Notes under the pieces: generated by a model
Seen by the model: only the letters and a program-made list of their open reading frames with translations
Told to the model about the DNA's origin: nothing
Databases searched by the model: none
Virus record (IMG/VR): IMGVR_UViG_3300028802_000007
Span: 62,001-126,000 of that record
Reading direction: 5' to 3' (one strand)
DNA: 64,000 bases
Source: a virus
Part shown: positions 1 to 64,000 of the stretch, one piece after another
Numbering within the stretch: position 1 is the stretch's first letter
How the letters are laid out: every line of letters begins with the position of its first letter
Program-made: the position numbers and the translations under genes

Positions 1-1400
1 CAGGATGACCGCGTTGCCAGTGAAGCTACCGGTCAGGGTCTTCTTGATGGCGGCGGAGGCGAGGAAGGCCGCCACACCAACCCCGCCGATCCACGCATCA
101 ACGGTGTACGTCCCTGTCTGGGTGCGCTTGATGACGGCGTCGGCCCGGAAGCGCGGCATGATGACCGCGTTGGCCGTGTAGGCACCCGTCTGGGTCCGCT
201 TCAGGACCGCATCCGCCGAGAAGCGCGGCATGATGACGGCGTTGACCGTCAGCGATCCGGCTTGGGTTCGGAAGATGACCGCGTTGGCTGTATACGACCC
301 CGTCCGGGTCGCCTTGATGGCGGCATCGGCGGTCAGGGAGCCCGTGCGGGTCGCCTTGACGACCGCGTCAGCGAGGAACGTCCCCGTCCGGGTGGACTTG
401 AGGACAGCGTTGGCCGTGAAGGAGCTCGTCGCGGTCCGGGCCAGCACGGCGTTGGCCGTGAAGCTGCCCGTCTGGGTCCGCAGGATGGTCGCGTTGCCGG
501 TGAACGAGCCGGATCGGGTCGCGAAGATGACCGCGTTGGCCGTGTACGACCCGCTGATGGTCGCCTTGATCAGGGCAGAGGCGCTGAACGAGCCGGTCAG
601 GGTCGCCTTGACAACGGCATTGGCAGTGAAGCTGCCGGTGCGCGTGATCTGGACCCAGGCCGACGCCGTGAACGCTCCGGCGATGGTCTTCTTGATGACC
701 GCATCGGCGGAGAGGGAGCCGGTGCGGGTCAGCCGGATGACCGCGTCTGCGGTGAAGCTCCCGGTCCTCGTCGCCTTGACGACCGCGTTCGCCGTGAAAC
801 TCGACGTGATGGTCGCCTTGACCACGGCGTTGGCTGTGAAGGTGCCCGTCCGGGTCACGACGATGAGGGCGTTGGCCGTGAAGCTGCCCGTCGCGGTCTT
901 CAGGACCACCGCATTGGCGGTGAAGGACCCAGTCCTGGTGGACTTGAGAACCGCGTCGGCTGCGAACGAGCCGGTGCGGGTGCTCTTGATGACCGCGTTT
1001 GCCGTGAACGTCCCCGTCTGGGGGCGCAGGATCAGAGCCGATGCCGTGAAGCTTCCGGTGCCGGTCTTCAGGAGGACGGCGTTGGCTGTGTAGCTGCCCG
1101 TGCGTGTGCTCTTGATGGCCGCGTCGGCCTTGAACGAGCCCGTGATGGCCGCCTTGATGACAGCCGCTGCGGTGAACGATCCGGGCTGGGGCCGCAGGAT
1201 GAGAGCGGCTGCGGTGAAGGACCCGGTCTGGGTGCGGAGAACCACCGCGTTGGCAGTGAAGGTGCCGGTTCGAGTCGCCTTCAGGACAGCGTTGGCGGTG
1301 AAGGAACCCGTGACTGTCCGCACGATCGCGGCGTTGGCCGTGAACGAGCTCGAGATGGTCGCCTTGACCACCGCGTTGGCTGTCAGCGAGAAGGCGGTGT
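1..1400 (-). repeat. 42-bp tandem coding repeat (about 30 copies)
   Basis: Near-identical 42-bp units, for example starting at 911 and 953, encode 14-residue copies of a TGSFTANAVIKxTR consensus in the fibre gene. Scattered copies also occur between 1870 and 3020 and at 3690-3770. The same unit is found in the tail-tip gene at 51444-57362. Confidence 0.9.
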
Positions 1401-4400
1401 CGGCGACGAAGTAGAAGTCGAAGGCGGTGTCTTCAGCCGACCAGATCGACAGGTTCCAGATGCTCGTGCCGCCGCCCGCGTACACAGACGTGGTGTACAG
1501 ACCGGCGTTGTAGTACTTGCCGCTGTCGGTGGCACCGGACCGACTGAAGACGATCCAGTACTTCGTCCCACTGACCAGCGGGAGAGCGACGGTCGAAGTG
1601 GTGAGGACCGTGAGGGTCGTGGAGAGCTGGCCTGCGGCGACCGACGCGATGGAGCCGATGAGGGAACCCGGAGTCGAGCCCGCGCTCGACCAGAGCTCGA
1701 CCTCGACGGTGTCCGCCGGAGCTCCCGTCCTCGAGAGCATGTAGGAGACACGCCACAGGCTGCCGGTGGCACCTGCCGTGAAGGCCTGCGCCACCTTGGT
1801 GAAGTCGGAGATGTTCCCGAAGGCGATCGCGGTCGGGTCCAAGCTGAACGAGACCGCAGACAGCTCGTTGACCGACTGGGTCTTCTTCAGGATCGCGTTG
1901 GCCGTGAAGGTGCCGGTCCGGGTGATCTGGACCCAAGCGGCAGCGGTGTAGGAGCCAGCGATGGTCTTCTTGAGAACGGCATTGGCCGTGAACGTCCCGG
2001 TCAGCGTCGTCTTGATGACGGCGTTGGCGGTGAAGGTCCCGGTCCTGGTCGCCTTCAGGACCGCGTTCGCCGTGAACGTCCCGGTGACCGTTCGGACGAG
2101 CGCGGCGTTGGCCGTGAAGGTCCCGGTGCGGGTGCTCTTGATGACCGCGTTGACCGTGATGGGCAGCGTCGCCTTCAGGTTGAACGTCGCGTTGATGACA
2201 TCCCAACTGGAGGTCGGAGCGATCGTCCACGTCGGCGAGTACGTCCCGGGCTTGGTAGCGAAGAGGTACGCCGCCTGCAACTGGTAGGTCGCGGTGCTGA
2301 CACCCGTCAGGTTGGTGAACCCGTTGCCAGCGGCGCTGACGACAGACGAACTCAGGAGGTCCATGCCTCCCAGGAAGAGGCGGGGACCGTCTACCGTGAT
2401 CCCACCGACGGTGACAGGCGAGATGCTCTGGCCGTTCTTGGTGGTGACGCCCGTCGGGCTATCGACGCCGCTCCACTCGGAGACGTTGACCGCCTTCTGG
2501 CCGCCGTTGTCGAAGGTGACGGTGACGGTGGTCTGGCCGCCGGACGAGTAGAAGCCCGCGCTGACGACGAGGCCCCAGGCGTTGCCTCGGTTATCGACTT
2601 CAGCCCAGTTGACGCCGCCGCCAGAGGGGATGCCCCTGACCGCGACGACGCTTGGATCGGTCCACCACGCGATGAGCGCGTTGCCAGCGGTGACCGCCGA
2701 CAACGTGACCACCACCGTGAGACCCGTGCCGGTGTTGGTCGCCTGCTGGACGAGGACCGCGTTCTGGAAGCCCTGCGTCTTCAGGGCGATCGCGTTGGCG
2801 GTGTAGGTCCCTGTTCGGGTTGACTTGATGACCGCGTTCGCCGTGAAGGACGAGGAGATAGTGGCCTTCAGGACCGCGCTGGCCGTATAGGACCCGGGCT
2901 GGTCGGGGTCCTTGACGATGGCGTTGGCCGTGAAGCTGCCCGTCTGCGTCCGCTTGATGACCGCGTTCCCGGTGAAGGTCCGCGTCTCGATGTCCTTGAC
3001 GATCGCGTTGACTGTGATCGGAGCGATAGCCGAGGCCGCCTGATAGTGGGCGGTGATCTGGGCCTGGGTCAGGACGACGTTCTTGTAGAGCGCGAGTTCG
3101 TCGAGCGAGCCCTTGAACTCCTCACCGACGGAGCCACCGTCCCAGCCGACCTTGAGCGTCTCGGTGTTGTCCGCCATCGTCAGGTTGGTGACGGTGCCGG
3201 TGATGTCTACGGTGTCGAGGTAGATCTTGTTGGCGGCACCGTTCTTGGTGACGACGAGGTGGTGCCACGAGGTCGTGTCGGTCAGAGCCACCGACGAGAG
3301 GGCCGACGTGCCGACGCTGCCCTTGCCGAAGTCAACGATGTTGGAGGTGTTGATCTGGATGTTGTAGGCGTTGGTGCCAGCGTTCAGGACCGTCTGGAAG
3401 GTGCTGATCGTGCTGCGCTTGTACCAAAGCTCGATCGAGAAGACGTCGCCGAGATCCTTGCCAGACCCGTCTGGGAACTCGGCGTACTTGCCGGTCGATC
3501 CGGGCGTGAACGCCTTGTTGGTGTCGGCTGGAAGAGCTCCTGTGACACCCAACGTCGGACTGCCGATGTAGGTGCCGTTGAGGGAGGCGACCTCCTCTGC
3601 GGCGACGGTGCCGGAGGCCTCGCCGAAGCGGGCGTAGAAGCTCGCACCATCGCTGCGGACAAGCGAGTAGTAGGAGAGTTGGGTCCGCTTGATGACCGCA
3701 TTGGCGGTGAACGTGCCAGTCCTGGTGGACTTGAGGACCGCGTTCGCGGTGAAGGTGCCAGCGCCGCCAGCTTGGACGACGAACGTCCGGGCGATCCAGT
3801 GGGTGCGGACCTGGTCGGGAGTCAGGACCAGCGGGTACAGCGCGATCTCATCGAGCTTGCCCCCGACGTAGCGGTCAGGGGCCGGCGTGCGGGCGATGGT
3901 CAGGGGGTTCGCGTTGGTCGCGTTGCCCGTGTAATCAATCGACGGGCCATCGACGGTCACGTCCACGCCGTCGATCCAGATCTTGGTGTTGCCGTGCCCA
4001 GTGCTGTTGCGAGTGATGACGCAGTGGTAGGCGTTGACGGTTCCGAGCGTGATGCTCGACAGGGCAAGCTGCTGCGGCGAGTTGTAGGTCTCGAGGTTCA
4101 GGTTGTTGTTGCCGAGATGGGCCTCGAAGTGGGTCGTCTTGTTGAGGATCGAGCCCCCGGCGGTGAGGTTGCTGCGCTTGATCCAGAACTCGAGCGAATA
4201 CGGGCCGTCGTTGCCCATGGCCGACAAGGTGTCGCCAGCAGTCGCGATGCTTTGCGAGGAACCGTTGAAGGTGACGGACGTGTTGGTATCACCGGGCAGC
4301 AGGCTCGTCGCACCCAGCGTCGGGCTGCCGCCGTACGTCCCGTCGAGGGTCCCGACCTGGTCGTCGGCAGTGGTGCCCGCCGTCTCGCCCACGCGCCAGT

Positions 4401-5904
4401 AGTGGAACGCTCCGTCGGCGACGACCTTCTGGGTGTACGACTGGGTCGGGTTGACCCGGGTGATGTAGTGGTTCCGAACAGAGATCGGGCTCAGGACGTA
4501 GTTGTAGACGGCAGCGTTGGCGAGCGACCCGTTGAAGCGAACGCCGCCACCACCGATGGGGCTCTCCGCCCCGATGAGCAGGGCTTCCGCGTTCGCGCTG
4601 AACGTCTGGGTGGTCGAGGTCCCCGGCAGCACAGCCCCGTCGAGGTAGGCGATGTACGTCGAGCCGGTGCGGGTGAAGACGACGTGATGCCAGTTCGCGT
4701 CGCCGTCGATGGCCCCCGTCGATACGAAGGCATTCGAGACGTAGTTATCGACTTTAAGCTGACCGGTATCCTCGATCAGCATGTTGAACGCGGTGTTCTT
4801 CGACAGCAGCCAGCCCTGCACCCCTGCCGAAGCAGTCGCACGCTTGTACCAGATCTCTAGGCTGAAGTCGGCGGCACCGAAGTCGAACGAGGGATCGTCG
4901 GGGATGGAGACGTACTGGGTCGAGGCGGCCACGAAGGTCGTGGCGGTCGCGCTGTCGCCGGACAGCGGCCCCGGCACACCGAGCGTCGGCGAGTTGATGT
5001 AGGTGCCGTTCTTGCCGTTGCCGGAGTCATCGGTGGCGGTCGTACCGGACGGATCGTCCAACCGCCAGAAGCCACGCGGCACATCGGAGATGACGACGGC
5101 GGAGTAGACGCTTCGCGTGGCCGATGCAGCGGCGTAGTGGTTCGCGACCTGCTGAGCCGTCAGGGCGTAGGGATAGATGGCGACTTCGTCGAGCCCGCCG
5201 TTGAGGTAGTTACTCGCCCCATTCGCACCCGCGCCGATGAACATCGGGAGGGCGTCGCTGGTGATCGACGTGTTGGCACCGTAGACATCGGTATCGAGCT
5301 GCCCATCGACGTACAGCAGCCACGAAGTGCCAGACACCGTGCCGACGGCGTGGTGCCACACGTTGTCGTCGTAGTTCTTGAAGGTCCGAACGCGGTTGCC
5401 GTCGGCAGGCGTCCAGTAGAGCCGATGGTCGCCACCGCCAAGGAACAACAGCCACGGGCCGTTGGAGCCCTTGTAGATAAGGGACATCGTCGTCGAGGTG
5501 TTGTTGACGATGAACCAGCACTCGTACGACAGGTCCCCCAGGAACATGTCCGGGTGGTCGGGGACGCTGACGTACTCAGAAGAGGCGGAGGCGACCGAGA
5601 TCGAGGGGTTGGAGTCGCCGGACAGCGCGGACGGACCATTCAGCGTCGGCGTGTTGACGTACGTCGCATTCCAGGCGGCGATCTCGTCAACTGCCGACGT
5701 GCCCGCCAGTTCACCGAGCCGGTAGTAGACGAGCGGTCGGTCGCCGGAGATCGTGTCGAAGTACGACATGACCGGATTGGCGGCAGGCTGAATGACCGCG
5801 TTGGCGGTGAACGAGCCGGTCTGGGTGATTGGTCCAGCGGTCGCCGGGATGACCTTCCTCGGTCGGAAGATCTGCGCTGACCGGCGATAGGCTCCGCGAG
5901 CCAC
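1..5904 (-). CDS. giant tail fibre / LamG-repeat protein (5' end of gene; 3' end cut by window edge)
   Basis: An open frame of 1,968 codons runs from a GTG at 5904 (AAAGGGG upstream) to the left edge without a stop, so the C-terminus lies outside. After a basic N-terminus and one 14-residue repeat come four LamG/concanavalin-like domains (about residues 45-245, 258-470, 480-700 and 740-950), recognised by recurring YYRLGE, WHH, YIAYLDG and LDEVAIYP-type motifs. Two unique beta-rich domains (about 1035-1245 and 1350-1505) follow, then about thirty copies of a TGSFTANAVIKxTR repeat to the edge. LamG folds usually bind carbohydrate, so host-surface binding as a fibre is the natural inference. 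The 1035-1245 domain resembles the protein at 6771-7514. The repeat is shared with the protein at 51444-57362. Confidence 0.85.
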   Translation of the reverse strand, partial: MARGAYRRSAQIFRPRKVIPATAGPITQTGSFTANAVIQPAANPVMSYFDTISGDRPLVYYRLGELAGTSAVDEIAAWNATYVNTPTLNGPSALSGDSNPSISVASASSEYVSVPDHPDMFLGDLSYECWFIVNNTSTTMSLIYKGSNGPWLLFLGGGDHRLYWTPADGNRVRTFKNYDDNVWHHAVGTVSGTSWLLYVDGQLDTDVYGANTSITSDALPMFIGAGANGASNYLNGGLDEVAIYPYALTAQQVANHYAAASATRSVYSAVVISDVPRGFWRLDDPSGTTATDDSGNGKNGTYINSPTLGVPGPLSGDSATATTFVAASTQYVSIPDDPSFDFGAADFSLEIWYKRATASAGVQGWLLSKNTAFNMLIEDTGQLKVDNYVSNAFVSTGAIDGDANWHHVVFTRTGSTYIAYLDGAVLPGTSTTQTFSANAEALLIGAESPIGGGGVRFNGSLANAAVYNYVLSPISVRNHYITRVNPTQSYTQKVVADGAFHYWRVGETAGTTADDQVGTLDGTYGGSPTLGATSLLPGDTNTSVTFNGSSQSIATAGDTLSAMGNDGPYSLEFWIKRSNLTAGGSILNKTTHFEAHLGNNNLNLETYNSPQQLALSSITLGTVNAYHCVITRNSTGHGNTKIWIDGVDVTVDGPSIDYTGNATNANPLTIARTPAPDRYVGGKLDEIALYPLVLTPDQVRTHWIARTFVVQAGGAGTFTANAVLKSTRTGTFTANAVIKRTQLSYYSLVRSDGASFYARFGEASGTVAAEEVASLNGTYIGSPTLGVTGALPADTNKAFTPGSTGKYAEFPDGSGKDLGDVFSIELWYKRSTISTFQTVLNAGTNAYNIQINTSNIVDFGKGSVGTSALSSVALTDTTSWHHLVVTKNGAANKIYLDTVDITGTVTNLTMADNTETLKVGWDGGSVGEEFKGSLDELALYKNVVLTQAQITAHYQAASAIAPITVNAIVKDIETRTFTGNAVIKRTQTGSFTANAIVKDPDQPGSYTASAVLKATISSSFTANAVIKSTRTGTYTANAIALKTQGFQNAVLVQQATNTGTGLTVVVTLSAVTAGNALIAWWTDPSVVAVRGIPSGGGVNWAEVDNRGNAWGLVVSAGFYSSGGQTTVTVTFDNGGQKAVNVSEWSGVDSPTGVTTKNGQSISPVTVGGITVDGPRLFLGGMDLLSSSVVSAAGNGFTNLTGVSTATYQLQAAYLFATKPGTYSPTWTIAPTSSWDVINATFNLKATLPITVNAVIKSTRTGTFTANAALVRTVTGTFTANAVLKATRTGTFTANAVIKTTLTGTFTANAVLKKTIAGSYTAAAWVQITRTGTFTANAILKKTQSVNELSAVSFSLDPTAIAFGNISDFTKVAQAFTAGATGSLWRVSYMLSRTGAPADTVEVELWSSAGSTPGSLIGSIASVAAGQLSTTLTVLTTSTVALPLVSGTKYWIVFSRSGATDSGKYYNAGLYTTSVYAGGGTSIWNLSIWSAEDTAFDFYFVADTAFSLTANAVVKATISSSFTANAAIVRTVTGSFTANAVLKATRTGTFTANAVVLRTQTGSFTAAALILRPQPGSFTAAAVIKAAITGSFKADAAIKSTRTGSYTANAVLLKTGTGSFTASALILRPQTGTFTANAVIKSTRTGSFAADAVLKSTRTGSFTANAVVLKTATGSFTANALIVVTRTGTFTANAVVKATITSSFTANAVVKATRTGSFTADAVIRLTRTGSLSADAVIKKTIAGAFTASAWVQITRTGSFTANAVVKATLTGSFSASALIKATISGSYTANAVIFATRSGSFTGNATILRTQTGSFTANAVLARTATSSFTANAVLKSTRTGTFLADAVVKATRTGSLTADAAIKATRTGSYTANAVIFRTQAGSLTVNAVIMPRFSADAVLKRTQTGAYTANAVIMPRFRADAVIKRTQTGTYTVDAWIGGVGVAAFLASAAIKKTLTGSFTGNAVIL

Positions 5905-5967
5905 GGGGTGGTATCCCCTTTAGGTCTAGCTCATGGGATTGAGCTCAGTGTTCCCGGCGCGAGCGCC

Positions 5968-6267
5968 TCAGGAGAGGGAGATGATGTCCTCGAGCCGGAC
6001 GCCCACCGCCGGATACATGGGGTCGTCGGTCACGATCTCCCAGTGCTCCGTGGTGTCCTTGCCGACGGCGATGCCCTCTTCGTCGTAGACGCGCTCGACC
6101 TGGTCGAAGCGTCGGAGGGTGCCGGTGACCTTGACGATGACCGGCTCACCGGCCTTGACCGGCTCCGGGTAGTCCTCGGTGTTGGTCTGGCTGACTCGCT
6201 CGTGGACCTCGGCGTAGACCCCATGCTGGAGCGAGAACGTGCCCTTGTCGCCGTCCTTGTACGCCAT
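5968..6267 (-). CDS. small virion-associated protein, unknown
   Basis: 99 residues with an excellent ribosome site (GAGGAGGTCAAC). Acidic, beta-rich, no Cys and no membrane segment. It sits between the fibre gene and another small structural-type gene in the leftward late operon. A 63-bp gap with a weak GAGCTCA inverted repeat separates it from the fibre start. No family recognised; probably a virion or fibre-accessory protein by position only. Confidence 0.75.
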   Translation of the reverse strand: MAYKDGDKGTFSLQHGVYAEVHERVSQTNTEDYPEPVKAGEPVIVKVTGTLRRFDQVERVYDEEGIAVGKDTTEHWEIVTDDPMYPAVGVRLEDIISLS

Positions 6268-6761
6268 CAGTTGACCTCCTCGTATTCGAGCGTGGCTCCC
6301 CAGCCGGTCAGGGTCGTCGGAGTGCCCTGAAGCTGGAAGACGAAGCTGAGGTCGAGGCCGATCATCGGGCGGTCCTCAGGCAGGAAGATCTTCTCGAAGC
6401 CGTTCAGGTTGTTGAAGCCCTCCCAGCCCATGACCGTCAGCGTGCCGCCGCCGTTGGCGGACGAGTCGGTGCCAGCCGATGCGGCTGCGTTCGAGGTCGA
6501 GCCCGCCAGGCCCGACGCCACGGAGTTGACGGTGATGGGGGCGGGCGTGGTGCTGGTGAACGTGCCGAAGGCCGACGCCTTCATGCCCCAGCGGACGGCG
6601 AGCTGCTGGCTCGTGGAGGTGCCCGACTGTCCGCATGTCAGGCGGTAGATGCGGATGATGGACGCACGGCTCGTGGCGGCGGTGGCGCACCTGACCGTGA
6701 TCATCTCGGAGTCCGCGATGACGGTCTGGTTCGCCATCGTGACGACGTAGAGAGAACTCAT
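6267..6761 (-). CDS. beta-rich structural-type protein, unknown
   Basis: 164 residues, ATG with AGGAG upstream, ending at the start codon of the next gene. Rich in Ser, Thr, Gly and Ala with alternating hydrophobics, as in small virion or decoration proteins. It ends with a W-G-A-T-L-E-Y-E segment typical of beta-sandwich closing strands. No enzymatic motif. Likely structural by composition and position. Confidence 0.75.
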   Translation of the reverse strand: MSSLYVVTMANQTVIADSEMITVRCATAATSRASIIRIYRLTCGQSGTSTSQQLAVRWGMKASAFGTFTSTTPAPITVNSVASGLAGSTSNAAASAGTDSSANGGGTLTVMGWEGFNNLNGFEKIFLPEDRPMIGLDLSFVFQLQGTPTTLTGWGATLEYEEVN

Positions 6762-6770
6762 CGCGAACTC

Positions 6771-7514
6771 CTACTGGGCGAGGATCGCCTTGTTTGACCG
6801 CCATCTAGGGTAACCCACGGGTGGGTTGTCGGCGGCGGGCGGAACGACTTGGAACGACGCCGCCACCACGAGTGTGCTGGTGATGGAAGTCGTGATAGAC
6901 AGGGTCATGATGGCGGTGTGGCCGCCGGAGTTGCTGTTGGAGACCAGCGTCGCGTGGGAGTAGTGATCGACCGACGACACACCGTTGTTGGACGCCCGTA
7001 GCGTCGGCGTGCCGTGGTTCGATGTCCAAGTGTCGTTGGACGCTCTGGCAACGCTGCGCCTGTCGGCACCGACCATCGCCACCAGTTCTCCCGACAGAAG
7101 GTCAGCGTTAGCGAAGGTAGTAGTGTTGGGACTCGAAGTAGAACTACCCTGCGCGGTCTGGTCTAGCGGTATGTTTCCACCGCCAGAGAACTCGCCACCC
7201 GACCACTCTTCGAGATGCGCCGCCGTGATGAAACCGGCGAGCCCCGTGATGGTCGGAGCCGCATCTGACCCAGCGGCGATCTTGAAGAAGATCGAGCACG
7301 CGCAAGTGCCCCCGTCCGAGATGTTGACTGTGGACAGCCAACCCGAAGGTGCCGCGTATGACAGGGCCGTGACGCCACCAGCGGTGCCGCTCACGAAGCA
7401 CAACAGCAGGTTGTTCGCCGTTCGGCTCGATCCTGCGCCATACGCTGGCGTGACGTTCCCGCCAGACGTGCTGACCGACGCCGTCCCGGCTGATCCGACG
7501 AGCGCGTAGGCCAT
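6771..7514 (-). CDS. beta-sandwich virion protein related to a fibre domain
   Basis: 247 residues from an ATG at 7514; the frame stays open upstream, but GGTGG precedes this ATG and the sequence before it is non-protein-like. Gly/Ser/Thr-rich with a conserved pattern NNLLLCFV...PSGWLS...HLEEWSGG. The same arrangement (NALIAWW...VNVSEWSG) occurs in the fibre at about residues 1035-1245, so the two share a fold. Probably a receptor-binding or decoration protein. Confidence 0.75.
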   Translation of the reverse strand: MAYALVGSAGTASVSTSGGNVTPAYGAGSSRTANNLLLCFVSGTAGGVTALSYAAPSGWLSTVNISDGGTCACSIFFKIAAGSDAAPTITGLAGFITAAHLEEWSGGEFSGGGNIPLDQTAQGSSTSSPNTTTFANADLLSGELVAMVGADRRSVARASNDTWTSNHGTPTLRASNNGVSSVDHYSHATLVSNSNSGGHTAIMTLSITTSITSTLVVAASFQVVPPAADNPPVGYPRWRSNKAILAQ

Positions 7515-7533
7515 CAGCCACCACCGGTCATCA

Positions 7534-7986
7534 TCAGCCCAGCATACGCGAGGCGATGGCGTCCACTTCACCCTCTTCGCCGGTCATCACCATGCCGTTG
7601 GGCATGAGCCACAGGCGGGTGACGTGGCGGCCATGCTTCTTGCCGACGACGTGGGCGGTGACCGTCGGTCCGATGGTCGAGCCGATGATGCCGACGTGGT
7701 GACGGTGGTAGAAGAACTGGTCACCCTCCGACGTCGTCATGCACAGCATCGGCTGACCCGACTCCTTGCTCATCAGGAACCAGATGCCAGGCCGGCGGAA
7801 GGTGTCGCGGTTGCCCTCGATCCAACCGGGCGTGTCGAGATCGATACCGATGTTGCCGCCCACCTCGTCGTCAGGCTGGAAGACGAGGAAGACCGGAAGG
7901 TCGCCGACCCAGCCGCTCTCCGGGTGGTCGGCAGGGACGGGGACGGTGCTGACCTCGACCGCCGTGCCCTCGAAGATCTCTACCAT
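7534..7986 (-). CDS. conserved-looking phage protein, unknown
   Basis: 150 residues starting inside the last codons of the upstream glycosyltransferase-like gene. It contains a basic HRHHVG stretch and KKHGRHVTRLWL near the C-terminus and ends with a Glu-rich segment. No signal peptide or membrane helix. Placement between a glycosyltransferase and virion proteins suggests a role in virion assembly or modification, but no function can be assigned. Confidence 0.75.
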   Translation of the reverse strand: MVEIFEGTAVEVSTVPVPADHPESGWVGDLPVFLVFQPDDEVGGNIGIDLDTPGWIEGNRDTFRRPGIWFLMSKESGQPMLCMTTSEGDQFFYHRHHVGIIGSTIGPTVTAHVVGKKHGRHVTRLWLMPNGMVMTGEEGEVDAIASRMLG

Positions 7987-8858
7987 GTGATGCCCAGCCT
8001 CTCTCGAGCCTGCGCCGGGGTGAGCGCCTTGTGGCCGACATCACCGAGCTGGCCCTCGCGGAAGTCCTGCTCGTCGGGCTTGCGGAAGGCGATCTCGCGC
8101 AGGAACGTCTCCTCATTCACCGTGGTCGGACCGACGTGGCCGATCTTGATGGACGTGTCCACGAAGATGCGGGAGCCGGACTCCTTGGCCTCACGGCAGA
8201 ACAGGAAGTCCTCGCCGTACTCGCCCTGCCAGCGGAAGAACGGCGGAGGGCGCATGCCCTGACGCTGCTCGAGGTCGGGGAAGCCCTCACCGGTCTGCTT
8301 CCGCAGGATGCGATCGAAGACGCGCTTGTGGATCAGGACGAAGGCCATGCCGGTGGCGTCCACCTCGACGGCCTCGTCGTCGCCCCAGTCCTCGAGGAAG
8401 GTGTAGCCGTGCTCCGCCTCAGCGGCCTTGACGTACATCGTCGGCTGGTAGGGCGGCGTCCGCTGGAAGCACAGGCCACCGACCATGTCGAGGTCGAACT
8501 TCTCGCGGGTCTTGACGAGCTCCGTCACGGCTCCCGGCTGGAAGGCCATGTCGGAGTCGATGAACAAGATCCAGTCGCCGTCCATCTTGGCGATGCACTC
8601 GTTGCGCTGGTGGACGAGGACGTTGCCTTGGATGATGAACCGCTGGCTGTACTCGCCCGGACCGATGTAGGTCCGGTCATCCATCAGCCAACTGATGGCC
8701 GTCTGGGCGGACACGTTGTCGCGGGTGACCATGGCGATCGTGCCGACGCATCTCTGCTCCGGCACGACCTCCTCATTGAGCTCGAGCACCGACATCTCGG
8801 TGCCATCGACAATCCCGGCCCGGACCTGTCGGCGGGCCTTAGGGGTCCTGGTCGTCAC
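7980..8858 (-). CDS. GT-A type glycosyltransferase-like protein
   Basis: 292 residues from GTG at 8858. After a basic N-terminus comes GTIAMVTRDNV, then a long insert and DWILFIDSDMAF, where the D-S-D triplet is the metal-binding DxD motif of GT-A glycosyltransferases. Later GGLCFQR and GEYGEDFLFCREA match the acceptor-side region of family 2-like enzymes. It probably transfers a sugar to a virion protein or host surface polymer. It lies with two other glycosyltransferase-like genes and two sugar epimerases. Substrate unknown. Confidence 0.75.
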   Translation of the reverse strand: MTTRTPKARRQVRAGIVDGTEMSVLELNEEVVPEQRCVGTIAMVTRDNVSAQTAISWLMDDRTYIGPGEYSQRFIIQGNVLVHQRNECIAKMDGDWILFIDSDMAFQPGAVTELVKTREKFDLDMVGGLCFQRTPPYQPTMYVKAAEAEHGYTFLEDWGDDEAVEVDATGMAFVLIHKRVFDRILRKQTGEGFPDLEQRQGMRPPPFFRWQGEYGEDFLFCREAKESGSRIFVDTSIKIGHVGPTTVNEETFLREIAFRKPDEQDFREGQLGDVGHKALTPAQARERLGITW

Positions 8859-8861
8859 CGC

Positions 8862-9182
8862 CTATGCGACGGTGACAGAGAGCGTCGCGACGGTCGAGTT
8901 GTCGGACGCCTTCTTGAGCGCCACCGTCCACGATCCGGCGGACGGGAAGATGTAGTTGTTGAAGACGTGAGCCCCGCCGTTGGGGGTGAACAGGTAGCTC
9001 TTGCCGTACACGACCGCACTCTTGGTGAAGTCGATGTAGTACACGATGGCGGGCTCCGTCGGGTACTTCAGCGGATCGAACGCGGCGCTGTCGTTGGTCG
9101 GCGCTGCCGCCACGGTCACCCTGCACACCGTCTTGGTGGCAGTGATGGCCCCCGATGCGGGGACGATCGCCAATGTCGTCAT
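8862..9182 (-). CDS. small Ig-like / beta-sandwich virion protein
   Basis: 106 residues with AAGGAG before the ATG. The sequence alternates strands and ends SAGSWTVALKKASDNSTVAT, resembling bacterial Ig-like or pre-peptidase C-terminal folds found as decoration domains. It is inserted between two glycosyltransferase-like genes, so it may be a glycosylated or sugar-binding surface protein. Inference from fold-like pattern and context only. Confidence 0.7.
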   Translation of the reverse strand: MTTLAIVPASGAITATKTVCRVTVAAAPTNDSAAFDPLKYPTEPAIVYYIDFTKSAVVYGKSYLFTPNGGAHVFNNYIFPSAGSWTVALKKASDNSTVATLSVTVA

Positions 9183-9243
9183 CAGTTACTCCTTGAACTG
9201 CTCGCGACTGTGACCAAGTGGTCCGCGTCAGGGTACACGACGC

Positions 9244-9930
9244 CTACCAGCTTTGGTCGCGCAACCGGCTCAGTTTCGGAGCCTGGGTGACCGACAGGTC
9301 CCCGCCTTGGTCCCACGGTGTGGAGTACGTTTCCGCCCATGGCTCGCCGCCCCACTTACGGGCGTGGTACTGCTTGTTGAGGGGGTAGCTGTGATCGTTG
9401 CGGGTACCGGGCTCACGGATCGTGACGCTGCCGCCCTCGGCCTGCGTCGTGGTGGACTCGAGGTTGATGACCTTGACGCCCAGGTTCTTGGCCCGCCAGT
9501 CCCAGTCGCTGTCCTCGCAGTAGCAGGGGATGTAGTTCTCATCGAACCAGCCAGCGAGCTCGATGGCCTTGTCGTTGACGGCGAACGCGGAATAGCCGCA
9601 GATGGATACGTTCACGGGGCCCGACGCACTCCACATCGCGTCAGCAAGACGAGCGAGGTCTCCCGGGCCGAAGACGATGTCGGCGTTGGGGAAGAACCAC
9701 CACGGGGCCCGGAGATTGGCCTTGATGATGAAGTTCAGAGCCGCCCCCCAGCCTAGGTTGAAACCGGGCTGGCAGACGAAGCGGTCGCCCGTCCACGGAT
9801 GCTCGTCGGGGACGTACCCGCCGCCGTTGTCGAGGACGTAGTAGCGGACAACGCCAAGATCGACCCCAGCCTCCATCCGCCCCGCCAGGTCGTAGCGGTT
9901 GAGGATGGGCAGGCCCATCACCGGGATCAT
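9244..9930 (-). CDS. glycosyltransferase family 2-like protein
   Basis: 228 residues, start ATGA-overlapping the previous stop. It opens with IPVMGLPILNRYDLA and has PGFNLGWGAALNFIIKA, then PWWFFPNADIVF, a classic GT2 segment with N-A-D as the metal-binding DxD equivalent. YCEDSDWDWRAKNLG provides the acceptor-site E-D-x-D-W motif. Length is short but normal for phage GT2 enzymes. Likely partner of the other sugar genes at 7980-12482. Confidence 0.8.
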   Translation of the reverse strand: MIPVMGLPILNRYDLAGRMEAGVDLGVVRYYVLDNGGGYVPDEHPWTGDRFVCQPGFNLGWGAALNFIIKANLRAPWWFFPNADIVFGPGDLARLADAMWSASGPVNVSICGYSAFAVNDKAIELAGWFDENYIPCYCEDSDWDWRAKNLGVKVINLESTTTQAEGGSVTIREPGTRNDHSYPLNKQYHARKWGGEPWAETYSTPWDQGGDLSVTQAPKLSRLRDQSW

Positions 9931-10610
9931 CCGAACCTCACGACCGGGCTCGCCGTCGGGGCGAACGCGGCGGCGATGGCGTCGTGGCGTTCTAGCCAGA
10001 GAGCCTGATCATGGTCCCAGCCGGCTCTGGCGTTGCGGTAGGTGTCGTCCCACGGAGCCGAGTTGGCGGCGTTGTAGACCGGGTGGAGGTGCTCCACGGT
10101 GGCCTCGACGGCATGGGCATACTCGCCCTGCTGGAGGGCCGTCCAGAACATCTCGTTGTCAGCGAAGTTGTGGAGGTAGCCCGGGTGGAACGCCAGACCG
10201 GGGGCGTCGTACACAGCACGGGCGAGGTACTCGCGGCGGATCACTGCCTGGGTGCCCATGGGGTTGTGCATGTCGTTCATCACCACGCACGAGGGCCCCT
10301 CGGCCATGACCATCAGGGCCCGCGTCAGCCAGCCCCTGTGGTGGATGACGTCGTCGGAGCCGAAGAACAGGGAGTCGGCGTCATCGAGGTAGTCGATGAG
10401 CTTGTTCATCCGGGTGACGTAGCGCCGGTCCTCGACATCACTATCGTCCAGGTACCACTCGCCCAGCTCGTCAAGGATATCCATCGACGCCTCGTCGCTC
10501 ACACAGAACAGCATCGTGTGCGGCTCCGGCGTGTTGGCCCGGATGTTGGCGACGGTGTCCCGTAGGCGCTGTGGTCGATTGAGCGACGGGATGAGGATGG
10601 CCGTCGTCAT
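9927..10610 (-). CDS. glycosyltransferase-like protein (GT-A fold)
   Basis: 227 residues from an ATG at 10610; the frame is open further upstream but that part overlaps another small gene. N-terminal AILIPSLNRPQRLRDTVANI is typical of GT2 N-termini. DDADSLFFGSDDVIHHRGWL gives the D-D motif, and HNFADNEMFWTALQQGE gives the later acidic motif. It starts with ATGA overlap to the upstream mini-gene and ends with ATGA overlap to the next transferase, so the block is translationally coupled. Confidence 0.75.
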   Translation of the reverse strand: MTTAILIPSLNRPQRLRDTVANIRANTPEPHTMLFCVSDEASMDILDELGEWYLDDSDVEDRRYVTRMNKLIDYLDDADSLFFGSDDVIHHRGWLTRALMVMAEGPSCVVMNDMHNPMGTQAVIRREYLARAVYDAPGLAFHPGYLHNFADNEMFWTALQQGEYAHAVEATVEHLHPVYNAANSAPWDDTYRNARAGWDHDQALWLERHDAIAAAFAPTASPVVRFG

Positions 10611-10774
10611 GACAGCGGCTGCCAAGGGAGGTGGCGGCTGACCTTGAGCTTGTGCTCCTCGCACACGATCAGATCCGCCAAGTGCTGGCCCAGAGCAACC
10701 CTCGCCACCGCTGGCTTGCCGCACAGGGGTGGGTGGGGCGTCTTGAAGTTATTGAGCGGGTAGTTGCACTTCAT
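10607..10774 (-). CDS. 55-residue Cys-containing mini-protein
   Basis: A short frame that joins its neighbours with ATGA overlaps on both sides: its ATG (10774) overlaps the epimerase stop and its TGA overlaps the next ATG. Three Cys (residues 3, 18, 38) and several His suggest a zinc-stabilised fold. The double coupling is the main evidence that it is translated. Function unknown. Confidence 0.65.
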   Translation of the reverse strand: MKCNYPLNNFKTPHPPLCGKPAVARVALGQHLADLIVCEEHKLKVSRHLPWQPLS

Positions 10775-11562
10775 CGGAACTCAGCCGACTCACGCCACAT
10801 GACGTGCGGCTCCCAGCCGGGCACGTCGTTGCGGGCGACGTAGTAGGGGGCGTCACCGTAACGCTTCGGCCCGTGACTGAACTTCAGGCCCAGATGGAGA
10901 GCGATCTGGAGGACCGACACGGCGTTCATCTCCCCACCGCCCACGTCCCACGTCTTGTTGCTGTAGGTCCCGAAGTCATCGATCTGGAGGAGCATCAGGC
11001 GGACGTAGTCGCTGACGTGGAGGAGGTCGCGCATGGCCGATCCGTCGCCGTTGATGACGACCGGCAGACCCTCCGCCCGGGCCTTGCAGAACCACGCGAT
11101 CCAGCCGGAGTCCTCGCTACCCTCCTGCCCGGGCCCGTAGACGGTGCCGGGCCGGTTGATGATGAGCGGAACGTCGTAGGCCGACTCGTGCTCCTCTGCC
11201 CACAGCTCGACCATACGCTTGGCAGCACCGTACGGGGTCATGCCGTCAGCGGCCTTGCAGGAGCTCGTCAGGAGGACGGGGATGTTGCCCTCGCGGGCGG
11301 CGTCGAGCATGTTCGCCGCCGTGACCACCGTGTCGTTGAAGGTGCCCATCGGGTCCTTGACCGAGCCCGGCGTGGAGCACACCGACGCGAGGTGGACGAT
11401 GACGTCGGGCCCGAAGGCGGCGACCAGCAGCGTGGCGCTGTGGTGGGCGAGGTCGAAGCCGTCCTTCTTGTCGAGACCGAGAACGGTGTCGCCGCGCCCC
11501 TCGAGAGCCCGCACCAGATGCTTCCCGATGAAGCCAGCCGAGCCGGTGACGAGGACCCTCAC
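10771..11562 (-). CDS. NAD-dependent nucleotide-sugar epimerase/dehydratase (extended SDR)
   Basis: 263 residues, GTG start overlapping the previous stop. The N-terminal MRVLVTGSAGFIGKHL is the glycine-rich NAD-binding motif G-x-x-G-x-x-G of extended short-chain dehydrogenases. YGAAK supplies the catalytic Tyr and Lys, preceded by a SSCK serine region, and INRPGTVYGPGQ is the typical substrate-side motif. It probably makes a modified nucleotide sugar for the adjacent glycosyltransferases. The exact reaction (GalE-, RmlB- or reductase-like) cannot be told. Confidence 0.9.
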   Translation of the reverse strand: MRVLVTGSAGFIGKHLVRALEGRGDTVLGLDKKDGFDLAHHSATLLVAAFGPDVIVHLASVCSTPGSVKDPMGTFNDTVVTAANMLDAAREGNIPVLLTSSCKAADGMTPYGAAKRMVELWAEEHESAYDVPLIINRPGTVYGPGQEGSEDSGWIAWFCKARAEGLPVVINGDGSAMRDLLHVSDYVRLMLLQIDDFGTYSNKTWDVGGGEMNAVSVLQIALHLGLKFSHGPKRYGDAPYYVARNDVPGWEPHVMWRESAEFR

Positions 11563-12482
11563 TTGAGCTGGAGGTGGTCAGCGAGGTAGGTGCGGAAGTA
11601 CGCGACGGTCCTCTCCACGCCGATCTCGAGGGGCAGCAACCCGGCGGCGGAGATGCCAAGGGGCTCGAGGGTCGTCGGGTCACCGAGCACGACGGAGTGC
11701 TCCCCCTCGCCGGGACGCATCGGGAGGTGGACGATGTCGGCCACGACGCCAGCCTGGTCCGCGACCTCGCCTGCGACGAGGTGGGCGATGTCGTTGACGG
11801 TGGTCCGCCTGCCGGTGCCGGCCTCGAACGTGCCTGACGCACCATCGGTGGCGGTCTTCTCGAGGGCGGTGACGAGGATGTCCGCCACGTTCCCGACGAA
11901 GATCATGTCCATGATCTGGAGCCCGTCGCCATAGATCTCGATCGGCTCGCCGGACAGGGCCCGGCAGACGAAGGAGGGCATGACCTTGCGGACGCGGGAG
12001 GGGCCGTAGGGCTGGGCGGCCACCTGTCGGGGCCCGTAGGCGTTGAGGGCCCGGACGACCGAGACACGGGAGCCACGGTACTTCGCGTACATGTCCGCGA
12101 ACCGCTCGACCGTGTTCTTGGTGATGGAGTAGGTGTTGTTCTCCCAGTAGTTCCCGACGGCGATGTTTACCAGCGGGACGTCGTACTCGTTGCAGGCCTC
12201 GAGGACGTTGAGGCCGCCGAGCACGTTCGTGTGGGCAGCAGGGCGCGGGTTGGCGATGGTCTCCTGGGTCCCCAGCACACCGCCGAGATGGATGACGCCT
12301 TCCGCGTGCGCCACGGCTTCGTTGACCGCCACCTCATCCCTGATGTCACCAAGGAAGACCTCGTAGGGAGAGTCGCGACGGATGTGGTCGAAGACGACCA
12401 CCTCGTAGCCCCGGGCCTTCAGCTCCTCGCAGACGTAGCCGCCGATGAAGCCGGAGCCGCCCGTAACCAGAACACGCTTCAC
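11559..12482 (-). CDS. NAD-dependent nucleotide-sugar epimerase/dehydratase (extended SDR)
   Basis: 307 residues from GTG at 12482 (GAGGAG upstream). N-terminal KRVLVTGGSGFIGGYV is the NAD-binding motif; YSITK is the active-site YxxxK; RALNAYGPRQ is the conserved substrate-binding segment. Full length for the GalE/RmlB group. It begins the sugar cassette (7980-12482) and overlaps the second epimerase by GTGA, so both are made together. Likely supplies activated sugar for virion glycosylation. Confidence 0.92.
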   Translation of the reverse strand: MKRVLVTGGSGFIGGYVCEELKARGYEVVVFDHIRRDSPYEVFLGDIRDEVAVNEAVAHAEGVIHLGGVLGTQETIANPRPAAHTNVLGGLNVLEACNEYDVPLVNIAVGNYWENNTYSITKNTVERFADMYAKYRGSRVSVVRALNAYGPRQVAAQPYGPSRVRKVMPSFVCRALSGEPIEIYGDGLQIMDMIFVGNVADILVTALEKTATDGASGTFEAGTGRRTTVNDIAHLVAGEVADQAGVVADIVHLPMRPGEGEHSVVLGDPTTLEPLGISAAGLLPLEIGVERTVAYFRTYLADHLQLK

Positions 12483-12581
12483 AAGATCTCCTCAGGCGTG
12501 ACGGCCTTGAAGGGTAGTGGGGCCGAGTCGCATTGACAGGTTGTCTAGACCGCCGGGAAACCACCCGGCCCCGGAGTGAGT

Positions 12582-12962
12582 TTAGACGGCGATGGAGTTG
12601 ACCACACCGCTGATCGCGGCCACGTCGGCCTCGAGCTGGGCGATGATGGCCGGATCGACCGCATCTGCGGTCAGCAGGGCGATCTGCGCGTTGAGGTCGT
12701 CCACGGTCGCCTGGAGAGCGGCTGTGGCATCAGCAGCGGCAGCAGCCGCGTCAGCAGCAGCGGCGGCGTTGGCTTCGTCCCGGGCCTTGGCCGCGTCGGC
12801 GTCGGTCGTGAGGGTTGCGACAGCAGAGACCAGGGTATCCGTAACGGCCATGAGTTCCTCCAAGTGTTTCTCGATCCGGCGGAGTCGGTGTCGGATGATC
12901 TCATCCTCGTCCTCGTCGCCGTCCACGTCGATGTTGATATTGATGTCGCGGTCGTCGGTCAT
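12582..12962 (-). CDS. Ala-rich coiled-coil protein
   Basis: 126 residues from an ATG at 12962 (CGAGG upstream). The N-terminus is very acidic (DVDGDEDEDE), followed by HRLRRIEKHLEELMAV and a long Ala/Asp heptad region, that is, a coiled coil, with a second hydrophobic helix at the end. It could be a virion trimerisation or scaffold-like protein. The 100-bp gap to the next gene contains a GCCGGG...CCCGGC inverted repeat without a U-tract. Confidence 0.75.
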   Translation of the reverse strand: MTDDRDININIDVDGDEDEDEIIRHRLRRIEKHLEELMAVTDTLVSAVATLTTDADAAKARDEANAAAAADAAAAAADATAALQATVDDLNAQIALLTADAVDPAIIAQLEADVAAISGVVNSIAV

Positions 12963-13076
12963 GCGGGCCTCGGGAGGGGGTAGTCGGGAGACCAGTGCGT
13001 TTCGCCTCACCGATAGAGGCCTCCGGCTGGGCTGAGGACCAACCAGAAGTTGCGTGGGTCTCCCGACCCCGAAAGA

Positions 13077-13346
13077 CTACTCCTCGTCAGGGGCCTTGAT
13101 GGTGAACTTCTTGGTGGCGAGATCCTTCTCGCCATCGGTGAAGGCCACCTCGAAGTCACCGTTCTCGAGGACCTGGAACTGGCCCTCCTGCACGGCGGCC
13201 CCGACCCGGCTGGTGCCGGAAGAACCGGGCCCCTCGACGCGGAACCAGAGCTCACCCTCGACGTCGCCGTCGTAGGTGAAGGTCAGGAAGTCGAAGACCT
13301 TGGCGGACTTGAGGTCCGTCTCGGACGTGATCTTGCCCTTCGCCAT
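13077..13346 (-). CDS. small acidic beta-rich virion protein, unknown
   Basis: 89 residues starting 3 bp after the previous stop. A mix of short strands (FLTFTYDG, GELWFRVEG, FEVAFTDG) and charged ends fits a compact decoration or head-completion protein. Immediately downstream of the 163-residue beta-rich protein and the portal, so a head-related role is likely by position. Confidence 0.75.
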   Translation of the reverse strand: MAKGKITSETDLKSAKVFDFLTFTYDGDVEGELWFRVEGPGSSGTSRVGAAVQEGQFQVLENGDFEVAFTDGEKDLATKKFTIKAPDEE

Positions 13347-13348
13347 GG

Positions 13349-13840
13349 CTACGCCTCGTCGTAGGAGTAGTTCACCGTCTGCTGAGTCCAGTTTCCCGGG
13401 CCGGCAGTGGCGTCCACGCGGAGCTGGAGGACCAAGTACTTGGTGTACACACCAGTCTGGCCTGCCGTGAACTGCTGAACGTCCCACGTCGCCTTGTTGC
13501 CGGTGGTGAACGTGGTGGCGTTGGTGTTGGCGATCGTCGAGGTGGCCGTGGTGCCCAGCTGGTACGTCACATAGGCCCCGGTGAAGTTGAACGTCGTGGA
13601 CGTGTCCACGGTGCTGTTGAACCACACCTTGAAGCTCTGGACGTAGTTGGCCGGGGTCGCGGTGACCTTGAGCCTGATCCACTTCTCGTACGAGTTGGTG
13701 CCAACGGTGATGGGGTTGGCCTGACGGTTAGCCAGGGTGTTGGTGGCGTTGTCGGCGGACTCGAGGTCCACGCCCGCGACCGAGTCGGTGACGGTAGGCG
13801 TGGAGCCGTTCGAGACGCTGACCACAAGAGTTGCGGCCAT
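13349..13840 (-). CDS. beta-rich structural protein downstream of portal
   Basis: 163 residues with GAAAGGA before the ATG. Ser/Thr/Asn-rich, with strand-like segments such as SYEKWIRLKVTATP and YLVLQLRVDAT. No Cys or catalytic motif. It lies 10 bp after the portal stop. Composition resembles small virion surface proteins; it is too short and unlike HK97-type capsids to be called the major capsid. Confidence 0.75.
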   Translation of the reverse strand: MAATLVVSVSNGSTPTVTDSVAGVDLESADNATNTLANRQANPITVGTNSYEKWIRLKVTATPANYVQSFKVWFNSTVDTSTTFNFTGAYVTYQLGTTATSTIANTNATTFTTGNKATWDVQQFTAGQTGVYTKYLVLQLRVDATAGPGNWTQQTVNYSYDEA

Positions 13841-13850
13841 GTTCGTCCTT

Positions 13851-15209
13851 TCAGTCAGTGTTCCCCGTCAGGACGGGCTCGATGGCGTCAGCCTTTGATG
13901 TCGGCTTGCCCTCACCCGCAGCGGGCTGCTGGTCGATACCCGTGACTTCACGGGCGCTGGCGACCTCATCGATGGCGACCACACCAAGAGGCGTGTTCGC
14001 CATGAGGCGGTTGTAGGGGTTGTTGGGATCGATCGGATCTCCGAGCGGGAGACGGCCTTCGTCCAACCGCGCCTCGTTCACCGGCTTCCAAGGCATGCCT
14101 GCGAGCGCCAACTTGTTGATGTTGGCCTTTGACATGGACTCCTTGATATTGAGCCGGGTGAAGCGGAACGCCAGGTTGTTGGCCGACCCTCCAAAGCTCT
14201 TGTCCCACACGATCTCACGCGTGAAGTAGTCCTGGATGAGCGCGAGCAGGGGCCGGAGGCCCTGATCCTCGCTCATCTCCTGCTGGACTTCCCCGGTGGC
14301 ACGGTTCACGTCGAACGTGACACCGATGTCCTGAGGGCTGATGAGGTACACCGCGCAGATCTTCCGCACGAGGTACTTCAGCCATTCGTCGTACTGCATA
14401 TCGCGGTTCGACGGTCTGAATGGGATGAACTTCGCGCCCTTGGTGCCGCCCAGGAAGCCGAGTGCGCTGCGACCGGCGATTTCCGCCCGCCAGTAGGACT
14501 GGAAGGCCTCGACCTGGTCAGGCCGGGCTCCCTCGCCAAGATCGAACAGGCCGTCGGGAGCGGACTGCTCCACCTGACGGCGGTTGTACTGCGACCCTGT
14601 GACCTCTGCGTCGATGGTCATCTTGAGGGTCTCGAGCGGCGACAGGCCGAGCACCGAGTAGGTGCGCGGGTTCGCCATGATGTACATCATGTCGTCGTTC
14701 TTGAAGGCGATCTCCGTCTCCGGCACCGGCACCCACCAGTAGCGCGTCTCGCCGGGGCTGCCGTCCCACCGTGCGTTGACCTTGATGCGGGCCCCGTCCA
14801 CGGCGTGGAGGCCAGCAATCTGGCCGCCCAGGGTGCGTTCCTTCTCGATGACGCCTGCATCGAGCACGAGGATGTCCTCGATGATGGGCTCGACCCACGA
14901 GCGGAAGCTCTCGACCATCATGTTGGGCGAGATGAACCGGTCGCGGATCTCCGCCTTGAGCGACTCGCTGACGTCCTCTTGGCCGTCGAACGGGACGATG
15001 TCCCACTCGGCGGAAGAGACCTGTGCCTTGCGGATGCTGATGGCGGCCCGCACCCACTCTGAGTGCTCAGCCCAGTTGCGGAAGAGGGCGGACGTGGACT
15101 TCATGACCTTGCCGCGCTCTTGGAAGACGAAACCCCCGCCCGGCGAGGCAGGGATCGTCTTGGGGCTCGTCCTGTACGAGCGTGTGATGAGGTCGCTGAT
15201 GACGCCCAT
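13851..15209 (-). CDS. phage portal protein
   Basis: 452 residues, start overlapping the previous stop (TAATG). N-terminal region VMKSTSALFRNWAEHSEWVRAAI followed by SSAEWDIVPFDG, a central MMYIMANPRTYSVLGLSPLE, and PFRPSNRDMQYDEWLKYLVRKI match the HK97/SPP1-like portal pattern seen in actinophages. The portal forms the dodecameric DNA entry ring at one capsid vertex. Its position after the large terminase is the usual packaging-module order. Confidence 0.9.
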   Translation of the reverse strand: MGVISDLITRSYRTSPKTIPASPGGGFVFQERGKVMKSTSALFRNWAEHSEWVRAAISIRKAQVSSAEWDIVPFDGQEDVSESLKAEIRDRFISPNMMVESFRSWVEPIIEDILVLDAGVIEKERTLGGQIAGLHAVDGARIKVNARWDGSPGETRYWWVPVPETEIAFKNDDMMYIMANPRTYSVLGLSPLETLKMTIDAEVTGSQYNRRQVEQSAPDGLFDLGEGARPDQVEAFQSYWRAEIAGRSALGFLGGTKGAKFIPFRPSNRDMQYDEWLKYLVRKICAVYLISPQDIGVTFDVNRATGEVQQEMSEDQGLRPLLALIQDYFTREIVWDKSFGGSANNLAFRFTRLNIKESMSKANINKLALAGMPWKPVNEARLDEGRLPLGDPIDPNNPYNRLMANTPLGVVAIDEVASAREVTGIDQQPAAGEGKPTSKADAIEPVLTGNTD

Positions 15210-15430
15210 TAGCCCAGCTTTCGGAAGTGCGCCGCGACGAAGTCCGCTCCAGCCTCGTTGAGGTGGTTGGCTTCCATCTGACGGTTCGCGGCGGTGATGG
15301 CCTCGTCGTATGTCATCGTGTGGGTCTCGATCTGGGCCATGATGTTGGCGAGGTACGCAGGCACGAGGCGCGTGCCGTCGCGGAACTCGACCTCGGTCTT
15401 CTGGCCCGGGAACACTAGGCCGTCTTCCAT
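15209..15430 (-). CDS. small protein between terminase and portal
   Basis: 73 residues; its ATG overlaps the end of the large terminase by 16 bp and its stop overlaps the portal start. Helical C-terminal half (TYDEAITAANRQMEANHLNEAG). No recognised family. Tight coupling implies a packaging or portal-associated role. Confidence 0.75.
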   Translation of the reverse strand: MEDGLVFPGQKTEVEFRDGTRLVPAYLANIMAQIETHTMTYDEAITAANRQMEANHLNEAGADFVAAHFRKLG

Positions 15431-16941
15431 GACACCTTCCCGGTCTTGTTCATGGAGCCGAAGAAGAAGCCCTCCGACGTGAGGTCCATCGAGTAGCCCA
15501 GAGCGTCCACGAAGTCGTCGTGGCCCTTGGGGAACGACAGGAGCTCCGTCTCGAAGGCCGATCCGCGCAGGCTGATGTGGTGCTTGACCTTGTGGGCCTC
15601 GTACTTGGCCGCCACCCCTCGAGCTCGCGTCGTCTTCTCTCCGTCGGCCTTGCGTCCCTCAATCGGGATGTGCGGGTACTCCTCCATCGTGTTGTGGATG
15701 ATGGTGCTCTGGGCCTGCACGCTCTCCACGATCACCAGCCCGATGTTGGGGAAGGCCCGCCAGCCGTCGAGGATGAACTCGACGTGGTGGCTCTCGCGCT
15801 TGTCGCGGTAGGCTGACAGGACGTAGAAGAAGCCCCTGTTCGGGCAGCCGGCCTGGCAGGCGTCCTCGGCGGTCGTCGCCCGGGCTGTGAAGTCGGCCCG
15901 CTCGCGGGCGCTGAAGGCGAGGTCCACGCCCATGCGGAGGTTGTAGGTATGACCCTCTGGGAGCGTCTCAAAGTGCTCGAATGGGCCCTTGAAGATGTTG
16001 CCCTCGAGAAGCCCCGAGATGTCGTTCTGGTACGCGCACGAGAACAGCGCCGAACCCATCTCCTCGCGTTCACGAAGGAGGCGCTCGACCGGCCAGTACT
16101 CGGGCCAGTAGGACTTGAGGTCCCCCTTCTCGTCGGGCTGAAGCGCCGATACCACATGGCTCTCCCAGCCGAAACCGCCCTGAGCCGTCGGTGTGAAGAA
16201 CTGCTCGTACAGGTCCGCTTCACCCCACCGCGTGCCGATGACGATGACCACCCCGTCAGGGGCTAGGCAGGGCTTGAGCGTCTTCTTGAACCAGGTCTCG
16301 ACCGCCTCTCGCTGATCCACGGTCTGGGTGTTCTCCTCATCGAGGATGTCGTCCATCAGGATGATGTCGAAACGCTTGCTGATGATGGCCCCGCCCACGC
16401 CGACGGCGAAGCACGAGACGTCCTTGCTGCCGTGCCACCGGGAGCCTGAGCGCAGCCACTCCTTGTCGGTCCACTTACTGGCGGAGGGCCCGCACTCGGG
16501 GAAGATGTCCTTGTGGGCCGCGTTGGCCTCGTAGGTGTACTTGATGGCCCGGCTGAAGTCCTTGCCCTGCATGTCGGTGTTGGACACGAGGCCGACCCGC
16601 AGATCGGGGTACTTGGCGACCAGCCACGCCAAGAGGATGGTGTTGTTCCACGTCGTCTTGGCACCGCCTCGCGGCAGCAGCCACACGCCGTGGCTGCGGG
16701 CGTAGATGGCCTCGAGCGTCTGGCTGACCATCGCCCGGTGGTGGGCCGCCGGGAGGTAGCCGAAGACGGCCTCGCCATAGGCGAAGACCGCGTCTGGTCC
16801 GTCAGTTCGTGCGAGTTCTCTCAACGCGTGGGAGCGGAGAGCGTGCCACGTCTCCGGGGTCAGCTCCGCGCCCTCGAGAAGCTTCGACAAGGGCTCTGAG
16901 GAACTCGGGATCGTTTCCGGTAGAGGAGAGGCTGATACCAA
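15415..16941 (-). CDS. terL: terminase large subunit
   Basis: 508 residues from a TTG at 16941; a TTG further in (after about 40 residues) is an alternative, because the assumed start overlaps the small subunit by 140 bp. The ATPase domain has Walker A-like LLPRGGAKTT (about residue 90) and Walker B FDIILMDDILDEEN. The nuclease domain has MGVDLAFSA, IVIVESVQAQ-type strands and HDDFVDALGYS, the three acidic motifs of the RNase H-like nuclease. It cuts concatemeric DNA and pumps it into the prohead through the portal. Confidence 0.93.
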   Translation of the reverse strand: MVSASPLPETIPSSSEPLSKLLEGAELTPETWHALRSHALRELARTDGPDAVFAYGEAVFGYLPAAHHRAMVSQTLEAIYARSHGVWLLPRGGAKTTWNNTILLAWLVAKYPDLRVGLVSNTDMQGKDFSRAIKYTYEANAAHKDIFPECGPSASKWTDKEWLRSGSRWHGSKDVSCFAVGVGGAIISKRFDIILMDDILDEENTQTVDQREAVETWFKKTLKPCLAPDGVVIVIGTRWGEADLYEQFFTPTAQGGFGWESHVVSALQPDEKGDLKSYWPEYWPVERLLREREEMGSALFSCAYQNDISGLLEGNIFKGPFEHFETLPEGHTYNLRMGVDLAFSARERADFTARATTAEDACQAGCPNRGFFYVLSAYRDKRESHHVEFILDGWRAFPNIGLVIVESVQAQSTIIHNTMEEYPHIPIEGRKADGEKTTRARGVAAKYEAHKVKHHISLRGSAFETELLSFPKGHDDFVDALGYSMDLTSEGFFFGSMNKTGKVSWKTA

Positions 16942-17374
16942 GGTTTCGCTCCTCGGAGATGGTTGACGGCTTGCCGAAGAGGACCTGGAGACGGTCGATC
17001 AACTGCGCTACGTCTTGGGGTCGGATGACGACGAGCGGCTCTTCGACCCACTGGCCGTTGCGCTCGCGGGTGACGGTCCGCTTCATGTCGGAGCGCATCT
17101 TGCTGATGGCTTCATCGATGGCGTCGATGGCGTTGTCGCGGACCTTGACCTCTTTGGCGATCCGCCGGCCCTCGTCGTCAGCGAGGAGGGTCATGGCCTT
17201 TGACTGGGCGCGATCGCGGTAGTCCTCGCGCTTCTTGGCCCAGCCGCGCTTCTTGGACGCATCCATGATCATCGAGTGGGTGGACATGCCGTGGGAGTCC
17301 GCCAACTCGCGGAGGCTCATCTCACCCTGGATGTATTCGAGCTCGAGAGCGTCGTAGTCCCACTTTCGGTTCAA
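16802..17374 (-). CDS. terS: terminase small subunit-like DNA-binding protein
   Basis: 190 residues from TTG at 17374 (GGGAGATC upstream; TTGA overlap with the previous stop). Residues about 5-45 (LELEYIQGEMSLRELADSHG) form a helix-turn-helix, followed by a helical region and a Ser/Arg-rich tail. This is the usual layout of small terminases, which recognise packaging DNA. Its position directly before the large subunit supports the call. Confidence 0.8.
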   Translation of the reverse strand: MNRKWDYDALELEYIQGEMSLRELADSHGMSTHSMIMDASKKRGWAKKREDYRDRAQSKAMTLLADDEGRRIAKEVKVRDNAIDAIDEAISKMRSDMKRTVTRERNGQWVEEPLVVIRPQDVAQLIDRLQVLFGKPSTISEERNLGISLSSTGNDPEFLRALVEASRGRGADPGDVARSPLPRVERTRTN

Positions 17375-17706
17375 CGGATCTCCCTCGTCACCATGCCCGA
17401 CGAACCGGGGATGGAGACCACGACTTCAACGATGCGGGGGTGCTCGAGGAGGAGGCGCTCGCAGATCCACGCCGCGATGCCGTCCAGACGCTCAGAGCCG
17501 CCATAGAGCATGTCCGACAGGGTATGGAGGTGCAGCGTGCGGGTGGTCGAGTACAGGTCGTCGTACAGCGTCAGGCATGGCCCGGCTAGGTCTGCGACCT
17601 CATCGACGGTGACGGTGAAGGTGTGGCCGTGGAGGTGCGGCCCCTCGCGCTCCGTGTCCCGGTGGGTGGAGTCGAAGGTGACCGTGGCGCGGGCGGTGGT
17701 GATCAA
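17371..17706 (-). CDS. QueD-like 6-pyruvoyl-tetrahydropterin-synthase-fold protein
   Basis: 111 residues from a TTG at 17706 (GAGGG upstream); the frame remains open upstream but crosses a terminator hairpin. FDSTHR and HLHGHTFTVTV give the three zinc-binding His (H15, H26, H28) of the PTPS/QueD family, and LHLHTLSDML...SERLDGIAAWI matches the family's second half. QueD makes carboxytetrahydropterin for 7-deazaguanine synthesis. Oddly, the catalytic Cys four residues before HGH is Gly, and the Asp of the usual LDH motif is not visible, so activity may differ. No other deazaguanine gene is seen here. Confidence 0.65.
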   Translation of the reverse strand: MITTARATVTFDSTHRDTEREGPHLHGHTFTVTVDEVADLAGPCLTLYDDLYSTTRTLHLHTLSDMLYGGSERLDGIAAWICERLLLEHPRIVEVVVSIPGSSGMVTREIR

Positions 17707-17725
17707 GTTGCCCTCAGAACACACG

Positions 17726-17764
17726 AAAAAAGGGACGGGCCGACCATTGCTGATCGACCCGTCC
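17726..17764 (-). terminator. rho-independent terminator
   Basis: Reading the minus strand, GGACGGG...CCCGTCC forms a stem (7 bp plus further GC pairs) with an inner loop, followed at once by TTTTTT at 17731-17726. It would end transcripts from the leftward small-gene operon (17889-23570) before the QueD-terminase block. Confidence 0.8.
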
Positions 17765-17888
17765 ATTCGGGAACCGGAACTCGCTGCGACCTGTCTGCTG
17801 GAGGTCAACCAAAAGAGCAGGGGGCGCGAGTCGGTAAGACCCTATTCAGTTGTACCACGCGCACAGTACAGGGCGCGTGCTCTGTTTG
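17765..17888. other. intergenic gap with CACGCGC...GCGCGTG inverted repeat
   Basis: About 120 bp without a credible gene. It contains a 7-bp inverted repeat, CACGCGC/GCGCGTG, around 17855-17878, and a plus-strand GGAGGTCAACC near 17797 that leads to no convincing frame. It may hold a promoter or operator for the terminase operon, but no clear -35/-10 pair is visible. Confidence 0.4.
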
Positions 17889-18167
17889 CTAGGTGTCCCG
17901 GTCGTCTTCAGGGACGTTTGTGTCGATGAAGCGGTCGGTTTCGACGGAGTAGCGCCAGTCGATCGTGTACGCGGCAGGCGGCAGGAGGGTCACCGATCCG
18001 TCCGCCAAGACGACCACCGCCAAGAGTGTTTTGGCGGGTGGTCGCTTTTGACTATCGAACTGTTCGAGCGTGAAACCCAGAAGCATCCCGACCGGGTGGT
18101 CGGTTTCGACCGGATAGCGGTCGGGTCGGAGGGTCACCCGGAGCGGTTCATCGAAGAGAGCTGTCAC
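17889..18167 (-). CDS. small protein with an internal repeat, unknown
   Basis: 92 residues, start overlapping the preceding stop. The motif RYPVETD (about residues 18-24) returns as RYSVETD (about 73-79), mirrored by related DNA at 18100-18125 and 17935-17955, so a short internal duplication is likely. Last gene before the terminator. No function recognised. Confidence 0.7.
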   Translation of the reverse strand: MTALFDEPLRVTLRPDRYPVETDHPVGMLLGFTLEQFDSQKRPPAKTLLAVVVLADGSVTLLPPAAYTIDWRYSVETDRFIDTNVPEDDRDT

Positions 18168-18346
18168 ATCTTCCCCTTGATGGTGAACGTGCCCTTGTCC
18201 ACCTTGTAGACCTTGTTCTTGTTGCTGAAGGACGTCACGTCCATGAAGTCGCGCTCGAACTCGATGGACACGATCTTGTCGGTCGAGATGACCAGCACGT
18301 CACGATTGGGCATCTGGATCGTGATCAGCGTTGGCGGCTCGTTCAC
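18164..18346 (-). CDS. small beta-strand protein, start uncertain
   Basis: 60 residues if it starts at GTG 18346; an ATG at 18313 would give 49. The strands TLITIQMPNRDVLVI and KIVSIEFERDFMDV, then KVYKVDKGTFTIKGKM, look like a compact beta fold. The GTG is preferred because the first strand begins before the ATG. It overlaps the upstream gene by 47 bp, which is unusual here. Confidence 0.6.
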   Translation of the reverse strand: MNEPPTLITIQMPNRDVLVISTDKIVSIEFERDFMDVTSFSNKNKVYKVDKGTFTIKGKM

Positions 18347-18542
18347 GCTGATAGGCGAGGACTCGAGCTCGATGTGCCGCTTTGGCTTCTGCGATGGCGC
18401 GAACGTCAGACTCGTCGGGGACGGCGAGATGCGGAGCGAGTCCCGCAGGGCGTTCGACTCTCGCGTCGTGAAGCCACGACCCTTTGAAGTCCGCCCAGAT
18501 CTGGACTCCGCAGACTTGGCACTTCGAGGAGCCATGGCTCAC
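18300..18542 (-). CDS. small CxxC protein, unknown
   Basis: 80 residues from GTG at 18542 (GTGA overlap). KCQVCG near the N-terminus is half of a zinc knuckle; the rest (DESDVRAIAEAKAAHRARVLAYQRE) is helical. Another frame here is also open, but this one carries the Cys pair and the coupling overlap. Function unknown. Confidence 0.65.
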   Translation of the reverse strand: MSHGSSKCQVCGVQIWADFKGSWLHDARVERPAGLAPHLAVPDESDVRAIAEAKAAHRARVLAYQRERAANADHDPDAQS

Positions 18543-18751
18543 CTGATCCCCGCGCACCTGGCGCACAGCAGGGGGCTCTTGATGATGTCGCCCAGGCCGA
18601 CGTAGTACAGGACCCGGCGGTTCTCGCAGGCGGAGCACTTCCCCCGGTGCTCCCTGTTGAGGCTGATGGACACGGTCATGGTCAGCGGCCCCCAGTTGGT
18701 GCTGACCGGCGACAGACCGGCGGGGACCTGGCCGGGCGCTCCGACAATCAC
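18539..18751 (-). CDS. small zinc-ribbon-like protein
   Basis: 70 residues with two Cys pairs (CSACENRR and CARCAGIR), the layout of a zinc ribbon. GTGA overlaps on both sides. One of many Cys-rich mini-proteins in this operon; possibly a nucleic-acid or protein adaptor. Confidence 0.7.
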   Translation of the reverse strand: MIVGAPGQVPAGLSPVSTNWGPLTMTVSISLNREHRGKCSACENRRVLYYVGLGDIIKSPLLCARCAGIR

Positions 18752-19050
18752 GCCTTCACCCTCGTCTTGCTGCTCTTGCGCGGGGCGGGCTTGGGCACCG
18801 CCCGGACCGGGTTGTAGGGGATGGCTGCCGGAGCTCCGGTCGCGGTCGTGATTGTCGTAGTCCCACTGGTGAAGCTATGCGTCTGCTCCAGCGGGGTGGC
18901 TGACGTGAACTTGACCTGTGGTCCCGCGATCGCTTCGCGGGCCGCATGGGCCACGAACGACGACACGCTCATGCCGTGGTCGAGGCAGTAGTGACGAAGC
19001 GATTTCCAGTCCTCGTCGTCCAGGTAAAAACTATGCTGACGGACAGTCAC
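18748..19050 (-). CDS. ribbon-helix-helix-like small protein
   Basis: 100 residues from GTG at 19050 (AGGAGG upstream). The first 40 residues, TVRQHSFYLDDEDWKSLRHY and the following MSVSSFVAHAAREAI, have the strand-helix-helix pattern of Arc/CopG-type DNA-binding proteins. The rest is a Thr/Pro/Ala-rich tail with a basic end (RKSSKTRVKA). Could be a regulator of this operon. Confidence 0.65.
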   Translation of the reverse strand: MTVRQHSFYLDDEDWKSLRHYCLDHGMSVSSFVAHAAREAIAGPQVKFTSATPLEQTHSFTSGTTTITTATGAPAAIPYNPVRAVPKPAPRKSSKTRVKA

Positions 19051-19062
19051 AGGCCGTCCTCC

Positions 19063-19353
19063 TTATCTATCTTCTGCTTGGAACTGTTCGATGCCGCCGA
19101 CTGGCGGCTCGTGCTTGTCGATGTGGGTGTGCTCCTCGAGCCGCTGCACGCGGCCCTCAAGGTCTGACGTGCGGCGATCTTCGTATTCGAGGGGGCCGAT
19201 CCCACCGCCCAAGACGATGGCCTCAGGAGTCGCGCCCGGGTTCTTGGCCCACCACTCCTTCCAGTACTGGCCGATGGCGTCGAGCTGAGCTGGCGTGATG
19301 TCCGGGCCAGCGTCGAGAACGTAGCGGTCGTCGGTCAGGCGGATGAGCTTCAT
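19063..19353 (-). CDS. small phage protein, unknown
   Basis: 96 residues from the ATG at 19353, which overlaps the previous stop as ATGA. It begins MKLIRLTDDRYVLDAGPDIT, contains a Trp-rich helix (QYWKEWWAKN) and ends with a helical charged segment. The open frame extends upstream but overlaps the neighbour. Unknown function. Confidence 0.7.
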   Translation of the reverse strand: MKLIRLTDDRYVLDAGPDITPAQLDAIGQYWKEWWAKNPGATPEAIVLGGGIGPLEYEDRRTSDLEGRVQRLEEHTHIDKHEPPVGGIEQFQAEDR

Positions 19354-19568
19354 CACCACCCCCGCGACGGCGCGAGGAACGCGTCGTCCTTCATCTGCCA
19401 AGAACCGGTCCCACTCATGGCGAAGGCTTCGGCGTGCTTTTTGCACAGGTCGAAGTGGAGATTGGCCCCCGGGGCGTGCGGCTCCGTCAAGACCATGAAG
19501 TGATGGATCTGGAAGATGGCAGCGTCAACACAGCCCTCGACATCGCACACGAGGCTCTCGAGCTTCAC
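19353..19568 (-). CDS. small Cys/His protein
   Basis: 71 residues from GTG at 19568 (GTGA overlap). CDVEGC, IHHF and CKKHAEAF supply Cys and His ligands in a zinc-finger-like order. Coupled to both neighbours. Unknown function. Confidence 0.7.
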   Translation of the reverse strand: MKLESLVCDVEGCVDAAIFQIHHFMVLTEPHAPGANLHFDLCKKHAEAFAMSGTGSWQMKDDAFLAPSRGW

Positions 19569-19738
19569 GACGCGATCACCTGGTCGATGCTCTTGGTCAC
19601 GCGCTCAAGGATGGGCAGCGGGTCGATGTCTGCCTGGAGCAGCCCGAAGCCATCGAGCAGGATGTCGGCCCGCACCGACGCCCTGACCTCCTCGAGGGCC
19701 TCGCGCCTGATCTCTTCCTTGGTCTGTCGCTTAGCCAC
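19565..19738 (-). CDS. 57-residue helical protein
   Basis: GTG at 19738 preceded by GGAGGTCAACC, the extended ribosome site used throughout this phage; it ends with GTGA overlap into the next gene. Mostly helical (KEEIRREALEEVRASVRADI), acidic/basic amphipathic. Unknown function. Confidence 0.7.
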   Translation of the reverse strand: MAKRQTKEEIRREALEEVRASVRADILLDGFGLLQADIDPLPILERVTKSIDQVIAS

Positions 19739-20075
19739 GGTTGACCTCCTTGAGCGAGTTGCGGACCTGTTCGGCTAGACCGCCGGGCTTATTGTTCTCG
19801 GTGAAGTGCCAGGCATCGACGATCGCCGGGTCCGCCTGGACCACGAAGTCGTAGAACCGCTGGTACTCAGAAGGAGTCGCGTCATGCGCCGTCGGATCGC
19901 TCTTGCCATCGCTCTTGGTCTGTCCCTCCTCGCCGCCCTCGCTCCTGTTGTCGAGGCTGGCAAGGTCTTTGGCGGAAAGGTGTTCTAGGCCCCTCTCAAC
20001 GCGAAGCCGGTTCAGGGCGCGGGTGGCGGCGATGAATGCCGCCTCCGCATCCTCCAAGTCGCGGTAGTAGCTCAC
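19731..20075 (-). CDS. helical small protein, unknown
   Basis: 114 residues from GTG at 20075 (GTGA overlap with the previous stop). The N-terminal helix AEAAFIAATRALNRLRVERG is followed by a polar linker and a second helical part with FYDFVVQADPAIVDAW. No motif of a known family. Confidence 0.7.
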   Translation of the reverse strand: MSYYRDLEDAEAAFIAATRALNRLRVERGLEHLSAKDLASLDNRSEGGEEGQTKSDGKSDPTAHDATPSEYQRFYDFVVQADPAIVDAWHFTENNKPGGLAEQVRNSLKEVNRG

Positions 20076-20299
20076 GACAGCACCTCCGTCTCCATCTCGT
20101 AGCCGCAGCGTCGGCAGGGCCACGCCAGCCACTCGTGGCTGTAGGTGTCGTCGTAGCTCTTGCCCGGACGCTCGCGGATGCTCGTCTGCTCGTGGTAGCG
20201 CGGCTCGCCGCCAATCTCAGTGCCGTACATCGTCCTGATGGCCTTGAAGGCGTTCGGCTGGCCGCACTTGGGACAATCAGCCGTCGGAGCCTCGATCAC
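20072..20299 (-). CDS. zinc-ribbon protein
   Basis: 75 residues. CPKCGQ near the N-terminus and CRRCGYEMETE near the C-terminus form a four-Cys zinc ribbon. Overlaps both neighbours by 4 bp. Likely a small nucleic-acid-binding protein; target unknown. Confidence 0.75.
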   Translation of the reverse strand: MIEAPTADCPKCGQPNAFKAIRTMYGTEIGGEPRYHEQTSIRERPGKSYDDTYSHEWLAWPCRRCGYEMETEVLS

Positions 20300-20499
20300 G
20301 ACAGCTCCCTGATGGCGGCCTCGATGACCGCGTCGATGTCGGTGCAGAGCACGGCGTCTTCGCCAGCGGCTGGTATCACCGACGCGTTCCGCAGATCGAC
20401 CTGGATGTCGCGCAACACGGCCATGACCACGTCGGGATAGGCCTCCTTGACGTAGTCCCGACGAACGCGCAGCTTCTCTGCCGCCGACGTCGGGCTCAC
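20296..20499 (-). CDS. 67-residue helical protein
   Basis: GTG at 20499 overlaps the previous stop as GTGA. Two amphipathic helices (SAAEKLRVRRDYVKEAYPDV and DAVIEAAIREL). No known family; translation supported by coupling on both sides. Confidence 0.65.
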   Translation of the reverse strand: MSPTSAAEKLRVRRDYVKEAYPDVVMAVLRDIQVDLRNASVIPAAGEDAVLCTDIDAVIEAAIRELS

Positions 20500-20921
20500 G
20501 CGGGCACCCACAGCACTTCCGCCACGCGACGGCGCAGCCACTGGAGGTCGGTCTCGCGACCGGTGGACTCCTCCTTCTCGCGGACCTTGGTCGGGCCGAT
20601 GGCCTTGACCGATCCGTCGGGCTTGTGGAGGTACGACTGCTCGAGGGTGTAGCTCACGCCGCCACCCATGTCGAAGGTGTTGGTCGAGTTGATGATGTCG
20701 CCCGTGTAGGTCTGGGCGTTGCTGGTCACGACGTGCGAGCCCATGGCGCGATCGGGCATCAGCCACGAACGGTTGGCGTCACCGAAGGCGGTCACCTCGA
20801 TGGCCCGGCCCTCCATCGGCGTATGGAGTTGGGTGGCGAGCTCGTGCTCGAGTTCACGCCCGCTCAACTTGCTGTACTGGCGACGCTGTTCGGGCGTCAT
20901 GCCAACACCGTCCCCCTTCAT
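20496..20921 (-). CDS. small protein, paralogue A of a tandem pair
   Basis: 141 residues, ATGA overlap with the upstream gene. Its C-terminus ETDLQWLRRRVAEVLWVPA closely matches that of the upstream neighbour (ETEMQWLKRRISEVSWVPV), and both have a Thr/Asn-rich middle, so the two are diverged tandem duplicates. The shared tail may be a binding peptide for a common partner. Confidence 0.75.
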   Translation of the reverse strand: MKGDGVGMTPEQRRQYSKLSGRELEHELATQLHTPMEGRAIEVTAFGDANRSWLMPDRAMGSHVVTSNAQTYTGDIINSTNTFDMGGGVSYTLEQSYLHKPDGSVKAIGPTKVREKEESTGRETDLQWLRRRVAEVLWVPA

Positions 20922-21232
20922 ACCGGCACCCAGCTCACTTCAGAGATGCGCCGCTTGAGCCATTGCATCTCGGTCTCGGGCCGCTCCTTCTTCACCTTGG
21001 CGGGTTTCGCCGGAGGGAAGTAGGGCGCGTCCATGAAGTAGGCGTCGCCGTATGAGGTCGGCCAGACGGTCACGGTGTTGCTGGCGGTGACGTAGCCGGT
21101 GGTGGTCGATGCGTTGGTGATGGTCCCCGTTTGGTAGATGGGCACGCCCAGGCTCCTCCGATACTCGTTGACGGTCATGTAGGTGCCCGGGACGAGGCGG
21201 TAGTCGTTCTCGTCCCGGTCACCCCATTCCAT
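20918..21232 (-). CDS. small protein, paralogue B of a tandem pair
   Basis: 104 residues, ATG two bases after the previous stop. A Tyr/Thr-rich strand region (TGTITNASTTTGYVTASNT) and a basic linker (PAKPAKVKKERP) lead to the shared C-terminal motif MQWLKRRISEVSWVP. Unknown function. Confidence 0.75.
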   Translation of the reverse strand: MEWGDRDENDYRLVPGTYMTVNEYRRSLGVPIYQTGTITNASTTTGYVTASNTVTVWPTSYGDAYFMDAPYFPPAKPAKVKKERPETEMQWLKRRISEVSWVPV

Positions 21233-21234
21233 CC

Positions 21235-21759
21235 CTAGACGGCGGTCTTGGACGACTTGGTGGTGGTCGTCCGGTCCGTGATCTGGCGATCGACGGTGAC
21301 CGTCGGGAGGCGCTCGAGGATCTGGCCCATCAGGTCCTTGAGGTAGCCGACCTCCTGATTGAAGCGGGCCTCGCGGAAGTCCATCTCCTTCTTGAACGCC
21401 TCGCGCTCCGTGGCGAGGTTCTCGGTCTTGACCTCGAGGACGGCCTCCTTGCGGGCCTGCTCGATACCGGCGAGGGCCTGCTCAGCCTCGAACTCCTGAC
21501 GCTTGCGCTCGAGGCCGACCATGTGGGTCACCTCGCGCTTCTCGCGTGCGTTCGTCTCGACGATCCGGTCCTTGTCGATGTTCAGCTTGGCGATCTGCTC
21601 GCGGAGGACGTTCGCCTCCGTGGTGAGCTCCGTCTCCTTGCCACGCGCCTTGAGCGTCGCCTCGAGCTTGGCGATCTGTGCCGTCAGGTCGAGGACGGTG
21701 TCGGTGAGCTGCGCCTCCAGCGCCTCGCGCTTACTCGGTGTGCGATCGAAGATGCCCAT
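21235..21759 (-). CDS. long coiled-coil protein
   Basis: 174 residues with the extended ribosome site GGGAGGTCAACC. Residues about 10-150 are continuous heptads (TDTVLDLTAQIAKLEATLKA, LREQIAKLNIDKDRIVE, KEMDFREARFNQEVGYL) ending in a Thr/Lys tail. Probably a structural or scaffold-type coiled coil; no enzymatic motif. Confidence 0.8.
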   Translation of the reverse strand: MGIFDRTPSKREALEAQLTDTVLDLTAQIAKLEATLKARGKETELTTEANVLREQIAKLNIDKDRIVETNAREKREVTHMVGLERKRQEFEAEQALAGIEQARKEAVLEVKTENLATEREAFKKEMDFREARFNQEVGYLKDLMGQILERLPTVTVDRQITDRTTTTKSSKTAV

Positions 21760-21813
21760 GGTTGACCTCCCTTTCGGATGAGTCTGCCGCGACCGGCGGC
21801 CCGGGTTCTTGCC

Positions 21814-21960
21814 CTAGGTGATGAGCTTGGCGAGCAGGAGCACGCCGAAGCCGACGATGGCGGACCAGCCGACCATAGACTGGCCCTGGCTGCGGAACTC
21901 CTCGACAACGGCCAGGAAGACCGCCACGAGCAGGCCAAGGATCACGATGGTGTCGTTCAC
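21814..21960 (-). CDS. 48-residue membrane protein
   Basis: GTG at 21960 with GGAGG upstream. Two hydrophobic segments (IVILGLLVAVFLAVV and SAIVGFGVLLLAKLI) separated by EEFRSQGQS, that is, a hairpin of two membrane helices. Inner-membrane peptide of unknown role. Confidence 0.75.
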   Translation of the reverse strand: MNDTIVILGLLVAVFLAVVEEFRSQGQSMVGWSAIVGFGVLLLAKLIT

Positions 21961-22082
21961 GGGAACCTCCAACTATTCGCCCCGCTCCCCCAAGCCATCT
22001 CGCTGACCAGGGCCGGCTAAGCGCGAGAGCCATGCCTTCGCCTCAGGGCGTCGTCGTAGCCTAGTACCACAGTGTCATGCGG

Positions 22083-22538
22083 TCAAGACGGCTCTCCCGC
22101 CGTCTCGGTGTCAGGGGATCGGAGACGTTGCGCGGTGATGTGCATCTGGCCGATACGTTCCGCCGACAAGCCGCAGTCGGGGCATGTCTCGGTGTCAGGG
22201 GAGCGGAGGGCGGCGTACTCGCGGGCGAGCAGCGTGATACGCCCGTCGTTCGGCTCGATGGGTGCGAACGCCTTGCTCCATGCCCGGGCCAGCCGCTCCA
22301 CATCGAGCGGTGCCGCTTCTGCTGCGACATGGTACGAGAGTGAGTTTGTCAACCGCGTGACGTAGGGTGACCCGCCGGACGGTGCATCGAGCGGTGCCGC
22401 TTCTGCTGCTGCGAGGGCGGCACGGAGCAACCGCAGAACCTCGGAATGGTGGTACTGGCCGACCGACTCCCCGCGACCGATGGCCGACTCCACCGACATC
22501 AACAACGGCTCGAAGTGGTAGCGGTCCTCGGGCGTCAT
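22083..22538 (-). CDS. small helical protein carrying shared repeat peptides
   Basis: 151 residues from the ATG at 22538 (GGAGG upstream). AAAEAAPLD-type peptides occur twice, and EYAALRSPDTE followed by a zinc-like CPDCG then LRSPDTE again. The same peptides and their DNA occur in the gene at 22660. About 120 bp of non-coding DNA follows, with a GGTACTAGG motif and a weak leftward promoter (TTGACC near 22085). Confidence 0.7.
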   Translation of the reverse strand: MTPEDRYHFEPLLMSVESAIGRGESVGQYHHSEVLRLLRAALAAAEAAPLDAPSGGSPYVTRLTNSLSYHVAAEAAPLDVERLARAWSKAFAPIEPNDGRITLLAREYAALRSPDTETCPDCGLSAERIGQMHITAQRLRSPDTETAGEPS

Positions 22539-22663
22539 CGCCAACCTCCGCGCAGCGTGCCGACGGCGACCCATTCGGGGCCAGCGCCGAGGTCCAGACG
22601 TACCCAGACGACCATGATTAGGTAGCCGGTGAGATCGCGCCCCGGTCGTATCTCTGCTTTCAC
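22535..22663 (-). CDS. 42-residue mini-protein
   Basis: GTG at 22663 overlaps the previous stop (GTGA), and its TGA overlaps the next ATG. Sequence pattern: basic start, then GYLIMVVWVRLDLGAGPEWV, a strand or membrane-like core. Translational coupling on both sides is the main support. Confidence 0.55.
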   Translation of the reverse strand: MKAEIRPGRDLTGYLIMVVWVRLDLGAGPEWVAVGTLRGGWR

Positions 22664-22932
22664 GTCGTCTCCTCGGTGTCAGGGGATCGGAGGGCGGCGT
22701 ACTCGGCGAGCAGCGCCGTCACGAACGCGGCGGCGTTGTAGCGGTCAGGTTCCCATCGGTTCGGGTTCGTCTCTGCGACGAGGACCGCCCATGCGTTCGT
22801 CATGGTCCGAGCATCGAGCGGTGCCGCTTCTGCTGCTGCGTGTCTATCACTGTGTCCCGCTGGCAGGTCACACAGAGCGACCGTAGCGCGGCACTTCGGA
22901 ACCTCTTGCGCCCGCAGCGCGGGGTCGGTCAT
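22660..22932 (-). CDS. small Cys-containing helical protein with shared repeats
   Basis: 90 residues, ATGA overlap. CRATVALCDLPAGHSDRH gives Cys/His ligands; AAAEAAPLD and EYAALRSPDTEE repeat peptides of the neighbouring 22083-22538 gene. The peptides are encoded by near-identical 20-27-bp DNA blocks. Unknown function. Confidence 0.7.
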   Translation of the reverse strand: MTDPALRAQEVPKCRATVALCDLPAGHSDRHAAAEAAPLDARTMTNAWAVLVAETNPNRWEPDRYNAAAFVTALLAEYAALRSPDTEETT

Positions 22933-23114
22933 CGGTCGTTCCTCCAGCCGTGATGCCACATCTCCCTCGCGGCCATGTACACCCCCGGAGCTGAGGCGAT
23001 GCAGAAGAAGACGAAGAAGGTCCAGATCGGGACATGGACCCACCAGAAGGCGAAGCCCGCAGCAAGCATGAACGGCCAGGAGATGACCGCAGCCAGCATC
23101 ACCCTGTCAGTCAT
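22929..23114 (-). CDS. 61-residue membrane protein
   Basis: ATG at 23114 overlaps the previous stop as ATGA. Two aromatic-rich membrane helices (VISWPFMLAAGFAFWW and IWTFFVFFCIASAPGVYM) with a basic end. Possibly a membrane effector or superinfection-related protein; unproven. Confidence 0.75.
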   Translation of the reverse strand: MTDRVMLAAVISWPFMLAAGFAFWWVHVPIWTFFVFFCIASAPGVYMAAREMWHHGWRNDR

Positions 23115-23340
23115 GCTCGACCCCCATATGCACCAGCCTCGCCACGATCTCCTCGGCACAGACCATCGACCTGTTCAGACCGATGCCGTGCTCGCGCAGG
23201 ATGGCGGCGGCCTCGCGCACTTGCAGTTCACGACGACGGAGCCTGCGCTCGACGTCCTTGCACAGATGTGGCTGCACCTGGGCCGACATATGCACCTCAG
23301 CTCCGCACCTGACGCAGTAGCGCATCGGGTCTCTCACCAC
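23107..23340 (-). CDS. small zinc-binding protein
   Basis: 77 residues from GTG at 23340, overlapping the upstream gene. CVRCGAEVHMSAQVQPHLC forms a C-x2-C...H-x-C zinc site, followed by basic helices (KDVERRLRRRELQVREA). Likely nucleic-acid or protein adaptor. Confidence 0.7.
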   Translation of the reverse strand: MVRDPMRYCVRCGAEVHMSAQVQPHLCKDVERRLRRRELQVREAAAILREHGIGLNRSMVCAEEIVARLVHMGVEHD

Positions 23341-23570
23341 AGCCTCCGCCTCTTCGTCTGTGGGAGGGGCATATGGAACCTCTCCCAGCGGTTCCGAAGA
23401 TCGGCCATCCGACGATCCCACTCAGGCGTGTGAGCCACACCCTCCTTCTGCCTCTCGAGATAACGCGCCAGCAAGTCAATCTCCCTGTCCGTCAACGGCC
23501 CGCGTTCGGTGTACGGAACATCATCTGGGTCCACCGGCGGCCTGTACTGGCGCGAGATCTCATCAGTCAT
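23334..23570 (-). CDS. first gene of the leftward small-gene operon, unknown
   Basis: 78 residues from ATG at 23570 with AGGAGGTCAACC, just downstream of a TTGACA promoter. Charged and helical (LTDREIDLLARYLERQKEG) with a basic C-terminus (KRRRLW). Unknown function. Confidence 0.75.
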   Translation of the reverse strand: MTDEISRQYRPPVDPDDVPYTERGPLTDREIDLLARYLERQKEGVAHTPEWDRRMADLRNRWERFHMPLPQTKRRRLW

Positions 23571-23592
23571 GGGTTGACCTCCTTCTCGCCGT

Positions 23593-23621
23593 AGCATCGT
23601 GGGTTGGTACTAGGGTGTCAA
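23593..23621 (-). promoter_or_regulatory. leftward sigma70-like promoter with CGTAGCA operator
   Basis: TTGACA (23621-23616), 17-bp spacer, GATGCT (23598-23593). One CGTAGCA repeat (23590-23596) overlaps the -10, so a repeat-binding protein could repress it. It drives the genes from 23570 leftward. Confidence 0.5.
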
Positions 23622-24105
23622 GGGCATATGGTGGTGGGTGGATGGATGGTTGTATGTGGTCGTATGCGAGATTTTGACCTCGCTCGACGCCGGGACAAGG
23701 CTCGCGGGAAGCGAGCGACCGGGGGGGGGCCGCCGGTGCCCAGCATGCCCTACAGGGCCTCTAGGATCAACGGAGACGGCTTCGGCCTCCACTGTGCGGA
23801 GAGGAGCCCGGTGTGACACCCTCCGGGCGACCTGGGGGCTCCTAGGCCCCTTGTAGGCGATATAGCTCTGGCGGCTACCGTAGCATGCTACGCCTACCGT
23901 AGCAGGTGCTACGCAAGGTGCTACGGCGACCGCTGCGCTCCACTCAGCAGGATCAAACTCAGGCCCCTCCGCGAGGGTGCCGTCGGGGTAGCAACCTAGG
24001 AGCACTCTGGGTCGCGGCGACCTAGCAGCCTGACCCTCGTGAGGGCGGTCTGCCCCCGCGTCCCAGATCGACCTTGGTGACCCACCGTCACGAGGAGCGC
24101 CGTGC
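23622..24105. other. divergent control region without a convincing gene
   Basis: About 480 bp between the leftward and rightward early operons. Open frames here have poor composition and no ribosome site. It holds the CGTAGCA cluster at 23879-23925 and G/C-rich inverted stretches. A faint coding-like stretch on the minus strand near 23940-24010 could be a gene remnant. Confidence 0.5.
23879..23925. repeat. CGTAGCA repeat cluster (5 copies, both orientations)
   Basis: CGTAGCA at 23879 and 23898, and its complement TGCTACG at 23886, 23907 and 23919. A sixth copy sits at 23590. The same 7-mer forms the cluster at 39465-39604. Confidence 0.8.
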
Positions 24106-24135
24106 TTGACACCCCTGCCGTCCATCCCCGATACT
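24106..24135 (+). promoter_or_regulatory. rightward early sigma70-like promoter
   Basis: TTGACA (24106-24111), 18-bp spacer, GATACT (24130-24135), 45 bp before the first rightward gene. The -10 resembles that of the leftward promoter (GATGCT). Confidence 0.55.
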
Positions 24136-24180
24136 GGTCGCAGACACCCCCTGTGCTGGGGTGACGCATGGAGGTCAACC

Positions 24181-24303
24181 ATGACTCACAAGGCCCGTGT
24201 TATCGCGGCGAGCAAGGCCCGTCGCTACCCACCCTGCGACGACTGCGGCAAGGTCGTCGCCCTTGAGGGTCACGCCTGTGACCTCAAGCCCCTCGCCCGA
24301 TGA
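24181..24303 (+). CDS. 40-residue zinc-knuckle mini-protein
   Basis: ATG with the extended ribosome site GGAGGTCAACC. CDDCG and HACD give four likely zinc ligands. First gene of the rightward operon; overlaps the next ATG by 4 bp. Unknown function. Confidence 0.7.
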   Translation: MTHKARVIAASKARRYPPCDDCGKVVALEGHACDLKPLAR

Positions 24304-24446
24304 CCGCCATCCTCGACGCCATCGACCGCCTCCCGACCATGGTCTGGGCGCTGGTCGTCATGCTGTCGGCGTGGGCCATCATCGCCTTCGCCTTCGCCCT
24401 GATGGTCGGCACCTACCTCGCCATCGGCGAACTGGTCGCGGCATGA
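24300..24446 (+). CDS. 48-residue membrane protein
   Basis: ATGA overlaps on both sides. One long hydrophobic segment (MVWALVVMLSAWAIIAFAFA and beyond). Membrane peptide of unknown role. Confidence 0.7.
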   Translation: MTAILDAIDRLPTMVWALVVMLSAWAIIAFAFALMVGTYLAIGELVAA

Positions 24447-24898
24447 CCACCTACAACGCAGCCTCCATCAACTGCGAGTGCGGACACCCGGGCATCGACG
24501 GCCACAACATGCGGCAGTCGCCCCCGGAGTGCCTGACCCCCGGCTGCATCTGCGGCCTGTACGGTGCCACCGCTGACGGCTCGTCCGTCCATCGCGTGGG
24601 CCGCTGGGTGGTCCGCATCGCCCCTGAGCCCGCCGACCTCTATCTGGGGACGGATCGGACTTGGACCCGCGAGCGGGCGACCTACGAGACGGGCACCATC
24701 GTTGAGGTCTACGACGCCAAGTACGTCGAGGGCTTCACCCCTCTGGGCCAGTTCGTCACCGCCTACGGTGCCCGGACCCTGACCGACTCAGCCGTCGGTC
24801 GTGGCACAGGGCTCATCCTCGACGGCGGTATCCCGGCATGGCGCATGAGCGCCGATGAGTTCACCACCGTCCTAGGGCTCATCGCCCGCTGGGGCTGA
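24443..24898 (+). CDS. Cys-rich early protein, unknown
   Basis: 151 residues, ATGA overlap. N-terminal CECGH, ECLTPGCICG supply a zinc cluster; the rest is beta-rich (VGRWVVRIAPEPADLYL). Its TGA is the first base triplet of repeat element 1. Unknown function. Confidence 0.75.
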   Translation: MTTYNAASINCECGHPGIDGHNMRQSPPECLTPGCICGLYGATADGSSVHRVGRWVVRIAPEPADLYLGTDRTWTRERATYETGTIVEVYDAKYVEGFTPLGQFVTAYGARTLTDSAVGRGTGLILDGGIPAWRMSADEFTTVLGLIARWG

Positions 24899-24951
24899 CC
24901 CTCACGGGTGCCCCCCACTGGGAGGCACCAGCGAGCGCCAGACAGGCACTC
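24896..24951 (+). repeat. stop-to-start double stem-loop, copy 1
   Basis: TGACCCTCAC, a stem-loop GGTGCC...GGCACC, then GAGCGCC-AGACA-GGCACTC, followed by a ribosome site. The TGA is the upstream stop codon. Confidence 0.85.
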
Positions 24952-24968
24952 AGGTAGCAGGAGGAAGC

Positions 24969-25562
24969 ATGAAGGTCTTGGTCGTCTGTGAGTACAGCGG
25001 GCGCGTCAGGGACGCGTTCAGGGCTGAGGGGCACGAGGCCATCTCGTGCGACCTCCTGCCCACTGAGGTCCCCGGGCCTCACATCATCGGGGACGCCCTT
25101 GAGGCGATCCGCGCTGAGAAGCCCGACCTCCTCATCGCCCACCCGCCCTGCACCTACCTCGCCAACTCAGGCGTCCGGTGGCTGTACGGCGGCAAGGGCA
25201 CCACCATCGACCCGGTCCGCTGGGCGCAGATGGTCGAGGGCGCGGCCTTCTTCAAGGCCCTCCTCAACGCCGACGTCCCGATGGTCGCGGTCGAGAACCC
25301 GGTGATGCACGGCTTCGCCCGGGACCTCATCGGCCAGCGGGCCAACCAGTTCATCCATCCGTGGCAGTTCGGCCACGGCGAGCAGAAGTCCACAGGGCTC
25401 TGGCTCCGTGGTCTGCCCCTCCTGACCCCGACCGACGTGGTCGAGGGCCGGGAGCAGCGGGTCTGGCGGATGGGTCCGTCGGCTGACCGCTGGAAGGAAC
25501 GCAGCCGCACGTTCAGCGGCATCGCGGCTGCCATGGCAGCCCAGTGGGGAGGTCAGCGATGA
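24969..25562 (+). CDS. small DNA cytosine methyltransferase-like protein
   Basis: 197 residues. MKVLVVCEYSGRVRDAF is the SAM-binding motif, HPPCTYLANSGVRWL the catalytic P-C loop, and VENPVMHG the E-N-P motif of C5-cytosine methyltransferases. Shorter than normal and lacking the large target-recognition domain, as in many compact phage versions. It may modify phage DNA or act on a smaller target. Coupled to the next gene by ATGA. Confidence 0.7.
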   Translation: MKVLVVCEYSGRVRDAFRAEGHEAISCDLLPTEVPGPHIIGDALEAIRAEKPDLLIAHPPCTYLANSGVRWLYGGKGTTIDPVRWAQMVEGAAFFKALLNADVPMVAVENPVMHGFARDLIGQRANQFIHPWQFGHGEQKSTGLWLRGLPLLTPTDVVEGREQRVWRMGPSADRWKERSRTFSGIAAAMAAQWGGQR

Positions 25563-25828
25563 CTGAGGACATCAACGCCATCCGGGCGAGGAACGAGGCC
25601 AACCGCGAGGCCCACAGGGTCGCGGCGCTGGCACGGCAGGAGGCCTACCGGGCCTCCCCTGAGTACAGGGAGGCCAGGTTGGCGCGGATCAACTCTGGCC
25701 TGTGCGTCATCGATGACGACCAGTGCGTCACCCACGGGGTCCCCGGCGACTTCGGCCACTACCTCGACACCCGCCCCGCTGAGGACCGGGGCCACAACCC
25801 GGTCAGCGGCATCGCCTACAACGACTGA
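25559..25828 (+). CDS. small charged protein, unknown
   Basis: 89 residues; helical, Arg/Glu/Ala-rich first half (RARNEANREAHRVAALARQE), then CVIDDDQCVTHGV. Overlaps the methyltransferase stop by ATGA; its own TGA begins repeat element 2. Confidence 0.75.
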   Translation: MTEDINAIRARNEANREAHRVAALARQEAYRASPEYREARLARINSGLCVIDDDQCVTHGVPGDFGHYLDTRPAEDRGHNPVSGIAYND

Positions 25829-25880
25829 CCCTCACGGGAGCCCTGACCTCAGGGCTCCAGCGAGCGCCAGACAGGCACTC
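25826..25880 (+). repeat. stop-to-start double stem-loop, copy 2
   Basis: TGACCCTCAC, stem GGAGCCCTGA/TCAGGGCTCC (10 bp), then GAGCGCC-AGACA-GGCACTC and AAGGAG. Confidence 0.85.
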
Positions 25881-25895
25881 AAGAAGGAGAAGAGC

Positions 25896-26255
25896 ATGGC
25901 ACTCACCAAGTCCGATCTGGAACGGGCCATCGAGGACGAGCGCCGTCAGGGCACCGTCGGATACAACGAGGGCGATGGCCGCAGCCAGCGGCTCCGGGCC
26001 AAGGGCGCGACCATCGTGGTCCGCGAGGCCAACGCCAAGGGCTGGTCGTACGACGACCTCGTCCTCTGGGTGGACTCCAAGTACGGGCGCTGGTTCTGGG
26101 ACAGCCTGTACGGCTGCGACGACCCTGAGGGCGCGGCCCGGGCGGTCACCCTCGACTGGGTCGAGCCCGGGGAAGGCGACTACGTCTACGACCCGACTCC
26201 CTACACCGTGGCGGTCGCCCGCAGTGGTGAGTGGGGCTCGCAGCGACCTCGCTGA
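25896..26255 (+). CDS. early cassette protein, unknown
   Basis: 119 residues. TKSDLERAIEDERRQGTVGY and a Trp/Tyr-rich core (DSKYGRWFWDSLYG). Single-gene cassette bounded by stem-loop elements 2 and 3. No family recognised. Confidence 0.75.
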   Translation: MALTKSDLERAIEDERRQGTVGYNEGDGRSQRLRAKGATIVVREANAKGWSYDDLVLWVDSKYGRWFWDSLYGCDDPEGAARAVTLDWVEPGEGDYVYDPTPYTVAVARSGEWGSQRPR

Positions 26256-26309
26256 CCCTCACGGGAGGCCCACGAGCTTGGGCCTCCGGCGAGCGCCAGA
26301 TGGGCACTC
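26253..26309 (+). repeat. stop-to-start double stem-loop, copy 3
   Basis: TGACCCTCAC, stem GGAGGCCCA/TGGGCCTCC, then GAGCGCC-AGATG-GGCACTC and AAGGAG. Confidence 0.85.
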
Positions 26310-26323
26310 TAGAAGGAGAACAG

Positions 26324-26497
26324 ATGGACAGCCAGAACGGAGTCTCCGCTCTGATCCTGACGCCTCAGGACCGTCGCGACCTACAGGCCGCACTGGTCGA
26401 GGCCATCGACACCGCCGACACGACGGCGGACTACAACAGCCCTCAGGTCGCCCGCTGGGTGGCCCTCATCAACCTCATCGAGGAGGGCAACAAGTGA
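26324..26497 (+). CDS. 57-residue helical protein
   Basis: AAGGAG upstream of ATG 26324. Helical with LTPQDRRDLQAALVEAIDTA and WVALINLIEEGN. Ends in GTGA overlap with the next gene. Unknown. Confidence 0.7.
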   Translation: MDSQNGVSALILTPQDRRDLQAALVEAIDTADTTADYNSPQVARWVALINLIEEGNK

Positions 26498-26919
26498 GCA
26501 CCGGAGCCGACTGCCAGTTCAAGGAGGTCACACCGGGCCGCTGGTCGTACGCCCTTCAGGAGTGGCCCTACGGCGACTCGAACGAGTACACCTCGTACGG
26601 ACCCTTCGCCTCGTTCGCGATCGCGCGGGACCACCTCGACCAGAACCACGCCAACCCGGGCGGCTGGATGACCACCATCCATCCGACAGGCCACGTCCAC
26701 GAGTGGACGACCGACCGTGGTGCCTACGTCCCGGCGGGCGTGGTGGTCACCATCCGCGTCGAGTCGCTGGGTCAGGACCCGACGCCTGAGGCCCTCCTGA
26801 AGTTGATCACCAAGAAAGGTGCCCTGACCACTGACCACCTCAGCATCAGGCCTGAGACGCGCTACGACATGAACGCCAAGGTCACGTCCTGCGAGTCCTG
26901 CAACCAGCAGAAGCCCTGA
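26494..26919 (+). CDS. early cassette protein, unknown
   Basis: 141 residues from GTG at 26494. Contains YGPFASFAIARDHLDQ, THP-type His residues and a C-terminal CESCNQQKP. Its TGA starts element 4. No family recognised. Confidence 0.7.
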   Translation: MSTGADCQFKEVTPGRWSYALQEWPYGDSNEYTSYGPFASFAIARDHLDQNHANPGGWMTTIHPTGHVHEWTTDRGAYVPAGVVVTIRVESLGQDPTPEALLKLITKKGALTTDHLSIRPETRYDMNAKVTSCESCNQQKP

Positions 26920-26972
26920 CCCTCACGGCTGGCCCCCACTGGGAGCCAGCAGCGAGTGCCAGATGGGTGCTC
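26917..26972 (+). repeat. stop-to-start double stem-loop, copy 4
   Basis: TGACCCTCAC, stem GCTGGC/GCCAGC with CCCACTGGG, then GAGTGCC-AGATG-GGTGCTC; a compensating G-U/G-C change compared with copies 1-3. Confidence 0.85.
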
Positions 26973-26991
26973 TAGCAACAGGAGGTCAACC

Positions 26992-27498
26992 ATGGCAAGC
27001 AAGTACCCCGACGTCGGGTCCTACAAGGCCTCGCCGGACAACCGCGACATCGCCCGTCGGGTCGAGTGCGACTTCGTCGCCAGCGGATCGGGCTCCTACT
27101 ACAGCCGCGCATGCTCCAACCTCGCGGCGTGGGTCAGGGTCTACCGCCACAAGGACGGCACGGTCACCACGACCAGCGACCTCCGGTGCCACCGCCACCG
27201 CGCCATCGATGAGCGCACCGCCACCAACCGCAAGTGGTCGAGCCAGTTCAACGCCGACGGCTCGTCCAACCTCATGTTCCCCCAGTTCGACCCGTTCGAC
27301 GGGATGGCTGCGGCCAAGCGTCTGATCCGCGAGGAACAGGCCAGGTTGCAGGAGGCCCGCCTCGCGGCCATCAGCGAGAAGGTCGCGGAGGCCGCCGCCT
27401 ACATCACAGCCCACATCGTCGGGCTGGACGAGGAGACGGTCGGCTCCCTCAACGCCATCCACGCCATGGCGACCCTTGGAACGCTGGTGGTCCGGTGA
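26992..27498 (+). CDS. early protein with Cys/His cluster, unknown
   Basis: 168 residues with AGGAGGTCAACC. N-terminal half has SYYSRACSNLAAWVRVYRHK and CHRHR, possible zinc ligands; C-terminal half is helical. GTGA overlap to the next gene. Unknown function. Confidence 0.75.
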   Translation: MASKYPDVGSYKASPDNRDIARRVECDFVASGSGSYYSRACSNLAAWVRVYRHKDGTVTTTSDLRCHRHRAIDERTATNRKWSSQFNADGSSNLMFPQFDPFDGMAAAKRLIREEQARLQEARLAAISEKVAEAAAYITAHIVGLDEETVGSLNAIHAMATLGTLVVR

Positions 27499-27788
27499 CC
27501 GCCGAAGAGGTCAGGGCTCGCTACCTCATCAGCGAGGCAGCTTGGGCGACCATGCGGGCGGTGACGCTCGAGGTCCACGACGTCACAGGCGAGGTCGTGG
27601 CCCTCGCCGTCCGGGGCGTGCCCTCGTTCTCAGAGCCTCAGGGCGAGGACAGCGACGAGTTCTTCTACGACGTGGACTGGCTCCAGTGGTTCAAGTTCGC
27701 CTACCCCGGTCGGAGCATCGTCGGGTCGATGGCTCCCGTTGATCAGGACACGGAGGAGGCGTTCGTCTGGTTCATCGCTCTGGACTGA
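27495..27788 (+). CDS. small acidic early protein
   Basis: 97 residues from GTG at 27495. Helix then strands, with an acidic aromatic patch DEFFYDVDWLQWFKFAYPG. Its TGA begins element 5. No family recognised. Confidence 0.7.
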   Translation: MTAEEVRARYLISEAAWATMRAVTLEVHDVTGEVVALAVRGVPSFSEPQGEDSDEFFYDVDWLQWFKFAYPGRSIVGSMAPVDQDTEEAFVWFIALD

Positions 27789-27840
27789 CCCTCACGGCTG
27801 GGGCTGACGGCCCCAGCAGCGAGTGCCAGATGGGCGCTTG
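27786..27840 (+). repeat. stop-to-start double stem-loop, copy 5
   Basis: TGACCCTCAC, stem GCTGGGGC/GCCCCAGC, then GAGTGCC-AGATG-GGCGCTT. Confidence 0.85.
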
Positions 27841-27859
27841 GGATCGCAGGAGGTCAACC

Positions 27860-28246
27860 ATGGACAAGGCACAGGTCAAGGTCATCCACGAAGAGGTCAG
27901 CGAGGCCATCAGGACCGTCTACGCCAAGCACGGCCTGACCATCACCAGCGACCGCGCCTCCTACGGCGAGGCGGAGTTCAACATCAGCGTCAAGGCCATC
28001 AGCACCAAGGCTGAGGATCAGGCCAAGACGTGGGCACAGTACGCACCGGTCTACGGCCTCCCCGTCGATGGCTTCGGTCAGTTGGTCACCATCAACCGCC
28101 AGCAGTACGTCATCACCGGGCTCGACCTGAACCGTCGAGGCTACGTCGTCCGGGTGAAGAACCTAGGCACCGGCAAGGTCAGCCTGTTCAAGGCCGATGC
28201 GATCCGGCGGGCACTCGCCCTCATCGACATCAGCAGCCCCGCCTGA
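27860..28246 (+). CDS. early cassette protein, unknown
   Basis: 128 residues with AGGAGGTCAACC. First half helical/charged; second half (GQLVTINRQQYVITGLDLNRR and GYVVRVKNLGTGKVSLFKAD) looks like a small beta-barrel of an RNA- or protein-binding type. Its TGA begins element 6. Confidence 0.75.
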   Translation: MDKAQVKVIHEEVSEAIRTVYAKHGLTITSDRASYGEAEFNISVKAISTKAEDQAKTWAQYAPVYGLPVDGFGQLVTINRQQYVITGLDLNRRGYVVRVKNLGTGKVSLFKADAIRRALALIDISSPA

Positions 28247-28299
28247 CCCTCACGGCTGAGGCCTCGCCGGCCTCAGCAGCGAGCGCCATGTCGGCACTC
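28244..28299 (+). repeat. stop-to-start double stem-loop, copy 6
   Basis: TGACCCTCAC, stem GCTGAGGCC/GGCCTCAGC, then GAGCGCC-ATGTC-GGCACTC. Confidence 0.85.
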
Positions 28300-28317
28300 A
28301 AGTACAGGAGGTCAACC

Positions 28318-28560
28318 ATGAGCCCCATCGAACTGGCAGAGCGTCTGGGCCAGAGCCCCGACCTCGACAACCGGGCAACAGGTGTCGCCATCATCGTGCG
28401 CGGCCTGTGCGACGACGACGGCGATCGCATGGGCTGGCCGATGACCGCAGCGGTCGTGGCCCGTGCGGCCAAGCACATCGGTGTCGAGCCCACAGCCGAG
28501 CTGGTGGAGGCGGTCCTCGAGCTCGCCCCGATCCTGCCCGACTTCTACCTCAACCGATGA
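28318..28560 (+). CDS. 80-residue helical protein
   Basis: AGGAGGTCAACC upstream. Helical (SPIELAERLGQSPDL, TAAVVARAAKHIGVEPTAE). Overlaps the next gene as ATGATGA. Unknown. Confidence 0.7.
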   Translation: MSPIELAERLGQSPDLDNRATGVAIIVRGLCDDDGDRMGWPMTAAVVARAAKHIGVEPTAELVEAVLELAPILPDFYLNR

Positions 28561-28871
28561 TGAACGACGTCAGCCTGGTCGGGCACTGCCCGGACTGCGA
28601 CTTCAACCTCGACGGCGGTGGCAACGAGGACTGCGAGACGTGCGCCGCAGAGCCCGCCTTTGTCACCGTGGTCGAGGCGGTGGACCGCGACATCGTCGTG
28701 GTCATCATCGCCTTCGACTCAGGCCGCGACCTCAAGGACAACCGCATCCTCAACTACCTCGTGGATCGGTGGCCGAACCACCGACCTCTGGCCGTCCAGA
28801 TGGACGGCTCCGTCATCACCGTGACCGACGCCGGGTTCGTCGCCATCCTCGACCTGAACATCGGAGGCTGA
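28557..28871 (+). CDS. zinc-ribbon early protein
   Basis: 104 residues. HCPDCDFNLDGGGNEDCETC is a four-Cys zinc ribbon; the rest alternates strands (DRDIVVVIIAFDSG, GSVITVTDAGFVAIL). ATG 28557 or 28560. Unknown function. Confidence 0.75.
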   Translation: MMNDVSLVGHCPDCDFNLDGGGNEDCETCAAEPAFVTVVEAVDRDIVVVIIAFDSGRDLKDNRILNYLVDRWPNHRPLAVQMDGSVITVTDAGFVAILDLNIGG

Positions 28872-28872
28872 C

Positions 28873-29181
28873 GTGCCTGACCGCGAGGAGCTCCCGGCTG
28901 GCCCGACCAACGCTGCCGCTGAGGTGTGGTACGAACTCCAGCGGCGCATCCAACAGCATCTACCTGTACCTGGGGTTGACACCCCGGCGGCCAAGCCTCA
29001 GACTCACGAGGTGAGGTCAACCGACGAACTCGAAGACGAGCCCGTGTGCGAGCACGTCCACGTCGAGAAGGACGACGACGGCGAGTTCGCCCGCCGGTTC
29101 TTCTGCCTCGACTGTCAGCAACAGGTCGTCCCGGGCGAGCCCGACGAAGACGGCGAGTCATTCTGGGAGGAGGTCAACTGA
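28873..29181 (+). CDS. acidic zinc-knuckle protein
   Basis: 102 residues from GTG. Acidic linker then CEHVHVEKDDDG...FCLDCQQQ, a likely C/H/C/C zinc site. Stop overlaps the next ATG region. Unknown. Confidence 0.7.
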   Translation: MPDREELPAGPTNAAAEVWYELQRRIQQHLPVPGVDTPAAKPQTHEVRSTDELEDEPVCEHVHVEKDDDGEFARRFFCLDCQQQVVPGEPDEDGESFWEEVN

Positions 29182-29513
29182 TGCCCATCATCATCGACGG
29201 CAACGTCACGGTCAGCGTCAAGACCCTCAAGATGCACGAGGGTCACGCCATCAAGGTCCACACCATCGACGGTCGGACGGGCCTGTACTGCGTCGATGAC
29301 GGCATCATCGAGCAGGAGCCCAAGCCCTCCACCTCGCTGTGGTGCGGCTGCCCGGATCGGGCCGAACATGACGAGGGTGTCGCCCTCCAGACCCAGTTCC
29401 GCAAGCAGTACCGCATCCCCAAGTCGTCGTGCGTCGGCTGCTATCTGGGCGACGACGGACCGTCGATGCACTCCTGCTACATCCACGCAGAGAAGGATTG
29501 GCCCACAGCCTGA
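29181..29513 (+). CDS. Cys-rich early protein
   Basis: 110 residues with GGAGGAGGTCAACTG. Cys at WCGCPDR, CVGCY and HSCYIH plus His give one or two zinc sites. Its TGA begins element 7. Unknown. Confidence 0.75.
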   Translation: MPIIIDGNVTVSVKTLKMHEGHAIKVHTIDGRTGLYCVDDGIIEQEPKPSTSLWCGCPDRAEHDEGVALQTQFRKQYRIPKSSCVGCYLGDDGPSMHSCYIHAEKDWPTA

Positions 29514-29570
29514 CCCTCACCCCAGCCGCTGATTGACCCAGCGGCTGGAGCGAGCGCCAGATTGGCACTC
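29511..29570 (+). repeat. stop-to-start double stem-loop, copy 7
   Basis: TGACCCTCAC, stem CCAGCCGCTG/CAGCGGCTGG, then GAGCGCC-AGATT-GGCACTC. Confidence 0.85.
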
Positions 29571-29588
29571 ATCAACAGGAGGTCAGCC

Positions 29589-30155
29589 ATGGCCGAAGCC
29601 ACCATCACCTACAAGGTGCCTCACTTCAAGGGCACAGCGGCACTCGACCGCTACGGCGACTACGACGGCAACGTCCTGCTCCAGGCACTGGTCAGCGGCG
29701 ACGGACCGGCGGTGGATCAGTTCCTCGCGGAACTCGCCATCAAGCAGAACGAGGAGTTCGACCGGACCGACGCCCGGTACGCCTATCAGGCCAAGGTCAT
29801 CGAGGCCATCGACCCAATCATCGCAGCGACCAGCCTCACGGGCTTCAAGGCCTACGCCAACACCGACCCCAAGACGCGCTACCGCCGACCGAAGATCACC
29901 AAGGAGGGCGAGGGCTGCCAAGCTGGCTACTGCGACCTCGCGGCCAAGTACCGGCTGCCCGATCCGCAGGAAGGCAACGACTGGGAGGCCTACACCCTCG
30001 CGTGCCAGAAGCACGCCATCAAGAGCATCAACAGCCGCGCTGACTTTGTGGCGAAGGGTGGGGTAGCGCCTCTCCGTCACGTCTACCTGACCAGCGACCA
30101 GCATCGCACCATCACTGATGCGATCCGCGAGGGCCTCAAGACCGTCAAGGCCTGA
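29589..30155 (+). CDS. early cassette protein, unknown
   Basis: 188 residues with AGGAGGTCAGCC. Helical domain (FLAELAIKQNEEFDRTDARY) followed by a Cys-containing linker and a C-terminal DQHRTITDAIREGLKTVKA. Single-gene cassette between elements 7 and 8. No family recognised. Confidence 0.75.
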   Translation: MAEATITYKVPHFKGTAALDRYGDYDGNVLLQALVSGDGPAVDQFLAELAIKQNEEFDRTDARYAYQAKVIEAIDPIIAATSLTGFKAYANTDPKTRYRRPKITKEGEGCQAGYCDLAAKYRLPDPQEGNDWEAYTLACQKHAIKSINSRADFVAKGGVAPLRHVYLTSDQHRTITDAIREGLKTVKA

Positions 30156-30208
30156 CCCTCACGCCAGCCCCCGGGCCGGGGGCTGGAGCGAGCGCCAGAC
30201 TGGCACTC
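30153..30208 (+). repeat. stop-to-start double stem-loop, copy 8
   Basis: TGACCCTCAC, stem CCAGCCCCC/GGGGGCTGG, then GAGCGCC-AGACT-GGCACTC and AAGGAGG. Last copy of the series. Confidence 0.85.
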
Positions 30209-30223
30209 AACAAGGAGGTCGCC

Positions 30224-30583
30224 ATGGGCATCACCTACGAAGAGGTGGACAAGTACTGGGACTCGACCATCGCCCGCCTCAAGGCGGAGTTCCCGGCGGA
30301 GTGGAGCATCACCGGCTACAAGGGCCATGGCACCCGCGACGGCGTGGCCTGGGTCGCCAAGCTGCGCCGCAACGGCAAGGTCGTCGGCTCTCTCGAAGAC
30401 TCCGGTGTCGGTGGGTCGGTCTTCATCGACTTCTGGACGAAGGTCGGCAACTCCATCGACTACGGCCACAACAGCGAGGACGCCAAGGCGTGGGCCGCTG
30501 CGATCGCAGCCGCGCTGCCCGACGAGAAGATCGAGCCTGACCAGATGGTCATCGAGGCCCTCCTCCAGCGAGCCGGCAAGTGA
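30224..30583 (+). CDS. small early protein, unknown
   Basis: 119 residues, AAGGAGG upstream. Helix-strand pattern (EEVDKYWDSTIARLKAEFP, GVAWVAKLRRNGKVVGSL, SVFIDFWTKVG). Stop overlaps the methyltransferase GTG. Unknown. Confidence 0.75.
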   Translation: MGITYEEVDKYWDSTIARLKAEFPAEWSITGYKGHGTRDGVAWVAKLRRNGKVVGSLEDSGVGGSVFIDFWTKVGNSIDYGHNSEDAKAWAAAIAAALPDEKIEPDQMVIEALLQRAGK

Positions 30584-31272
30584 AGGTTCTCGACCTCTAC
30601 TCCGGTCTGGGCGGCTGGTCACAGCCAGCCCTCGACGCCGGTCACGAGGTGGTCAGGGTCGAGTGGGACAAGCGCCTCGCGGCTGAGGTGCCCAACACCA
30701 TTCAGGCCGACATCACCGAACTGACGGCGACCGATCTCCTCAACATGTGCGACGGCAAGCCCGACCTGATCCTCGCCTCGCCTCCCTGCGAGTCGTGGTC
30801 GGTCATGGTCCTGTCACGCAACTGGTTCCCCGACTACACACCCAAGAGCCAGCGTGCGGTCGAGGCCATCCTCATGGTCAGCCACACACTGGAGTTGATC
30901 CACCAGCTCGACCCTGCCTTCTGGGTCATGGAGAACCCACGCGGCATGATGCGGAAGCATCCGGTGGTCGCCGGGCTGGAGCGTCGGACCATCACCTACT
31001 GCCACTACGGCGAGCAGCGCATGAAGCCGACCGATCTGTGGTCGGACCGCTGGCCCGCCAGCCTCACCCTCGCACCGGCGTGCAAGAACGGCGACCCCTG
31101 TCACGTCCGCGCACCTCGCGGCTCGATGACCGGGACCCAGGGCATGAAGGGCGACCGCAACGGCTACTGGACGAAGTCCCTCATCCCGTACCCGCTGGCA
31201 CGCGACGTCACCGACGCCGTCTGCCGCGACCTAGAGGCGGGCCACGTCGGCTCCAACCTCACGCTCTGGTAA
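30580..31272 (+). CDS. DNA cytosine methyltransferase-like protein
   Basis: 230 residues from GTG at 30580. MKVLDLYSGLGGWSQPALDA is motif I (SAM binding), ILASPPCESWSVM motif IV with the catalytic Cys, and FWVMENPRGMM motif VI of C5-cytosine methyltransferases. The target-recognition part is short. Second of three such genes here; likely protects phage DNA from host restriction. Confidence 0.8.
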   Translation: MKVLDLYSGLGGWSQPALDAGHEVVRVEWDKRLAAEVPNTIQADITELTATDLLNMCDGKPDLILASPPCESWSVMVLSRNWFPDYTPKSQRAVEAILMVSHTLELIHQLDPAFWVMENPRGMMRKHPVVAGLERRTITYCHYGEQRMKPTDLWSDRWPASLTLAPACKNGDPCHVRAPRGSMTGTQGMKGDRNGYWTKSLIPYPLARDVTDAVCRDLEAGHVGSNLTLW

Positions 31273-31283
31273 GGAGGTCAACC

Positions 31284-31529
31284 ATGGCTATCACGATGCG
31301 CTCGTCTGATCGCGCTGAGGTCATCCGCGAGATGGCCCGGGAGCTCCTCGCGAAGGCGGACTTACTGGACGGCACCTCGCCGTGCGTCTGCGGACACCTC
31401 CGCCAGAACCACGATCCGGCGGGCTGGAACGAGGGCTGGTGCAGCGGTGCCCAGACCACGCGGCGACCCAAGAACCAGATCATCGCCGCCGACGGCGACT
31501 GCAAGTGCGAGGAGTTCGAGGCATGGTGA
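31284..31529 (+). CDS. small Cys/His protein
   Basis: 81 residues with AAGGAGGTCAACC. Helical start, then CVCGHLRQNHDPAGWNEGWC and CKCEEFEAW, a probable zinc site with a common phage C-x-C-x-H pattern. Unknown role. Confidence 0.75.
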   Translation: MAITMRSSDRAEVIREMARELLAKADLLDGTSPCVCGHLRQNHDPAGWNEGWCSGAQTTRRPKNQIIAADGDCKCEEFEAW

Positions 31530-31744
31530 GAGAGCGAACACTGGCTGAGTACCGCGAAGCGATGGCCGCAGACAGCAACGCCTCGTTCTACGAGGAGCGC
31601 CGCCTCAACTTCCTGATCCTCGCCCTGCCTGACGGCCACCTTGGCACGGGGGAGATTGTCAGCGTCTCCTTCCGCGAGGGCATCGACTTCATCGATGAGG
31701 ACTGGCCTGAGTTCGGCAACTTCCTCATCTTGGAGACGGCATGA
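31523..31744 (+). CDS. small acidic protein, unknown
   Basis: 73 residues; start ATG 31523 overlaps the previous stop (GTG 31526 possible). Acidic, mixed helix/strand. Ends in ATGA overlap. Unknown. Confidence 0.7.
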   Translation: MVRERTLAEYREAMAADSNASFYEERRLNFLILALPDGHLGTGEIVSVSFREGIDFIDEDWPEFGNFLILETA

Positions 31745-32007
31745 AGACCAACGGACCGAAACTCGTCGGTGACTGGCGTCGCCGTCGCGGCTCCAAGACC
31801 GACGCCCACCTGTTCGACGGATCGGGGCACCACCCGTTCGACCAGCGACCGATGTGCGGCAAGGCCATCCGCCACATGAGCACCGAACCGGCGACGCTCT
31901 GGACGGGCACGCCCATCAGCCGGTCAGGCTCGTTCTGGGCGCTGCCCTGCACGGAGTGCCTCGTTCAGGCCATCACCCGCCAGCGCAAGGAGGTCAACCA
32001 TGCCTGA
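31741..32007 (+). CDS. small Cys/His early protein
   Basis: 88 residues. HLFDGSGHHPFDQRPMCGKAIRH and LPCTECLVQAI suggest a zinc site of His/Cys ligands. Its end overlaps the next gene by 8 bp, through the shared AAGGAGGTCAACC. Unknown. Confidence 0.7.
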   Translation: MKTNGPKLVGDWRRRRGSKTDAHLFDGSGHHPFDQRPMCGKAIRHMSTEPATLWTGTPISRSGSFWALPCTECLVQAITRQRKEVNHA

Positions 32008-32158
32008 GACACGACGCATCAAGGCCACCTACTACCCGGTGCGCCAAGCACACCCACGCCGGACCGACTGGGCCAGGGTCGCCCTGTTCATCGCTGGCGG
32101 CATCGTCGCCGCGATCGCGGTCTGGGCCTTCGTCGCCCTGTTCCTCGTGACGTTCTGA
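32000..32158 (+). CDS. 52-residue single-pass membrane protein
   Basis: AAGGAGGTCAACC upstream of ATG 32000. Basic N-terminus then one membrane helix (VALFIAGGIVAAIAVWAFVA). Stop overlaps the next ATG (TGATG). Confidence 0.7.
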   Translation: MPETRRIKATYYPVRQAHPRRTDWARVALFIAGGIVAAIAVWAFVALFLVTF

Positions 32159-32307
32159 TGTGCGGCAGGGAGGACGACCCGTCCATGACTGACGTCTGCA
32201 CCCGCTGCGGGCATCCCGCCACCGACCATGGCGGCGGCCCCGGCGAGGGCGAGTATCCCGATCTGCCGTGCGACTGCGGCTGCGACCGCTGGACGGAGGA
32301 GGGCTGA
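32158..32307 (+). CDS. 49-residue zinc-rich mini-protein
   Basis: Coupled at both ends by TGATG. VCTRCGHPATDH and CDCGCDRW contain six Cys and two His. Probably a small zinc-binding adaptor. Confidence 0.65.
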   Translation: MCGREDDPSMTDVCTRCGHPATDHGGGPGEGEYPDLPCDCGCDRWTEEG

Positions 32308-32711
32308 TGCCAGCCATCGACATCCCGGCGGAGATGCCCCAGCTCAAGGGCCTGTTCGTGGGCGGCTGCGTCGCTCGAGGAGACGGCTCCTCGTTCCGGG
32401 CTCGAGCTCACGCCCACACCTTGCCCAGCGACTACAAGGGCTGGGTCTGCGTCAGGGCAGCACATCGCGTGCTCACGCCCTCAGGCCGGCCCTCCCGTCT
32501 GATGTGGCACGAGTACGCCCACATCACCACCGGTCACGGACATGACGCCGTCTGGCGCGAGCGGATCACGGAGTACGGCTTCCCGGCGGAGGCCCACCGG
32601 TACATCAGGAAGAAGAGGCCGCCGCTCGTCTGGTATTGGTATGACCCCGCCACTGGCGAGCGCCAGACGGGTGCCCACCGCGAGATGGTCGCAGCACTGA
32701 GAGGAAGGTAG
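32307..32711 (+). CDS. HExxH-motif putative zinc metallopeptidase
   Basis: 134 residues. LMWHEYAHITTGHGHD matches the HExxH zinc-protease signature with a further His, as in ImmA/SprT-like peptidases, but the protein is small and no other subfamily motif is visible. It could cleave a host repressor or be a non-catalytic zinc protein. Catalytic role is an inference. Confidence 0.55.
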   Translation: MPAIDIPAEMPQLKGLFVGGCVARGDGSSFRARAHAHTLPSDYKGWVCVRAAHRVLTPSGRPSRLMWHEYAHITTGHGHDAVWRERITEYGFPAEAHRYIRKKRPPLVWYWYDPATGERQTGAHREMVAALRGR

Positions 32712-32713
32712 AC

Positions 32714-32899
32714 ATGGACATCACCGCGCTCATCATCGAGCTGGTCCAGGTTCGCGAGGTCTTCGGTGACCTCGAGGTCATGGTGGCACTGGAGCAGACA
32801 GGCGACGAACCTGTGACCGATGTCATCGTGCTGCCCGCCGACAAGCAGTTCCGCCGCGTCGTCAAGATCGCGGCGCTGGGAAAGCGTGACAACGCCTAG
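32714..32899 (+). CDS. 61-residue protein, unknown
   Basis: GAGGAAGG upstream. Strand-rich (DLEVMVALEQTGDEPVTDV) with a basic end. Resembles many short phage proteins; unknown function. Confidence 0.7.
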   Translation: MDITALIIELVQVREVFGDLEVMVALEQTGDEPVTDVIVLPADKQFRRVVKIAALGKRDNA

Positions 32900-32937
32900 G
32901 CCACGGGCCTATACTCACCAAAGGAGGTCAACACAGA

Positions 32938-33204
32938 GTGGACGAGAAGCCGGATCAACCACCCCCGAAGCGGTTCTGGAGGGTCACCTTCTGGACTGCC
33001 GACGGGTCTGAGCACCGCCGCTACATCCGCTGCCCGTACGCATCGCCTGACTCGCTCGTCGGCGTGTCGGCCAGGCTGGGCGAACTGATGTGGGACGGCA
33101 TCATCACCAGCTACCGCCTCAGCCCTGTCCCATCGGCCCGTGTCGCGGTCGTCCGTGACCGGTCCGTCCGCTGGAGCGAGGTCGAAGCGACCCTCGCCGC
33201 CTAG
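32938..33204 (+). CDS. 88-residue protein, unknown
   Basis: GTG start with AAGGAGGTCAACA upstream. Proline-rich N-terminus, then WRVTFWTADGSEHRRYI, strand-rich. Unknown. Confidence 0.7.
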   Translation: MDEKPDQPPPKRFWRVTFWTADGSEHRRYIRCPYASPDSLVGVSARLGELMWDGIITSYRLSPVPSARVAVVRDRSVRWSEVEATLAA

Positions 33205-33212
33205 GAGACACC

Positions 33213-33359
33213 ATGCTTATCGCACTGTTCATCACCGGCATCCTGATGTACATCATCGGCTCACGTCTCGACAAGGGCGAACGCCGCAAGCGCGAACGTG
33301 AGATCGACCTCAAGTACGGCCACACCGCCGACGGTCGCCCCCTCGAGCGACGCCGATGA
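33213..33359 (+). CDS. 48-residue membrane-anchored basic peptide
   Basis: TAGGAG upstream of ATG 33213. One N-terminal membrane segment (MLIALFITGILMYIIG) followed by a strongly charged tail (DKGERRKREREIDLKYG). ATGA overlap with the next gene. Confidence 0.7.
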   Translation: MLIALFITGILMYIIGSRLDKGERRKREREIDLKYGHTADGRPLERRR

Positions 33360-33754
33360 AACGATCCTACTCAACCATGGCCCGTGAACTGGGCATCAAG
33401 CTGTGCGGCGGTGTCCGGCCTACCGGACACTACTGCGAGCTCGACCACCAGCGATGGGGCGCGTCTGAGCCGGGCCTCGTCCACATGGCCGACGTGCGCG
33501 TCACCAAGGCCGGCCTCGCCCGGTTCTTGGGTCACGCCGCGATCGCGCTCGACCCGAGCATCAACGACGAGGTCCCGTGGCGACGCGTCTACCGTCGGCA
33601 GATCGCCTCTCGCGATCTGGCCCGTCGGCTGCATGTCCGCATGCCCGGTCGCGAGTTCTACGACTTCGACCGGTCGTTCGTCCTCGCCAGTGTGGCGTCC
33701 ATCCCGAACGGCGAGCCTCTTCGGAAGCAAGCCTTCGACTGGGCCCGGCGGTGA
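33356..33754 (+). CDS. early protein, unknown
   Basis: 132 residues. Basic, with DHQRWG, VTKAGLARFLGHAAI and RQIASRDLARRLHVR. Could bind nucleic acid by charge. No family recognised. Confidence 0.7.
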   Translation: MKRSYSTMARELGIKLCGGVRPTGHYCELDHQRWGASEPGLVHMADVRVTKAGLARFLGHAAIALDPSINDEVPWRRVYRRQIASRDLARRLHVRMPGREFYDFDRSFVLASVASIPNGEPLRKQAFDWARR

Positions 33755-33757
33755 GTG

Positions 33758-34957
33758 ATGCGATCCGCCGACGTGTTCCTCATCGCCGGGGCGCGGCTGC
33801 GGCTACCGATGGTGCCTCATGTCCGCCACGGGGCTGGCCTGATCAACTATCGGGAAGGCGCACGCATCGTCCTGAACTCGTACGTCGAGCCGGGGCCGTG
33901 GTGGGAAGTTGAGTGCGTCACCCCGGACCGTCCGCTGGAGGGCCAACGCATCGAGCATGACTGGCCCGGGTTCATCTACGGCCCGGCAACGGGCCTCAAG
34001 CGAGCAGAGGAGCAGCCATGCCGGACGACCATCCTGATCGTGTCTGGCTCTGCACCAAGTGCTGGAAGGAGGGCCGCAAACCGAAGTTCATCATCCTGGA
34101 TGGGACCTACGGGTCAGCACCCTGCCGCCATTGCGGCACCAAGCGCATCTTCCACGAGGAGCTCCGCCATGACATCGATACTGAACAGCCACGAGTACAC
34201 GGCACCGCGCAGCAATCCTGAAGTCGCCCGGATCATGCAGGAGAAGGGCGTGGGCCGGAAGCGGGCCTACAACATCCTCCGACAGGCCAAGGCGGCCCAG
34301 TTCACCGTCGAGGTTCCCCAGACGCAGCGGGCACAGGTGCTCACCTCGCTGGTGGAACACGCCGGACAGTCCAAGAACGCGGCCCAGCTACTGGAGCAAC
34401 TCCACGACGACGGCGTGAACATCGACATGCACGACGTGGTCAAGACGCTCTGGTCGCTCCAGAAGACCAACTTCGTCCAGTTCCGCGAGCGCAACAACCC
34501 GCCCAGCCTGTACGCCATCAAGGTCACCGACCAGGGCCTCGCGGCCTACGGCGACATGAAGGAACGGCTGGCGACCGACGCGGGAACCATCACGGTGCCT
34601 GAGACACCGCTCATCACCGAAGCCCGGGCGTCTGTGGCGCTCGACCACGATCCGAAGATGGAGACGCAGTCCGTCGAGGTCGAGACCATCCTGCCCGGCA
34701 CGCCGGAGTGGGACGAGTCCGAAGTCGCCCTCGAGGCGCAGCGCCGCGCCGAGTACACCGGCATCGACCTGTCGGACTTCCCGCTGATGCGGTCCATCCG
34801 CGATCGGGCCCGCAAGGAGTCCGTCCTCGCCAAGGCTGCCGCCCTCCTCGAGGACGCTGGCGAAGACGACATGGCTCTCGACGTCATGAACCTCACCCAG
34901 TTCAACGCCCTCGAGCTCGAGGTCAAGCAGATGCTCCAGAGCATCGGAGAGGTCTAG
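33758..34957 (+). CDS. 399-residue continuous frame: N-terminal domain plus DNA-binding-like domain (possibly two genes)
   Basis: The frame from ATG 33758 runs without a stop to 34957. Its first 87 residues look real, residues about 88-137 look like the wrong-frame shadow of the zinc-ribbon gene at 34018, and from residue 138 (ATG 34170) it becomes a convincing helical protein. So either a fused 399-residue protein is made, or the N-terminal gene has lost its stop. The C-terminal part has MQEKGVGRKRAYNILRQAKA and winged-helix-like SLVEHAGQSKNAAQLLEQLH. Confidence 0.45.
   Translation: MRSADVFLIAGARLRLPMVPHVRHGAGLINYREGARIVLNSYVEPGPWWEVECVTPDRPLEGQRIEHDWPGFIYGPATGLKRAEEQPCRTTILIVSGSAPSAGRRAANRSSSSWMGPTGQHPAAIAAPSASSTRSSAMTSILNSHEYTAPRSNPEVARIMQEKGVGRKRAYNILRQAKAAQFTVEVPQTQRAQVLTSLVEHAGQSKNAAQLLEQLHDDGVNIDMHDVVKTLWSLQKTNFVQFRERNNPPSLYAIKVTDQGLAAYGDMKERLATDAGTITVPETPLITEARASVALDHDPKMETQSVEVETILPGTPEWDESEVALEAQRRAEYTGIDLSDFPLMRSIRDRARKESVLAKAAALLEDAGEDDMALDVMNLTQFNALELEVKQMLQSIGEV
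34018..34221 (+). CDS. 67-residue zinc-ribbon protein nested in another frame
   Basis: GAGGAGC upstream of ATG 34018. LCTKCWKEGRKPKF and CRHCGTKRIF form a clean four-Cys zinc ribbon. It lies inside the 33758-34957 frame, and its last 17 residues overlap the 34170 start. Clear coding signal for the first 45 residues. Confidence 0.65.
   Translation: MPDDHPDRVWLCTKCWKEGRKPKFIILDGTYGSAPCRHCGTKRIFHEELRHDIDTEQPRVHGTAQQS
34170..34957 (+). CDS. winged-helix/coiled-coil early protein (internal start of the 33758 frame)
   Basis: 262 residues if translated from ATG 34170 (GAGGAGC upstream). HTH-like N-terminal part, a winged-helix-like middle (DVVKTLWSLQKTNFVQFRE) and an acidic C-terminal helix. Probably a DNA-binding regulator or replication accessory; unproven. 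Confidence 0.6.
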
Positions 34958-35227
34958 ATGACAGTCACCCTGAAGATCGAGGTCACGTCGCCTCTGACCG
35001 ACGACGACCGCGACCTCCTCGCCGGCCTCGCCGTGATGACGGTCGCCATCGCCAACCGCCAGCTCAACATGGAAGAGCAGCCGCCTGAGCCGACGGAGTG
35101 CGGCGAGCTCGAGTACGCCGATGAGCCGTCTGGCCCTCAGGCCACCGGCAGGATCTGCGACAAGGACCCGCACCACGTCGGTCGCCACCGCTTTCGTCAG
35201 GCCCCCGTCCTAGCGATGGTGAACTGA
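34958..35227 (+). CDS. small protein, unknown
   Basis: 89 residues starting right after the previous stop. N-terminal strand/helix (VTLKIEVTSPLTDDDRDLLA), then CGELEYADEPSG and CDKDPHHVGRH, possible metal ligands. ATG overlaps with the next gene. Confidence 0.7.
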   Translation: MTVTLKIEVTSPLTDDDRDLLAGLAVMTVAIANRQLNMEEQPPEPTECGELEYADEPSGPQATGRICDKDPHHVGRHRFRQAPVLAMVN

Positions 35228-35505
35228 TGCCCCAGCCCGCAGAGGGCATGCCGCAGTCTGAGGTCGTCCTCAGGCTGCGGGCTGCCATCGACACCGCCAT
35301 CAGGTTCCCGTCGGCCAACAACGACGCCTCAGCCATCGCCATCGCTCAGGCCTACCCCAAGGCGATGCGATCCACCCACGTCAATCACAACCTCGGTCAG
35401 GCCCGCTGGGACTGGCTGACCGAGCACGGCTATTACTCCGCCCTGGACCCGTCGGAGGAGGACGACCGGGTCCAGGGCACCATCGCCCCGGACTACACCG
35501 GCTGA
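35227..35505 (+). CDS. small protein, unknown
   Basis: 92 residues, TGATG coupling. Helical (EVVLRLRAAIDTAIRFPS, ASAIAIAQAYPKAMRST), acidic C-terminus. Unknown function. Confidence 0.7.
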   Translation: MPQPAEGMPQSEVVLRLRAAIDTAIRFPSANNDASAIAIAQAYPKAMRSTHVNHNLGQARWDWLTEHGYYSALDPSEEDDRVQGTIAPDYTG

Positions 35506-35549
35506 TGCCGTGACATACAGGTGGCAGAACGGTCGGGGAAGATGACGGT

Positions 35550-36254
35550 GTGACTCGCCCCGTCGTCTTCTCCGCATCGTCGGTCAACGCCTACCTCGAC
35601 TGCCACCTCCAGTGGTGGTTCAGCTACGTTCTCAACGAGGAGGGATACCAGTCCGAAGCGAAGGTCTTCGGCATCGCCTTCCACGACGCCGTCGAGGCGA
35701 TCCTGAAGGGCACCCTGCCGTCGGATGCGTTCGATGACTACCCCATCAAGAGCGCGATCGAGGTCTTCGTCCGCGACATCCTGCCGACCTACCGCAACCC
35801 GGTGTGGATCGAGAAGGAGTTCCAGATCGAGGTCAACGGCATCCCGTACAGCGGCGTCATCGACGCTCTGGACGAGCAGGACACGCCGTGGGGTTTCGAG
35901 GACATCCTGCGCGACCACAAGAGCACCGGCAGCCGGCCCCGGGCCGGACGCTACCGCTTCAACATGCAGGGCTACTGGATGGGGGCCCGGGACCTAGGCC
36001 GCACCCCGGCTGCCATCCAGCTCGACTACGTCGTCCGAACCAAGACGCCCTACTACTGGCCGGAGGTCGTGCCAGTCCCAGACGATGACGACCTGGCGGT
36101 TTTCGCCACGACCCTCAAGAGGGTGGCAGATGGTGTTGACCGTTCTGACTACCGGGCTACAGGTTTGGGCACCCGGGCCTGTTCGAGTTGTCCCTACACC
36201 GCGATGTGCGGTCCATACCAGCGTTTCATGGAGGTCACCGATGGCAACGTCTGA
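35550..36254 (+). CDS. Cas4/RecB-family PD-(D/E)xK nuclease with Fe-S cysteines
   Basis: 234 residues. FSASSVNAYLDCHLQWWF at the start and CSSCPYTAMC at the end supply four Cys for an iron-sulfur cluster, as in Cas4/AddB-type nucleases. GVIDALDE and EDILRDHKST are the D and D/ExK nuclease motifs, and FHDAVEAI the upstream His motif. Directly followed by an ERF annealing protein, the usual exonuclease-annealase partnership of phage recombination. Confidence 0.85.
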   Translation: MTRPVVFSASSVNAYLDCHLQWWFSYVLNEEGYQSEAKVFGIAFHDAVEAILKGTLPSDAFDDYPIKSAIEVFVRDILPTYRNPVWIEKEFQIEVNGIPYSGVIDALDEQDTPWGFEDILRDHKSTGSRPRAGRYRFNMQGYWMGARDLGRTPAAIQLDYVVRTKTPYYWPEVVPVPDDDDLAVFATTLKRVADGVDRSDYRATGLGTRACSSCPYTAMCGPYQRFMEVTDGNV

Positions 36255-37053
36255 AGCCAAGGTCATGCCCACCCTCGCCGCCAAGTTGGCGGAGATCATG
36301 GGCGAGATGGCCCACGTCAAGAAGGAGGGCTTCAACAAGGCCCAGAACTACCGCTTCGTCCGCGAGACCGACGTGGCTGAGAAGGCGTCGGAGCTCCTCG
36401 CGGCGCGGCACATCTGGGTCCACCAGTCGGTCATCAGCGAGGAGATGGTGCCGCTCTACACGACCGCGTCTGGCTCCCAGATGTGGCTGACCAAGTTGCA
36501 GATCGCCTTCAAGTTCATCGACGGTGACACCAAGGAGGAGACCGAGCCGCAGACCTTCAGCGGCCACGGTGCCGACACCGGCGACAAGGGTGTCTACAAG
36601 GCGATGACCGGTGCCGAGAAGTACTTCCTGATGAAGAGCTTCCTCGTCTCGACCGGCGACGATCCTGAGGCCGACGAGAAGGTGGACAAGGCCGCCGCTG
36701 CCGCCGGATCGACTGGAGCGCCTCGCGTGGTGCGCGGCAATCAGGCTGGCGTCCAGCGTGGCGGCAAGAGCACCAACGCGACCGCCGCTCAGGTCAACGA
36801 GGTCGCCCGCCTCTACAGGGATCTGAACCTGACGCCGGAGTCGGTCCTGCCCATCATCCAGGCCACCCTTGGCAGCATCCCGGGCGAGGGCCAGACGCTG
36901 CGTGACTTCCTTGGTGCCCAGAAGGGCGACGACGTCGCCAAGCTCATCAGCACCCTCATGGAGTTCAAGCCCGTCGAGGCCGACGCGGTCGAGCCGGGTG
37001 ATGTCGCCGTCGAGGGCGAAGACGACCTTCCCCCGGCGATGGCCGTCGTCTAG
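36241..37053 (+). CDS. ERF-family single-strand annealing protein
   Basis: 270 residues from ATG 36241, overlapping the nuclease. HVKKEGFNKAQNYRFVRETD is the ERF signature, followed by SGSQMWLTKLQIAFKFIDG and GVYKAMTGAEKYFLMKSFLV. The C-terminus is a low-complexity linker and an acidic tail, common in phage annealases. It pairs complementary single strands during recombination-dependent replication and repair. Confidence 0.88.
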   Translation: MATSEAKVMPTLAAKLAEIMGEMAHVKKEGFNKAQNYRFVRETDVAEKASELLAARHIWVHQSVISEEMVPLYTTASGSQMWLTKLQIAFKFIDGDTKEETEPQTFSGHGADTGDKGVYKAMTGAEKYFLMKSFLVSTGDDPEADEKVDKAAAAAGSTGAPRVVRGNQAGVQRGGKSTNATAAQVNEVARLYRDLNLTPESVLPIIQATLGSIPGEGQTLRDFLGAQKGDDVAKLISTLMEFKPVEADAVEPGDVAVEGEDDLPPAMAVV

Positions 37054-37100
37054 ACTTATGGGCCGTCCCTAAACGGGTCGGCATCGGTGACGCGAGCCGG

Positions 37101-38108
37101 GTGTCTGACAGCATCCGGCTCCCGCCGCCCTTTCTGTCAGGAGGGTGGATTTTGTACGACCCTGTCGAGGTCGCGTCCGTCTACGTTGCAACGTTTCCGG
37201 CCCGCTCCGATGTGTACAGCGTCTGGGTGCCGGACATCAAGAGCTGGAGGCCAGTCAGAGAGCCGCTGACTCCCGCGATCGCACTCGCTGGCCTCACCCG
37301 AACCGGTCCCGCCATCAGTGGCTTCATGATCGCTCCCGACTCCGTCACGCACTCATTGGCAATCGACTTCGATACCCCTAACGGCCTCGAGCAGGGCTTC
37401 GCCGTCGCGCTGGCGATGGAGGAGGCCGGGCTCCCGGCCTATGTCGAGACCAGCCGTCGCGGCTCGCACCTGTGGTGCGTCCTGGATGGTCTGGTGCCCG
37501 CAAAATCTGCACGCCGTGCGCTCCGGGCGTTTCTCGCCACAGCCCTGCTAGACCCTGAGGATACTCACATCGAGATCAGGCCCGGCTCTGACGATGTCGA
37601 TGCCCGGTGGCATGAGCATGTCTCTGGTGCTGTCGTCGGAGACGGGCTGGGTCACGCCCTGCGGCTGCCATTCATGCCGCACCCCAAGACCGGCGTGACG
37701 CCCCAGTTCATGGACGCCAAGGGCAAGGTGATGGGCCCGACCATCGCCGCCGCATTGCTCGACATCGAATGGGGTAATGCGAGCATCATTGCGGACTGGT
37801 CCCGTCGGTGGTCGCCCGTCACCAAGCGCACCGATCTGACCAAGGCCTACCAGACCCCGAAGGACTTCGGGCCTGACGAGTATGAGGATGCCTCCGCCTC
37901 GGCGATCCTCATGGAACTATGGGGCGTGGACCGGGCTGCGCCCGGAAGGAGTGTCCGGTGTCCTGCCCATGACGATAGGATCGCCAGTCTCAGCATCCTC
38001 CGCGACGATAGACGGGTCATCTGCAAGAGCCCTGCCTGCCCCCTCAACAACGGGGACCACGGACGCGGGACGTTCGAGCTCACCAAGCTCGCACCCCGTC
38101 ATGAATAG
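37101..38108 (+). CDS. primase (AEP/prim-pol-like) with C-terminal zinc finger
   Basis: 335 residues. LAIDFDTPNG (about residue 87) carries the D-x-D metal site, VETSRRGSHLWCVLDG the S-x-H nucleotide motif, and IEIRPGSDDVD the following acidic motif of archaeo-eukaryotic primases. VRCPAHDDR and CKSPACPLNNGDHG near the end form a CHC2-like zinc finger. Overlaps the helicase gene by 8 bp; together they would prime and unwind DNA. Confidence 0.8.
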   Translation: MSDSIRLPPPFLSGGWILYDPVEVASVYVATFPARSDVYSVWVPDIKSWRPVREPLTPAIALAGLTRTGPAISGFMIAPDSVTHSLAIDFDTPNGLEQGFAVALAMEEAGLPAYVETSRRGSHLWCVLDGLVPAKSARRALRAFLATALLDPEDTHIEIRPGSDDVDARWHEHVSGAVVGDGLGHALRLPFMPHPKTGVTPQFMDAKGKVMGPTIAAALLDIEWGNASIIADWSRRWSPVTKRTDLTKAYQTPKDFGPDEYEDASASAILMELWGVDRAAPGRSVRCPAHDDRIASLSILRDDRRVICKSPACPLNNGDHGRGTFELTKLAPRHE

Positions 38109-39459
38109 CGGCAACGAGCGGTTCAACTTCGAGAAGATCGGGCTGGGCTACCGCGTGTGGCCGACCGACGAGAAGCTCAACACCGAACTGAAGATCAGCC
38201 GCATCAAGCGCAGCAGCCAAGAGTTGCACGGCTACCTCCAGGTCATGTGCAAGTTCGAGGGCGTCAAGACCGTCAACGGCGTCCTCCACTCGACCCGCTT
38301 CAACATGTCGGCGGGCCAGACGCGCAAGGGCCTCGCCAAGCTCCTCGCGGAGCGGACGCCGGGCTTCGAGAAGATGGACTGGTTCGACGCCCTCGAGTCC
38401 CTGTGCCAGTGGGTGGCGGAGGCTGAGAGCCGTGGTGAGCCGGTCATCGCGGTCGGCACCGGCATCGCCCCGGCACAGCGCACCACGCGCCTCGCTCTGG
38501 ACCCGCTGGTGCCCGCCAACGTGGCTTCCCTGCTGTACGGGCCCGGAGGTGCCGGGAAGAGCGTGCTGGCCCTCGCTGGGGCCCTGTCCATCGCGGTCAA
38601 CGAAGAGATCATCCCGGGCATCCCGCCCGTCATCAACGGACCCGTCCTGTACCTCGACTGGGAGACCGACGCTCACGTCGTCAACGACAGGCTCTGGTCG
38701 CTCTGCGCTGGGGCCGGCGTCGAGCCAGCCAACGTCAGCTACCGCCGCTGCAACCGTCCGCTGGCGGACGACGCTGAAGAGCTGGCGATGCTGGTCGCGG
38801 AGAAGAAGATCGTCTACGTCGTCATCGACTCGTGCGGCCCGGCGATGGGCACGTCGGGTGAGTACGGCGACGCCAACGAGAGCACCCTGCGCCTGTTCGA
38901 GGCGATCCGCCACATCGGCATCACCACCCAGATCATCGACCATGTCAGCAAGCAGGAGATGCGATCGCCCAAGGGCAACGTCACCGGGCTCCTGCCGTAC
39001 GGCTCCATCTACAAGGTCAACCTGTCACGCGCCGCGTGGGAGCTCCGCAACAGCACCACGACGGACGACGAGCAGTTGCACATCACCCTCCACAACACCA
39101 AGGCCAACGACTCGCGGCTCCGCGAGCCCATCAGGCTGCTGCTCGACTGGGCGACCGACAGCATCGCCTTCCAAGCCGATACCGACGGTCCGGCCCCGCG
39201 AGACGACATCAGCGGCAACACCTGGCGTGACAAGCTCCGCAACTTCCTCCTCGAGGACGACGAGCCGCCGCGCTACACCGTCGAGGTCGCCAAGCTGCTC
39301 AACACCACCGACGCCAACATCCGCAACCAGATCCAGCGCAACCCGTCGGACTTCACCCGTCCCGACGGAGAGCCGAAGAAGATCATGCTGACTGTCAGTG
39401 GGGGTATCGGCGGACCATCGAACGTCGTCTCTTTCATGGCCGCGAGGGGTCCTGAATGA
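38101..39459 (+). CDS. RepA/DnaB-like replicative helicase (RecA-fold ATPase)
   Basis: 452 residues from ATG 38101. Walker A LLYGPGGAGKSVLALAGA (about residue 148), then VLYLDWETDAHVVNDRL and Walker B IVYVVIDSCGPA (about 240), then IIDHVSKQEMRSP. This is the RepA-like AAA/RecA helicase pattern, found beside primases. The N-terminal domain is separate, and the C-terminal 100 residues are winged-helix-like. The origin-like repeats follow the stop codon at once. Confidence 0.82.
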   Translation: MNSGNERFNFEKIGLGYRVWPTDEKLNTELKISRIKRSSQELHGYLQVMCKFEGVKTVNGVLHSTRFNMSAGQTRKGLAKLLAERTPGFEKMDWFDALESLCQWVAEAESRGEPVIAVGTGIAPAQRTTRLALDPLVPANVASLLYGPGGAGKSVLALAGALSIAVNEEIIPGIPPVINGPVLYLDWETDAHVVNDRLWSLCAGAGVEPANVSYRRCNRPLADDAEELAMLVAEKKIVYVVIDSCGPAMGTSGEYGDANESTLRLFEAIRHIGITTQIIDHVSKQEMRSPKGNVTGLLPYGSIYKVNLSRAAWELRNSTTTDDEQLHITLHNTKANDSRLREPIRLLLDWATDSIAFQADTDGPAPRDDISGNTWRDKLRNFLLEDDEPPRYTVEVAKLLNTTDANIRNQIQRNPSDFTRPDGEPKKIMLTVSGGIGGPSNVVSFMAARGPE

Positions 39460-39464
39460 CCTAC

Positions 39465-39604
39465 CGTAGCAGTGCCGTAGCATGCGTAGCGTAGCAACCG
39501 TAGCAGGCGTCAGGTACCGTAGCGTAGCACCCACCCCTATAGGGGTGCTACGCTACGGTTCCTGCTACGCCCCGCTGGCCCTCGTGCCGGGTCTGGGTGC
39601 TACG
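39465..39604. repeat. CGTAGCA iteron cluster, candidate replication origin
   Basis: Exact CGTAGCA at 39465, 39476, 39490, 39499 and 39523; complement TGCTACG at 39546, 39563 and 39598; CGTAGCG variants lie between. Located between helicase and HNH genes, in a non-coding gap. Shared with the control region at 23590-23925. Confidence 0.8.
39516..39559. other. 16-bp perfect inverted repeat (cruciform-prone) within the iteron cluster
   Basis: ACCGTAGCGTAGCACC (39516-39531) is exactly complementary to GGTGCTACGCTACGGT (39544-39559), around a palindromic CCCCTATAGGGG (39534-39545). No U-tract on either side, so not a simple terminator. Confidence 0.85.
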
Positions 39605-39609
39605 GTCCG

Positions 39610-39990
39610 ATGACACGCAAAGATGCTGTCTCTGAATGGACCGCCGACCAGGTCGCCCGACGAGATAACTACAGGTGCATCGCACCCCGCATCGACGGTC
39701 AATCCGGGTGGTGCCGCGATCGCTGGGGCAATGCCATCACCCGCTGGCCGGTCAACCGCATCGACCGTGACAAGTTGACCTTCGCCCACGTCAAGGACGC
39801 CGACGCCCAAGCGATGGGCAAGCGGGCCCCGTCGGATCAGGCCCACCTCGTGCTGCTGTGCTGGGGGCACCACGAGGGAGCGGGCGAGACCGGCGGCTAC
39901 TGTTGGGGCACCAGCCGGGCTGGCCTCGACAAGCAGCGGATCTACCTCGCTGGCTTCCACACCCTCAACCCAAGGACACCGCTCCTATGA
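39610..39990 (+). CDS. HNH endonuclease-like protein
   Basis: 126 residues. QVARRDNYRCIAPRID, LTFAHVKD and LVLLCWGHHEG follow the usual HNH order (Cys-containing start, central D/H, terminal C-x2-HH), though the central catalytic H lies in AHVKD. It may be a homing-type or packaging-associated HNH nuclease. ATGA overlap with the next gene. Confidence 0.75.
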   Translation: MTRKDAVSEWTADQVARRDNYRCIAPRIDGQSGWCRDRWGNAITRWPVNRIDRDKLTFAHVKDADAQAMGKRAPSDQAHLVLLCWGHHEGAGETGGYCWGTSRAGLDKQRIYLAGFHTLNPRTPLL

Positions 39991-40184
39991 AGCACCTCTA
40001 TGCTGGCCTCGCCGTCGGGGGCGTCGCGGCTGGCTTGATCCTCGCGACCGTCGTCGTCTGGTGGCTCTTGGGCTTGTTCGTCAGCCGCGAGCTCGCCACC
40101 ACCTTGACTGCGGTCATCATCCTCGTCATGGCGGCGACCGCCGTCCTCGACTACGTCACGGAGAAGAGGGAGAAGAAGGCATGA
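39987..40184 (+). CDS. 65-residue membrane protein
   Basis: Two hydrophobic helices (YAGLAVGGVAAGLILATVVV and TLTAVIILVMAATAVLDYV), then a basic tail (TEKREKKA). Holin-like topology but located in the early region and directly before a putative cysteine peptidase, so a lysis link is possible though unproven. Confidence 0.7.
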   Translation: MKHLYAGLAVGGVAAGLILATVVVWWLLGLFVSRELATTLTAVIILVMAATAVLDYVTEKREKKA

Positions 40185-40876
40185 CCCTGCTCGAGAAGCT
40201 CAAAGAGAGCCGCCGTCGGCACCCATTCGGTCAGTTCGGCACGACCGACGACGAATGCACCGACAACGGCGCTCTTGGCTGCACCCACACGATCTGGCGT
40301 TGGATCGCGTGGTGCTACAAGGGCAAGTGGTACAGCCACGACCAGCTCTCGCATCTGTCCGGCTACCCCTGCGGCGGCGGCCCGTCGAACCGGGGCATGA
40401 GGGTCAGCGAGAGCCAAGTCCTGTGCAAGAAGCTGGGCCTGCCCTTGGTCTACAAGGGCAACCTCTCGTCGGGCGATCTGCTCCGAGCATCGAGGGTCGG
40501 ACCCTGCCTGTTCGGTATCCGCTACGGCGACTGGCCGAACTGGGCCCACTACAAGGGCCAGACGCGCCCCCGCCCGTGGGCTCGTCCTCTCGACAAGGCC
40601 GGACGCAACCAGTTCACGGGCTTCACCGGCTCGCACGCCGTCGGGCTCCTCGGCTACATTCGGGTCACCCTGGCGAACGGCACGTTCGTCCGCAACGACG
40701 CCTACTGCTTCGAGCCCAACCACGACTCGCCGGCTCGCCCCGAAAACGTCGCCTTCGACATCGTCACCCAGACCCAGTTGAACGCCGCCTACCAGGCGAC
40801 GAAGACCAAGCTCCACTGGAAGGCCACCATGGCCTTCATCCCGACCAAGTCCCCCACCTTCCCCGGAGGCCTGTAG
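40181..40876 (+). CDS. putative papain-like (C39-type) cysteine peptidase
   Basis: 231 residues. DECTDNGALGCTHTIWRWIA (Cys followed by a helix), then LGLPLVYKG, and later GSHAVGLLGYIRV with NDAYCFEPNHD, the His and Asn/Asp positions of C39/papain-fold enzymes. Many Cys and Trp. ATGA overlap with the upstream membrane protein. Could be a cell-wall hydrolase, a protease acting on a host protein, or a non-lytic relative. Confidence 0.5.
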   Translation: MTLLEKLKESRRRHPFGQFGTTDDECTDNGALGCTHTIWRWIAWCYKGKWYSHDQLSHLSGYPCGGGPSNRGMRVSESQVLCKKLGLPLVYKGNLSSGDLLRASRVGPCLFGIRYGDWPNWAHYKGQTRPRPWARPLDKAGRNQFTGFTGSHAVGLLGYIRVTLANGTFVRNDAYCFEPNHDSPARPENVAFDIVTQTQLNAAYQATKTKLHWKATMAFIPTKSPTFPGGL

Positions 40877-41080
40877 ATGACAGAAGCGGAGCAGCCCGTG
40901 CCGGTCGAGGACCCGGTCCCCGACGATGACCCCGGAGCAGGAGAGGAAGTGGAGATCGTTCCCGGCGACGACATCGCCCCGGAGGATGACCTCGCCACCG
41001 CGACCGACAAGGTCGAAGAGGACGAGACCGTCGAAGATGCCGACGGCGAGCTGATTGAAGATGAGGATCTTGGAGAATGA
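40877..41080 (+). CDS. 67-residue highly acidic protein
   Basis: More than a third Asp/Glu, with almost no hydrophobic core; likely disordered, a possible DNA mimic. Follows the peptidase stop directly and overlaps the next gene by ATGA. Confidence 0.7.
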   Translation: MTEAEQPVPVEDPVPDDDPGAGEEVEIVPGDDIAPEDDLATATDKVEEDETVEDADGELIEDEDLGE

Positions 41081-41262
41081 GTGACGAGCCCATCCTCGCG
41101 GTCTACGCCGTGAGGGTCACCGTTCGGGGTATCGGCATCGCGCCGACCATCGCTGAGCTCGAGGCCGCCGTCGAGAAGGCGGTCGAAGACCTCGGCATGG
41201 TCTCCCGTGCCAACCAGCCGCTGCTCTCGGTCAACGCCGAAGCGACGAGGACAGACAAGTAG
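41077..41262 (+). CDS. 61-residue protein, unknown
   Basis: Strand/helix composition (LAVYAVRVTVRGIGIAPTIA, ELEAAVEKAVEDLG). Its stop TAG lies at the N-terminal end of the RusA-like frame, shifted by one base, so it may also be the start of a frameshift product. Confidence 0.7.
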   Translation: MSDEPILAVYAVRVTVRGIGIAPTIAELEAAVEKAVEDLGMVSRANQPLLSVNAEATRTDK

Positions 41263-41639
41263 CCTGGACCGTCACCATCCCCGGCCACGTCCCGTCGGGT
41301 AACCACGCCAACAAGATCGGGCGTGGTTACCGGGCGGGCGGCATCGCCTACCCCAAGCTGGTCAAGACCGACGAAGCGGCGGCCTACCAGCAGGGGGCAG
41401 CGATGATCGTGCGGACCGCAAGGCCGTCGGGCTGGAAGTGGGACGGAGGTCAGGTCGTGGTCGAGTACCGCATGTACCTCGACCGCGACGCTGACTGCAC
41501 CAACATCATCAAGACGCTCGAGGACGCGATCTTCCCGGCCCTCGGCATCAACGACTCGTTCGCCCTCCCTAGGGCGATGAGCAAGGAGGTCGTCAAGAAG
41601 GCCGACGCACGCATCGAAGTGACCATTGACTCAGCCTAG
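41257..41639 (+). CDS. RusA-like Holliday-junction resolvase without a normal start codon
   Basis: About 127 residues if read from 41257. The N-terminal VAWTVTIPGHVPSGNHANKI is the RusA pattern I-x-G-x-P-x-x-N, followed by YQQGA, and the metal-binding DADCTNIIKTLEDAIF. The frame is open only from 41157 and has no ATG, GTG or TTG before the internal ATG at 41403, which would remove the conserved N-terminus. So it uses a rare start codon or is made by a -1 frameshift from the upstream gene. It would resolve branched DNA before packaging. Confidence 0.7.
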
Positions 41640-41666
41640 TACTATGACACGATAGGAGGTCAACCC

Positions 41667-41948
41667 ATGGCAGAGATTGTGATCCGCATCCAGGTGCCCG
41701 ACGGCACCAACGTCCGCGTCGATCAGGGCGGTGGCTCCGACAAGCCGTTCGTCCAGCGACCGGCCCCGCCTGAGCCCAACGATGGTGGCTGCCCCACCCA
41801 CGAGGTGGCGTGGAAGCTGGTCCCGGCGGGCGTGAGCAAGAAGACCGGGCGTCAGTACAACGCCTTCTGGGCGTGCCCGGAGCGCGGCTGCGACGAGAAG
41901 CCGTCGTGGGACGATAGCGCCCCCGGTGGTGGCGACCTTCCCTTCTGA
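41667..41948 (+). CDS. small zinc-ribbon protein, unknown
   Basis: 93 residues, AGGAGGTCAACC upstream. Strand N-terminus (MAEIVIRIQVPDG), Pro-rich linker, then CPTHEVAWKL...FWACPERGCDE, a C/H-C-C zinc ribbon like that of topoisomerase- or ssDNA-linked proteins. Overlaps the methyltransferase start. Confidence 0.75.
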   Translation: MAEIVIRIQVPDGTNVRVDQGGGSDKPFVQRPAPPEPNDGGCPTHEVAWKLVPAGVSKKTGRQYNAFWACPERGCDEKPSWDDSAPGGGDLPF

Positions 41949-43686
41949 GGTGGACCTGACCCATGCCTCCTTCTTCAGCGGAGTGGGAGGCGTTGACCTT
42001 GGGCTTGAGCGAGCTGGATGGAGAACCGTCTCCACCAGCGAAGTCGATCCCTACGCCAACGCCGTCCTCGCCCACCACTGGCCGGACGTCCCGAACCTCG
42101 GAGACATCGTTGCTCTCGCCCACGCTGAGGGTGGGGCCCAAGAACAACCGGCAGGGCAGCACGTCAGCGATGCAGCCGGTCATCCTGACTGGTGGGACGC
42201 CACCCTCTGGTCAGGAGGGTTCCCCTGTCAGGATCTCTCCGTTGCGGGCAAGCGCCGTGGCTTCGCGGGCGATCGCAGCAGCCTCGCCTTCGCCTTCCTG
42301 GACCTCGTTGGAGTTCACCGACCTCGAGCCATCCTTCTCGAGAACGTCCCCGGTCTCCTCTCCAGTCATGGGGGCCGAGACCTTGGGGCTCTCCTCGGTG
42401 CGATGGTCGAACTCGGGTACGGCGTGGCGTGGCGCGAGCTCGACGCTAAGCACTTCGGCGTGCCCCAGCGCCGACGACGGATCTTCCTCCTTGGTCTGCG
42501 AAGCGAGGCCGACGACCCTGACGGACGTGTTGCAGCCGACCGCGCCGCTGCGGTTCTCGCTGTCGGCACGCGCTGCGACAGGCATCCTGCGCCGGGCTGG
42601 AAGAAGGGGACGGTCCCTGCCAGCGGACCTCGAAGAGGCGCTTCACTCGTTGGGGGAGGAAACTCCGCCCCCCAGTCCCAGCGCGTCTTTGGCACCGACG
42701 GTGAGTCCCCTGCGCTCAGCGTCCAGAACCGCTACGGAGGACCCCAAGCCCCAGCCGTCCACGTCGGCAGCCTCCAAGTCGGAAGCGGACCCGGAGGTGG
42801 CTGGCGTGTCGGAGCCGACGAGGCAGGGGCCGGGCACGTCATCGTTGGTCCGCCGTCTGACGCCGGTGGAGTGCGAGAGGCTGATGGGGTGGCCGGACGG
42901 CTGGACGATCGCGCCGGGGTGGTTAGAGCGTTCACGAAAAGCCGCCGCGCCCAGACCGACCACGACCACGAGACGTGGGTCGAAGGCGACGCCACCCCCA
43001 CCCTGAATGGCTTCGACTCGTCCGCCGTCCGGGCGACCACCGTCATCAGCCAGTCCCTCGACCAGAAGAACGGCGGTGTCGATGACAACGAGGCCCAGTC
43101 TGGCCTAGCCATGGGCGGTGGCATCATGGACGATCCGCTCCTGCCCACTGGGCTCGACTCCAACCGCTATCGGTGCTGCGGCAATGGTGTCGTCGCCCCG
43201 GTGGCGGAGTGGATCGGGGCCAGGCTCGCCGCCTACCTGAACCAGAGCCCGTGGGTGGTCGTGCCCAAGGGCAACAAGGCCGCCGTGGCTCTGGCCGACG
43301 GGCACTACAGCCGCCGCAAGGTGGGCAGCCCGCAGTTCATGCCACCCGGCCAGACGCTGGTCCTCATCACGCCCGACGACAAGGCCGTCTTCGGCTGGTG
43401 GCGTCCGCACCCTGACTCTGGCATCAAGCAGATGAACGGCCTCGATGGCTGGACATGCACCATCTTCCGCAACACCGGACCGCAGCGGTCGAGCGACCTG
43501 ATCCTCGCCGCCGAGAAGGAGCTCCTCGAGAGGTACGACGTGGGCCCGGACGGCCTGCTGACCTACGTCTGGGACAAGAAGGTCGAGTCAGTCAACCCGG
43601 GCTACTGCTTCAAGGTCGCCGGGTGGAAGCGCATCGGGCGATCGCAGGACGACCGCAAGACCTTGCTCCAGAAGAGGCCAACATGA
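41926..43686 (+). CDS. C5-cytosine DNA methyltransferase fused to a GNAT/Mom-like domain
   Basis: 586 residues from GTG at 41926. FFSGVGGVDLGLERAG is motif I, WSGGFPCQDLSVAGKR motif IV with the catalytic Cys, AILLENVPGLLS motif VI, FGVPQRRRRIFLLG motif VIII and RYRCCGNGVVAPV motif X. However RRLTPVECERLMGWPDGW, normally between VIII and X, is encoded at 42851-42904 in a different reading frame, so the middle is rearranged or frameshifted. The last ~150 residues (ADGHYSRRKVGSPQFM onward) form a GNAT-type domain like phage Mom-related proteins. Together they may make a modified base. Confidence 0.75.
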   Translation: MVATFPSEVDLTHASFFSGVGGVDLGLERAGWRTVSTSEVDPYANAVLAHHWPDVPNLGDIVALAHAEGGAQEQPAGQHVSDAAGHPDWWDATLWSGGFPCQDLSVAGKRRGFAGDRSSLAFAFLDLVGVHRPRAILLENVPGLLSSHGGRDLGALLGAMVELGYGVAWRELDAKHFGVPQRRRRIFLLGLRSEADDPDGRVAADRAAAVLAVGTRCDRHPAPGWKKGTVPASGPRRGASLVGGGNSAPQSQRVFGTDGESPALSVQNRYGGPQAPAVHVGSLQVGSGPGGGWRVGADEAGAGHVIVGPPSDAGGVREADGVAGRLDDRAGVVRAFTKSRRAQTDHDHETWVEGDATPTLNGFDSSAVRATTVISQSLDQKNGGVDDNEAQSGLAMGGGIMDDPLLPTGLDSNRYRCCGNGVVAPVAEWIGARLAAYLNQSPWVVVPKGNKAAVALADGHYSRRKVGSPQFMPPGQTLVLITPDDKAVFGWWRPHPDSGIKQMNGLDGWTCTIFRNTGPQRSSDLILAAEKELLERYDVGPDGLLTYVWDKKVESVNPGYCFKVAGWKRIGRSQDDRKTLLQKRPT

Positions 43687-43847
43687 CCACCACCGTCGCC
43701 ACTCCAGACCACGATCCGCGACCTATCCGTATGCTCGTCCTCGAGGCCGCCATCCGGCGGGCCATCGAGATGCTGGACGGTGAGGGAGATGTCGAGGTAC
43801 GCGAGCTTCTCGAGGAGGCGCTCCGTGAGGGTAGTCATCGCGGGTAG
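43683..43847 (+). CDS. 54-residue helical protein
   Basis: ATGA overlap with the methyltransferase. Helical, acidic (AAIRRAIEMLDGEGDVEVRE, LLEEALREG). Overlaps the next gene's GTG start. Unknown. Confidence 0.65.
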   Translation: MTTTVATPDHDPRPIRMLVLEAAIRRAIEMLDGEGDVEVRELLEEALREGSHRG

Positions 43848-44286
43848 CCGTGCCCTGCCACGCGGCCAGGCTCCGCGCCTGCTGGCTCGCTTCCTCGCCA
43901 AGTTCGATGACGGTGACAGCGTCCTGATCCGCACGCCCAAGATGGGTGAGCCCGGCCCCTTCGAGCGCGACGTCATCAAGCTGTGCGAGCTCTTCCAAGT
44001 CGAGGTCGAGACGTTCACGCCGGAGCCCACGCCGCAGACGCCGGGCCGTGGCTCCGTCTTCCTCCGCGACATCGAGATGGTTGACAAGGCGGACCTCGTC
44101 CTCCTGTTCTTCACGCCGACGGAGGCTGTCGAGGGCTACTCAGGCACGGCCCACATGATGGAGAAGGCGCTCGATGCCGCACGTCCGGTCTACGCCTACA
44201 CCGTGTCGGAGGCCGGCGAGGTGAACCGGCTGGGCGAGTACGACCCTGACGATCTGTTCAGCCACAAAGTTCCGTCAGTACCTTGA
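43825..44286 (+). CDS. SLOG/Rossmann-fold nucleotide-binding-like protein
   Basis: 153 residues from GTG at 43825. VRVVIAGSRALPRGQAP is the N-terminal strand-loop of SLOG-type (DprA/TIR-related) folds, then ADLVLLFFTPTEAVEGYSG and AHMMEKALDAARPVYAY match the acidic-site region of nucleoside 2-deoxyribosyltransferase-like proteins. It could process nucleotides. It ends just at the promoter of the RNA array. Confidence 0.55.
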   Translation: MRVVIAGSRALPRGQAPRLLARFLAKFDDGDSVLIRTPKMGEPGPFERDVIKLCELFQVEVETFTPEPTPQTPGRGSVFLRDIEMVDKADLVLLFFTPTEAVEGYSGTAHMMEKALDAARPVYAYTVSEAGEVNRLGEYDPDDLFSHKVPSVP

Positions 44287-44312
44287 CATCATGGTGTCAT
44301 GCCACTTATTGT
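44283..44312 (+). promoter_or_regulatory. promoter of the Y-RNA array
   Basis: TTGACA (44283-44288), 18-bp spacer, TATTGT (44307-44312); transcription would begin about 44319, the first base of module 1. The -35 overlaps the stop codon of the previous gene. Confidence 0.6.
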
Positions 44313-44318
44313 TCGCGG

Positions 44319-44389
44319 TCTGCGGTGCGTAGCCACGGGGTTACTTCTCTGGAAAGTAATACCTCGAACGGCGATCTTGTTCTCGCAGA
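44319..44389 (+). ncRNA. Y RNA-like module 1
   Basis: Terminal stem TCTGC/GCAGA, conserved GGTGCGTAG after the 5' strand and TTGTTCTC before the 3' strand. The inner part is one hairpin (GGTTACTT / AAGTAATACC). About 71 nt, the size of a plain Y RNA. No open reading frame. Confidence 0.75.
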
Positions 44390-44399
44390 TAACTGAATA

Positions 44400-44540
44400 G
44401 GTGACGGTGCGTAGGCCGGGGATACTTCGTTAATCTTTGGGTCGTGGGTTCGAGTCCCACCCCGGGCCCGCAAGGGCCTGGGTAGCTCAGTTGGTAGAGC
44501 AAAAGACAAGAGACACCTCGTCCACTCAGTCCTCGTCGCC
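44400..44540 (+). ncRNA. Y RNA-like module 2 (YrlA-type, permuted tRNA domain)
   Basis: Terminal stem GGTGAC/GTCGCC with GGTGCGTAG and CCTC. The inner 73 nt (44434-44506) order the parts of a tRNA circularly: anticodon-stem strand TCTTT, T-arm GTGGGTTCGAGTCCCAC (44444-44460), 3' acceptor CCCGGGCCC, GCAA loop, 5' acceptor GGGCCTGGG, D-arm GCTCAGTTGGTAGAGC (44485-44500), then AAAGA pairing with TCTTT. Matches the known tRNA-like domain of bacterial YrlA RNAs. Confidence 0.85.
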
Positions 44541-44549
44541 ACTAGACGT

Positions 44550-44669
44550 GCTGATGGTGCGTATGGGTAGGGGCTACTTCGTTGCTTGAAGTCTCAGTTC
44601 GACTCTGACGGAGAGCTTGCTCTCTGTGGCAGTGGTGCCAACACCTCAACCCGACCTGTTCTCATCGGC
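44550..44669 (+). ncRNA. Y RNA-like module 3 (degenerate tRNA-like)
   Basis: Terminal stem GCTGAT/ATCGGC (one G-U pair) with GGTGCGTAT and TGTTCTC. Inside: T-arm TCAGTTCGACTCTGA (44594-44608), hairpin CGGAGAG-CTTG-CTCTCTG (44609-44626) and D-arm-like GGCAGTGGTGCC (44628-44639), the same permuted order as module 2 with different sequence. Confidence 0.75.
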
Positions 44670-44681
44670 GCTACATCAACG

Positions 44682-44790
44682 TCAGCGGTGCGTAGACCGG
44701 GGTTCCTTCGTTGGAGAGAGCCCACCGGCTTGCTGGTGGGTGGGGGTTCGAGTCCCCCAAGTAAAACCTTGATCGCCTAGTCCTCGCTGA
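44682..44790 (+). ncRNA. Y RNA-like module 4 (T-arm type)
   Basis: Terminal stem TCAGC/GCTGA with GGTGCGTAG and AGTCCTC. Inside: hairpin CCCACCGG-CTTG-CTGGTGGG (44721-44740), then a perfect T-arm GGGGGTTCGAGTCCCCC (44742-44758). The order differs from modules 2 and 3. Confidence 0.75.
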
Positions 44791-44800
44791 TACATCCGTT

Positions 44801-44919
44801 CCAGTGGTGCGTAGAAGAGGGGTACTTCGAGTGCCAGGCCCCGCAAGGGGTCAGCCGGACACTCAACCGGCAACCCGCCGCAAGGCGGTTCGTTCCCTTC
44901 CTCGACTTGTTCTCACTGG
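44801..44919 (+). ncRNA. Y RNA-like module 5 (GNRA-hairpin type)
   Basis: Terminal stem CCAGT/ACTGG with GGTGCGTAG and TTGTTCTC. Inside are a long GAGTG...CACTC stem with CCCC-GCAA-GGGG, and CCGCC-GCAA-GGCGG. No T-loop. Ends 20 nt before the Ro60 start codon. Confidence 0.75.
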
Positions 44920-44939
44920 TACACCGACAGGAGCTTCGA

Positions 44940-46505
44940 ATGGTCAAGCTCGCCGCCCGCACGAAGCGGGCTCCCAAGGCACCGGTCACGTCCACCAAGG
45001 GCCGGAAGCCGGACACCCTCACCTACAACGCAGGCGCAGGGTTCTCCCGTGAAGCCAAGTCGGAGCTGTTCCTCCTGTCCGTGACCAACATGGTCAGCGA
45101 GGACACCTTCTACGAGCGCGGCAAGAACCGTGACAAGCGGTTCGTGGACCTCATCCGTCAGGTCGCCCTCGAAGATCCCGACTGGGTCGCCCGGCTTGTG
45201 CCCTACCTCCGCGACACGATGAACATGCGATCCGCATCCATCGTGATGGCGGCTGAGCTGGTGCATGCCAAGCTGACCCGTCCCGTCGGTCCCGGCACGA
45301 TCAAGAACCGCGACATCATTGCGTCCGCAATCAAGCGGGCGGATGAGCCGGCGGAGATGATCGGCTACTGGATGTCCGAGTGGGGCAAGGCCCTGCCGCA
45401 GCCGGTGAAGCGCGGCATCGCTGACGCGGTCGTGCGCGTGTACAACGAGCGGTCCCTGATCAAGTACGACGGTGGCGACAAGGCCATCCGCTTCGGTGAT
45501 GTCATCGACCTCACCCACCCGGAGGCCAAGGCCCCGTGGCAGTCGGCTCTGTTCAAGTACGCCATCGATGACCGCCACAAGCGGGACATCCCGATCTTGG
45601 AGCGTGCTGAACTCGGCCTGGTCTGGGCCAACGAGGGTGCGATGTCGCTCGACACCGACGCCTTCCGCGCTGCCTTCACGCCTGAGTTCGTGGCGGCGGC
45701 TGGCCTGACGTGGGAGCAGGCGTCGTCCAAGTACGGCAAGCTCGACGCGAAGTTCTGGGAGGCGATGATCCCCTCGATGGGCATCTTCGCCATCGTGCGG
45801 AACATCCGCAACTTCGAGGACGCCGAGATCAGCGAGGCCGCCGCCGACCTGGTCCGGGCCAAGCTCAAGGACGAGGAGACCATCCGCAAGTCGCGGATGT
45901 TCCCGCTCCGGTTCATGGCCGCGTACACCGCGACCAAGAGCCTGACGTTCGCCCGCGAGCTCGAGGCCGCGATCGACCTCGCCACCTCCAACGTGCCTGC
46001 CCTGACGGGCAAGACGCTGGTGATGGTGGACATCTCCGGCTCCATGGACGCGGCGCTGTCCGCCAAGTCGGACGTCAAGCGGCTTGCCGTGGCGTCCATC
46101 TTCGGTGCGGCTCTCGCGATCCGGGCGGAGAAGGCCGACCTCGTGGCGTTCTCGGACACCACGGCGGTCATCCCGGTCCGCAAGACGGACTCGGTGCTGC
46201 GGACGGTGGCTGCCCTCGTGCAGTCCCTGCCGCACGGTGGCACCCAGACGTGGCAGGCGGTGCAGCGCACCTACACCGACCACGACCGGATTGTCATCGT
46301 GACCGACGAGCAGGCCAACGCAGGCTACGCGGGGACGACCCTCCCTGAGGACGCCCGCGTCTACACCTTCAACGTGGCTGGCTACCGTGCCGGTCACGGC
46401 CCGTCGGGCAAGAAGGGGTGGTACACGTTCGGTGGGCTGACGGATGCGGGCTTCACCGCCATCGAGCTCCTCGAGCGAGGGAACGACCAGACCTGGCCGT
46501 TCTGA
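44940..46505 (+). CDS. rsr: Ro60/Rsr RNA-binding protein (TROVE + vWA)
   Basis: 521 residues from ATG 44940 (CAGGAG upstream; a TTG further upstream is not used because it lies inside module 5). VTNMVSEDTFYERGKNRDKRF and DTMNMRSASIVMAAELVHAK begin the TROVE HEAT-repeat ring (about residues 20-350). MVDISGSMDAAL is the MIDAS metal site (DxSxS, about residue 362), and IVIVTDEQAN follows in the vWA domain. Ro60 binds Y RNAs and misfolded or end-bearing RNAs. Adjacent to five Y-like modules. Confidence 0.93.
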   Translation: MVKLAARTKRAPKAPVTSTKGRKPDTLTYNAGAGFSREAKSELFLLSVTNMVSEDTFYERGKNRDKRFVDLIRQVALEDPDWVARLVPYLRDTMNMRSASIVMAAELVHAKLTRPVGPGTIKNRDIIASAIKRADEPAEMIGYWMSEWGKALPQPVKRGIADAVVRVYNERSLIKYDGGDKAIRFGDVIDLTHPEAKAPWQSALFKYAIDDRHKRDIPILERAELGLVWANEGAMSLDTDAFRAAFTPEFVAAAGLTWEQASSKYGKLDAKFWEAMIPSMGIFAIVRNIRNFEDAEISEAAADLVRAKLKDEETIRKSRMFPLRFMAAYTATKSLTFARELEAAIDLATSNVPALTGKTLVMVDISGSMDAALSAKSDVKRLAVASIFGAALAIRAEKADLVAFSDTTAVIPVRKTDSVLRTVAALVQSLPHGGTQTWQAVQRTYTDHDRIVIVTDEQANAGYAGTTLPEDARVYTFNVAGYRAGHGPSGKKGWYTFGGLTDAGFTAIELLERGNDQTWPF

Positions 46506-46960
46506 TGCCACAGCCTCCCGACTTCGATGGGGAAACCTACGAGCGGGACCGCGACCATGAGCGCCTGACCAGCCAACTCGGCAGAGTCAGGTCGCTCATG
46601 GCCGACGGCCACTGGCGGGCCCTCCCTGAGATCGCGCTGGGGACCGGCGACCCGGAAGCCTCCATCTCTGCGAGGCTCCGAGACCTTCGCAAGACCAAGT
46701 TCGGCGGCCTCCGTGTCGAACGTCGCTACGTCGAGGAGGGTCTCTGGGAGTACAGGGTCTCACCACTCGACACGCTGGACGTTCCAGTACCTCAAGCAGC
46801 ACCCCCTCCTCCCCCTCCAGCAAGGCCCAGTCGTTGGGTCTGCACTTCGTGCCAGCAGCCAGCCAGCGTGGACCCGACGGTCTCGCTCGTGCCCAACATC
46901 GCCATCGGCAAGTGCCTCGTCTGCAAGAAGGACTCGACGTTCAGGCGTGTCGGCGCGTAG
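46505..46960 (+). CDS. winged-helix plus zinc-ribbon protein
   Basis: 151 residues, TGATG overlap with the Ro60 stop. N-terminal part (QLGRVRSLMADGHWRALPEI, ASISARLRDLRKTKFGGLRV) is winged-helix-like; then a Pro-rich linker and CTSCQQPASVDPTVSLV...CLVCKK, a zinc ribbon. Coupling to Ro60 suggests a linked role. Confidence 0.75.
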   Translation: MPQPPDFDGETYERDRDHERLTSQLGRVRSLMADGHWRALPEIALGTGDPEASISARLRDLRKTKFGGLRVERRYVEEGLWEYRVSPLDTLDVPVPQAAPPPPPPARPSRWVCTSCQQPASVDPTVSLVPNIAIGKCLVCKKDSTFRRVGA

Positions 46961-46971
46961 ACTCCCCCGCG

Positions 46972-47412
46972 ATGGCGTCACCCACCCCGTTCCCTGACCA
47001 TGTCATGCGCGAGACCGCGCACTGGGCGACCTACTTCGCCAACGATTGGAAACAGGAAGCGCCGCAGTACATCCACTCCCACGACATCTCAGCCGACGGA
47101 TCGCCGCAGTGGCACCCCGACTTCGAGACGTGGATCACCCGCGACGAGAAGCCCTCGCGCCGCAACGGTGCTGAGCGGCTCCGAACAACCAGGGTCATGC
47201 GCCGTCTCAGGCGTGCGGCTGTCCGTGAATACGAGGTGCTCTACAGAGTCCTCGTGCTCAACGAGAGGCTCGAGGAGACGACCGTATGGCTCAACGATCG
47301 CGCACTACGAAACGCCATCCCACTCCAACCGGGCAGGACCGTCCACTACACCGACAAGGACACCCTCGCCCTCGTCATCTGCGGCATCGACTACGCCCGC
47401 TGTTTCTGGTAG
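46972..47412 (+). CDS. phage protein, unknown
   Basis: 146 residues from ATG 46972. RLRTTRVMRRLRRAAVREYE is a basic helix; VWLNDRALRNAIPLQPGRTVHY, and the ending ALVICGIDYARCFW, look like a conserved phage family, but no function can be given. The next gene starts inside its 3' end. Confidence 0.7.
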   Translation: MASPTPFPDHVMRETAHWATYFANDWKQEAPQYIHSHDISADGSPQWHPDFETWITRDEKPSRRNGAERLRTTRVMRRLRRAAVREYEVLYRVLVLNERLEETTVWLNDRALRNAIPLQPGRTVHYTDKDTLALVICGIDYARCFW

Positions 47413-47924
47413 TCGGAGCTCTTCTCACCGCCTGCGGGCCGGTCACATCGGCGGTGGCACCCACACCCACGGCTCTCCGTCAGAGTCCGCACCCCAGTAG
47501 TACCCCTCCGGCGTCGGCAACGCCCCTCCCGACACTGATCCCCACGCCCACTTCCACACCAGAGCCACGCCCGTCACCACGAGCAGTAGCCAAAACAGTT
47601 TCCCGAGCAACGCCCAGGCCTGTTGCACCACGCACCTCCAGCAGCCGTTCCATCAAGGGAACAGCCACATGGTATTGCCTGCCAGGCCGGTCAGCGTGCC
47701 CCCACGGCTACACAGGGGGCCTGTACGCCGCCATCAGCCCGGATCTGAAGGGATTGCGCGGGAAGCGCGTCCGCGTCTGCTACAGGTCATCCTGCGTCGT
47801 CGTGAAGATCGTGGACTGCGACTGTCAGGCCCGTCGGAGCATCGACCTCTTCGCTGACGCCTTCCGCAGGCTGGCTCCGCTGTCGGCGGGCCGGCTCCGG
47901 GGCGTGACCATCTCGTGGTCCTAG
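47286..47924 (+). CDS. RlpA-like double-psi beta-barrel lipoprotein
   Basis: 212 residues from ATG 47286, overlapping the upstream gene by 127 bp. LRPLFLVVGALLTAC is a lipoprotein signal (lipobox LTAC), then a long Pro/Ser/Thr linker, then SIKGTATWYC...VKIVDCDCQARRSIDLFADAFRRLA, the RlpA/expansin-like DPBB fold. Such domains bind or cleave peptidoglycan glycans; Cys pairs suggest a disulfide-stabilised form outside the membrane. Possibly a lysis accessory. The start is uncertain, as no other canonical start precedes the lipobox. Confidence 0.7.
   Translation: MAQRSRTTKRHPTPTGQDRPLHRQGHPRPRHLRHRLRPLFLVVGALLTACGPVTSAVAPTPTALRQSPHPSSTPPASATPLPTLIPTPTSTPEPRPSPRAVAKTVSRATPRPVAPRTSSSRSIKGTATWYCLPGRSACPHGYTGGLYAAISPDLKGLRGKRVRVCYRSSCVVVKIVDCDCQARRSIDLFADAFRRLAPLSAGRLRGVTISWS
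47443..47631 (-). CDS. 62-residue membrane protein antisense to the RlpA linker
   Basis: A frame inside the RlpA gene on the opposite strand: one membrane helix (LFWLLLVVTGVALVW) and an aromatic-proline tail (EGYYWGADSDGEPWVWVPPP). Composition looks real, but the RlpA linker over it is also plausible. Not coupled to a neighbour. Confidence 0.4.
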   Translation of the reverse strand: MVQQAWALLGKLFWLLLVVTGVALVWKWAWGSVSGGALPTPEGYYWGADSDGEPWVWVPPPM

Positions 47925-48262
47925 TGGCCTAGGCCGAAGAAGGCCAAGATCCCGAAGAACGTCCCGACGATGCCGAGGACGACGCCAGTTCCGAGCACGA
48001 ACCGCCACGCACCCTTCGTCTGGTTCCACCAATCATCGATCGGCGCGAACTCCTCCTTCTTGAACAACTCGAAGTCGGCACGCAACCTGTCATGCCGCTC
48101 CCTGTTCTCCTTGGCACGCGACAGCAGGGACCGCCCGAGAGGGCTGGCCTCCGGCTCAGTGATGAGCAGCTCGCGGATGGACGCTACGTCTTTGGCGATG
48201 CCGTCCACCTTGTGGGCGAGCTTGTCATAACGCTGGTCATCGGTGCGCCGCAGTTCCGTCAT
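47921..48262 (-). CDS. coiled-coil plus C-terminal membrane helix protein (holin-like)
   Basis: 113 residues, ATGA overlap with the pilin-like gene. Basic/helical coiled coil (DKLAHKVDGIAKDVASIREL, RAKENRERHDRLRADFELF), then one membrane segment (FVLGTGVVLGIVGTFFGILA). Convergent with RlpA, overlapping by 4 bp. Topology resembles some holins or spanin-like proteins. Confidence 0.7.
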   Translation of the reverse strand: MTELRRTDDQRYDKLAHKVDGIAKDVASIRELLITEPEASPLGRSLLSRAKENRERHDRLRADFELFKKEEFAPIDDWWNQTKGAWRFVLGTGVVLGIVGTFFGILAFFGLGH

Positions 48263-48390
48263 GGCACCACCGATGAACCGATGGTGCTCAGGGCCTCCAT
48301 GATCTGGCTACCCAAGAACAGCAGGGCAACGATCGCGACGATCGCAACCAAGGCCAGGATGAGTGCGTACTCGACAAGGCTTTGGGCCAT
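48259..48390 (-). CDS. Flp-pilin-like peptide (leaderless)
   Basis: 43 residues, coupled by ATGA at both ends. QSLVEYALILALVAIVAI, then FLGSQI and STIGSS, match the Flp/Fap pilin family almost across the whole peptide: the E5 of the mature pilin, the hydrophobic helix and the C-terminal tail. The usual leader and G(-1) before the processing site are absent, so it starts almost at the mature sequence. Could be a phage-made pilin mimic or a membrane peptide of related sequence. Confidence 0.75.
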   Translation of the reverse strand: MAQSLVEYALILALVAIVAIVALLFLGSQIMEALSTIGSSVVP

Positions 48391-48680
48391 CAGATAGCTC
48401 CTGTGTCGTCGTCGTCATCGTAGTGCGGATCGTTCATGCGTCGGAACCAGCGCGGCCTGAACGGCCCCGGCGGTGGCAGCGGCTGCTTGGGCACCAGCGC
48501 CGGGTAGATGGGGCGCTCCTCGATCTTGGGCAAGTCGGGCCACAGGCGGTGGGCCGCCTCGAGCACTTGCATCAGCAGCCAGCCTGCGGTGATCTTGCGG
48601 TCGGACGTCTTGAGCATTGTGTCGAGACGCGTCGGCCAGAAGAAGACCGTGGTCTTCTCGCCCGTCTCGTTGTCGATCAT
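48390..48680 (-). CDS. small protein in the pilin-like operon, unknown
   Basis: 96 residues; ATG 48680 overlaps the TadE-like stop (TGATG), and its stop overlaps the pilin ATG. GEKTTVFFWPTRLDTMLKTS then helical QVLEAAHRLWPDLPKIEE, a Pro-rich stretch and a poly-Asp tail. Function unknown. Confidence 0.7.
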   Translation of the reverse strand: MIDNETGEKTTVFFWPTRLDTMLKTSDRKITAGWLLMQVLEAAHRLWPDLPKIEERPIYPALVPKQPLPPPGPFRPRWFRRMNDPHYDDDDDTGAI

Positions 48681-49075
48681 CACGAGGGTGAGGCGACCGT
48701 GGTCGGGGTCGGGCTTGATGAGGCGGGCGGCGATGACCGGGTCAAGGCCGTCTCCCGACTGCTGATCGGGATCTGGTCGAACATCGGCAGGCCCGTCTTG
48801 GGTTGGTATGGGCAGCGGCTCGTCGCTTGCACCAGGTCGGGCACGATACTGGTGACCTCGACGTCGCATCCTGGCAGTTCCCTATTGGCGACCGCATTCC
48901 ATGAGGAGTTGGGGTGGCTGGCAGCCCAGTCCGCGACGACCGCCGTCGCCCGGTCTTGGTGGGCCTTGGTGATGAGCAGATAGCCCACCTCCACGCCACC
49001 AAGGATGGTGAAGAGGAGGATTGGCAGGATGAGCGCGAACTCGACTAGGGCTTGAGCCTTCCTCCTTCTGTTCAT
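48680..49075 (-). CDS. TadE-like pseudopilin protein
   Basis: 131 residues. NRRRKAQALVEFALILPI, with a following long membrane helix (LLFTILGGVEVGYLLI), is the TadE/TadG N-terminal signature: a basic leader, then the mature-type Q-A-L-V-E-F start. The usual Gly before the Q is Ala. The soluble part has two Cys (GCDVEVTS, SRCPYQP), likely a disulfide. Coupled to the upstream membrane protein by ATGA. Confidence 0.8.
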   Translation of the reverse strand: MNRRRKAQALVEFALILPILLFTILGGVEVGYLLITKAHQDRATAVVADWAASHPNSSWNAVANRELPGCDVEVTSIVPDLVQATSRCPYQPKTGLPMFDQIPISSRETALTRSSPPASSSPTPTTVASPS

Positions 49076-49287
49076 GTGCGCCCGCTCACTTGGCGGCCAG
49101 CCATGTAGCCGACGAGTGCGGCGATGATGACACTGACGAAGCGGCTGATGGCATCAGCAGCGAAGGCGACGCTCGAGTCGCTACCGGTGACCGAGACGTA
49201 CAGCAGGGCGAACGTGGTCGAGATGATCACGACCGCCACGACGATAGCGAGGATGAGGGCGACGAGGTCGGCGGTCTGTCGGGGCAC
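49072..49287 (-). CDS. 71-residue two-helix membrane protein (holin-like)
   Basis: Membrane helices ALILAIVVAVVIISTTFALL and FVSVIIAALVGYMA with a short polar link and a basic end. Typical size and topology of class II holins. First gene of the five-gene coupled operon to 47921. Confidence 0.7.
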   Translation of the reverse strand: MPRQTADLVALILAIVVAVVIISTTFALLYVSVTGSDSSVAFAADAISRFVSVIIAALVGYMAGRQVSGRT

Positions 49288-49293
49288 TGATGA

Positions 49294-49473
49294 TCACGGC
49301 TTCCTCTTTCGGGGCCGCGTCGAGATCAACGCTGAGCCATCGTTCGGGCACGCGATCATCTTGATGCCCGGCAGCTTGAGCCACCGGAAACCGCAGTCGG
49401 GCTTGGGACAGGCCATGGGCAGGCCGTAGTCCTCAGACCGGATCGTGGGGCGGGCGTTCCCGCCCGCGCTCAC
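49294..49473 (-). CDS. small zinc-ribbon-like protein, start uncertain
   Basis: 59 residues if from GTG 49473, or 40 if from the ATG at MACPKP. CPKPDCGFRW and CPNDGSAL give a three- to four-ligand zinc site; the C-terminus is very basic. No clear ribosome site for either start. Confidence 0.55.
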   Translation of the reverse strand: MSAGGNARPTIRSEDYGLPMACPKPDCGFRWLKLPGIKMIACPNDGSALISTRPRKRKP

Positions 49474-49504
49474 GGGGACAGGAGGGAGGGCACCCCGTAG
49501 GTGC

Positions 49505-49822
49505 TCATGCGTCGGTGGTCGCCCAGCGGAGGGCCGCACGATAGCCAGCGCGGACGACAGCACCGATGAGGGCGAAGGCCGCCACTTGCTGCTGGTCGAT
49601 CGCACCACCGACGTCGGTGATCTGCACGGCAGCCAGAGCGGCAGCGCCGGACAGAAGCACGTCAGCGACGAAGTCCTTGATGAACTTCTTGGCGTTGAAG
49701 GGAGAGACGCCGGTACCGTCGGTCAGGACTCCGACGACAGCTCCCTGCGTGGGGGTCGGGGCAGCGGCTGGGGCCGCGTCCTGAACCGGGGCAGCGGCAG
49801 GCTTGGGTGTGACGGGGGTCAT
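49505..49822 (-). CDS. holin-like protein
   Basis: 105 residues from ATG 49822 (GAGGTG upstream). Ala/Pro-rich N-terminus, then FIKDFVADVLLSGAAALAAV and AAFALIGAVVRAGYRAA, two membrane segments near the C-terminus, as in holins that follow tail genes of actinophages. It would form inner-membrane lesions at lysis. Confidence 0.65.
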   Translation of the reverse strand: MTPVTPKPAAAPVQDAAPAAAPTPTQGAVVGVLTDGTGVSPFNAKKFIKDFVADVLLSGAAALAAVQITDVGGAIDQQQVAAFALIGAVVRAGYRAALRWATTDA

Positions 49823-49866
49823 TGGGCACCTCAAACGGGCGACCTCTCCCGGCTGCCTCGCGGAGT

Positions 49867-51444
49867 CTACGCCGTGCGGGCCTGACAGTACACATCAGTT
49901 CCTGTGGCAGGAGCCGAGACGAACGTGAACGAGCCCACGTCCGGGTCGGTCTCGCTGTACACCACGTCCTTGGTCTGGAGGGTGAGCGTGCCACCCGTGC
50001 CGGTGTAGACCTGGAGCGTGCCCGGAATGTAGGGCGGCAGGATGGTGAACAACGTCCTCGAGGAGTTGGCGGCCTCCTCTGCCACGTCAGCGTAGTACGA
50101 CCCGTACGGGAAGGTGGCCGATCCGCTGTCCGTCCCGACGACGGGAGCCGGCTGGGGCTGGGGCCGCATCTTGCGGAGGAACTGCCACCACCACACCGGG
50201 TCCGACATCTGGAGGCCGAACGTGCCCTCGAACTGGACGTAGGTCAGCGGATTGTTACCGGGGTTGGTGCTGGGCAGGGTCGGGAAGGTGATCTTGACCT
50301 GACGCAGCGGCACGTCGATGACGTACGGCGTGACACCGTTGTCCTCGCTGAAGGACCACAGGTTGAAGGTCGTGACCATGCCCGGGATGAGGTGCTGCCG
50401 GACACCGGCGGAGAGCGGCACGTCGTGGGCGAACCAGGTCAGGACGTACTGCCGGTCGGGGTTGACCAGACCCTGCGCCCCTGTCACCGGGCTGGTGCCC
50501 GACGTGTCGCCGCTGATGAGAGCGTTCGCTCGAGCGTCCACCTCAGCCTGGCTCTTGAAGCGATCCTCACCGGGGTGGTTCTCGCCCAACTGCCAGCGCC
50601 CGTTGTCGGTGATGCTGGTCGAGTTGCTCTTGTGGGCCAGCACCACCGTGCCGTTGGTGCCGATCGGACTGCCGCCCCACACGAAGACCTCGTTGATGAC
50701 CGACGTGCCGTCGTCGGTGACCGTGCCGTCACGCCAGCCGATGAAGGTCGTGCCATTGGGGATGTCGGAGAAGCCCCACGGTGCGGCGGTCGTCTGGAGC
50801 GCCAGCCAGTTGAGGCGGGCCGCCGCGTCCACCCAGTAGATGCAGGCGAGCTGGCCGTGGATCGTGGTCTCGATGACGAGCGAGTCGAGGACAGCCCTCA
50901 TCGTCTCGCCCTGTGACGGCCAGACGTACTTGACCGTGAAGTCGTTGACGTGGGTCACCTTGGTCGCCACATCGAGCGTGCCGCCGCCCGTGAAGCCCAA
51001 GTCGAAGTAGGACGAGAACAGGCTGATGATGTGTGCGTCGTTGCCGTTGGCCCCGACGGCCACCGACGGGATGAGGTGGGTGTAGTCGCTGGTGTTCCGC
51101 AGCACCCTCTTGTCGAGGAGATAGTTGTAGTCCACGCCGTCGAGCGACCAGCGCCTGCCCGTCACCGGCGTGCTGGTGTCGAGGGCACTGAAGAAGAAGT
51201 CGCGGGTGACTTGGGTCAGGAAGCCGCCGAACATCTTGACCGTGCCGAGCAGCATCTCGATCCGCCCACCCGACACGAAGCCCAAGGTTTGGTCGGGGTC
51301 CTTGACCGTGAGGTGGAAGGAGCCAGGCACGGCTGCCGCTTGGAGCTCGAAGTAGGCGTCGATGTAGGTGCAGGACGAGGTGATGTCGGTCGTGAAGCCC
51401 GACGGATCGATGTAGTTGATGGTGATGTCTTCGGGGACCGGCAC
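49867..51444 (-). CDS. baseplate hub / minor tail protein
   Basis: 525 residues, start overlapping the previous stop. DGVDYNYLLDKRVLRN, VINEVFVWGGSPIGTNG, DNGRWQLGE and PVWWWQFLRKMRPQ are shared in order with an internal region (about residues 745-1140) of the neighbouring 1972-residue protein. Such gp27/hub-like domains form the tail tip that contacts the tape measure end. Confidence 0.8.
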   Translation of the reverse strand: MPVPEDITINYIDPSGFTTDITSSCTYIDAYFELQAAAVPGSFHLTVKDPDQTLGFVSGGRIEMLLGTVKMFGGFLTQVTRDFFFSALDTSTPVTGRRWSLDGVDYNYLLDKRVLRNTSDYTHLIPSVAVGANGNDAHIISLFSSYFDLGFTGGGTLDVATKVTHVNDFTVKYVWPSQGETMRAVLDSLVIETTIHGQLACIYWVDAAARLNWLALQTTAAPWGFSDIPNGTTFIGWRDGTVTDDGTSVINEVFVWGGSPIGTNGTVVLAHKSNSTSITDNGRWQLGENHPGEDRFKSQAEVDARANALISGDTSGTSPVTGAQGLVNPDRQYVLTWFAHDVPLSAGVRQHLIPGMVTTFNLWSFSEDNGVTPYVIDVPLRQVKITFPTLPSTNPGNNPLTYVQFEGTFGLQMSDPVWWWQFLRKMRPQPQPAPVVGTDSGSATFPYGSYYADVAEEAANSSRTLFTILPPYIPGTLQVYTGTGGTLTLQTKDVVYSETDPDVGSFTFVSAPATGTDVYCQARTA

Positions 51445-54400
51445 TACAGGGCTCCGTTCGTGATGTAGGTGAGCGACACGGTCGAGGTGGCAACGAGGGT
51501 CGGGTTGTACTGGATGATGCCTGCGGCAGCATCGTAGATGCTCCAGTTGCCGTACTGGATCGCCCCGCCGACGGTGAGGACCGCCGATCCGGGCAGGATG
51601 GAGTTGGTCGCCTGCCAGTGGGAGTTGGCGGGGTATGTCGGCGGAGCTCCGGTGGCTGTGCTCAGCGGCGTGAGATCTTCCGTCAGGTGGGTGCCTGAGG
51701 GAACGCCGTCGCCACCGGCGTTGGGGTCCGTGTCAGTGCAGTACGTTCCCCAAGTGCGACGATCCTTGAAGCTGATGTTGCTGATGGACGAGGTGATGGT
51801 CATGGTCGGACCACTGCCGCTGAAGCCCGCTCCTACGCCCATATCCATCTGCGTGAGGGCGGTCCCATCGGGCACGACCATCGGCTCCAAGTCGAAGTTC
51901 CGCCAGACGTCCTGGTAGATCTGCGAGCCGTTGTGGTAGACGGTACAGGTCGTGAAATCTGCCACGACCGTGATCGTGCCGCTGGTGATGGGCGCACTGT
52001 ACTTGACGGAGTCCCCGCTCCCGCTGATCGAGGTGTCGAACATGGAGCGAGGACCCCCGACATACCCGCTGTTGTACAGCAAGCACTCGAACCAGGCGTA
52101 GTCCAAGCTGCCAGGCCCCGTCCGACCAGCGAAGCTGAGACCATATGCATACACGCTGTCGCCAACGATGTTGCTGATGTCCACGTCGTATGTCTGTACG
52201 AACGGGAAGGTGGGGGCGGGCACGCCTCCCAAGGACCAGTCGATGATCGGGTTCACCGACCTCAACTGACTCCCGGTGGAGGTGGCGGTGATGACGCCCC
52301 TCGTGCCATCGACGTAGGCGACTCGTCCGGTCAAGCTCGTCGGAGACTGGATGAGCCAAGAGTTGCTACCACCCGACGTAGCACCCCAGTTCAACGTCGA
52401 TCCAGGAGCACCCACCGTCCGGTTGAAGTTATCGAAGGTCTCCAGCGAGCCATCCGTCGGAGAGCAGCCGATGTAGCACGGCCTGCCGCTGTAGTCGAAG
52501 TCGATGTAGTCCCGCCACACCCCCCAAGTCAGAAGGCTGCTGGACTCGCGCTGAGAGAAGACGACCAACTGGTTGGGCGTGATGACGCCGACGCCGGTGA
52601 CCGTGACGTCCCATCCCGCTGGTTCTGTCGTTCCGCGCACCCACGACTTGACTCGGTGGGTCGTGCCCTCCTTCTGGTATCGCATCTCGTAGATGACACC
52701 GACCGTCCACGTCTTGCTGGCGTAGGTCCCGCCGACACCGGCCTCGACAAAGCCCAGCTTGTCGTTGCCGTTGACGGCACCTTGGTTCTTGACGACCCAG
52801 ATGCCATGGTTGACGAAGAACCCGGTCGATGACTGGGTCACACCGATCGCCTGGGCGGCCTCTGCCGACGCCGACGCAGACGTGATCTTGAACGCCGACG
52901 ACATCGTGAAGTCGCCACCCCACTGCTCGACACCACCCGTGGTGATGATCATCGTCTGACCACCGGTGAACCCGGACCCCTGCTCGATCTTGCCCCAGCC
53001 GCCGTCTCCGACTGCCTTCAGCGTGTAGCCACCCGGTCCGGCGTTCCCCCAAGACACACCCGAAGGAATGGCAGTACCCCAAGCGCCGGTGATAATCCGA
53101 TCGAAGTTGTCGAACTGAACGGCGTCACATCGACTCGCGCCACCAACGTCGAGGTAGCTGATGTCGAGCCTCAGGGCTCCGAAGACGTTGGAACTGCCCG
53201 AACCCTGGTTGCCAGAGATGTCAACAAAGCTAGGACTCTCTGACCACCTGTACGCCGTTCCAGGCAATGTGTGGCTGATGTTCGGCGTTGACGGCTCGTC
53301 GGTCCCATCCGGCCAGTACGTCAAGGTGACAGTGGTGGTGGTGCGGACGACGCGATACCACCACCATGCGTTGTCGCGCATGTCCGGGGTCGCCTGAGCA
53401 GTGAAGGTGAAGAAGGGGCTGGAGCCGTTCACTCCGACACCGATGGAGTTGCCTGAGCCCGCCCCGTATGACGAACTCGAGTGGTTGAAGTTCCAGAAAA
53501 GCGAGGTCTGCCCATTCCCGACGGACGGTCCCACGATCAACGAGGCCCATGGCTCAGAGTCAGTATCGAGCGACGACCCACTCCATCGGGCACGGATCAG
53601 GAAGTACGACTCTGAAGCCGGGCCGGGGAACCCATCGAGGAACGCATCCACCACGCTACCGAACGAGTTGACGTTCGACTGGGGCATGGCAAACGAGGCG
53701 ACACCACCCGAGATGTAGGCGTTGCTCGTGTTGTGGAACGCATCAACCGCCGTCGGGAAGATGCCGCTTAGCTCCCATGCCGTGCCGATGTCGGCAGTGC
53801 CCCACAACGGGCCGTCAGCCTGGGCACCCGGGGCACCGACGGCAGGCCCAGCTATCCGATCGGCGAACCCGTCGGTGATGCCGCAGCCATCATCGGCGCA
53901 GCCAGCCACCGGCTCCTGGCCGCCCGGCGGCAGTCCACCGGGGCCGGTCCCGCCTCCACCCAGACCCGGCGCTCCGACCGGCAGCCACGGATCGAAGAAA
54001 CTCCACACCGCATCGACCTCCCAGCTCAACTGGAGGGCGAACAGCGGAGCGGTGGGCGTCGGCCAAGTGATGGTCATGGTGCGGATCGGCAACACGTCGT
54101 CGTGGGTCGGCGCGTCGTCCGGGTCGGCTGGCGGCATGAAGAACTGGGAGTCGTGGAAGTTGACCACGTCACCGATACCGAAGACCGGCGACCACGTCAG
54201 GAGCTCCACCGCCCGCTTGGGGTTCTTGGCACCGCGCAGCGACACCGGGCTACCCTCGACGGCGGCCCTCGAGACGGCGTTGGCGGTGGCCTGCTTGTAG
54301 ATGCCAGCGGTGAAGTTGCCCGACTGCCAGCGTCCATGGTCAGCCTGGCTTTCCGGGCTCTGGTAGCGGGACTCGACGACCTGATTGCTGCCCTTGCCAG

Positions 54401-57362
54401 CGCCCCACACGATGGCGTCGTTCACCATCTCGGTCGAGTCCTCGATGATCCGCACGTCGTGGAAGCCCACGTCGAGCGGGCCCGACGGCTGGTCGGTCAG
54501 GGTGTACGGGTTGCTGACGAGGTCGGCATCGACGTAGGTCACCACCTTCTGGGGCGTGACGTAGAAGATGGCCCCCGTGTCCCACGACAGGTGCATCAGG
54601 CAGTCACGCATCGTGAAGCCACCCTGAGCCACGTTGCCGCCGGTCTTGGCAGTGACCCCCGGGATGTCGAGCACACCCGCTCCCACTCGGTGGATGTTCT
54701 TGGTGAAGCCGGTCGTGTCGAAGTACGACCACAGGTTGTTGAAGATGGTGTCGTCGTAGGTGCCCGCCGGGTAGTTCCACGTCCTGTTGGGGCTGCCGGA
54801 GTCGTGGAGGACGCGCCGATCGAGGAAGCGGTTGTAGTCCACGCCAGCGATGTGGAAGATGCGGGCTTCCGTCGCCGGGGCCTTCATGACCGAGAAGGGG
54901 AACTGGCGGTTCACCTGGACGATCCAGCCGCCCCACCGCAGGACACCGTCGATGTACAGCTGGACCTCGTCACCGAACGAGAAGGTCAGGTCGTGGGCAC
55001 GGTCCACCACGTCGAAGGTGCATTCACCCGACTGGGCGTTGACCTTGGCCGAGAACGAGGCGGTCTTCCACATGACGTGGCTGGTGATCTCGACGCCGTT
55101 GACGAAGATCTTGGTCGGCACGCCGATGAGCGGCGGCGGCGGCCCGACGCCGGACCACGTCATGTAATCGACGGTGAACGAGCCAGCACCCGACGCCTTC
55201 AGCAGCGAGTTCGCCGGGAAGGAGCCAGTGAAGGAGCGGTTGTAGTAGGCGTCGGCGGTGAAGGACCCGCTGACCGTCTTGCGCTTGAGGGCGCTGACGG
55301 TGAAGGAGCCCGCGCCCGAGGTCGCGATGACGGCGTTGGCCCGGAAGTACCCCTGACTTATCAGGGCGTCCGCCGTGAAGGACCCTGACCGATCCAACGC
55401 CTTGATGACGGCGTTGGCGGTCCTCGAGCCGGTCTGGGGCCGCAGCTTGAGGGCGTCGGCGGTGAGGGCGGGAGTCCCAAGACCGTATATCTGGATGTTG
55501 TCGATGCGGAGCGCCTCTGTCGATGGCGCGTAGTACATATCGACAATCGGGGCTTGGGCGAGGTACGTCGCATTGCCGGTGAACGCCACCGGCCACACCG
55601 TCTGGACGGTCGTGTACGTCCCGGGCTCCGCGTCTCCGACCTTCCAGATGTGGGCCCTGACCGTTGCTCCGTCAACGATGACGTGGAGGCGGTGCCACGC
55701 CGATCGCGTGACGGGCCACAGTCCGTTCGCGTTCTGTCCGATAACCTGGTAGTTGGCCTGCTGGTCTTGGTATTCGACCCACCACTGGGAGTCGTACCAG
55801 TAGAGGCGCTGCTGGTTATCGCCTGAGGCCGGGACCCAGAAGTCGAGATAGAGCTCGCCCACTGTGATGAGCGATGCTCCACGCATCGAGTCCCACTGGT
55901 TCGCCGTGACGGTCAGGTAGCCGCCAGCATCGACGTGGGTGGGCGAGAGGGCAGCCGAGTTGTAGTAGCTGTCCCAGTCCGTCCAGACGAAGGAGTTGCC
56001 GATGTCCGCCGTGCCAGCATTGAAGGGCGGAGCCGACGTCGGCGTACTGAAGGTGTCGAGGAAGATTGTCCCCGGGGGGCCGACCGGGATGATGGTCTTG
56101 AGCCGGATGGCGTCGGCTGTGAAGGACCCCGTGATGGGGACGTTGATCTTCCTCGCGTCGGCGGTGAAGGTGCCAATCCGGGTCGTCGCGATGACGGCGC
56201 TGGCCCGGAAGAACATGTCTCCCTTGGTCGCATCGACCGTGAAGGAGCCGGTCCTTGAGGCCTTGATGAGGGCGTCGGCGCGGAAGCGGTAGCCCTTGAA
56301 CGCATCGACCGTGAAGACCGGCGTCGTCTGGTCGGTTGTCGCCGTGCCAGCACCTGTACGCGATCCGTTGAAGGCGAACGAGTAGACCCAGACGAACCTG
56401 TTGCTGCCCGTGACCGTAGGCGCGAAGATGCCGACGGGGGTGTTGGTGAAGGTGTTCTGGGTCGTGCTCGCGAGGACGTTGGTCGTGCCCGCGACGATGC
56501 CCAGGTTGCCATCACTCTGGGCCGAGACCCGGATGGTGATTGCCGTGCCCGGGGTGATGCGGATGGGCCCGGCGTGGATGTTGGCGTTGGCGGTAGCGCC
56601 GGCACCTTGGAAGCCCGGGTACGTCAGCACTACCGGGACAATCGACGTCTTCTTCTGGATCGCGTTGACGGTGAACGGCGTGCCCGTGATCCTGAGCGCG
56701 AACCACGCACTGACGGTGAAGGTGCGGAGCTGGTCTGGCCGGAAGATGACCGCGTCAGCCCAGAACCGCAGCGGGACGATGAGCGCATCGACAGGCCGCG
56801 ACCCGGTCTGCACCCGCAGGACGGTGGCGTCAGCCGTGAACCGACGCGGGATGAAGACGGCATTGGCGGTGAACGTGCCCGTGGTCGTCTTCCCACGGAG
56901 AGCATCGACCGTGAACGTCGGGGTGGTCTGGTCGGTCGTGACCGTGCCATTCCCTGTCCGCCCACCGTTGAAGGCGAACGAGTAGACCCACACCCACCTG
57001 TTGGTCGAGGTGAAGACGTGAACCCCGATGGGGTTGTCGTCCCAGGTGTTCTGGGTCGCGTTCGCGAGGACGGCAGTCGTCCCGCTGAAGATGCCTAGGT
57101 TGCCGTCGCTCTGGGAGTAGACCCGGATGGTGATCTGGGTGTTGGGCGTGATGCGGAGCGGCCCGGCATGGATGTTGGTGTTGCTGCCGGGACCCGCACC
57201 GATGACGCCCGGGTAGACCAAGTCCACCGGGACCTGAGACGTCTTCTTCTGGATCGCGTTGACGGTGAAGGACGACGTCTGGTTCCGCTTGATGACCGCG
57301 CTAGCGGTGAACGACCCAGCCCGGGTGGACGTCAGGACCGCGTCGGCGGTGAAGACCGCCAT
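51444..57362 (-). CDS. giant tail-tip protein with repeats, hub domain and lectin-like domains
   Basis: 1,972 residues. N-terminal part (about 1-430) has FTADAVL/FTVNAIQKKTS repeats like those of the fibre at 1-5904, then a ConA-like domain (about 440-660), more repeats (660-740), a hub-like domain (745-1140) with AGVDYNRFLDRRVLHD and VNDAIVWGAGKGSN, a Gly/Pro linker, and several lectin-like domains to the end. So it may link the baseplate to fibre function. Follows the tape measure by 3 bp. Confidence 0.82.
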   Translation of the reverse strand: MAVFTADAVLTSTRAGSFTASAVIKRNQTSSFTVNAIQKKTSQVPVDLVYPGVIGAGPGSNTNIHAGPLRITPNTQITIRVYSQSDGNLGIFSGTTAVLANATQNTWDDNPIGVHVFTSTNRWVWVYSFAFNGGRTGNGTVTTDQTTPTFTVDALRGKTTTGTFTANAVFIPRRFTADATVLRVQTGSRPVDALIVPLRFWADAVIFRPDQLRTFTVSAWFALRITGTPFTVNAIQKKTSIVPVVLTYPGFQGAGATANANIHAGPIRITPGTAITIRVSAQSDGNLGIVAGTTNVLASTTQNTFTNTPVGIFAPTVTGSNRFVWVYSFAFNGSRTGAGTATTDQTTPVFTVDAFKGYRFRADALIKASRTGSFTVDATKGDMFFRASAVIATTRIGTFTADARKINVPITGSFTADAIRLKTIIPVGPPGTIFLDTFSTPTSAPPFNAGTADIGNSFVWTDWDSYYNSAALSPTHVDAGGYLTVTANQWDSMRGASLITVGELYLDFWVPASGDNQQRLYWYDSQWWVEYQDQQANYQVIGQNANGLWPVTRSAWHRLHVIVDGATVRAHIWKVGDAEPGTYTTVQTVWPVAFTGNATYLAQAPIVDMYYAPSTEALRIDNIQIYGLGTPALTADALKLRPQTGSRTANAVIKALDRSGSFTADALISQGYFRANAVIATSGAGSFTVSALKRKTVSGSFTADAYYNRSFTGSFPANSLLKASGAGSFTVDYMTWSGVGPPPPLIGVPTKIFVNGVEITSHVMWKTASFSAKVNAQSGECTFDVVDRAHDLTFSFGDEVQLYIDGVLRWGGWIVQVNRQFPFSVMKAPATEARIFHIAGVDYNRFLDRRVLHDSGSPNRTWNYPAGTYDDTIFNNLWSYFDTTGFTKNIHRVGAGVLDIPGVTAKTGGNVAQGGFTMRDCLMHLSWDTGAIFYVTPQKVVTYVDADLVSNPYTLTDQPSGPLDVGFHDVRIIEDSTEMVNDAIVWGAGKGSNQVVESRYQSPESQADHGRWQSGNFTAGIYKQATANAVSRAAVEGSPVSLRGAKNPKRAVELLTWSPVFGIGDVVNFHDSQFFMPPADPDDAPTHDDVLPIRTMTITWPTPTAPLFALQLSWEVDAVWSFFDPWLPVGAPGLGGGGTGPGGLPPGGQEPVAGCADDGCGITDGFADRIAGPAVGAPGAQADGPLWGTADIGTAWELSGIFPTAVDAFHNTSNAYISGGVASFAMPQSNVNSFGSVVDAFLDGFPGPASESYFLIRARWSGSSLDTDSEPWASLIVGPSVGNGQTSLFWNFNHSSSSYGAGSGNSIGVGVNGSSPFFTFTAQATPDMRDNAWWWYRVVRTTTTVTLTYWPDGTDEPSTPNISHTLPGTAYRWSESPSFVDISGNQGSGSSNVFGALRLDISYLDVGGASRCDAVQFDNFDRIITGAWGTAIPSGVSWGNAGPGGYTLKAVGDGGWGKIEQGSGFTGGQTMIITTGGVEQWGGDFTMSSAFKITSASASAEAAQAIGVTQSSTGFFVNHGIWVVKNQGAVNGNDKLGFVEAGVGGTYASKTWTVGVIYEMRYQKEGTTHRVKSWVRGTTEPAGWDVTVTGVGVITPNQLVVFSQRESSSLLTWGVWRDYIDFDYSGRPCYIGCSPTDGSLETFDNFNRTVGAPGSTLNWGATSGGSNSWLIQSPTSLTGRVAYVDGTRGVITATSTGSQLRSVNPIIDWSLGGVPAPTFPFVQTYDVDISNIVGDSVYAYGLSFAGRTGPGSLDYAWFECLLYNSGYVGGPRSMFDTSISGSGDSVKYSAPITSGTITVVADFTTCTVYHNGSQIYQDVWRNFDLEPMVVPDGTALTQMDMGVGAGFSGSGPTMTITSSISNISFKDRRTWGTYCTDTDPNAGGDGVPSGTHLTEDLTPLSTATGAPPTYPANSHWQATNSILPGSAVLTVGGAIQYGNWSIYDAAAGIIQYNPTLVATSTVSLTYITNGAL
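55170..57362 (-). repeat. dispersed 42-bp-type coding repeats in the tail-tip gene
   Basis: About ten copies or part-copies of the GSFTANAVI unit are found at 55170-55440, 56100-56310 and 56640-57362, closely related in DNA to the tandem array at 1-1400. Two copies of a longer unit (NxIHAGPxRITPxTxITIR) lie at about 56300-56680 and 56900-57240. Confidence 0.8.
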
Positions 57363-57365
57363 CTT

Positions 57366-60300
57366 CTAGCCCGTCGCTGAGACGAGGCCGCGCATACCGA
57401 GGCGGGCGGCCTTACGGTTGAAGGAGGCCTCGACGGCCCGGACGATCTTCTCGATGGTCGCGTCGCCGGACACGTCGCCCTGCACCGTCAGGTTCAGGTT
57501 GACGGTGACGGGTCCTCCACCGCCACCGCCGCCCATCATCTGGGTCGTCGGGTTGCGGAGGATGGCGACCGTCTCCGGCCCGGCTTCACCGACGGTCATC
57601 GTCGCGCCCCGGGCGAAGCGGCCCAGATAGCCGTTGGCGAAGCCGCCGCCACCGCTGGTGCCACCGCTGCTGGTGCCGCCTACGGTCGGCATCGGGTTGG
57701 TCTGGACCCACCGGCCACTCTTGGTCTGGCTGAAGCCCAGCGAGGTGTAGATGGTCTTCACGGCGGCTTGGACCGCCCCGCCGAACTGTCCGGCGTAGGT
57801 CGCGGCGGACTGGAGCACGGTGGTGAAGCTGTTCTCCGCCTTCATCTGGACGACCTGGGCCTTGGCCTGAGCCTGCGAGAGCTTGATCTGCTGGGCGGCG
57901 ATGGCCTTCTGCGCTGCCGCGATCGCAGTCTGTGCAGCCTGCTCGCTCTTGAGCAGCTTGAGGGCAGCACCCGTGTCCTCCACGCCGCGTCCGGCACCGA
58001 CGGTGAACTCCCGCTTCTGGATATTGAGCTGCTGCTGGGCGACCTTGGCTTCGGCCTGCGCCTGAGCCTGACGAGCAGCCCGCTCCTCAGACGTCAGGCC
58101 CGGAGCCTGGAAGCCGGCGAGGGCCGTCTGGAAGTTGATCTGCTTCTGGGCCAAGCCGAAGCCGAGCATCGCCTGCTGGCGCTCGAGGCCGCCCATCTCA
58201 CCACGGCTGCCGCGACCACCACCACCGCGACCGGCGAGCGCCAGCGCGTCAGCGTAGGCGCGGTTGGACAGGCGGAGGTTGTTGCTGAACTGGGCCCACT
58301 GCTGCTGGGTCTGGATACCGGCGATCTTGGTCTGCCACTGGGTGATGGCCGCGCCCGCGTCGCCCATGTCCTTGGTGAAGGAGTCGAACGCCTCCTGGGC
58401 TGAGCCGAAGGTCTGCTGCCCTGACGTGTACGTTCCCTGCATGCCGGGCTGCGAGCCGATCCAGTTCGAGAGCTCCTTGAGAGCGTCCCTGCCCTGCTGG
58501 GCCAGCTGATCCTGCAAGGCCTGCGTGTCGGCCAGCGTCTTGCCCACATCGAAGCCCGCGACGGTTCCCGTCTTCTTGGCGACGTCTGCGGCGGACATGC
58601 CCGGGGGCAGGACCCCAGCGGTGGCCTCCATGAACGGCTGGGCCGCGAGCTGCATGCCCAACTGGCCGGGGATGCCGACCTCAAGCTGGTGGGCGGCCTG
58701 AGCAGCGACCATCTCGAACCCAGCCCGCAGCGACTGCGCCTGCGACTGGATGTAGGTCGCCATGTCAGGGATGGTCGCGCCCTTCGCCATCTGCCTAGTC
58801 GTGGTCTGGAAGTCTTCGGCTGACTGGGCGACCTTGCCCGTCGCGTCCACGAGGACGACGCCATTGGTCGCCATCGAGACGGCGTAGGCGTCACCGCTCT
58901 TGGCGGCTGCCGTCGTCCCAGCGTCAAGCTGCGCCTGATCCTTCGCCAACTGGTAGCTGTACTTCGACACCTGACCGAGGGCCTGCGCCCCGCGCTTGGC
59001 CTCTTCACCCAGGTTCTCGAGGTACTTGGTGATGCCCTCGATGTCAGCGCCGCCCTTACCGATCAGGGCCGGGTTCTGGAAGCCGACAGCACCACCAGCA
59101 CTCTGGGGTGACGGTCCGGTCTTGGGAAAGAGGAACTGAGCGGCGGTTCCGACGAGCGGCCCAGCCCCACGAAGGATGTCCCCGCCAGTCCCCACGATGT
59201 CAGCCGCGACGCCCAGCGGGTTGCCCTGCTCCTTGGCCTTGCCCGTGACGTAGTCGCGGAACTGCTGGTTCTGGGCGAACAGCAGACCGGTGCCAAGATC
59301 CTCCGGGTTGAGGCCGCCACGAGGACCAGCGAAGGCGCTGACGTCGCCTGCGATCTGCTCCATGAAGCCCTTGCCGCCACCCAACTGGGAGGCGAGGAAC
59401 GAGGTCCCGCCCACACCGCCGTAGCCGCCGTACAGGCCTGACGCCACGTTGTTGTTGCCGACACCGAGAGCCGCCCTGAACAACTCCGACTGCTGGCCCT
59501 GGTTGGCGGCAGCGGCCTTGGCGGTCACCGATCCGCCAAGCGTCTTCTCGAGGAACATGCTGAAGCCGACGCTCATGCGCGTCTGGAGACCGACGTCACC
59601 GAAGACCTTGTCGAGGTTGCCGCCAGCCTGGTTGAGCTGTTCACCGAGACCCTTGGTGACGCGGGCACCGGTCGTGCTGAAGCCACCGAGCTGGTCACCG
59701 AAGTCCTTGAGGGCTTGGACGCTGCCCTCGACGGCGGGCGTGATGATGGCTCCTGCCGCCTGCATCGCCATGCCGTAGGCGGACGTGGCCGCGATGATGA
59801 CGCCGATGTTCTTGACGATGCCAGCCTGCGTCGGCCTCGCCTCGACATCGGCCCTCTCGAGGGCCTCGCCACGCTCCTTCTCGAGGGCGATCGCCTCTTG
59901 GAGCTTGGGCTTGGCGCGAGCGATGTAGTCGGTGCGGGCGACGTCGAGAGCGGTGCCCTCTTCCGTCGTCTTGCCGACAGCCGCGATGGCATCGCGATAC
60001 TCAGTCAGGGTGCCCTTGTACGTCTGGAGCTGGCTGTTGACGATACGCAGGGACTTCGAGTACCCCTGCTCAGCCTGAGCTCGACGGACCTGAGCCTGAC
60101 CCAACTGCTGGACACCACCGAAGAGGAACGAGGCCACCGACGCCACAGCGCCCTGAGCGGTGCGCGACGGGAGCTCCTTGCCGATGCCTGCCCGACCCTC
60201 AGCCAGGTCCTGAGCGATGTTGCGGCGTGGCGCTGTAGGAATGTCACGACCACGCGAGGGACCAGCCCTTTCCGCGCTGCGGGCCATCTCCGAGATGTGC

Positions 60301-63300
60301 TCCGCCCACGTCTGGTAGCCGTACATCTGGGCGGTGGCTTCCGCTCCGCCACCAGCCTTGGTGACGTTCTGGATCTTGCGGATGTCCTCCGGGTCAGTGC
60401 CCGGCGGGACGGCGACGCCGCCGATATTCTGGAAGCCAGCCTGGGCATGGCGCAGGGCACCGACGTATGGCACCGCCCACTTGGGGATGATGACGCCGTC
60501 CTGCTCCGGGGCGAAGAAGCTGTTGGCGGGCTTGTTGATCATCCCCGTCTGAGCGCCGTCGCGGGCGTGGGGGATGCGATCCATCACGAACTTGGGGATG
60601 AGGTGGGCATCCTTGTTGGCGACGAAGCCCTCGCTGTTGTCGCCCTGCTCGTTGATGATGTACAGCCCGCGACCGGTGGGCCCACCGGCGGCGTGGCCCT
60701 TGATGCTCCTGCCCTGATGGCGGGCGAGCGCCATCGAGCGCAGGATGCCGCTGATCTCAGGCTCGTCCTGCATGCCGGGCAACGAGACGCGGGGCTTGCC
60801 AGCCTCCGGGCCGCGCCACTGCTCGTCGGTGATGTGCCGCTGGTAGCCCGCCATCTGGGAGCCCCAGCCGTACTCGCCGGACATGATGTCGAGCCAGTCC
60901 TGGTCGCCCTTGTACCAAGGCGACATGCGGGCCGGGACTTCGGCCAGCGGCGGACCGGCGAAGTCACGGGCCACCCGCCCACCACGGGCCCGATGCTGCT
61001 TCTGCTGCTGCGCCTGCCACGCCATCATCGCCATGTACGGGTCGCTGGCCCAATCGGCTCCGGTCTGGAAGACGGCCTTGGCGAAGGGACCGCTCGCCAT
61101 GACCGGCCCGCCCGAGGCACGCGGCATCGCACGTCCGGTCTTGGTGTCGAAGCGGAAGTACTTGACCGCTTCCTTGTTCAGGTCACGGATGGTGCCCCAC
61201 GGCTCAGCCTGCGCCTCTCGAGGGTCGATCGCCCGACGCTTGGCGAGCTCGTTGATGGTGAAGATGCTGGCTCGCCGGACAGCCGGCTGGGGCACGTCCT
61301 TGCCGATCCAGTCCTTGCCACGCAGCGCCTGCATGAGTTCCATCGCGGTCTTCGGCGCGGGGATGCCGGTCTTCATGCCGAGCGTCGTGATGCGTCCCAT
61401 CCAGCGGTCGATGGGGAAGGCGTTGGGATCGTAGAAGGCGTCCGCGAAGGGCAGGCGCTTGACGCCTGTCACCCGCTTGCCAGCGAGGATCGCCTCGACC
61501 ATCTCGAGCTGCTCGCGGTTGGCGAAGCCCGCCGGACCCTGCCCCTGCACCGCACGGATGGCTTGGATGCCAGCGGCGACGTTGCGGTCCCATGGCTGGT
61601 TCGATGACAGGGCAGCGACGACGTCCACGAGCTGGTGCCCGCTGACACCGCCGAGCTTCCCTGCTTCGGACTCGATCTTGCCGCGCTCGATGTCGTAGAA
61701 GGCCCGGTGCATGCCTGTCGCGGCCCGGGTCTGGCCGATGTCGGTCAGGGCATCGAGCACCGCGTTGCCACGGTTGACCATGGCGAACTCGTTCGGGGCG
61801 ACCTTGATGCGGCCAGAGCCGCCCATCATCAGGCTGTGCTGGACGGCCCACTCGCCGTAGGCCTTCGCCGCCTTGGCCTCGCCACCAGCCGCCATCCGGC
61901 AGCCACCGTTGGCGTGGACTGCACCGCCCGCGCAGCGGTGCATGTTGGGGTTGAAGTTCTCGCTGAGCGACATCTCCTCGCGGAGTTCCTGCGCCTTCGC
62001 GTCGTTCTTCTGGATGACGTCAATCGCCTGACGGATGAAGGACCCCATCTTCTTGCCGCCCATGGGGTCTTCCGGCCACTGCGTGGCGAAGCTGCCTTCG
62101 GGCAAGTGGTAGCCCATCGGGTCATACACATCGACGGCTGCGTGCAGCGACTCCCGGGAGGCCCCGACGAGACGGTTGATCTGGGCCATCGTGGGCAGCC
62201 GAGTCATCTCAGCGCCGACGGTGTGGAGCGGTCCGCCGCGAGCACCGGACGTCCCCCACACCCGGATGAAGCCCATCGACTTCATCTTCTCGACGGCCTC
62301 GCCCTGATAGATGCCGGGCAGGATCTCGCTGGCTTGGACGTGGTCTACGCCGCGCTGACCAGCGAGGTAGTCCTGGTCAGAGAGGTGGCTGTAGATCGGG
62401 TCACCCGCGCCGTAGCGCCCAGACCGCACGAAGCGATCACCCTGACGCTCGTAGCCCTCCGACTCGTGACGACCGCTGAAGTCGAGGAACTTGCCAGACG
62501 GCGTGAGGTAGCCCGCCTCGCGGATGTTGTCGGTGACACCGAAGTGCTCGATCGCGATGTTCTCGAGGTCTTCGGGGTTCTTGTAGCGGTTGACCTCTCC
62601 GCCACCAGCCCGGGCGACCGCCTTCATCGACAGCGGCGATCCGCACTTGAAGCACGACTTCCGGGGAGCGCCCGACATGAGCGACCAGTTGACGAGCTTG
62701 CACGACGGGCAGGCGACGGGCTGCATCGGCGCTCCGCCGCTGCGATAGACCCCTCCACCTCGAGCACGGTGGCGAGCTCGCCACGAGTTGGCGACGAACT
62801 GGTCGTAGCCCTGCGTCATGTCCTCGTAGCCGGAGTCGCCGCGCATGCCCGAGATCGTGGAGCCGATCTGGCGCATGACCCGACCCGGGCTCTCCTCACC
62901 GGCCCGCTCCTCCATGTAACGGGTGTGGTGCATCCACGGCTCGAGGTGGGAGGCGAAGCGACGAGGGCTGACGTTGCGCCCGACGCCCATGTTGCTCGAC
63001 GGCCCGCCGATGGTGTACGGATCGCTGGGGCGACGTCCCATCCCGAACCAGCGGGACGGGAGGTGCGCCTCGACGGCGTAGCCAGACTCGTAGGGCGTGT
63101 TGGTGAACCAGTTCATGTCCGGCTCGCCGTACAGGTGGCCCTGCGTCTTCGACATCTGAAGACCGCCCCGACGGATCGACGCCAGGTTCGCGGCCATCTG
63201 GCTGGTGTCGCTGCCGCTCGTGCGGTGGTAGCCCCTAACGTAGCCCTCGCGCAGGGGTGCTGTGCCCAACGCTGGCGGCATGCTCGAGCCCGGCGGGAGC

Positions 63301-63980
63301 ATCGGCACCCGCGCACCCTTCAGGGCGTGCTGGATGCGTCCCTGACGCTGCTGGATCTGGTACTCGAGGGCGGCGAGCTCAGCGGCGCGGCGGCGGTACT
63401 CGGCCACGTCGCGCTCGATGAAGCCCGTGGCCCCGGGCCGGAAGACCTCAGGCCGCCCACCGTCACCGACGACGACCGGACGCCCTGACGAGACGGGCCC
63501 GCCGTGGGCTCGCTTGGGGAGGATCTGCTCGATGGCCTGTCGGGCGAGGGTCTGGCCCTTCTGCGGGCTCACACCACCGAGCGACGAGAAGACGGTGCCG
63601 ATGATGGCCTGCGGGCTGTTGGGCCCGCTCTTGGGGAACTGAGCGGAGATCTGGACCGGGATGACGCCGAGGCCCTGGGTGATCTTCGTCCGCATCGCGG
63701 CGATGGAGCGAGCGTCCACGTCGATCGGAACGTGGACGGTCTGGATGCCGGTGGAGGCGGCCTTGAGGGCGGCCTGAAGCTGGGCAGGCTCGACCGCCAC
63801 CGTGAGGGTGGTCGGGGTCTGGCCTGCCCCTGCCTTGGCCGTAGCAGCACCAGACGCGGCCTTCGCCGCCTGCTGCTGGAACGTATTCAGCTTGCCCTGG
63901 GCCGTCCCCAGACCGGAGTTGAAGCTGGACGCATCAAGCGACAGCTTCACTCCGATATTGCTGACTTCCTCGTTCGCCAC
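57366..63980 (-). CDS. tail tape measure protein with embedded enzyme-like domains
   Basis: 2,204 residues from GTG 63980. Length, LSLDASSFNSGLGTAQGKL at the start, long helical Ala/Gln stretches, AHGGPVSSGRPVVVGDGG (the standard tape-measure G-G-P-V and VGDGG motif) and hydrophobic helices (about residues 1384-1417) define a tape measure. Between about 250 and 860 lie unusual compact parts: a GYHRTSGSDTSQMAANLASI ADP-ribosyltransferase-like segment, a CPSCKLVNW...CFKCG zinc ribbon, and a globular region near RGNAVLDALTDIGQTRAATG. These may be delivered into the host with DNA. Confidence 0.88.
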   Translation of the reverse strand: MANEEVSNIGVKLSLDASSFNSGLGTAQGKLNTFQQQAAKAASGAATAKAGAGQTPTTLTVAVEPAQLQAALKAASTGIQTVHVPIDVDARSIAAMRTKITQGLGVIPVQISAQFPKSGPNSPQAIIGTVFSSLGGVSPQKGQTLARQAIEQILPKRAHGGPVSSGRPVVVGDGGRPEVFRPGATGFIERDVAEYRRRAAELAALEYQIQQRQGRIQHALKGARVPMLPPGSSMPPALGTAPLREGYVRGYHRTSGSDTSQMAANLASIRRGGLQMSKTQGHLYGEPDMNWFTNTPYESGYAVEAHLPSRWFGMGRRPSDPYTIGGPSSNMGVGRNVSPRRFASHLEPWMHHTRYMEERAGEESPGRVMRQIGSTISGMRGDSGYEDMTQGYDQFVANSWRARHRARGGGVYRSGGAPMQPVACPSCKLVNWSLMSGAPRKSCFKCGSPLSMKAVARAGGGEVNRYKNPEDLENIAIEHFGVTDNIREAGYLTPSGKFLDFSGRHESEGYERQGDRFVRSGRYGAGDPIYSHLSDQDYLAGQRGVDHVQASEILPGIYQGEAVEKMKSMGFIRVWGTSGARGGPLHTVGAEMTRLPTMAQINRLVGASRESLHAAVDVYDPMGYHLPEGSFATQWPEDPMGGKKMGSFIRQAIDVIQKNDAKAQELREEMSLSENFNPNMHRCAGGAVHANGGCRMAAGGEAKAAKAYGEWAVQHSLMMGGSGRIKVAPNEFAMVNRGNAVLDALTDIGQTRAATGMHRAFYDIERGKIESEAGKLGGVSGHQLVDVVAALSSNQPWDRNVAAGIQAIRAVQGQGPAGFANREQLEMVEAILAGKRVTGVKRLPFADAFYDPNAFPIDRWMGRITTLGMKTGIPAPKTAMELMQALRGKDWIGKDVPQPAVRRASIFTINELAKRRAIDPREAQAEPWGTIRDLNKEAVKYFRFDTKTGRAMPRASGGPVMASGPFAKAVFQTGADWASDPYMAMMAWQAQQQKQHRARGGRVARDFAGPPLAEVPARMSPWYKGDQDWLDIMSGEYGWGSQMAGYQRHITDEQWRGPEAGKPRVSLPGMQDEPEISGILRSMALARHQGRSIKGHAAGGPTGRGLYIINEQGDNSEGFVANKDAHLIPKFVMDRIPHARDGAQTGMINKPANSFFAPEQDGVIIPKWAVPYVGALRHAQAGFQNIGGVAVPPGTDPEDIRKIQNVTKAGGGAEATAQMYGYQTWAEHISEMARSAERAGPSRGRDIPTAPRRNIAQDLAEGRAGIGKELPSRTAQGAVASVASFLFGGVQQLGQAQVRRAQAEQGYSKSLRIVNSQLQTYKGTLTEYRDAIAAVGKTTEEGTALDVARTDYIARAKPKLQEAIALEKERGEALERADVEARPTQAGIVKNIGVIIAATSAYGMAMQAAGAIITPAVEGSVQALKDFGDQLGGFSTTGARVTKGLGEQLNQAGGNLDKVFGDVGLQTRMSVGFSMFLEKTLGGSVTAKAAAANQGQQSELFRAALGVGNNNVASGLYGGYGGVGGTSFLASQLGGGKGFMEQIAGDVSAFAGPRGGLNPEDLGTGLLFAQNQQFRDYVTGKAKEQGNPLGVAADIVGTGGDILRGAGPLVGTAAQFLFPKTGPSPQSAGGAVGFQNPALIGKGGADIEGITKYLENLGEEAKRGAQALGQVSKYSYQLAKDQAQLDAGTTAAAKSGDAYAVSMATNGVVLVDATGKVAQSAEDFQTTTRQMAKGATIPDMATYIQSQAQSLRAGFEMVAAQAAHQLEVGIPGQLGMQLAAQPFMEATAGVLPPGMSAADVAKKTGTVAGFDVGKTLADTQALQDQLAQQGRDALKELSNWIGSQPGMQGTYTSGQQTFGSAQEAFDSFTKDMGDAGAAITQWQTKIAGIQTQQQWAQFSNNLRLSNRAYADALALAGRGGGGRGSRGEMGGLERQQAMLGFGLAQKQINFQTALAGFQAPGLTSEERAARQAQAQAEAKVAQQQLNIQKREFTVGAGRGVEDTGAALKLLKSEQAAQTAIAAAQKAIAAQQIKLSQAQAKAQVVQMKAENSFTTVLQSAATYAGQFGGAVQAAVKTIYTSLGFSQTKSGRWVQTNPMPTVGGTSSGGTSGGGGFANGYLGRFARGATMTVGEAGPETVAILRNPTTQMMGGGGGGGPVTVNLNLTVQGDVSGDATIEKIVRAVEASFNRKAARLGMRGLVSATG

Positions 63981-64000
63981 GGGGCACCCCGTCGGTGCTA

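What the first reader, a model, noticed from the sequence alone, without database searches (positions are those of the whole stretch)
44283..46505. Five tandem Y-RNA-like modules directly upstream of a phage Ro60 gene
Five modules (44319, 44400, 44550, 44682, 44801) share GGTGCGTA(G/T), then GGGG and TACTTC-like bases on the 5' side, and GTYCTC on the 3' side, each closed by a different but complementary stem (TCTGC/GCAGA, GGTGAC/GTCGCC, GCTGAT/ATCGGC, TCAGC/GCTGA, CCAGT/ACTGG). That is covariation seen directly in the sequence. They end 20 nt before a TROVE-vWA protein. Known bacterial Rsr genes usually sit beside one or two Y RNAs; five with different inner parts would be an unusually diversified Ro60 guide set. 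A promoter (TTGACA-18-TATTGT) begins at the first module.
Basis: partly seen in the sequence, partly recalled or inferred. Interest (0 to 1): 0.92.

Follow-up and report, generated by a model that had tools for sequence, protein, structure and literature searches.

The report
Phage Y RNA array beside Ro60
A bacterial virus carries five small non-coding RNAs in a row just before its Ro60 gene; they share one protein-docking handle but have different heads, one of which mimics a transfer RNA, and they belong to a widespread but mostly unannotated class of viral and actinobacterial Y RNAs.

Summary
Five modules (44318-44390, 44400-44540, 44548-44671, 44681-44791, 44801-44919) precede a Ro60 (TROVE-vWA) gene at 44940. 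Each has a closing stem, a conserved internal loop (GGTGCGTA / GTYCTC), an inner stem and a TACTTC-like element. The design recurs upstream of Ro60 in Streptomyces, Gordonia and Arthrobacter phages, IMG/VR contigs and about 80 actinobacterial genomes; 91 modules show 45 different closing stems. A model built without this record finds module 1 (E 1e-8) and the sister phage's module (E 4e-12). Module 2 holds a circularly permuted tRNA (Rfam YrlA, E 1.6e-7, below the gathering score). The modules are therefore bacterial-type Y RNAs. Five is the top of the range (bacteria 1-4, phages 1-5), not unique. 'Guide set' has no support; one handle with interchangeable heads fits better. The record is two sister phages in tandem; the sister's array has four modules, with conserved handles and faster-changing heads. 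Unexpectedly, Y-RNA-like arrays with the same permuted-tRNA head also sit beside a non-TROVE gene (helical region plus TerD domain) in phages without a detectable TROVE gene, and there the handle differs. No expression or binding data exist for any of this.

The parts
44283..44312 (+). promoter-like site TTGACA-18-TATTGT ahead of the array
   Evidence: 1 found, 0.4 expected by chance; similar site in the sister phage
44318..44390 (+). Module 1, minimal Y-RNA-type module (short head); stem GTCTGCG/CGCAGAT
   Evidence: R1 model built without this record: 41.3 bits, E 1.1e-8; stem; fold z -2.4
44400..44540 (+). Module 2, tRNA-mimic Y RNA; stem GGTGACG/CGTCGCC
   Evidence: Rfam YrlA 40.8 bits, E 1.6e-7, below gathering score 69; stem; fold
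44444..44500 (+). circularly permuted tRNA head of module 2: T-arm 44444-44460, acceptor stem closed by a GCAA tetraloop 44461-44482, D-arm 44485-44500
   Evidence: read; permuted-tRNA detector, only hit in the window, 0 in shuffles; fold
44548..44671 (+). Module 3, head with T-arm-like, acceptor-like and D-arm-like hairpins, diverged from the full tRNA mimic of the sister phage; stem GTGCTGATG/CATCGGCGC
44681..44791 (+). Module 4, head = 9-bp hairpin (44721-44742) followed by a T-arm (44743-44759); stem GTCAGCG/CGCTGAT
   Evidence: (weak mascRNA and tRNA-Sec matches)
44801..44919 (+). Module 5, multi-hairpin head with two GCAA tetraloops and no tRNA-like parts; absent from the sister phage; stem CCAGTG/CACTGG
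   Evidence: (z -4.3)
44929..44933 (+). Shine-Dalgarno-like AGGAG of the Ro60 gene
   Evidence: read from the sequence
44940..46505 (+). Ro60/Rsr-like gene (521 aa, TROVE + vWA)

Best explanation
The region is a tandem array of five bacterial-type Y RNAs encoded as the leader of a phage Ro60 gene. Shown by sequence: every module has one common handle (outer stem, asymmetric internal loop GGTGCGTA/GTYCTC, inner stem, TACTTC-like element), and variants of this handle precede TROVE genes in related phages and actinobacteria. The heads differ: a minimal loop, a permuted tRNA, a diverged tRNA-like head, a hairpin plus T-arm, and a multi-hairpin head. Inferred: the handle docks each RNA on the outside of the Ro60 ring. 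The heads recruit or mimic different partners, for example an exonuclease such as PNPase as in Deinococcus, or tRNA-binding and tRNA-modifying enzymes. One Ro60 could then exchange adaptors to handle host or phage structured RNA and tRNA during infection. The modules would be released as separate RNAs by processing in the 7-9 nt spacers.
For: Ro60 identity: Pfam, PDB sequence search and fold. Same modules upstream of Ro60 in Streptomyces, Gordonia and Arthrobacter phages, IMG/VR contigs and 80 actinobacterial loci. Strong covariation. Independent model hits in the window and sister phage. YrlA match and permuted tRNA. Not coding: mismatches between sister arrays are spread over the three phases 46/52/48, against 67/58/129 in Ro60. 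Handle ends conserved and heads faster-changing between sister phages. Some relatives have an intrinsic terminator between array and Ro60, so the array can be its own transcript. Where no TROVE gene was found the handle is different but the tRNA head remains, as expected if the handle binds the protein.
Against: No transcript, processing or binding data for this phage or its close relatives. Module 2 scores below Rfam's gathering cut-off for YrlA (40.8 against 69). R1 does not find modules 2-5 at a significant level, because their long heads are not modelled; they rest on stem, motif and sister-locus evidence. In the window the array lies in the Ro60 leader without a terminator, so a cis role is not excluded. 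That heads recruit different partners is inference.
Confidence: 0.62

Rival explanations
1. Cis-acting leader: Ro60 binds the array in its own mRNA leader and regulates its own synthesis; the modules are not released as separate RNAs.
For: The array is 20 nt upstream of the Ro60 start with no terminator between.
Against: In eight other loci a strict terminator separates array and gene; in phage Kela and contig L038 an RNA ligase gene lies between; in Weasels2 the array is downstream of its gene; a permuted tRNA is not needed for autoregulation.
Confidence: 0.13
2. Decoys: the tRNA-like and other heads titrate host tRNA-targeting nucleases or tRNA-modifying enzymes, and Ro60 mainly stabilises the decoys.
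For: Permuted tRNA heads in most arrays. The RNA-repair operon paper raises competitive inhibition of an anticodon nuclease by YrlA as a possibility (PMC7790460). Phage Ro60 loci often sit in tRNA gene clusters.
Against: The anticodon arm, the usual target of such nucleases, is the missing part of the mimic. This record has no tRNA genes of its own. Minimal modules carry no tRNA-like part.
Confidence: 0.17
3. Guide set: each head base-pairs with different target RNAs that Ro60 then handles.
For: Heads differ between modules and change faster than handles.
Against: Heads are dominated by stable hairpins. No long match of a head elsewhere in the record beyond short stretches of 16-17 nt. Known Y RNAs are scaffolds or gates, not guides (own knowledge; PMC8394870).
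Confidence: 0.04
4. Decayed tRNA gene cluster or protein-coding stretch.
For: tRNA-like pieces are present, and annotators call some such modules tRNAs in relatives.
Against: ARAGORN finds no tRNA in the window; the tRNA pieces are in permuted order with a closed acceptor stem; strong covariation of the handle; stops in all frames and no codon periodicity.
Confidence: 0.02

Closest known systems
YrlA (Rfam RF02553), bacterial Y RNA with a tRNA-like domain (Salmonella; review in PMC8394870)
   Same: Permuted T-arm / closed acceptor / D-arm, preceded by a conserved AUGCUU-type element inside a stem; encoded beside Rsr/Ro60
   Different: Below Rfam gathering score (40.8 against 69). Here five modules in tandem, only one with a canonical permuted tRNA; the outer handle GGTGCGTAG/GTYCTC is not part of the Rfam model
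Y RNAs of Deinococcus radiodurans in the Rsr-Y RNA-PNPase machine (as described in PMC7790460 and PMC8394870)
   Same: Stem formed by the two ends proposed to bind Ro60; distal part as effector
   Different: No PNPase link tested here; array of five in a phage
Y RNA modules of actinobacteria and their phages (loci L009-L124 here)
   Same: Same handle, same TACTTC-like element, same position before Ro60, mostly at least one permuted tRNA per array
   Different: Usually 1-4 modules in bacteria; module 5 and module 4 heads are not canonical tRNA mimics
Proposed Y RNAs near the Rsr homologue of Listeria phage CKA15 (PMC12282133)
   Same: Phage Rsr homologue with abundant non-coding transcripts within 2 kb upstream
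   Different: The authors offer Y RNAs as one possible explanation; sequence relation not tested here

Membership tests
Ro60/Rsr (TROVE) protein | TROVE domain plus vWA domain | tested here: met
   PF05731 1.4e-14 over its cut-off, PF25045 1.1e-6 over its cut-off
Ro60/Rsr (TROVE) protein | Ro60 ring fold | tested here: met
   AlphaFold pLDDT 88.5; the top 13 Foldseek matches are all Ro60/TROVE structures, TM up to 0.76
Ro60/Rsr (TROVE) protein | binds Y RNA | not testable with these tools
   needs binding assay
bacterial Y RNA (broad class) | encoded beside Ro60 | tested here: met
   array ends 20 nt before the Ro60 start
bacterial Y RNA (broad class) | long stem formed by the 5' and 3' ends, conserved by covariation | tested here: met
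bacterial Y RNA (broad class) | at least one RNA per locus with a tRNA-like domain | tested here: met
   module 2; the rule itself is recalled from Chen et al. 2014, which is not held
bacterial Y RNA (broad class) | stable non-coding transcript bound to Ro60 | not testable with these tools
   no expression or binding data
Rfam YrlA RF02553 | score at or above the gathering cut-off (69 bits) | tested here: not met
   40.8 bits for module 2, no gathering-level match in the window; no YrlA at gathering level in 16 related phage and actinobacterial loci either
Rfam YrlA RF02553 | permuted T-arm, acceptor, D-arm order with conserved upstream element | tested here: met
   full-length model alignment 1-114 with E 1.6e-7
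functional tRNA genes | tRNA cloverleaf in normal order | tested here: not met
   ARAGORN: none in the window

The most novel reading that the evidence does not exclude
Y-RNA-type arrays are an exchangeable RNA toolkit that phages pair with more than one kind of protein. In RcXuper, RpAliso, Weasels2, XacN1, LpeD and several IMG/VR contigs, modules of a similar design (with a permuted tRNA head in RcXuper, RpAliso, Weasels2 and L130) and a different handle sit beside a protein with a helical region and a TerD domain (related to NF041916, SCO0854/MXAN_6230). The five named phages have no detectable TROVE protein. That protein would be a second, unrelated Y-RNA partner that replaces Ro60.
Probability: 0.45. 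Interest if true: 0.85.

Novelty: new variant of a known kind. Interest (0 to 1): 0.62.

Why it matters
It makes a bench question concrete: why would one Ro60 need several Y RNAs with one handle and different heads? Cultured relatives exist (Streptomyces phages BRock and GiJojo, Gordonia phage Rabbitrun), so single modules can be deleted and tested in laboratory hosts. It also shows that Rfam and standard annotation miss these RNAs and sometimes call them tRNAs, and it points to a possible second protein partner of Y RNAs, a family not previously linked to them as far as I could find.

Tried and rejected
Rfam at gathering score: nothing in the window and no YrlA in 16 related loci. ARAGORN: no tRNA in the window. 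Plain shuffles for single stems: weak alone, replaced by register and swap tests. MAFFT alignments A1 and A3 misplace the 3' stem in several rows; A4 was used for the model. Plasmid search with the array: no match. RNA ligase (PF09414) and RtcB in this record: none, so no RNA-repair operon is visible here. P0001 against the Ro60 profile: unrelated. Relatives of P0001 in viral contigs by single sequence: none; found with an alignment. Structure of the TerD-type partner: only moderate confidence (pLDDT 61.8); the TerD part is supported (3ibz, 2.6e-5), a ring is not shown. Reading the second Ro60 locus as a gene duplication was rejected: the record is two colinear sister phages. Key papers (Chen 2014; Sim and Wolin 2018; Sim 2020; Wang 2018) are not held or were not found under the identifiers tried, so how many Y RNAs per locus has been published is not verified.

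Full report
WHAT IS THERE. Five modules lie head to tail at 44318-44390, 44400-44540, 44548-44671, 44681-44791 and 44801-44919 with spacers of 9, 7, 9 and 9 nt, and end 20 nt before an ATG at 44940. The gene is a Ro60 homologue: TROVE and vWA_Ro60 in Pfam, phrog_850 RNA-binding protein, and a confident predicted fold (pLDDT 88.5) whose 13 best PDB matches are all Ro60/TROVE structures, including human Ro60, Xenopus Ro (TM 0.74) and the Ro60 of Thermus phage phiLo.

MODULE ANATOMY. Each module has an outer stem, an internal loop GGTGCGTA(G/T) against GTYCTC, an inner stem ending in GGGG, and a TACTTC-like element, followed by a head. The heads differ. Module 1 is minimal. Module 2 is a circularly permuted tRNA: T-arm GTGGG-TTCGAGT-CCCAC, then a closed acceptor stem CCCGGGCCC-GCAA-GGGCCTGGG, then D-arm GCTC-AGTTGGTA-GAGC. 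Module 3 has a T-arm-like, an acceptor-like and a D-arm-like hairpin. Module 4 has a 9-bp hairpin followed by a T-arm. Module 5 has several hairpins with two GCAA loops and no tRNA part. A strict permuted-tRNA detector finds one in the window, two in the sister phage and none in shuffles.

IS IT MORE THAN CHANCE. Single stems are not striking against plain shuffles (2-15% reach them). The fixed register and the swap test are: each 5' strand pairs fully only with its own 3' strand, and 1-2 of about 90 swaps reach a window module's own score. The finder that collected the 91 modules required a stem, so the swap test rather than the stem itself is the evidence. Across the set there are 45 different closing 5-mers. 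On 61 model-aligned modules, 81.8% of cells are paired, covariation is 0.636 against at most 0.104 in slid versions, and 262 cells have double changes against 82 in shuffles; that alignment was fitted to the structure, and two of its rows come from this record. A model built from 17 modules, none from this record, finds module 1 with E 1.1e-8 and the sister module with 4.2e-12 in the 130,935-base record; the next best match has E 0.36.

NOT CODING, NOT tRNA. Mismatches between the two sister arrays fall 46/52/48 over the three phases, against 67/58/129 in Ro60, and all six frames have stops. ARAGORN finds no tRNA in the window.

WHERE ELSE. Ro60 genes of Streptomyces, Gordonia and Arthrobacter phages and IMG/VR contigs have the same arrays. 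With one finder, 32 phage or viral loci give 0:2, 1:5, 2:5, 3:9, 4:8, 5:3 modules and 80 actinobacterial loci give 0:1, 1:18, 2:34, 3:25, 4:2; the finder misses some modules, for example one minimal module each in GiJojo, pSt2308 and Alone3, which have five by eye. So five is the top of the range, shared by several phages. Eight arrays are followed by a strict intrinsic terminator before the gene. In phage Kela and contig L038 an RNA ligase gene lies between array and Ro60 (Kela; L038 read from the sequence). This record has no RNA ligase (PF09414) or RtcB match.

TWO SISTER PHAGES IN ONE RECORD. Bases 407-56368 of the record are colinear with 75349-130935 at an offset of about 75 kb and about 67-86% identity in the aligned pieces. 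The second Ro60 locus (record 30441-35012, L002) is therefore the orthologue in a sister phage, not a duplicate. Its array has four modules matching modules 1-4 by position and closing stem; module 5 has no counterpart. Handle ends are nearly identical and heads have changed more: identity is 108/138 for module 2 but 61/124 for module 3, whose sister is a full tRNA mimic. This is direct evidence for a fixed handle with a changing head.

RELATION TO KNOWN RNAs. Rfam YrlA aligns full length to module 2 with E 1.6e-7 but below the gathering score, and no related locus reaches it either. I therefore do not file the array as Rfam YrlA, but as bacterial-type Y RNAs in the broad sense. YrlA is described as a basal stem that binds Rsr plus a tRNA-like effector domain that binds PNPase (PMC8394870). 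The rule that each species has at least one Y RNA with a tRNA-like domain, and that phages carry Y RNAs near Ro60, is recalled from Chen et al. 2014, which is not held.

HOW IT LIKELY WORKS. Shown: common handle, different heads, link to Ro60. Inferred: the handle docks on Ro60, the heads recruit or mimic partners, and the modules are released as separate RNAs. A cis-regulatory leader is possible here because no terminator separates array and gene, but it is less likely given the terminators, intervening genes and one downstream position seen in relatives.

AN UNEXPECTED EXTENSION. A DNA hit in Rhodobacter phage RcXuper led to arrays of similar modules, with permuted tRNA heads in RcXuper, RpAliso, Weasels2 and contig L130, next to a protein that is not TROVE. 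No TROVE match was found in RcXuper, RpAliso, Weasels2, XacN1 or LpeD. Rfam YrlA matches RpAliso (6.3e-8 and 9.5e-6) and Weasels2 (1.4e-3), while the Ro60-type handle model has no significant match (best about 0.05). The protein resembles NF041916 below its cut-off (SCO0854/MXAN_6230), has a TerD domain by fold (3ibz, 2.6e-5) and a helical region of uncertain fold, and is profile-unrelated to TROVE. A head kept while the handle changes with the protein is what the handle-and-head model predicts. It would also mean a second kind of Y RNA partner. This rests on adjacency in a modest number of phages and needs a binding test.

Noticed in passing
whole record G000 (window = 62001-126000); 407-56368 against 75349-130935: The record holds two related phage genomes in tandem with a period of about 75 kb: tandem prophages or a chimeric assembly.
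   Followed up: partly
L003 3456-4058; L125 1775-2463; L126 4295-4660; L127 1860-2290; L128 2030-2200; L129 1720-2070; L130 2606-3100; L131; L134 1211-1364: Y-RNA-like arrays beside a TerD-domain protein related to SCO0854/MXAN_6230; no TROVE match in the five named phages checked.
   Followed up: partly
L013 2751-2825; L017 2641-2712; L019 2745-2835; L021 2756-2829: GenBank tRNA annotations (tRNA-Arg, tRNA-Arg, tRNA-Pro, tRNA-Ser) that overlap Y RNA modules or lie inside the array; they look like tRNA-finder calls on tRNA-like heads.
   Followed up: partly
L018 2187-2939 and L038 about 2175-2930: An RNA ligase gene between the Y RNA array and Ro60 in large Streptomyces phages and a related contig (Kela PF09414 2.5e-17; L038 read from the sequence), suggesting an RNA-repair setting.
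   Followed up: partly
L012-L015, L021 and other Ro60 phage loci: Many phage Ro60 genes lie inside large tRNA gene clusters, whereas this record has no tRNA gene by ARAGORN.
   Followed up: no
window 43780-44286: ORF directly upstream of the array, weak match to nucleoside 2-deoxyribosyltransferase (0.02) and phrog_289 (1.3e-6); conserved upstream of the array in the sister phage.
   Followed up: no
window 41926-43686: C-5 cytosine DNA methylase (PF00145, 1.8e-41) two genes upstream of Ro60, also present in the sister locus.
   Followed up: no

Follow-up and report, generated by a model that had tools for sequence, protein, structure and literature searches.

The question raised by this locus is which kind of RNA is encoded by a short viral sequence that carries the arms of a tRNA in permuted order next to a Ro60 gene. 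The window, that is, the whole stretch of DNA analysed, comprised 64,000 nt of the IMG/VR viral record IMGVR_UViG_3300028802_000007 (positions 62,001-126,000). The record is 130,935 bases long and contains a second Ro60 locus, the sister locus L003. It was observed that the record was made up of two collinear units, each about 75 kb long, arranged head to tail and sharing roughly 75-90% identity along much of their length. The record may be a chimeric assembly from two related phages; thus the second Ro60 gene may come from another phage. A search of the record for RtcB found no such gene, so the locus does not represent a Salmonella-type RNA-repair operon.

A tRNA core in permuted order

The tRNA-like domain, which was identified by sequence, a structural scan, and folding, was located at positions 44434-44506 of the plus strand, on which the promoter-like site, all five modules, and the Ro60 gene described below also lie. 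Its elements followed one another in the order anticodon-stem 3' strand, variable loop, T arm, acceptor hairpin, U8-A9, D arm, A26, and anticodon-stem 5' strand. The scan, folding, and comparison placed TCTTT (44434-44438) at anticodon-stem position 39-43, where its partner was AAAGA (44502-44506), the 5' strand of the same stem. By comparison, GGGTC (44439-44443) corresponded to a 5-nt variable loop (44-48), the C48 of which matched G15 of the D loop (Levitt pair). The T arm GTGGG-TTCGAGT-CCCAC (44444-44460; scan and folding) was followed by an acceptor-like hairpin of 9 bp, CCCGGGCCC-GCAA-GGGCCTGGG (44461-44482; scan, folding, and comparison). Just before the D arm GCTC-AGTTGGTA-GAGC (44485-44500; scan and folding), the sequence TA (44483-44484) represented T8-A9 (U8-A9), and the A at 44501 represented A26. 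Read from the sequence, the domain was a complete tRNA core in permuted order. Neither an anticodon loop nor a CCA end was present in 44434-44506; the anticodon-stem strands ran into a Y RNA stem, and the acceptor end was closed by a loop. When the isolated 73-nt piece was folded, the MFE and the centroid structures were both identical to this arrangement (-34.8 kcal/mol, z -3.0). An earlier note had given the order as T arm, acceptor, GCAA loop, and D arm, which proved exact to the base, and its reading was borne out: a permuted tRNA-like domain of the YrlA/Y RNA type that is open on the anticodon side and closed off at the acceptor end.

As a random control, the loose scan (T arm, hairpin, TA, and D arm) was applied to both strands of 40 random 64-kb sequences and returned 5 matches, a rate of about 0.1 per window for a scan that required neither the 5/5 anticodon-stem helix nor the position before Ro60. 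One weak additional match was observed in the window at 36983, which was non-canonical and lay inside a coding sequence. The argument against a chance origin that we take as decisive comes from the comparative evidence described below.

Two familiar kinds of RNA were considered and rejected. An ordinary tRNA did not agree with the missing anticodon loop and CCA end, and ARAGORN predicted 0 tRNAs and tmRNAs in the window. A tmRNA is likewise a tRNA mimic with a T arm, but the match to the Rfam tmRNA T arm reached 11 bits only, and the window domain had no tag reading frame, no CCA end, and an acceptor closed by a loop.

The module array upstream of Ro60

The domain belonged to an array of five tandem Y-RNA-like modules (44318-44919), which lay between one promoter-like site and the Ro60 gene. 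The site, TTGACA-N18-TATTGT (44283-44312), was located 5' of module 1 by a motif search and was the sole one found within 43800-45000; a similar site (TTGACA...TATCGT) was found at the equivalent place in L003. The modules had in common the core GGTGCGTA...GGGGnTACTTC, and each had a separate basal stem. In this layout, a module's own stem strand with GGTGCG(TA) was followed by GGGG(N)TACTTC or GGGGTTCCTTC, and then by YCTC with the complementary stem strand. The basal helices of all five modules comprised at least 6 bp, differed in sequence, and would be formed by the two ends of each RNA.

Module 1 (44318-44390; basal stem TCTGCG/CGCAGA, core GGTGCGTAG...GGGGTTACTTC) contained a short hairpin and no tRNA-like domain, according to sequence and folding. 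Module 2 (44400-44540; basal stem GGTGACG/CGTCGCC, core GGTGCGTAG...GGGGATACTTC) carried the full permuted tRNA-like domain, as indicated by sequence, Rfam, and folding. Module 3 (44550-44669; basal stem GCTGATG/CATCGGC) was a degenerate tRNA mimic by sequence and folding, in which the T arm TCAG-TTCGACT-CTGA, recognized by sequence (44594-44608), preceded a hairpin (44609-44626) and a D-like hairpin (44627-44640). Module 4 (44682-44790; sequence and folding) was without a D arm and presented a 9-bp hairpin (44720-44741) followed by the T-arm-like GGGGG-TTCGAGT-CCCCC (44742-44758); its basal stem TCAGCG/CGCTGA is known by sequence only and was absent from the MFE structure of a piece cut at 44786. 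Sequence and folding of module 5 (44801-44919; basal stem CCAGTG/CACTGG) revealed several hairpins without a tRNA-like motif.

The next gene downstream started after a gap of 20 bases and encoded a Ro60/Rsr homologue of 521 aa (44940-46505), as indicated by domain search and protein comparison. The Pfam results revealed a TROVE domain (E 1.4e-14) and a vWA domain with a conserved DxSxS (vWA_Ro60, E 1.1e-6). The gene 5' of the array (43780-44286) had no Pfam match and is a possible operon partner. A homologue of this gene also preceded the array in the sister unit (L003 about 6932-7390). In Streptomyces phage Kela, an annotated RNA ligase gene (L025:1687-2439) separated Ro60 from the Y RNA modules, an arrangement reminiscent of the association between Ro60 and RNA repair genes.

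The Ro60 protein of L003 was 82% identical to that of the window, and L003 contained four modules, two of which carried full permuted tRNA domains. The TCTTT/AAAGA helix was identical in L003, the T and D arms were retained, their changes being paired (GTGGG/CCCAC to GCGGG/CCCGC), and a wholly different acceptor hairpin was present, longer and with a TTCG loop. The L003 module homologous to module 3 of the window (7671-7806) had a canonical domain, whereas that of the window is degenerate. The layout of module 4, a hairpin and then a T-arm-like hairpin, was the same in both loci.

Comparative evidence from Ro60 loci

Relatives of Ro60 were sampled from viral contigs, actinobacterial genomes, and named phages, giving about 175 loci. 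Within 1.5 kb upstream of Ro60, the loose structural scan detected a permuted domain at 56 of the 80 loci from viral contigs, 66 of the 80 from bacteria, and 9 of the 12 from phages; the minus-strand control of the same loci gave 2 matches in 175. We also performed an anchored search, in which the loop letters were fixed and pairing of the T stem, acceptor, and anticodon stem was not demanded. This search yielded 182 distinct domains from 136 of the about 175 loci, again within 1.5 kb upstream of Ro60. Acceptor pairs 2-6 were paired in 93-95% of these domains, compared with 45-50% when the strands were shuffled, and up to six pair types were observed. The anticodon-stem helix was paired 5/5 at the exact tRNA geometry, which required a 5-nt variable loop and one linker base (A in 51 domains, G in 7), in 58 of the 182 domains versus 5.8 after shuffling, and more than 30 different helices were represented. 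The geometry of TCTTT/AAAGA, which the earlier note had assigned to the anticodon-stem position, was thus conserved. Bases 15 and 48 were free in the search, and both states of the Levitt pair occurred widely. The 15-48 pair was G-C in 104 and A-U in 69 domains (173/182, versus about 90 and at most 111 after shuffling), and 85/86 domains kept it versus 44 shuffled when near duplicates were removed; since the sequences counted are related, the shuffles overstate the significance of the covariation. The covariation of the acceptor hairpin, the anticodon-stem helix, and the Levitt pair indicated that the tRNA-like fold is real and selected, and the retention of the Levitt pair suggested that elbow and core most likely fold the way they do in tRNA. 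Selection thus appears to keep the secondary structure plus a tertiary contact of the tRNA core in the Ro60-linked domains.

The GNRA loop of the acceptor hairpin was not conserved: the caps varied, GCAA occurred in 5 of the 182 domains, and UUCG and others were commoner, so that the GNRA cap described previously is one among many. Near-consensus D and T loops without a CCA end in a phage had also been considered notable; this assessment was not supported, as the combination is the rule beside Ro60, in phages and actinobacteria alike. In the sample, the mean number of modules per locus was 3.4 for phages, 2.5 for viral contigs (range 0-7), and 1.9 for bacterial loci. Module arrays are common in phages, and the five modules of the window are on the high side, yet within the range of viral contigs. 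Tandem multi-module arrays with the core GGTTACTTC were observed in the window (44318-44919) and at L019, L020, and L029.

In five public phages, the annotated tRNA genes directly before Ro60 were segments of Y RNA modules, comprising the 5' strand and the T arm. The mis-annotated genes were tRNA-Arg (L024:2141-2212 and L021:2251-2325), tRNA-Ser (L026:2256-2329), tRNA-Pro (L027:2245-2335), and tRNA-Thr (L029:2211-2278); all five contained the TACTTC core, and a D arm lay downstream of each. ARAGORN drew a linear "tRNA" of this kind (5' strand and T arm) from 39 of the 182 domains. After the 5' strands were swapped between loci, 29-33 calls were kept, and composition shuffles gave 0-7. The survival of the calls in the swaps suggested that the Y RNA 5' strand common to the loci, rather than pairing specific to one locus, accounts for most of them, and a linear tRNA as a real alternative fold was rejected on this basis. 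These results mean that phage tRNA annotations adjoining Ro60 genes can be Y RNAs.

Y RNA class and putative function

Previous studies have reported that YrlA consists of a stem formed from its two ends and a domain resembling the tRNA D, T, and acceptor arms (PMC8394870; PMC4726728; PMC7790460); the YrlA sources given in PMC8394870 include RNA 20:1715 (2014) and Wang et al. 2018 (PDB 6CU1). In the present analysis, sequence, scan, folding, and covariation indicated that the domain of module 2 resembles these three tRNA arms. A local search with the Rfam YrlA model (RF02553) matched 44415-44525 at 40.8 bits (E 1.6e-7), which did not reach the curated cut-off of 69, and the Rfam search at the gathering threshold returned nothing. 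The domains of ten other Ro60 loci, where found, scored 36-56 bits against the same model, all below 69; thus the RF02553 cut-off seems too strict for this branch. We file module 2 in the Y RNA class and not as a thresholded member of RF02553. Like YrlA-type Y RNAs, the window locus lies beside a Ro60/Rsr gene, with a basal stem formed from the predicted RNA ends and permuted T, acceptor, and D arms, but it has five tandem modules located 5' of the gene, and its basal-stem core (GGTGCGTA...TACTTC) is unlike the Rfam YrlA consensus. The Y RNAs of actinobacteria and their phages (Streptomyces BRock, Kela, and Quantum; Gordonia VanLee and Neville) share with it the TACTTC core, the permuted domain, and the position upstream of Ro60, but the module number and the share of tRNA domains vary among them, and the 9-bp GCAA acceptor is particular to the window locus. 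The tRNA-like domain of bacterial Y RNAs was reportedly described in phages too by Chen et al. in 2014. In summary, the domain is a described Y RNA (YrlA-type) tRNA mimic; it exemplifies well the Y RNAs already known from bacteria and phages and is not a new kind of RNA.

Salmonella YrlA has been reported as a substrate of DusA and TruB, and a Y RNA links Rsr to PNPase in the RYPER particle (PMC8394870); by analogy, the recruitment of tRNA-binding enzymes to Ro60 is plausible. Ro60 binding and the modifications D and pseudouridine have likewise been reported for other Y RNAs (PMC8394870). For PNPase tethering, Deinococcus and its cellular Rsr are the only case studied. We propose with considerable confidence that the domain is the effector domain of a phage-encoded Y RNA of bacterial type. 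As in published Y RNAs, transcription of the array would be followed by trimming into individual Y RNAs, Ro60 would bind the basal stem of each module, and the tRNA-like body would dock on a host protein that recognizes tRNA elbows or structured RNA. The most likely role, judged from these analogies, would be to link phage Ro60 with a host protein that binds tRNA elbows or acts in RNA decay. PNPase would be the most likely partner, and the resulting Ro60-Y RNA-PNPase (RYPER-like) particle would serve RNA decay or quality control during infection. The T and D loops would be targets of tRNA-modifying enzymes such as TruB and Dus, with incidental or functional effect. It is conceivable, if rather unlikely, that the array supplies specialized Y RNAs from one transcript, so that during infection a single phage Ro60 could tether several host proteins of different kinds; module 2 would then be the full mimic, module 3 the degenerate one, module 4 a T-arm-only form with swapped order, and modules 1 and 5 the non-tRNA forms.

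We consider it improbable that the elbow mimic held by Ro60 acts as a decoy that protects phage or host tRNAs by competing for nucleases of the host or for defence effectors that target tRNA. The tRNA core, including 15-48, is strongly conserved with the anticodon removed, phages carry several module copies, and an anticodon-nuclease decoy has been suggested for Salmonella YrlA, but no defence target is known, and the Salmonella authors left the matter open (PMC7790460). Moreover, the domain was equally conserved beside chromosomal actinobacterial Ro60 genes (66/80 loci), indicating that it is not phage-specific.

A genuine permuted tRNA gene, the transcript of which would circularize at the anticodon side and yield a functional tRNA after cleavage in the acceptor loop, would explain why the 3' half precedes the 5' half and why the full base set of a tRNA core is present. 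This is very improbable: in place of an anticodon loop, the strands enter a Y RNA stem, with about 30 nt of module at either side, a 4-nt loop closes the acceptor hairpin, which has neither CCA nor leader/trailer, the acceptor caps vary freely among the 182 domains, and the domains associate with Ro60 and not with tRNA clusters. It is hardly credible that a deletion fused the T arm of one tRNA gene with the D arm of the next into functionless debris, although the arms are near consensus, tRNA clusters are frequent in phages, and the loose scan does catch one real tRNA-tRNA junction (L022 6253): the covariation of the acceptor strands, and likewise of the anticodon strands, refutes this origin for the class, the layout is identical at well over a hundred Ro60 loci, and ARAGORN found no tRNA genes in the examined stretches of the record.

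Read as the effector domain of a phage Y RNA, the locus shows that selection maintains a tRNA core, including one of its tertiary contacts, in a molecule other than a tRNA, among phages and their hosts alike. About 180 natural variants are available for testing the binding partners of the mimic.
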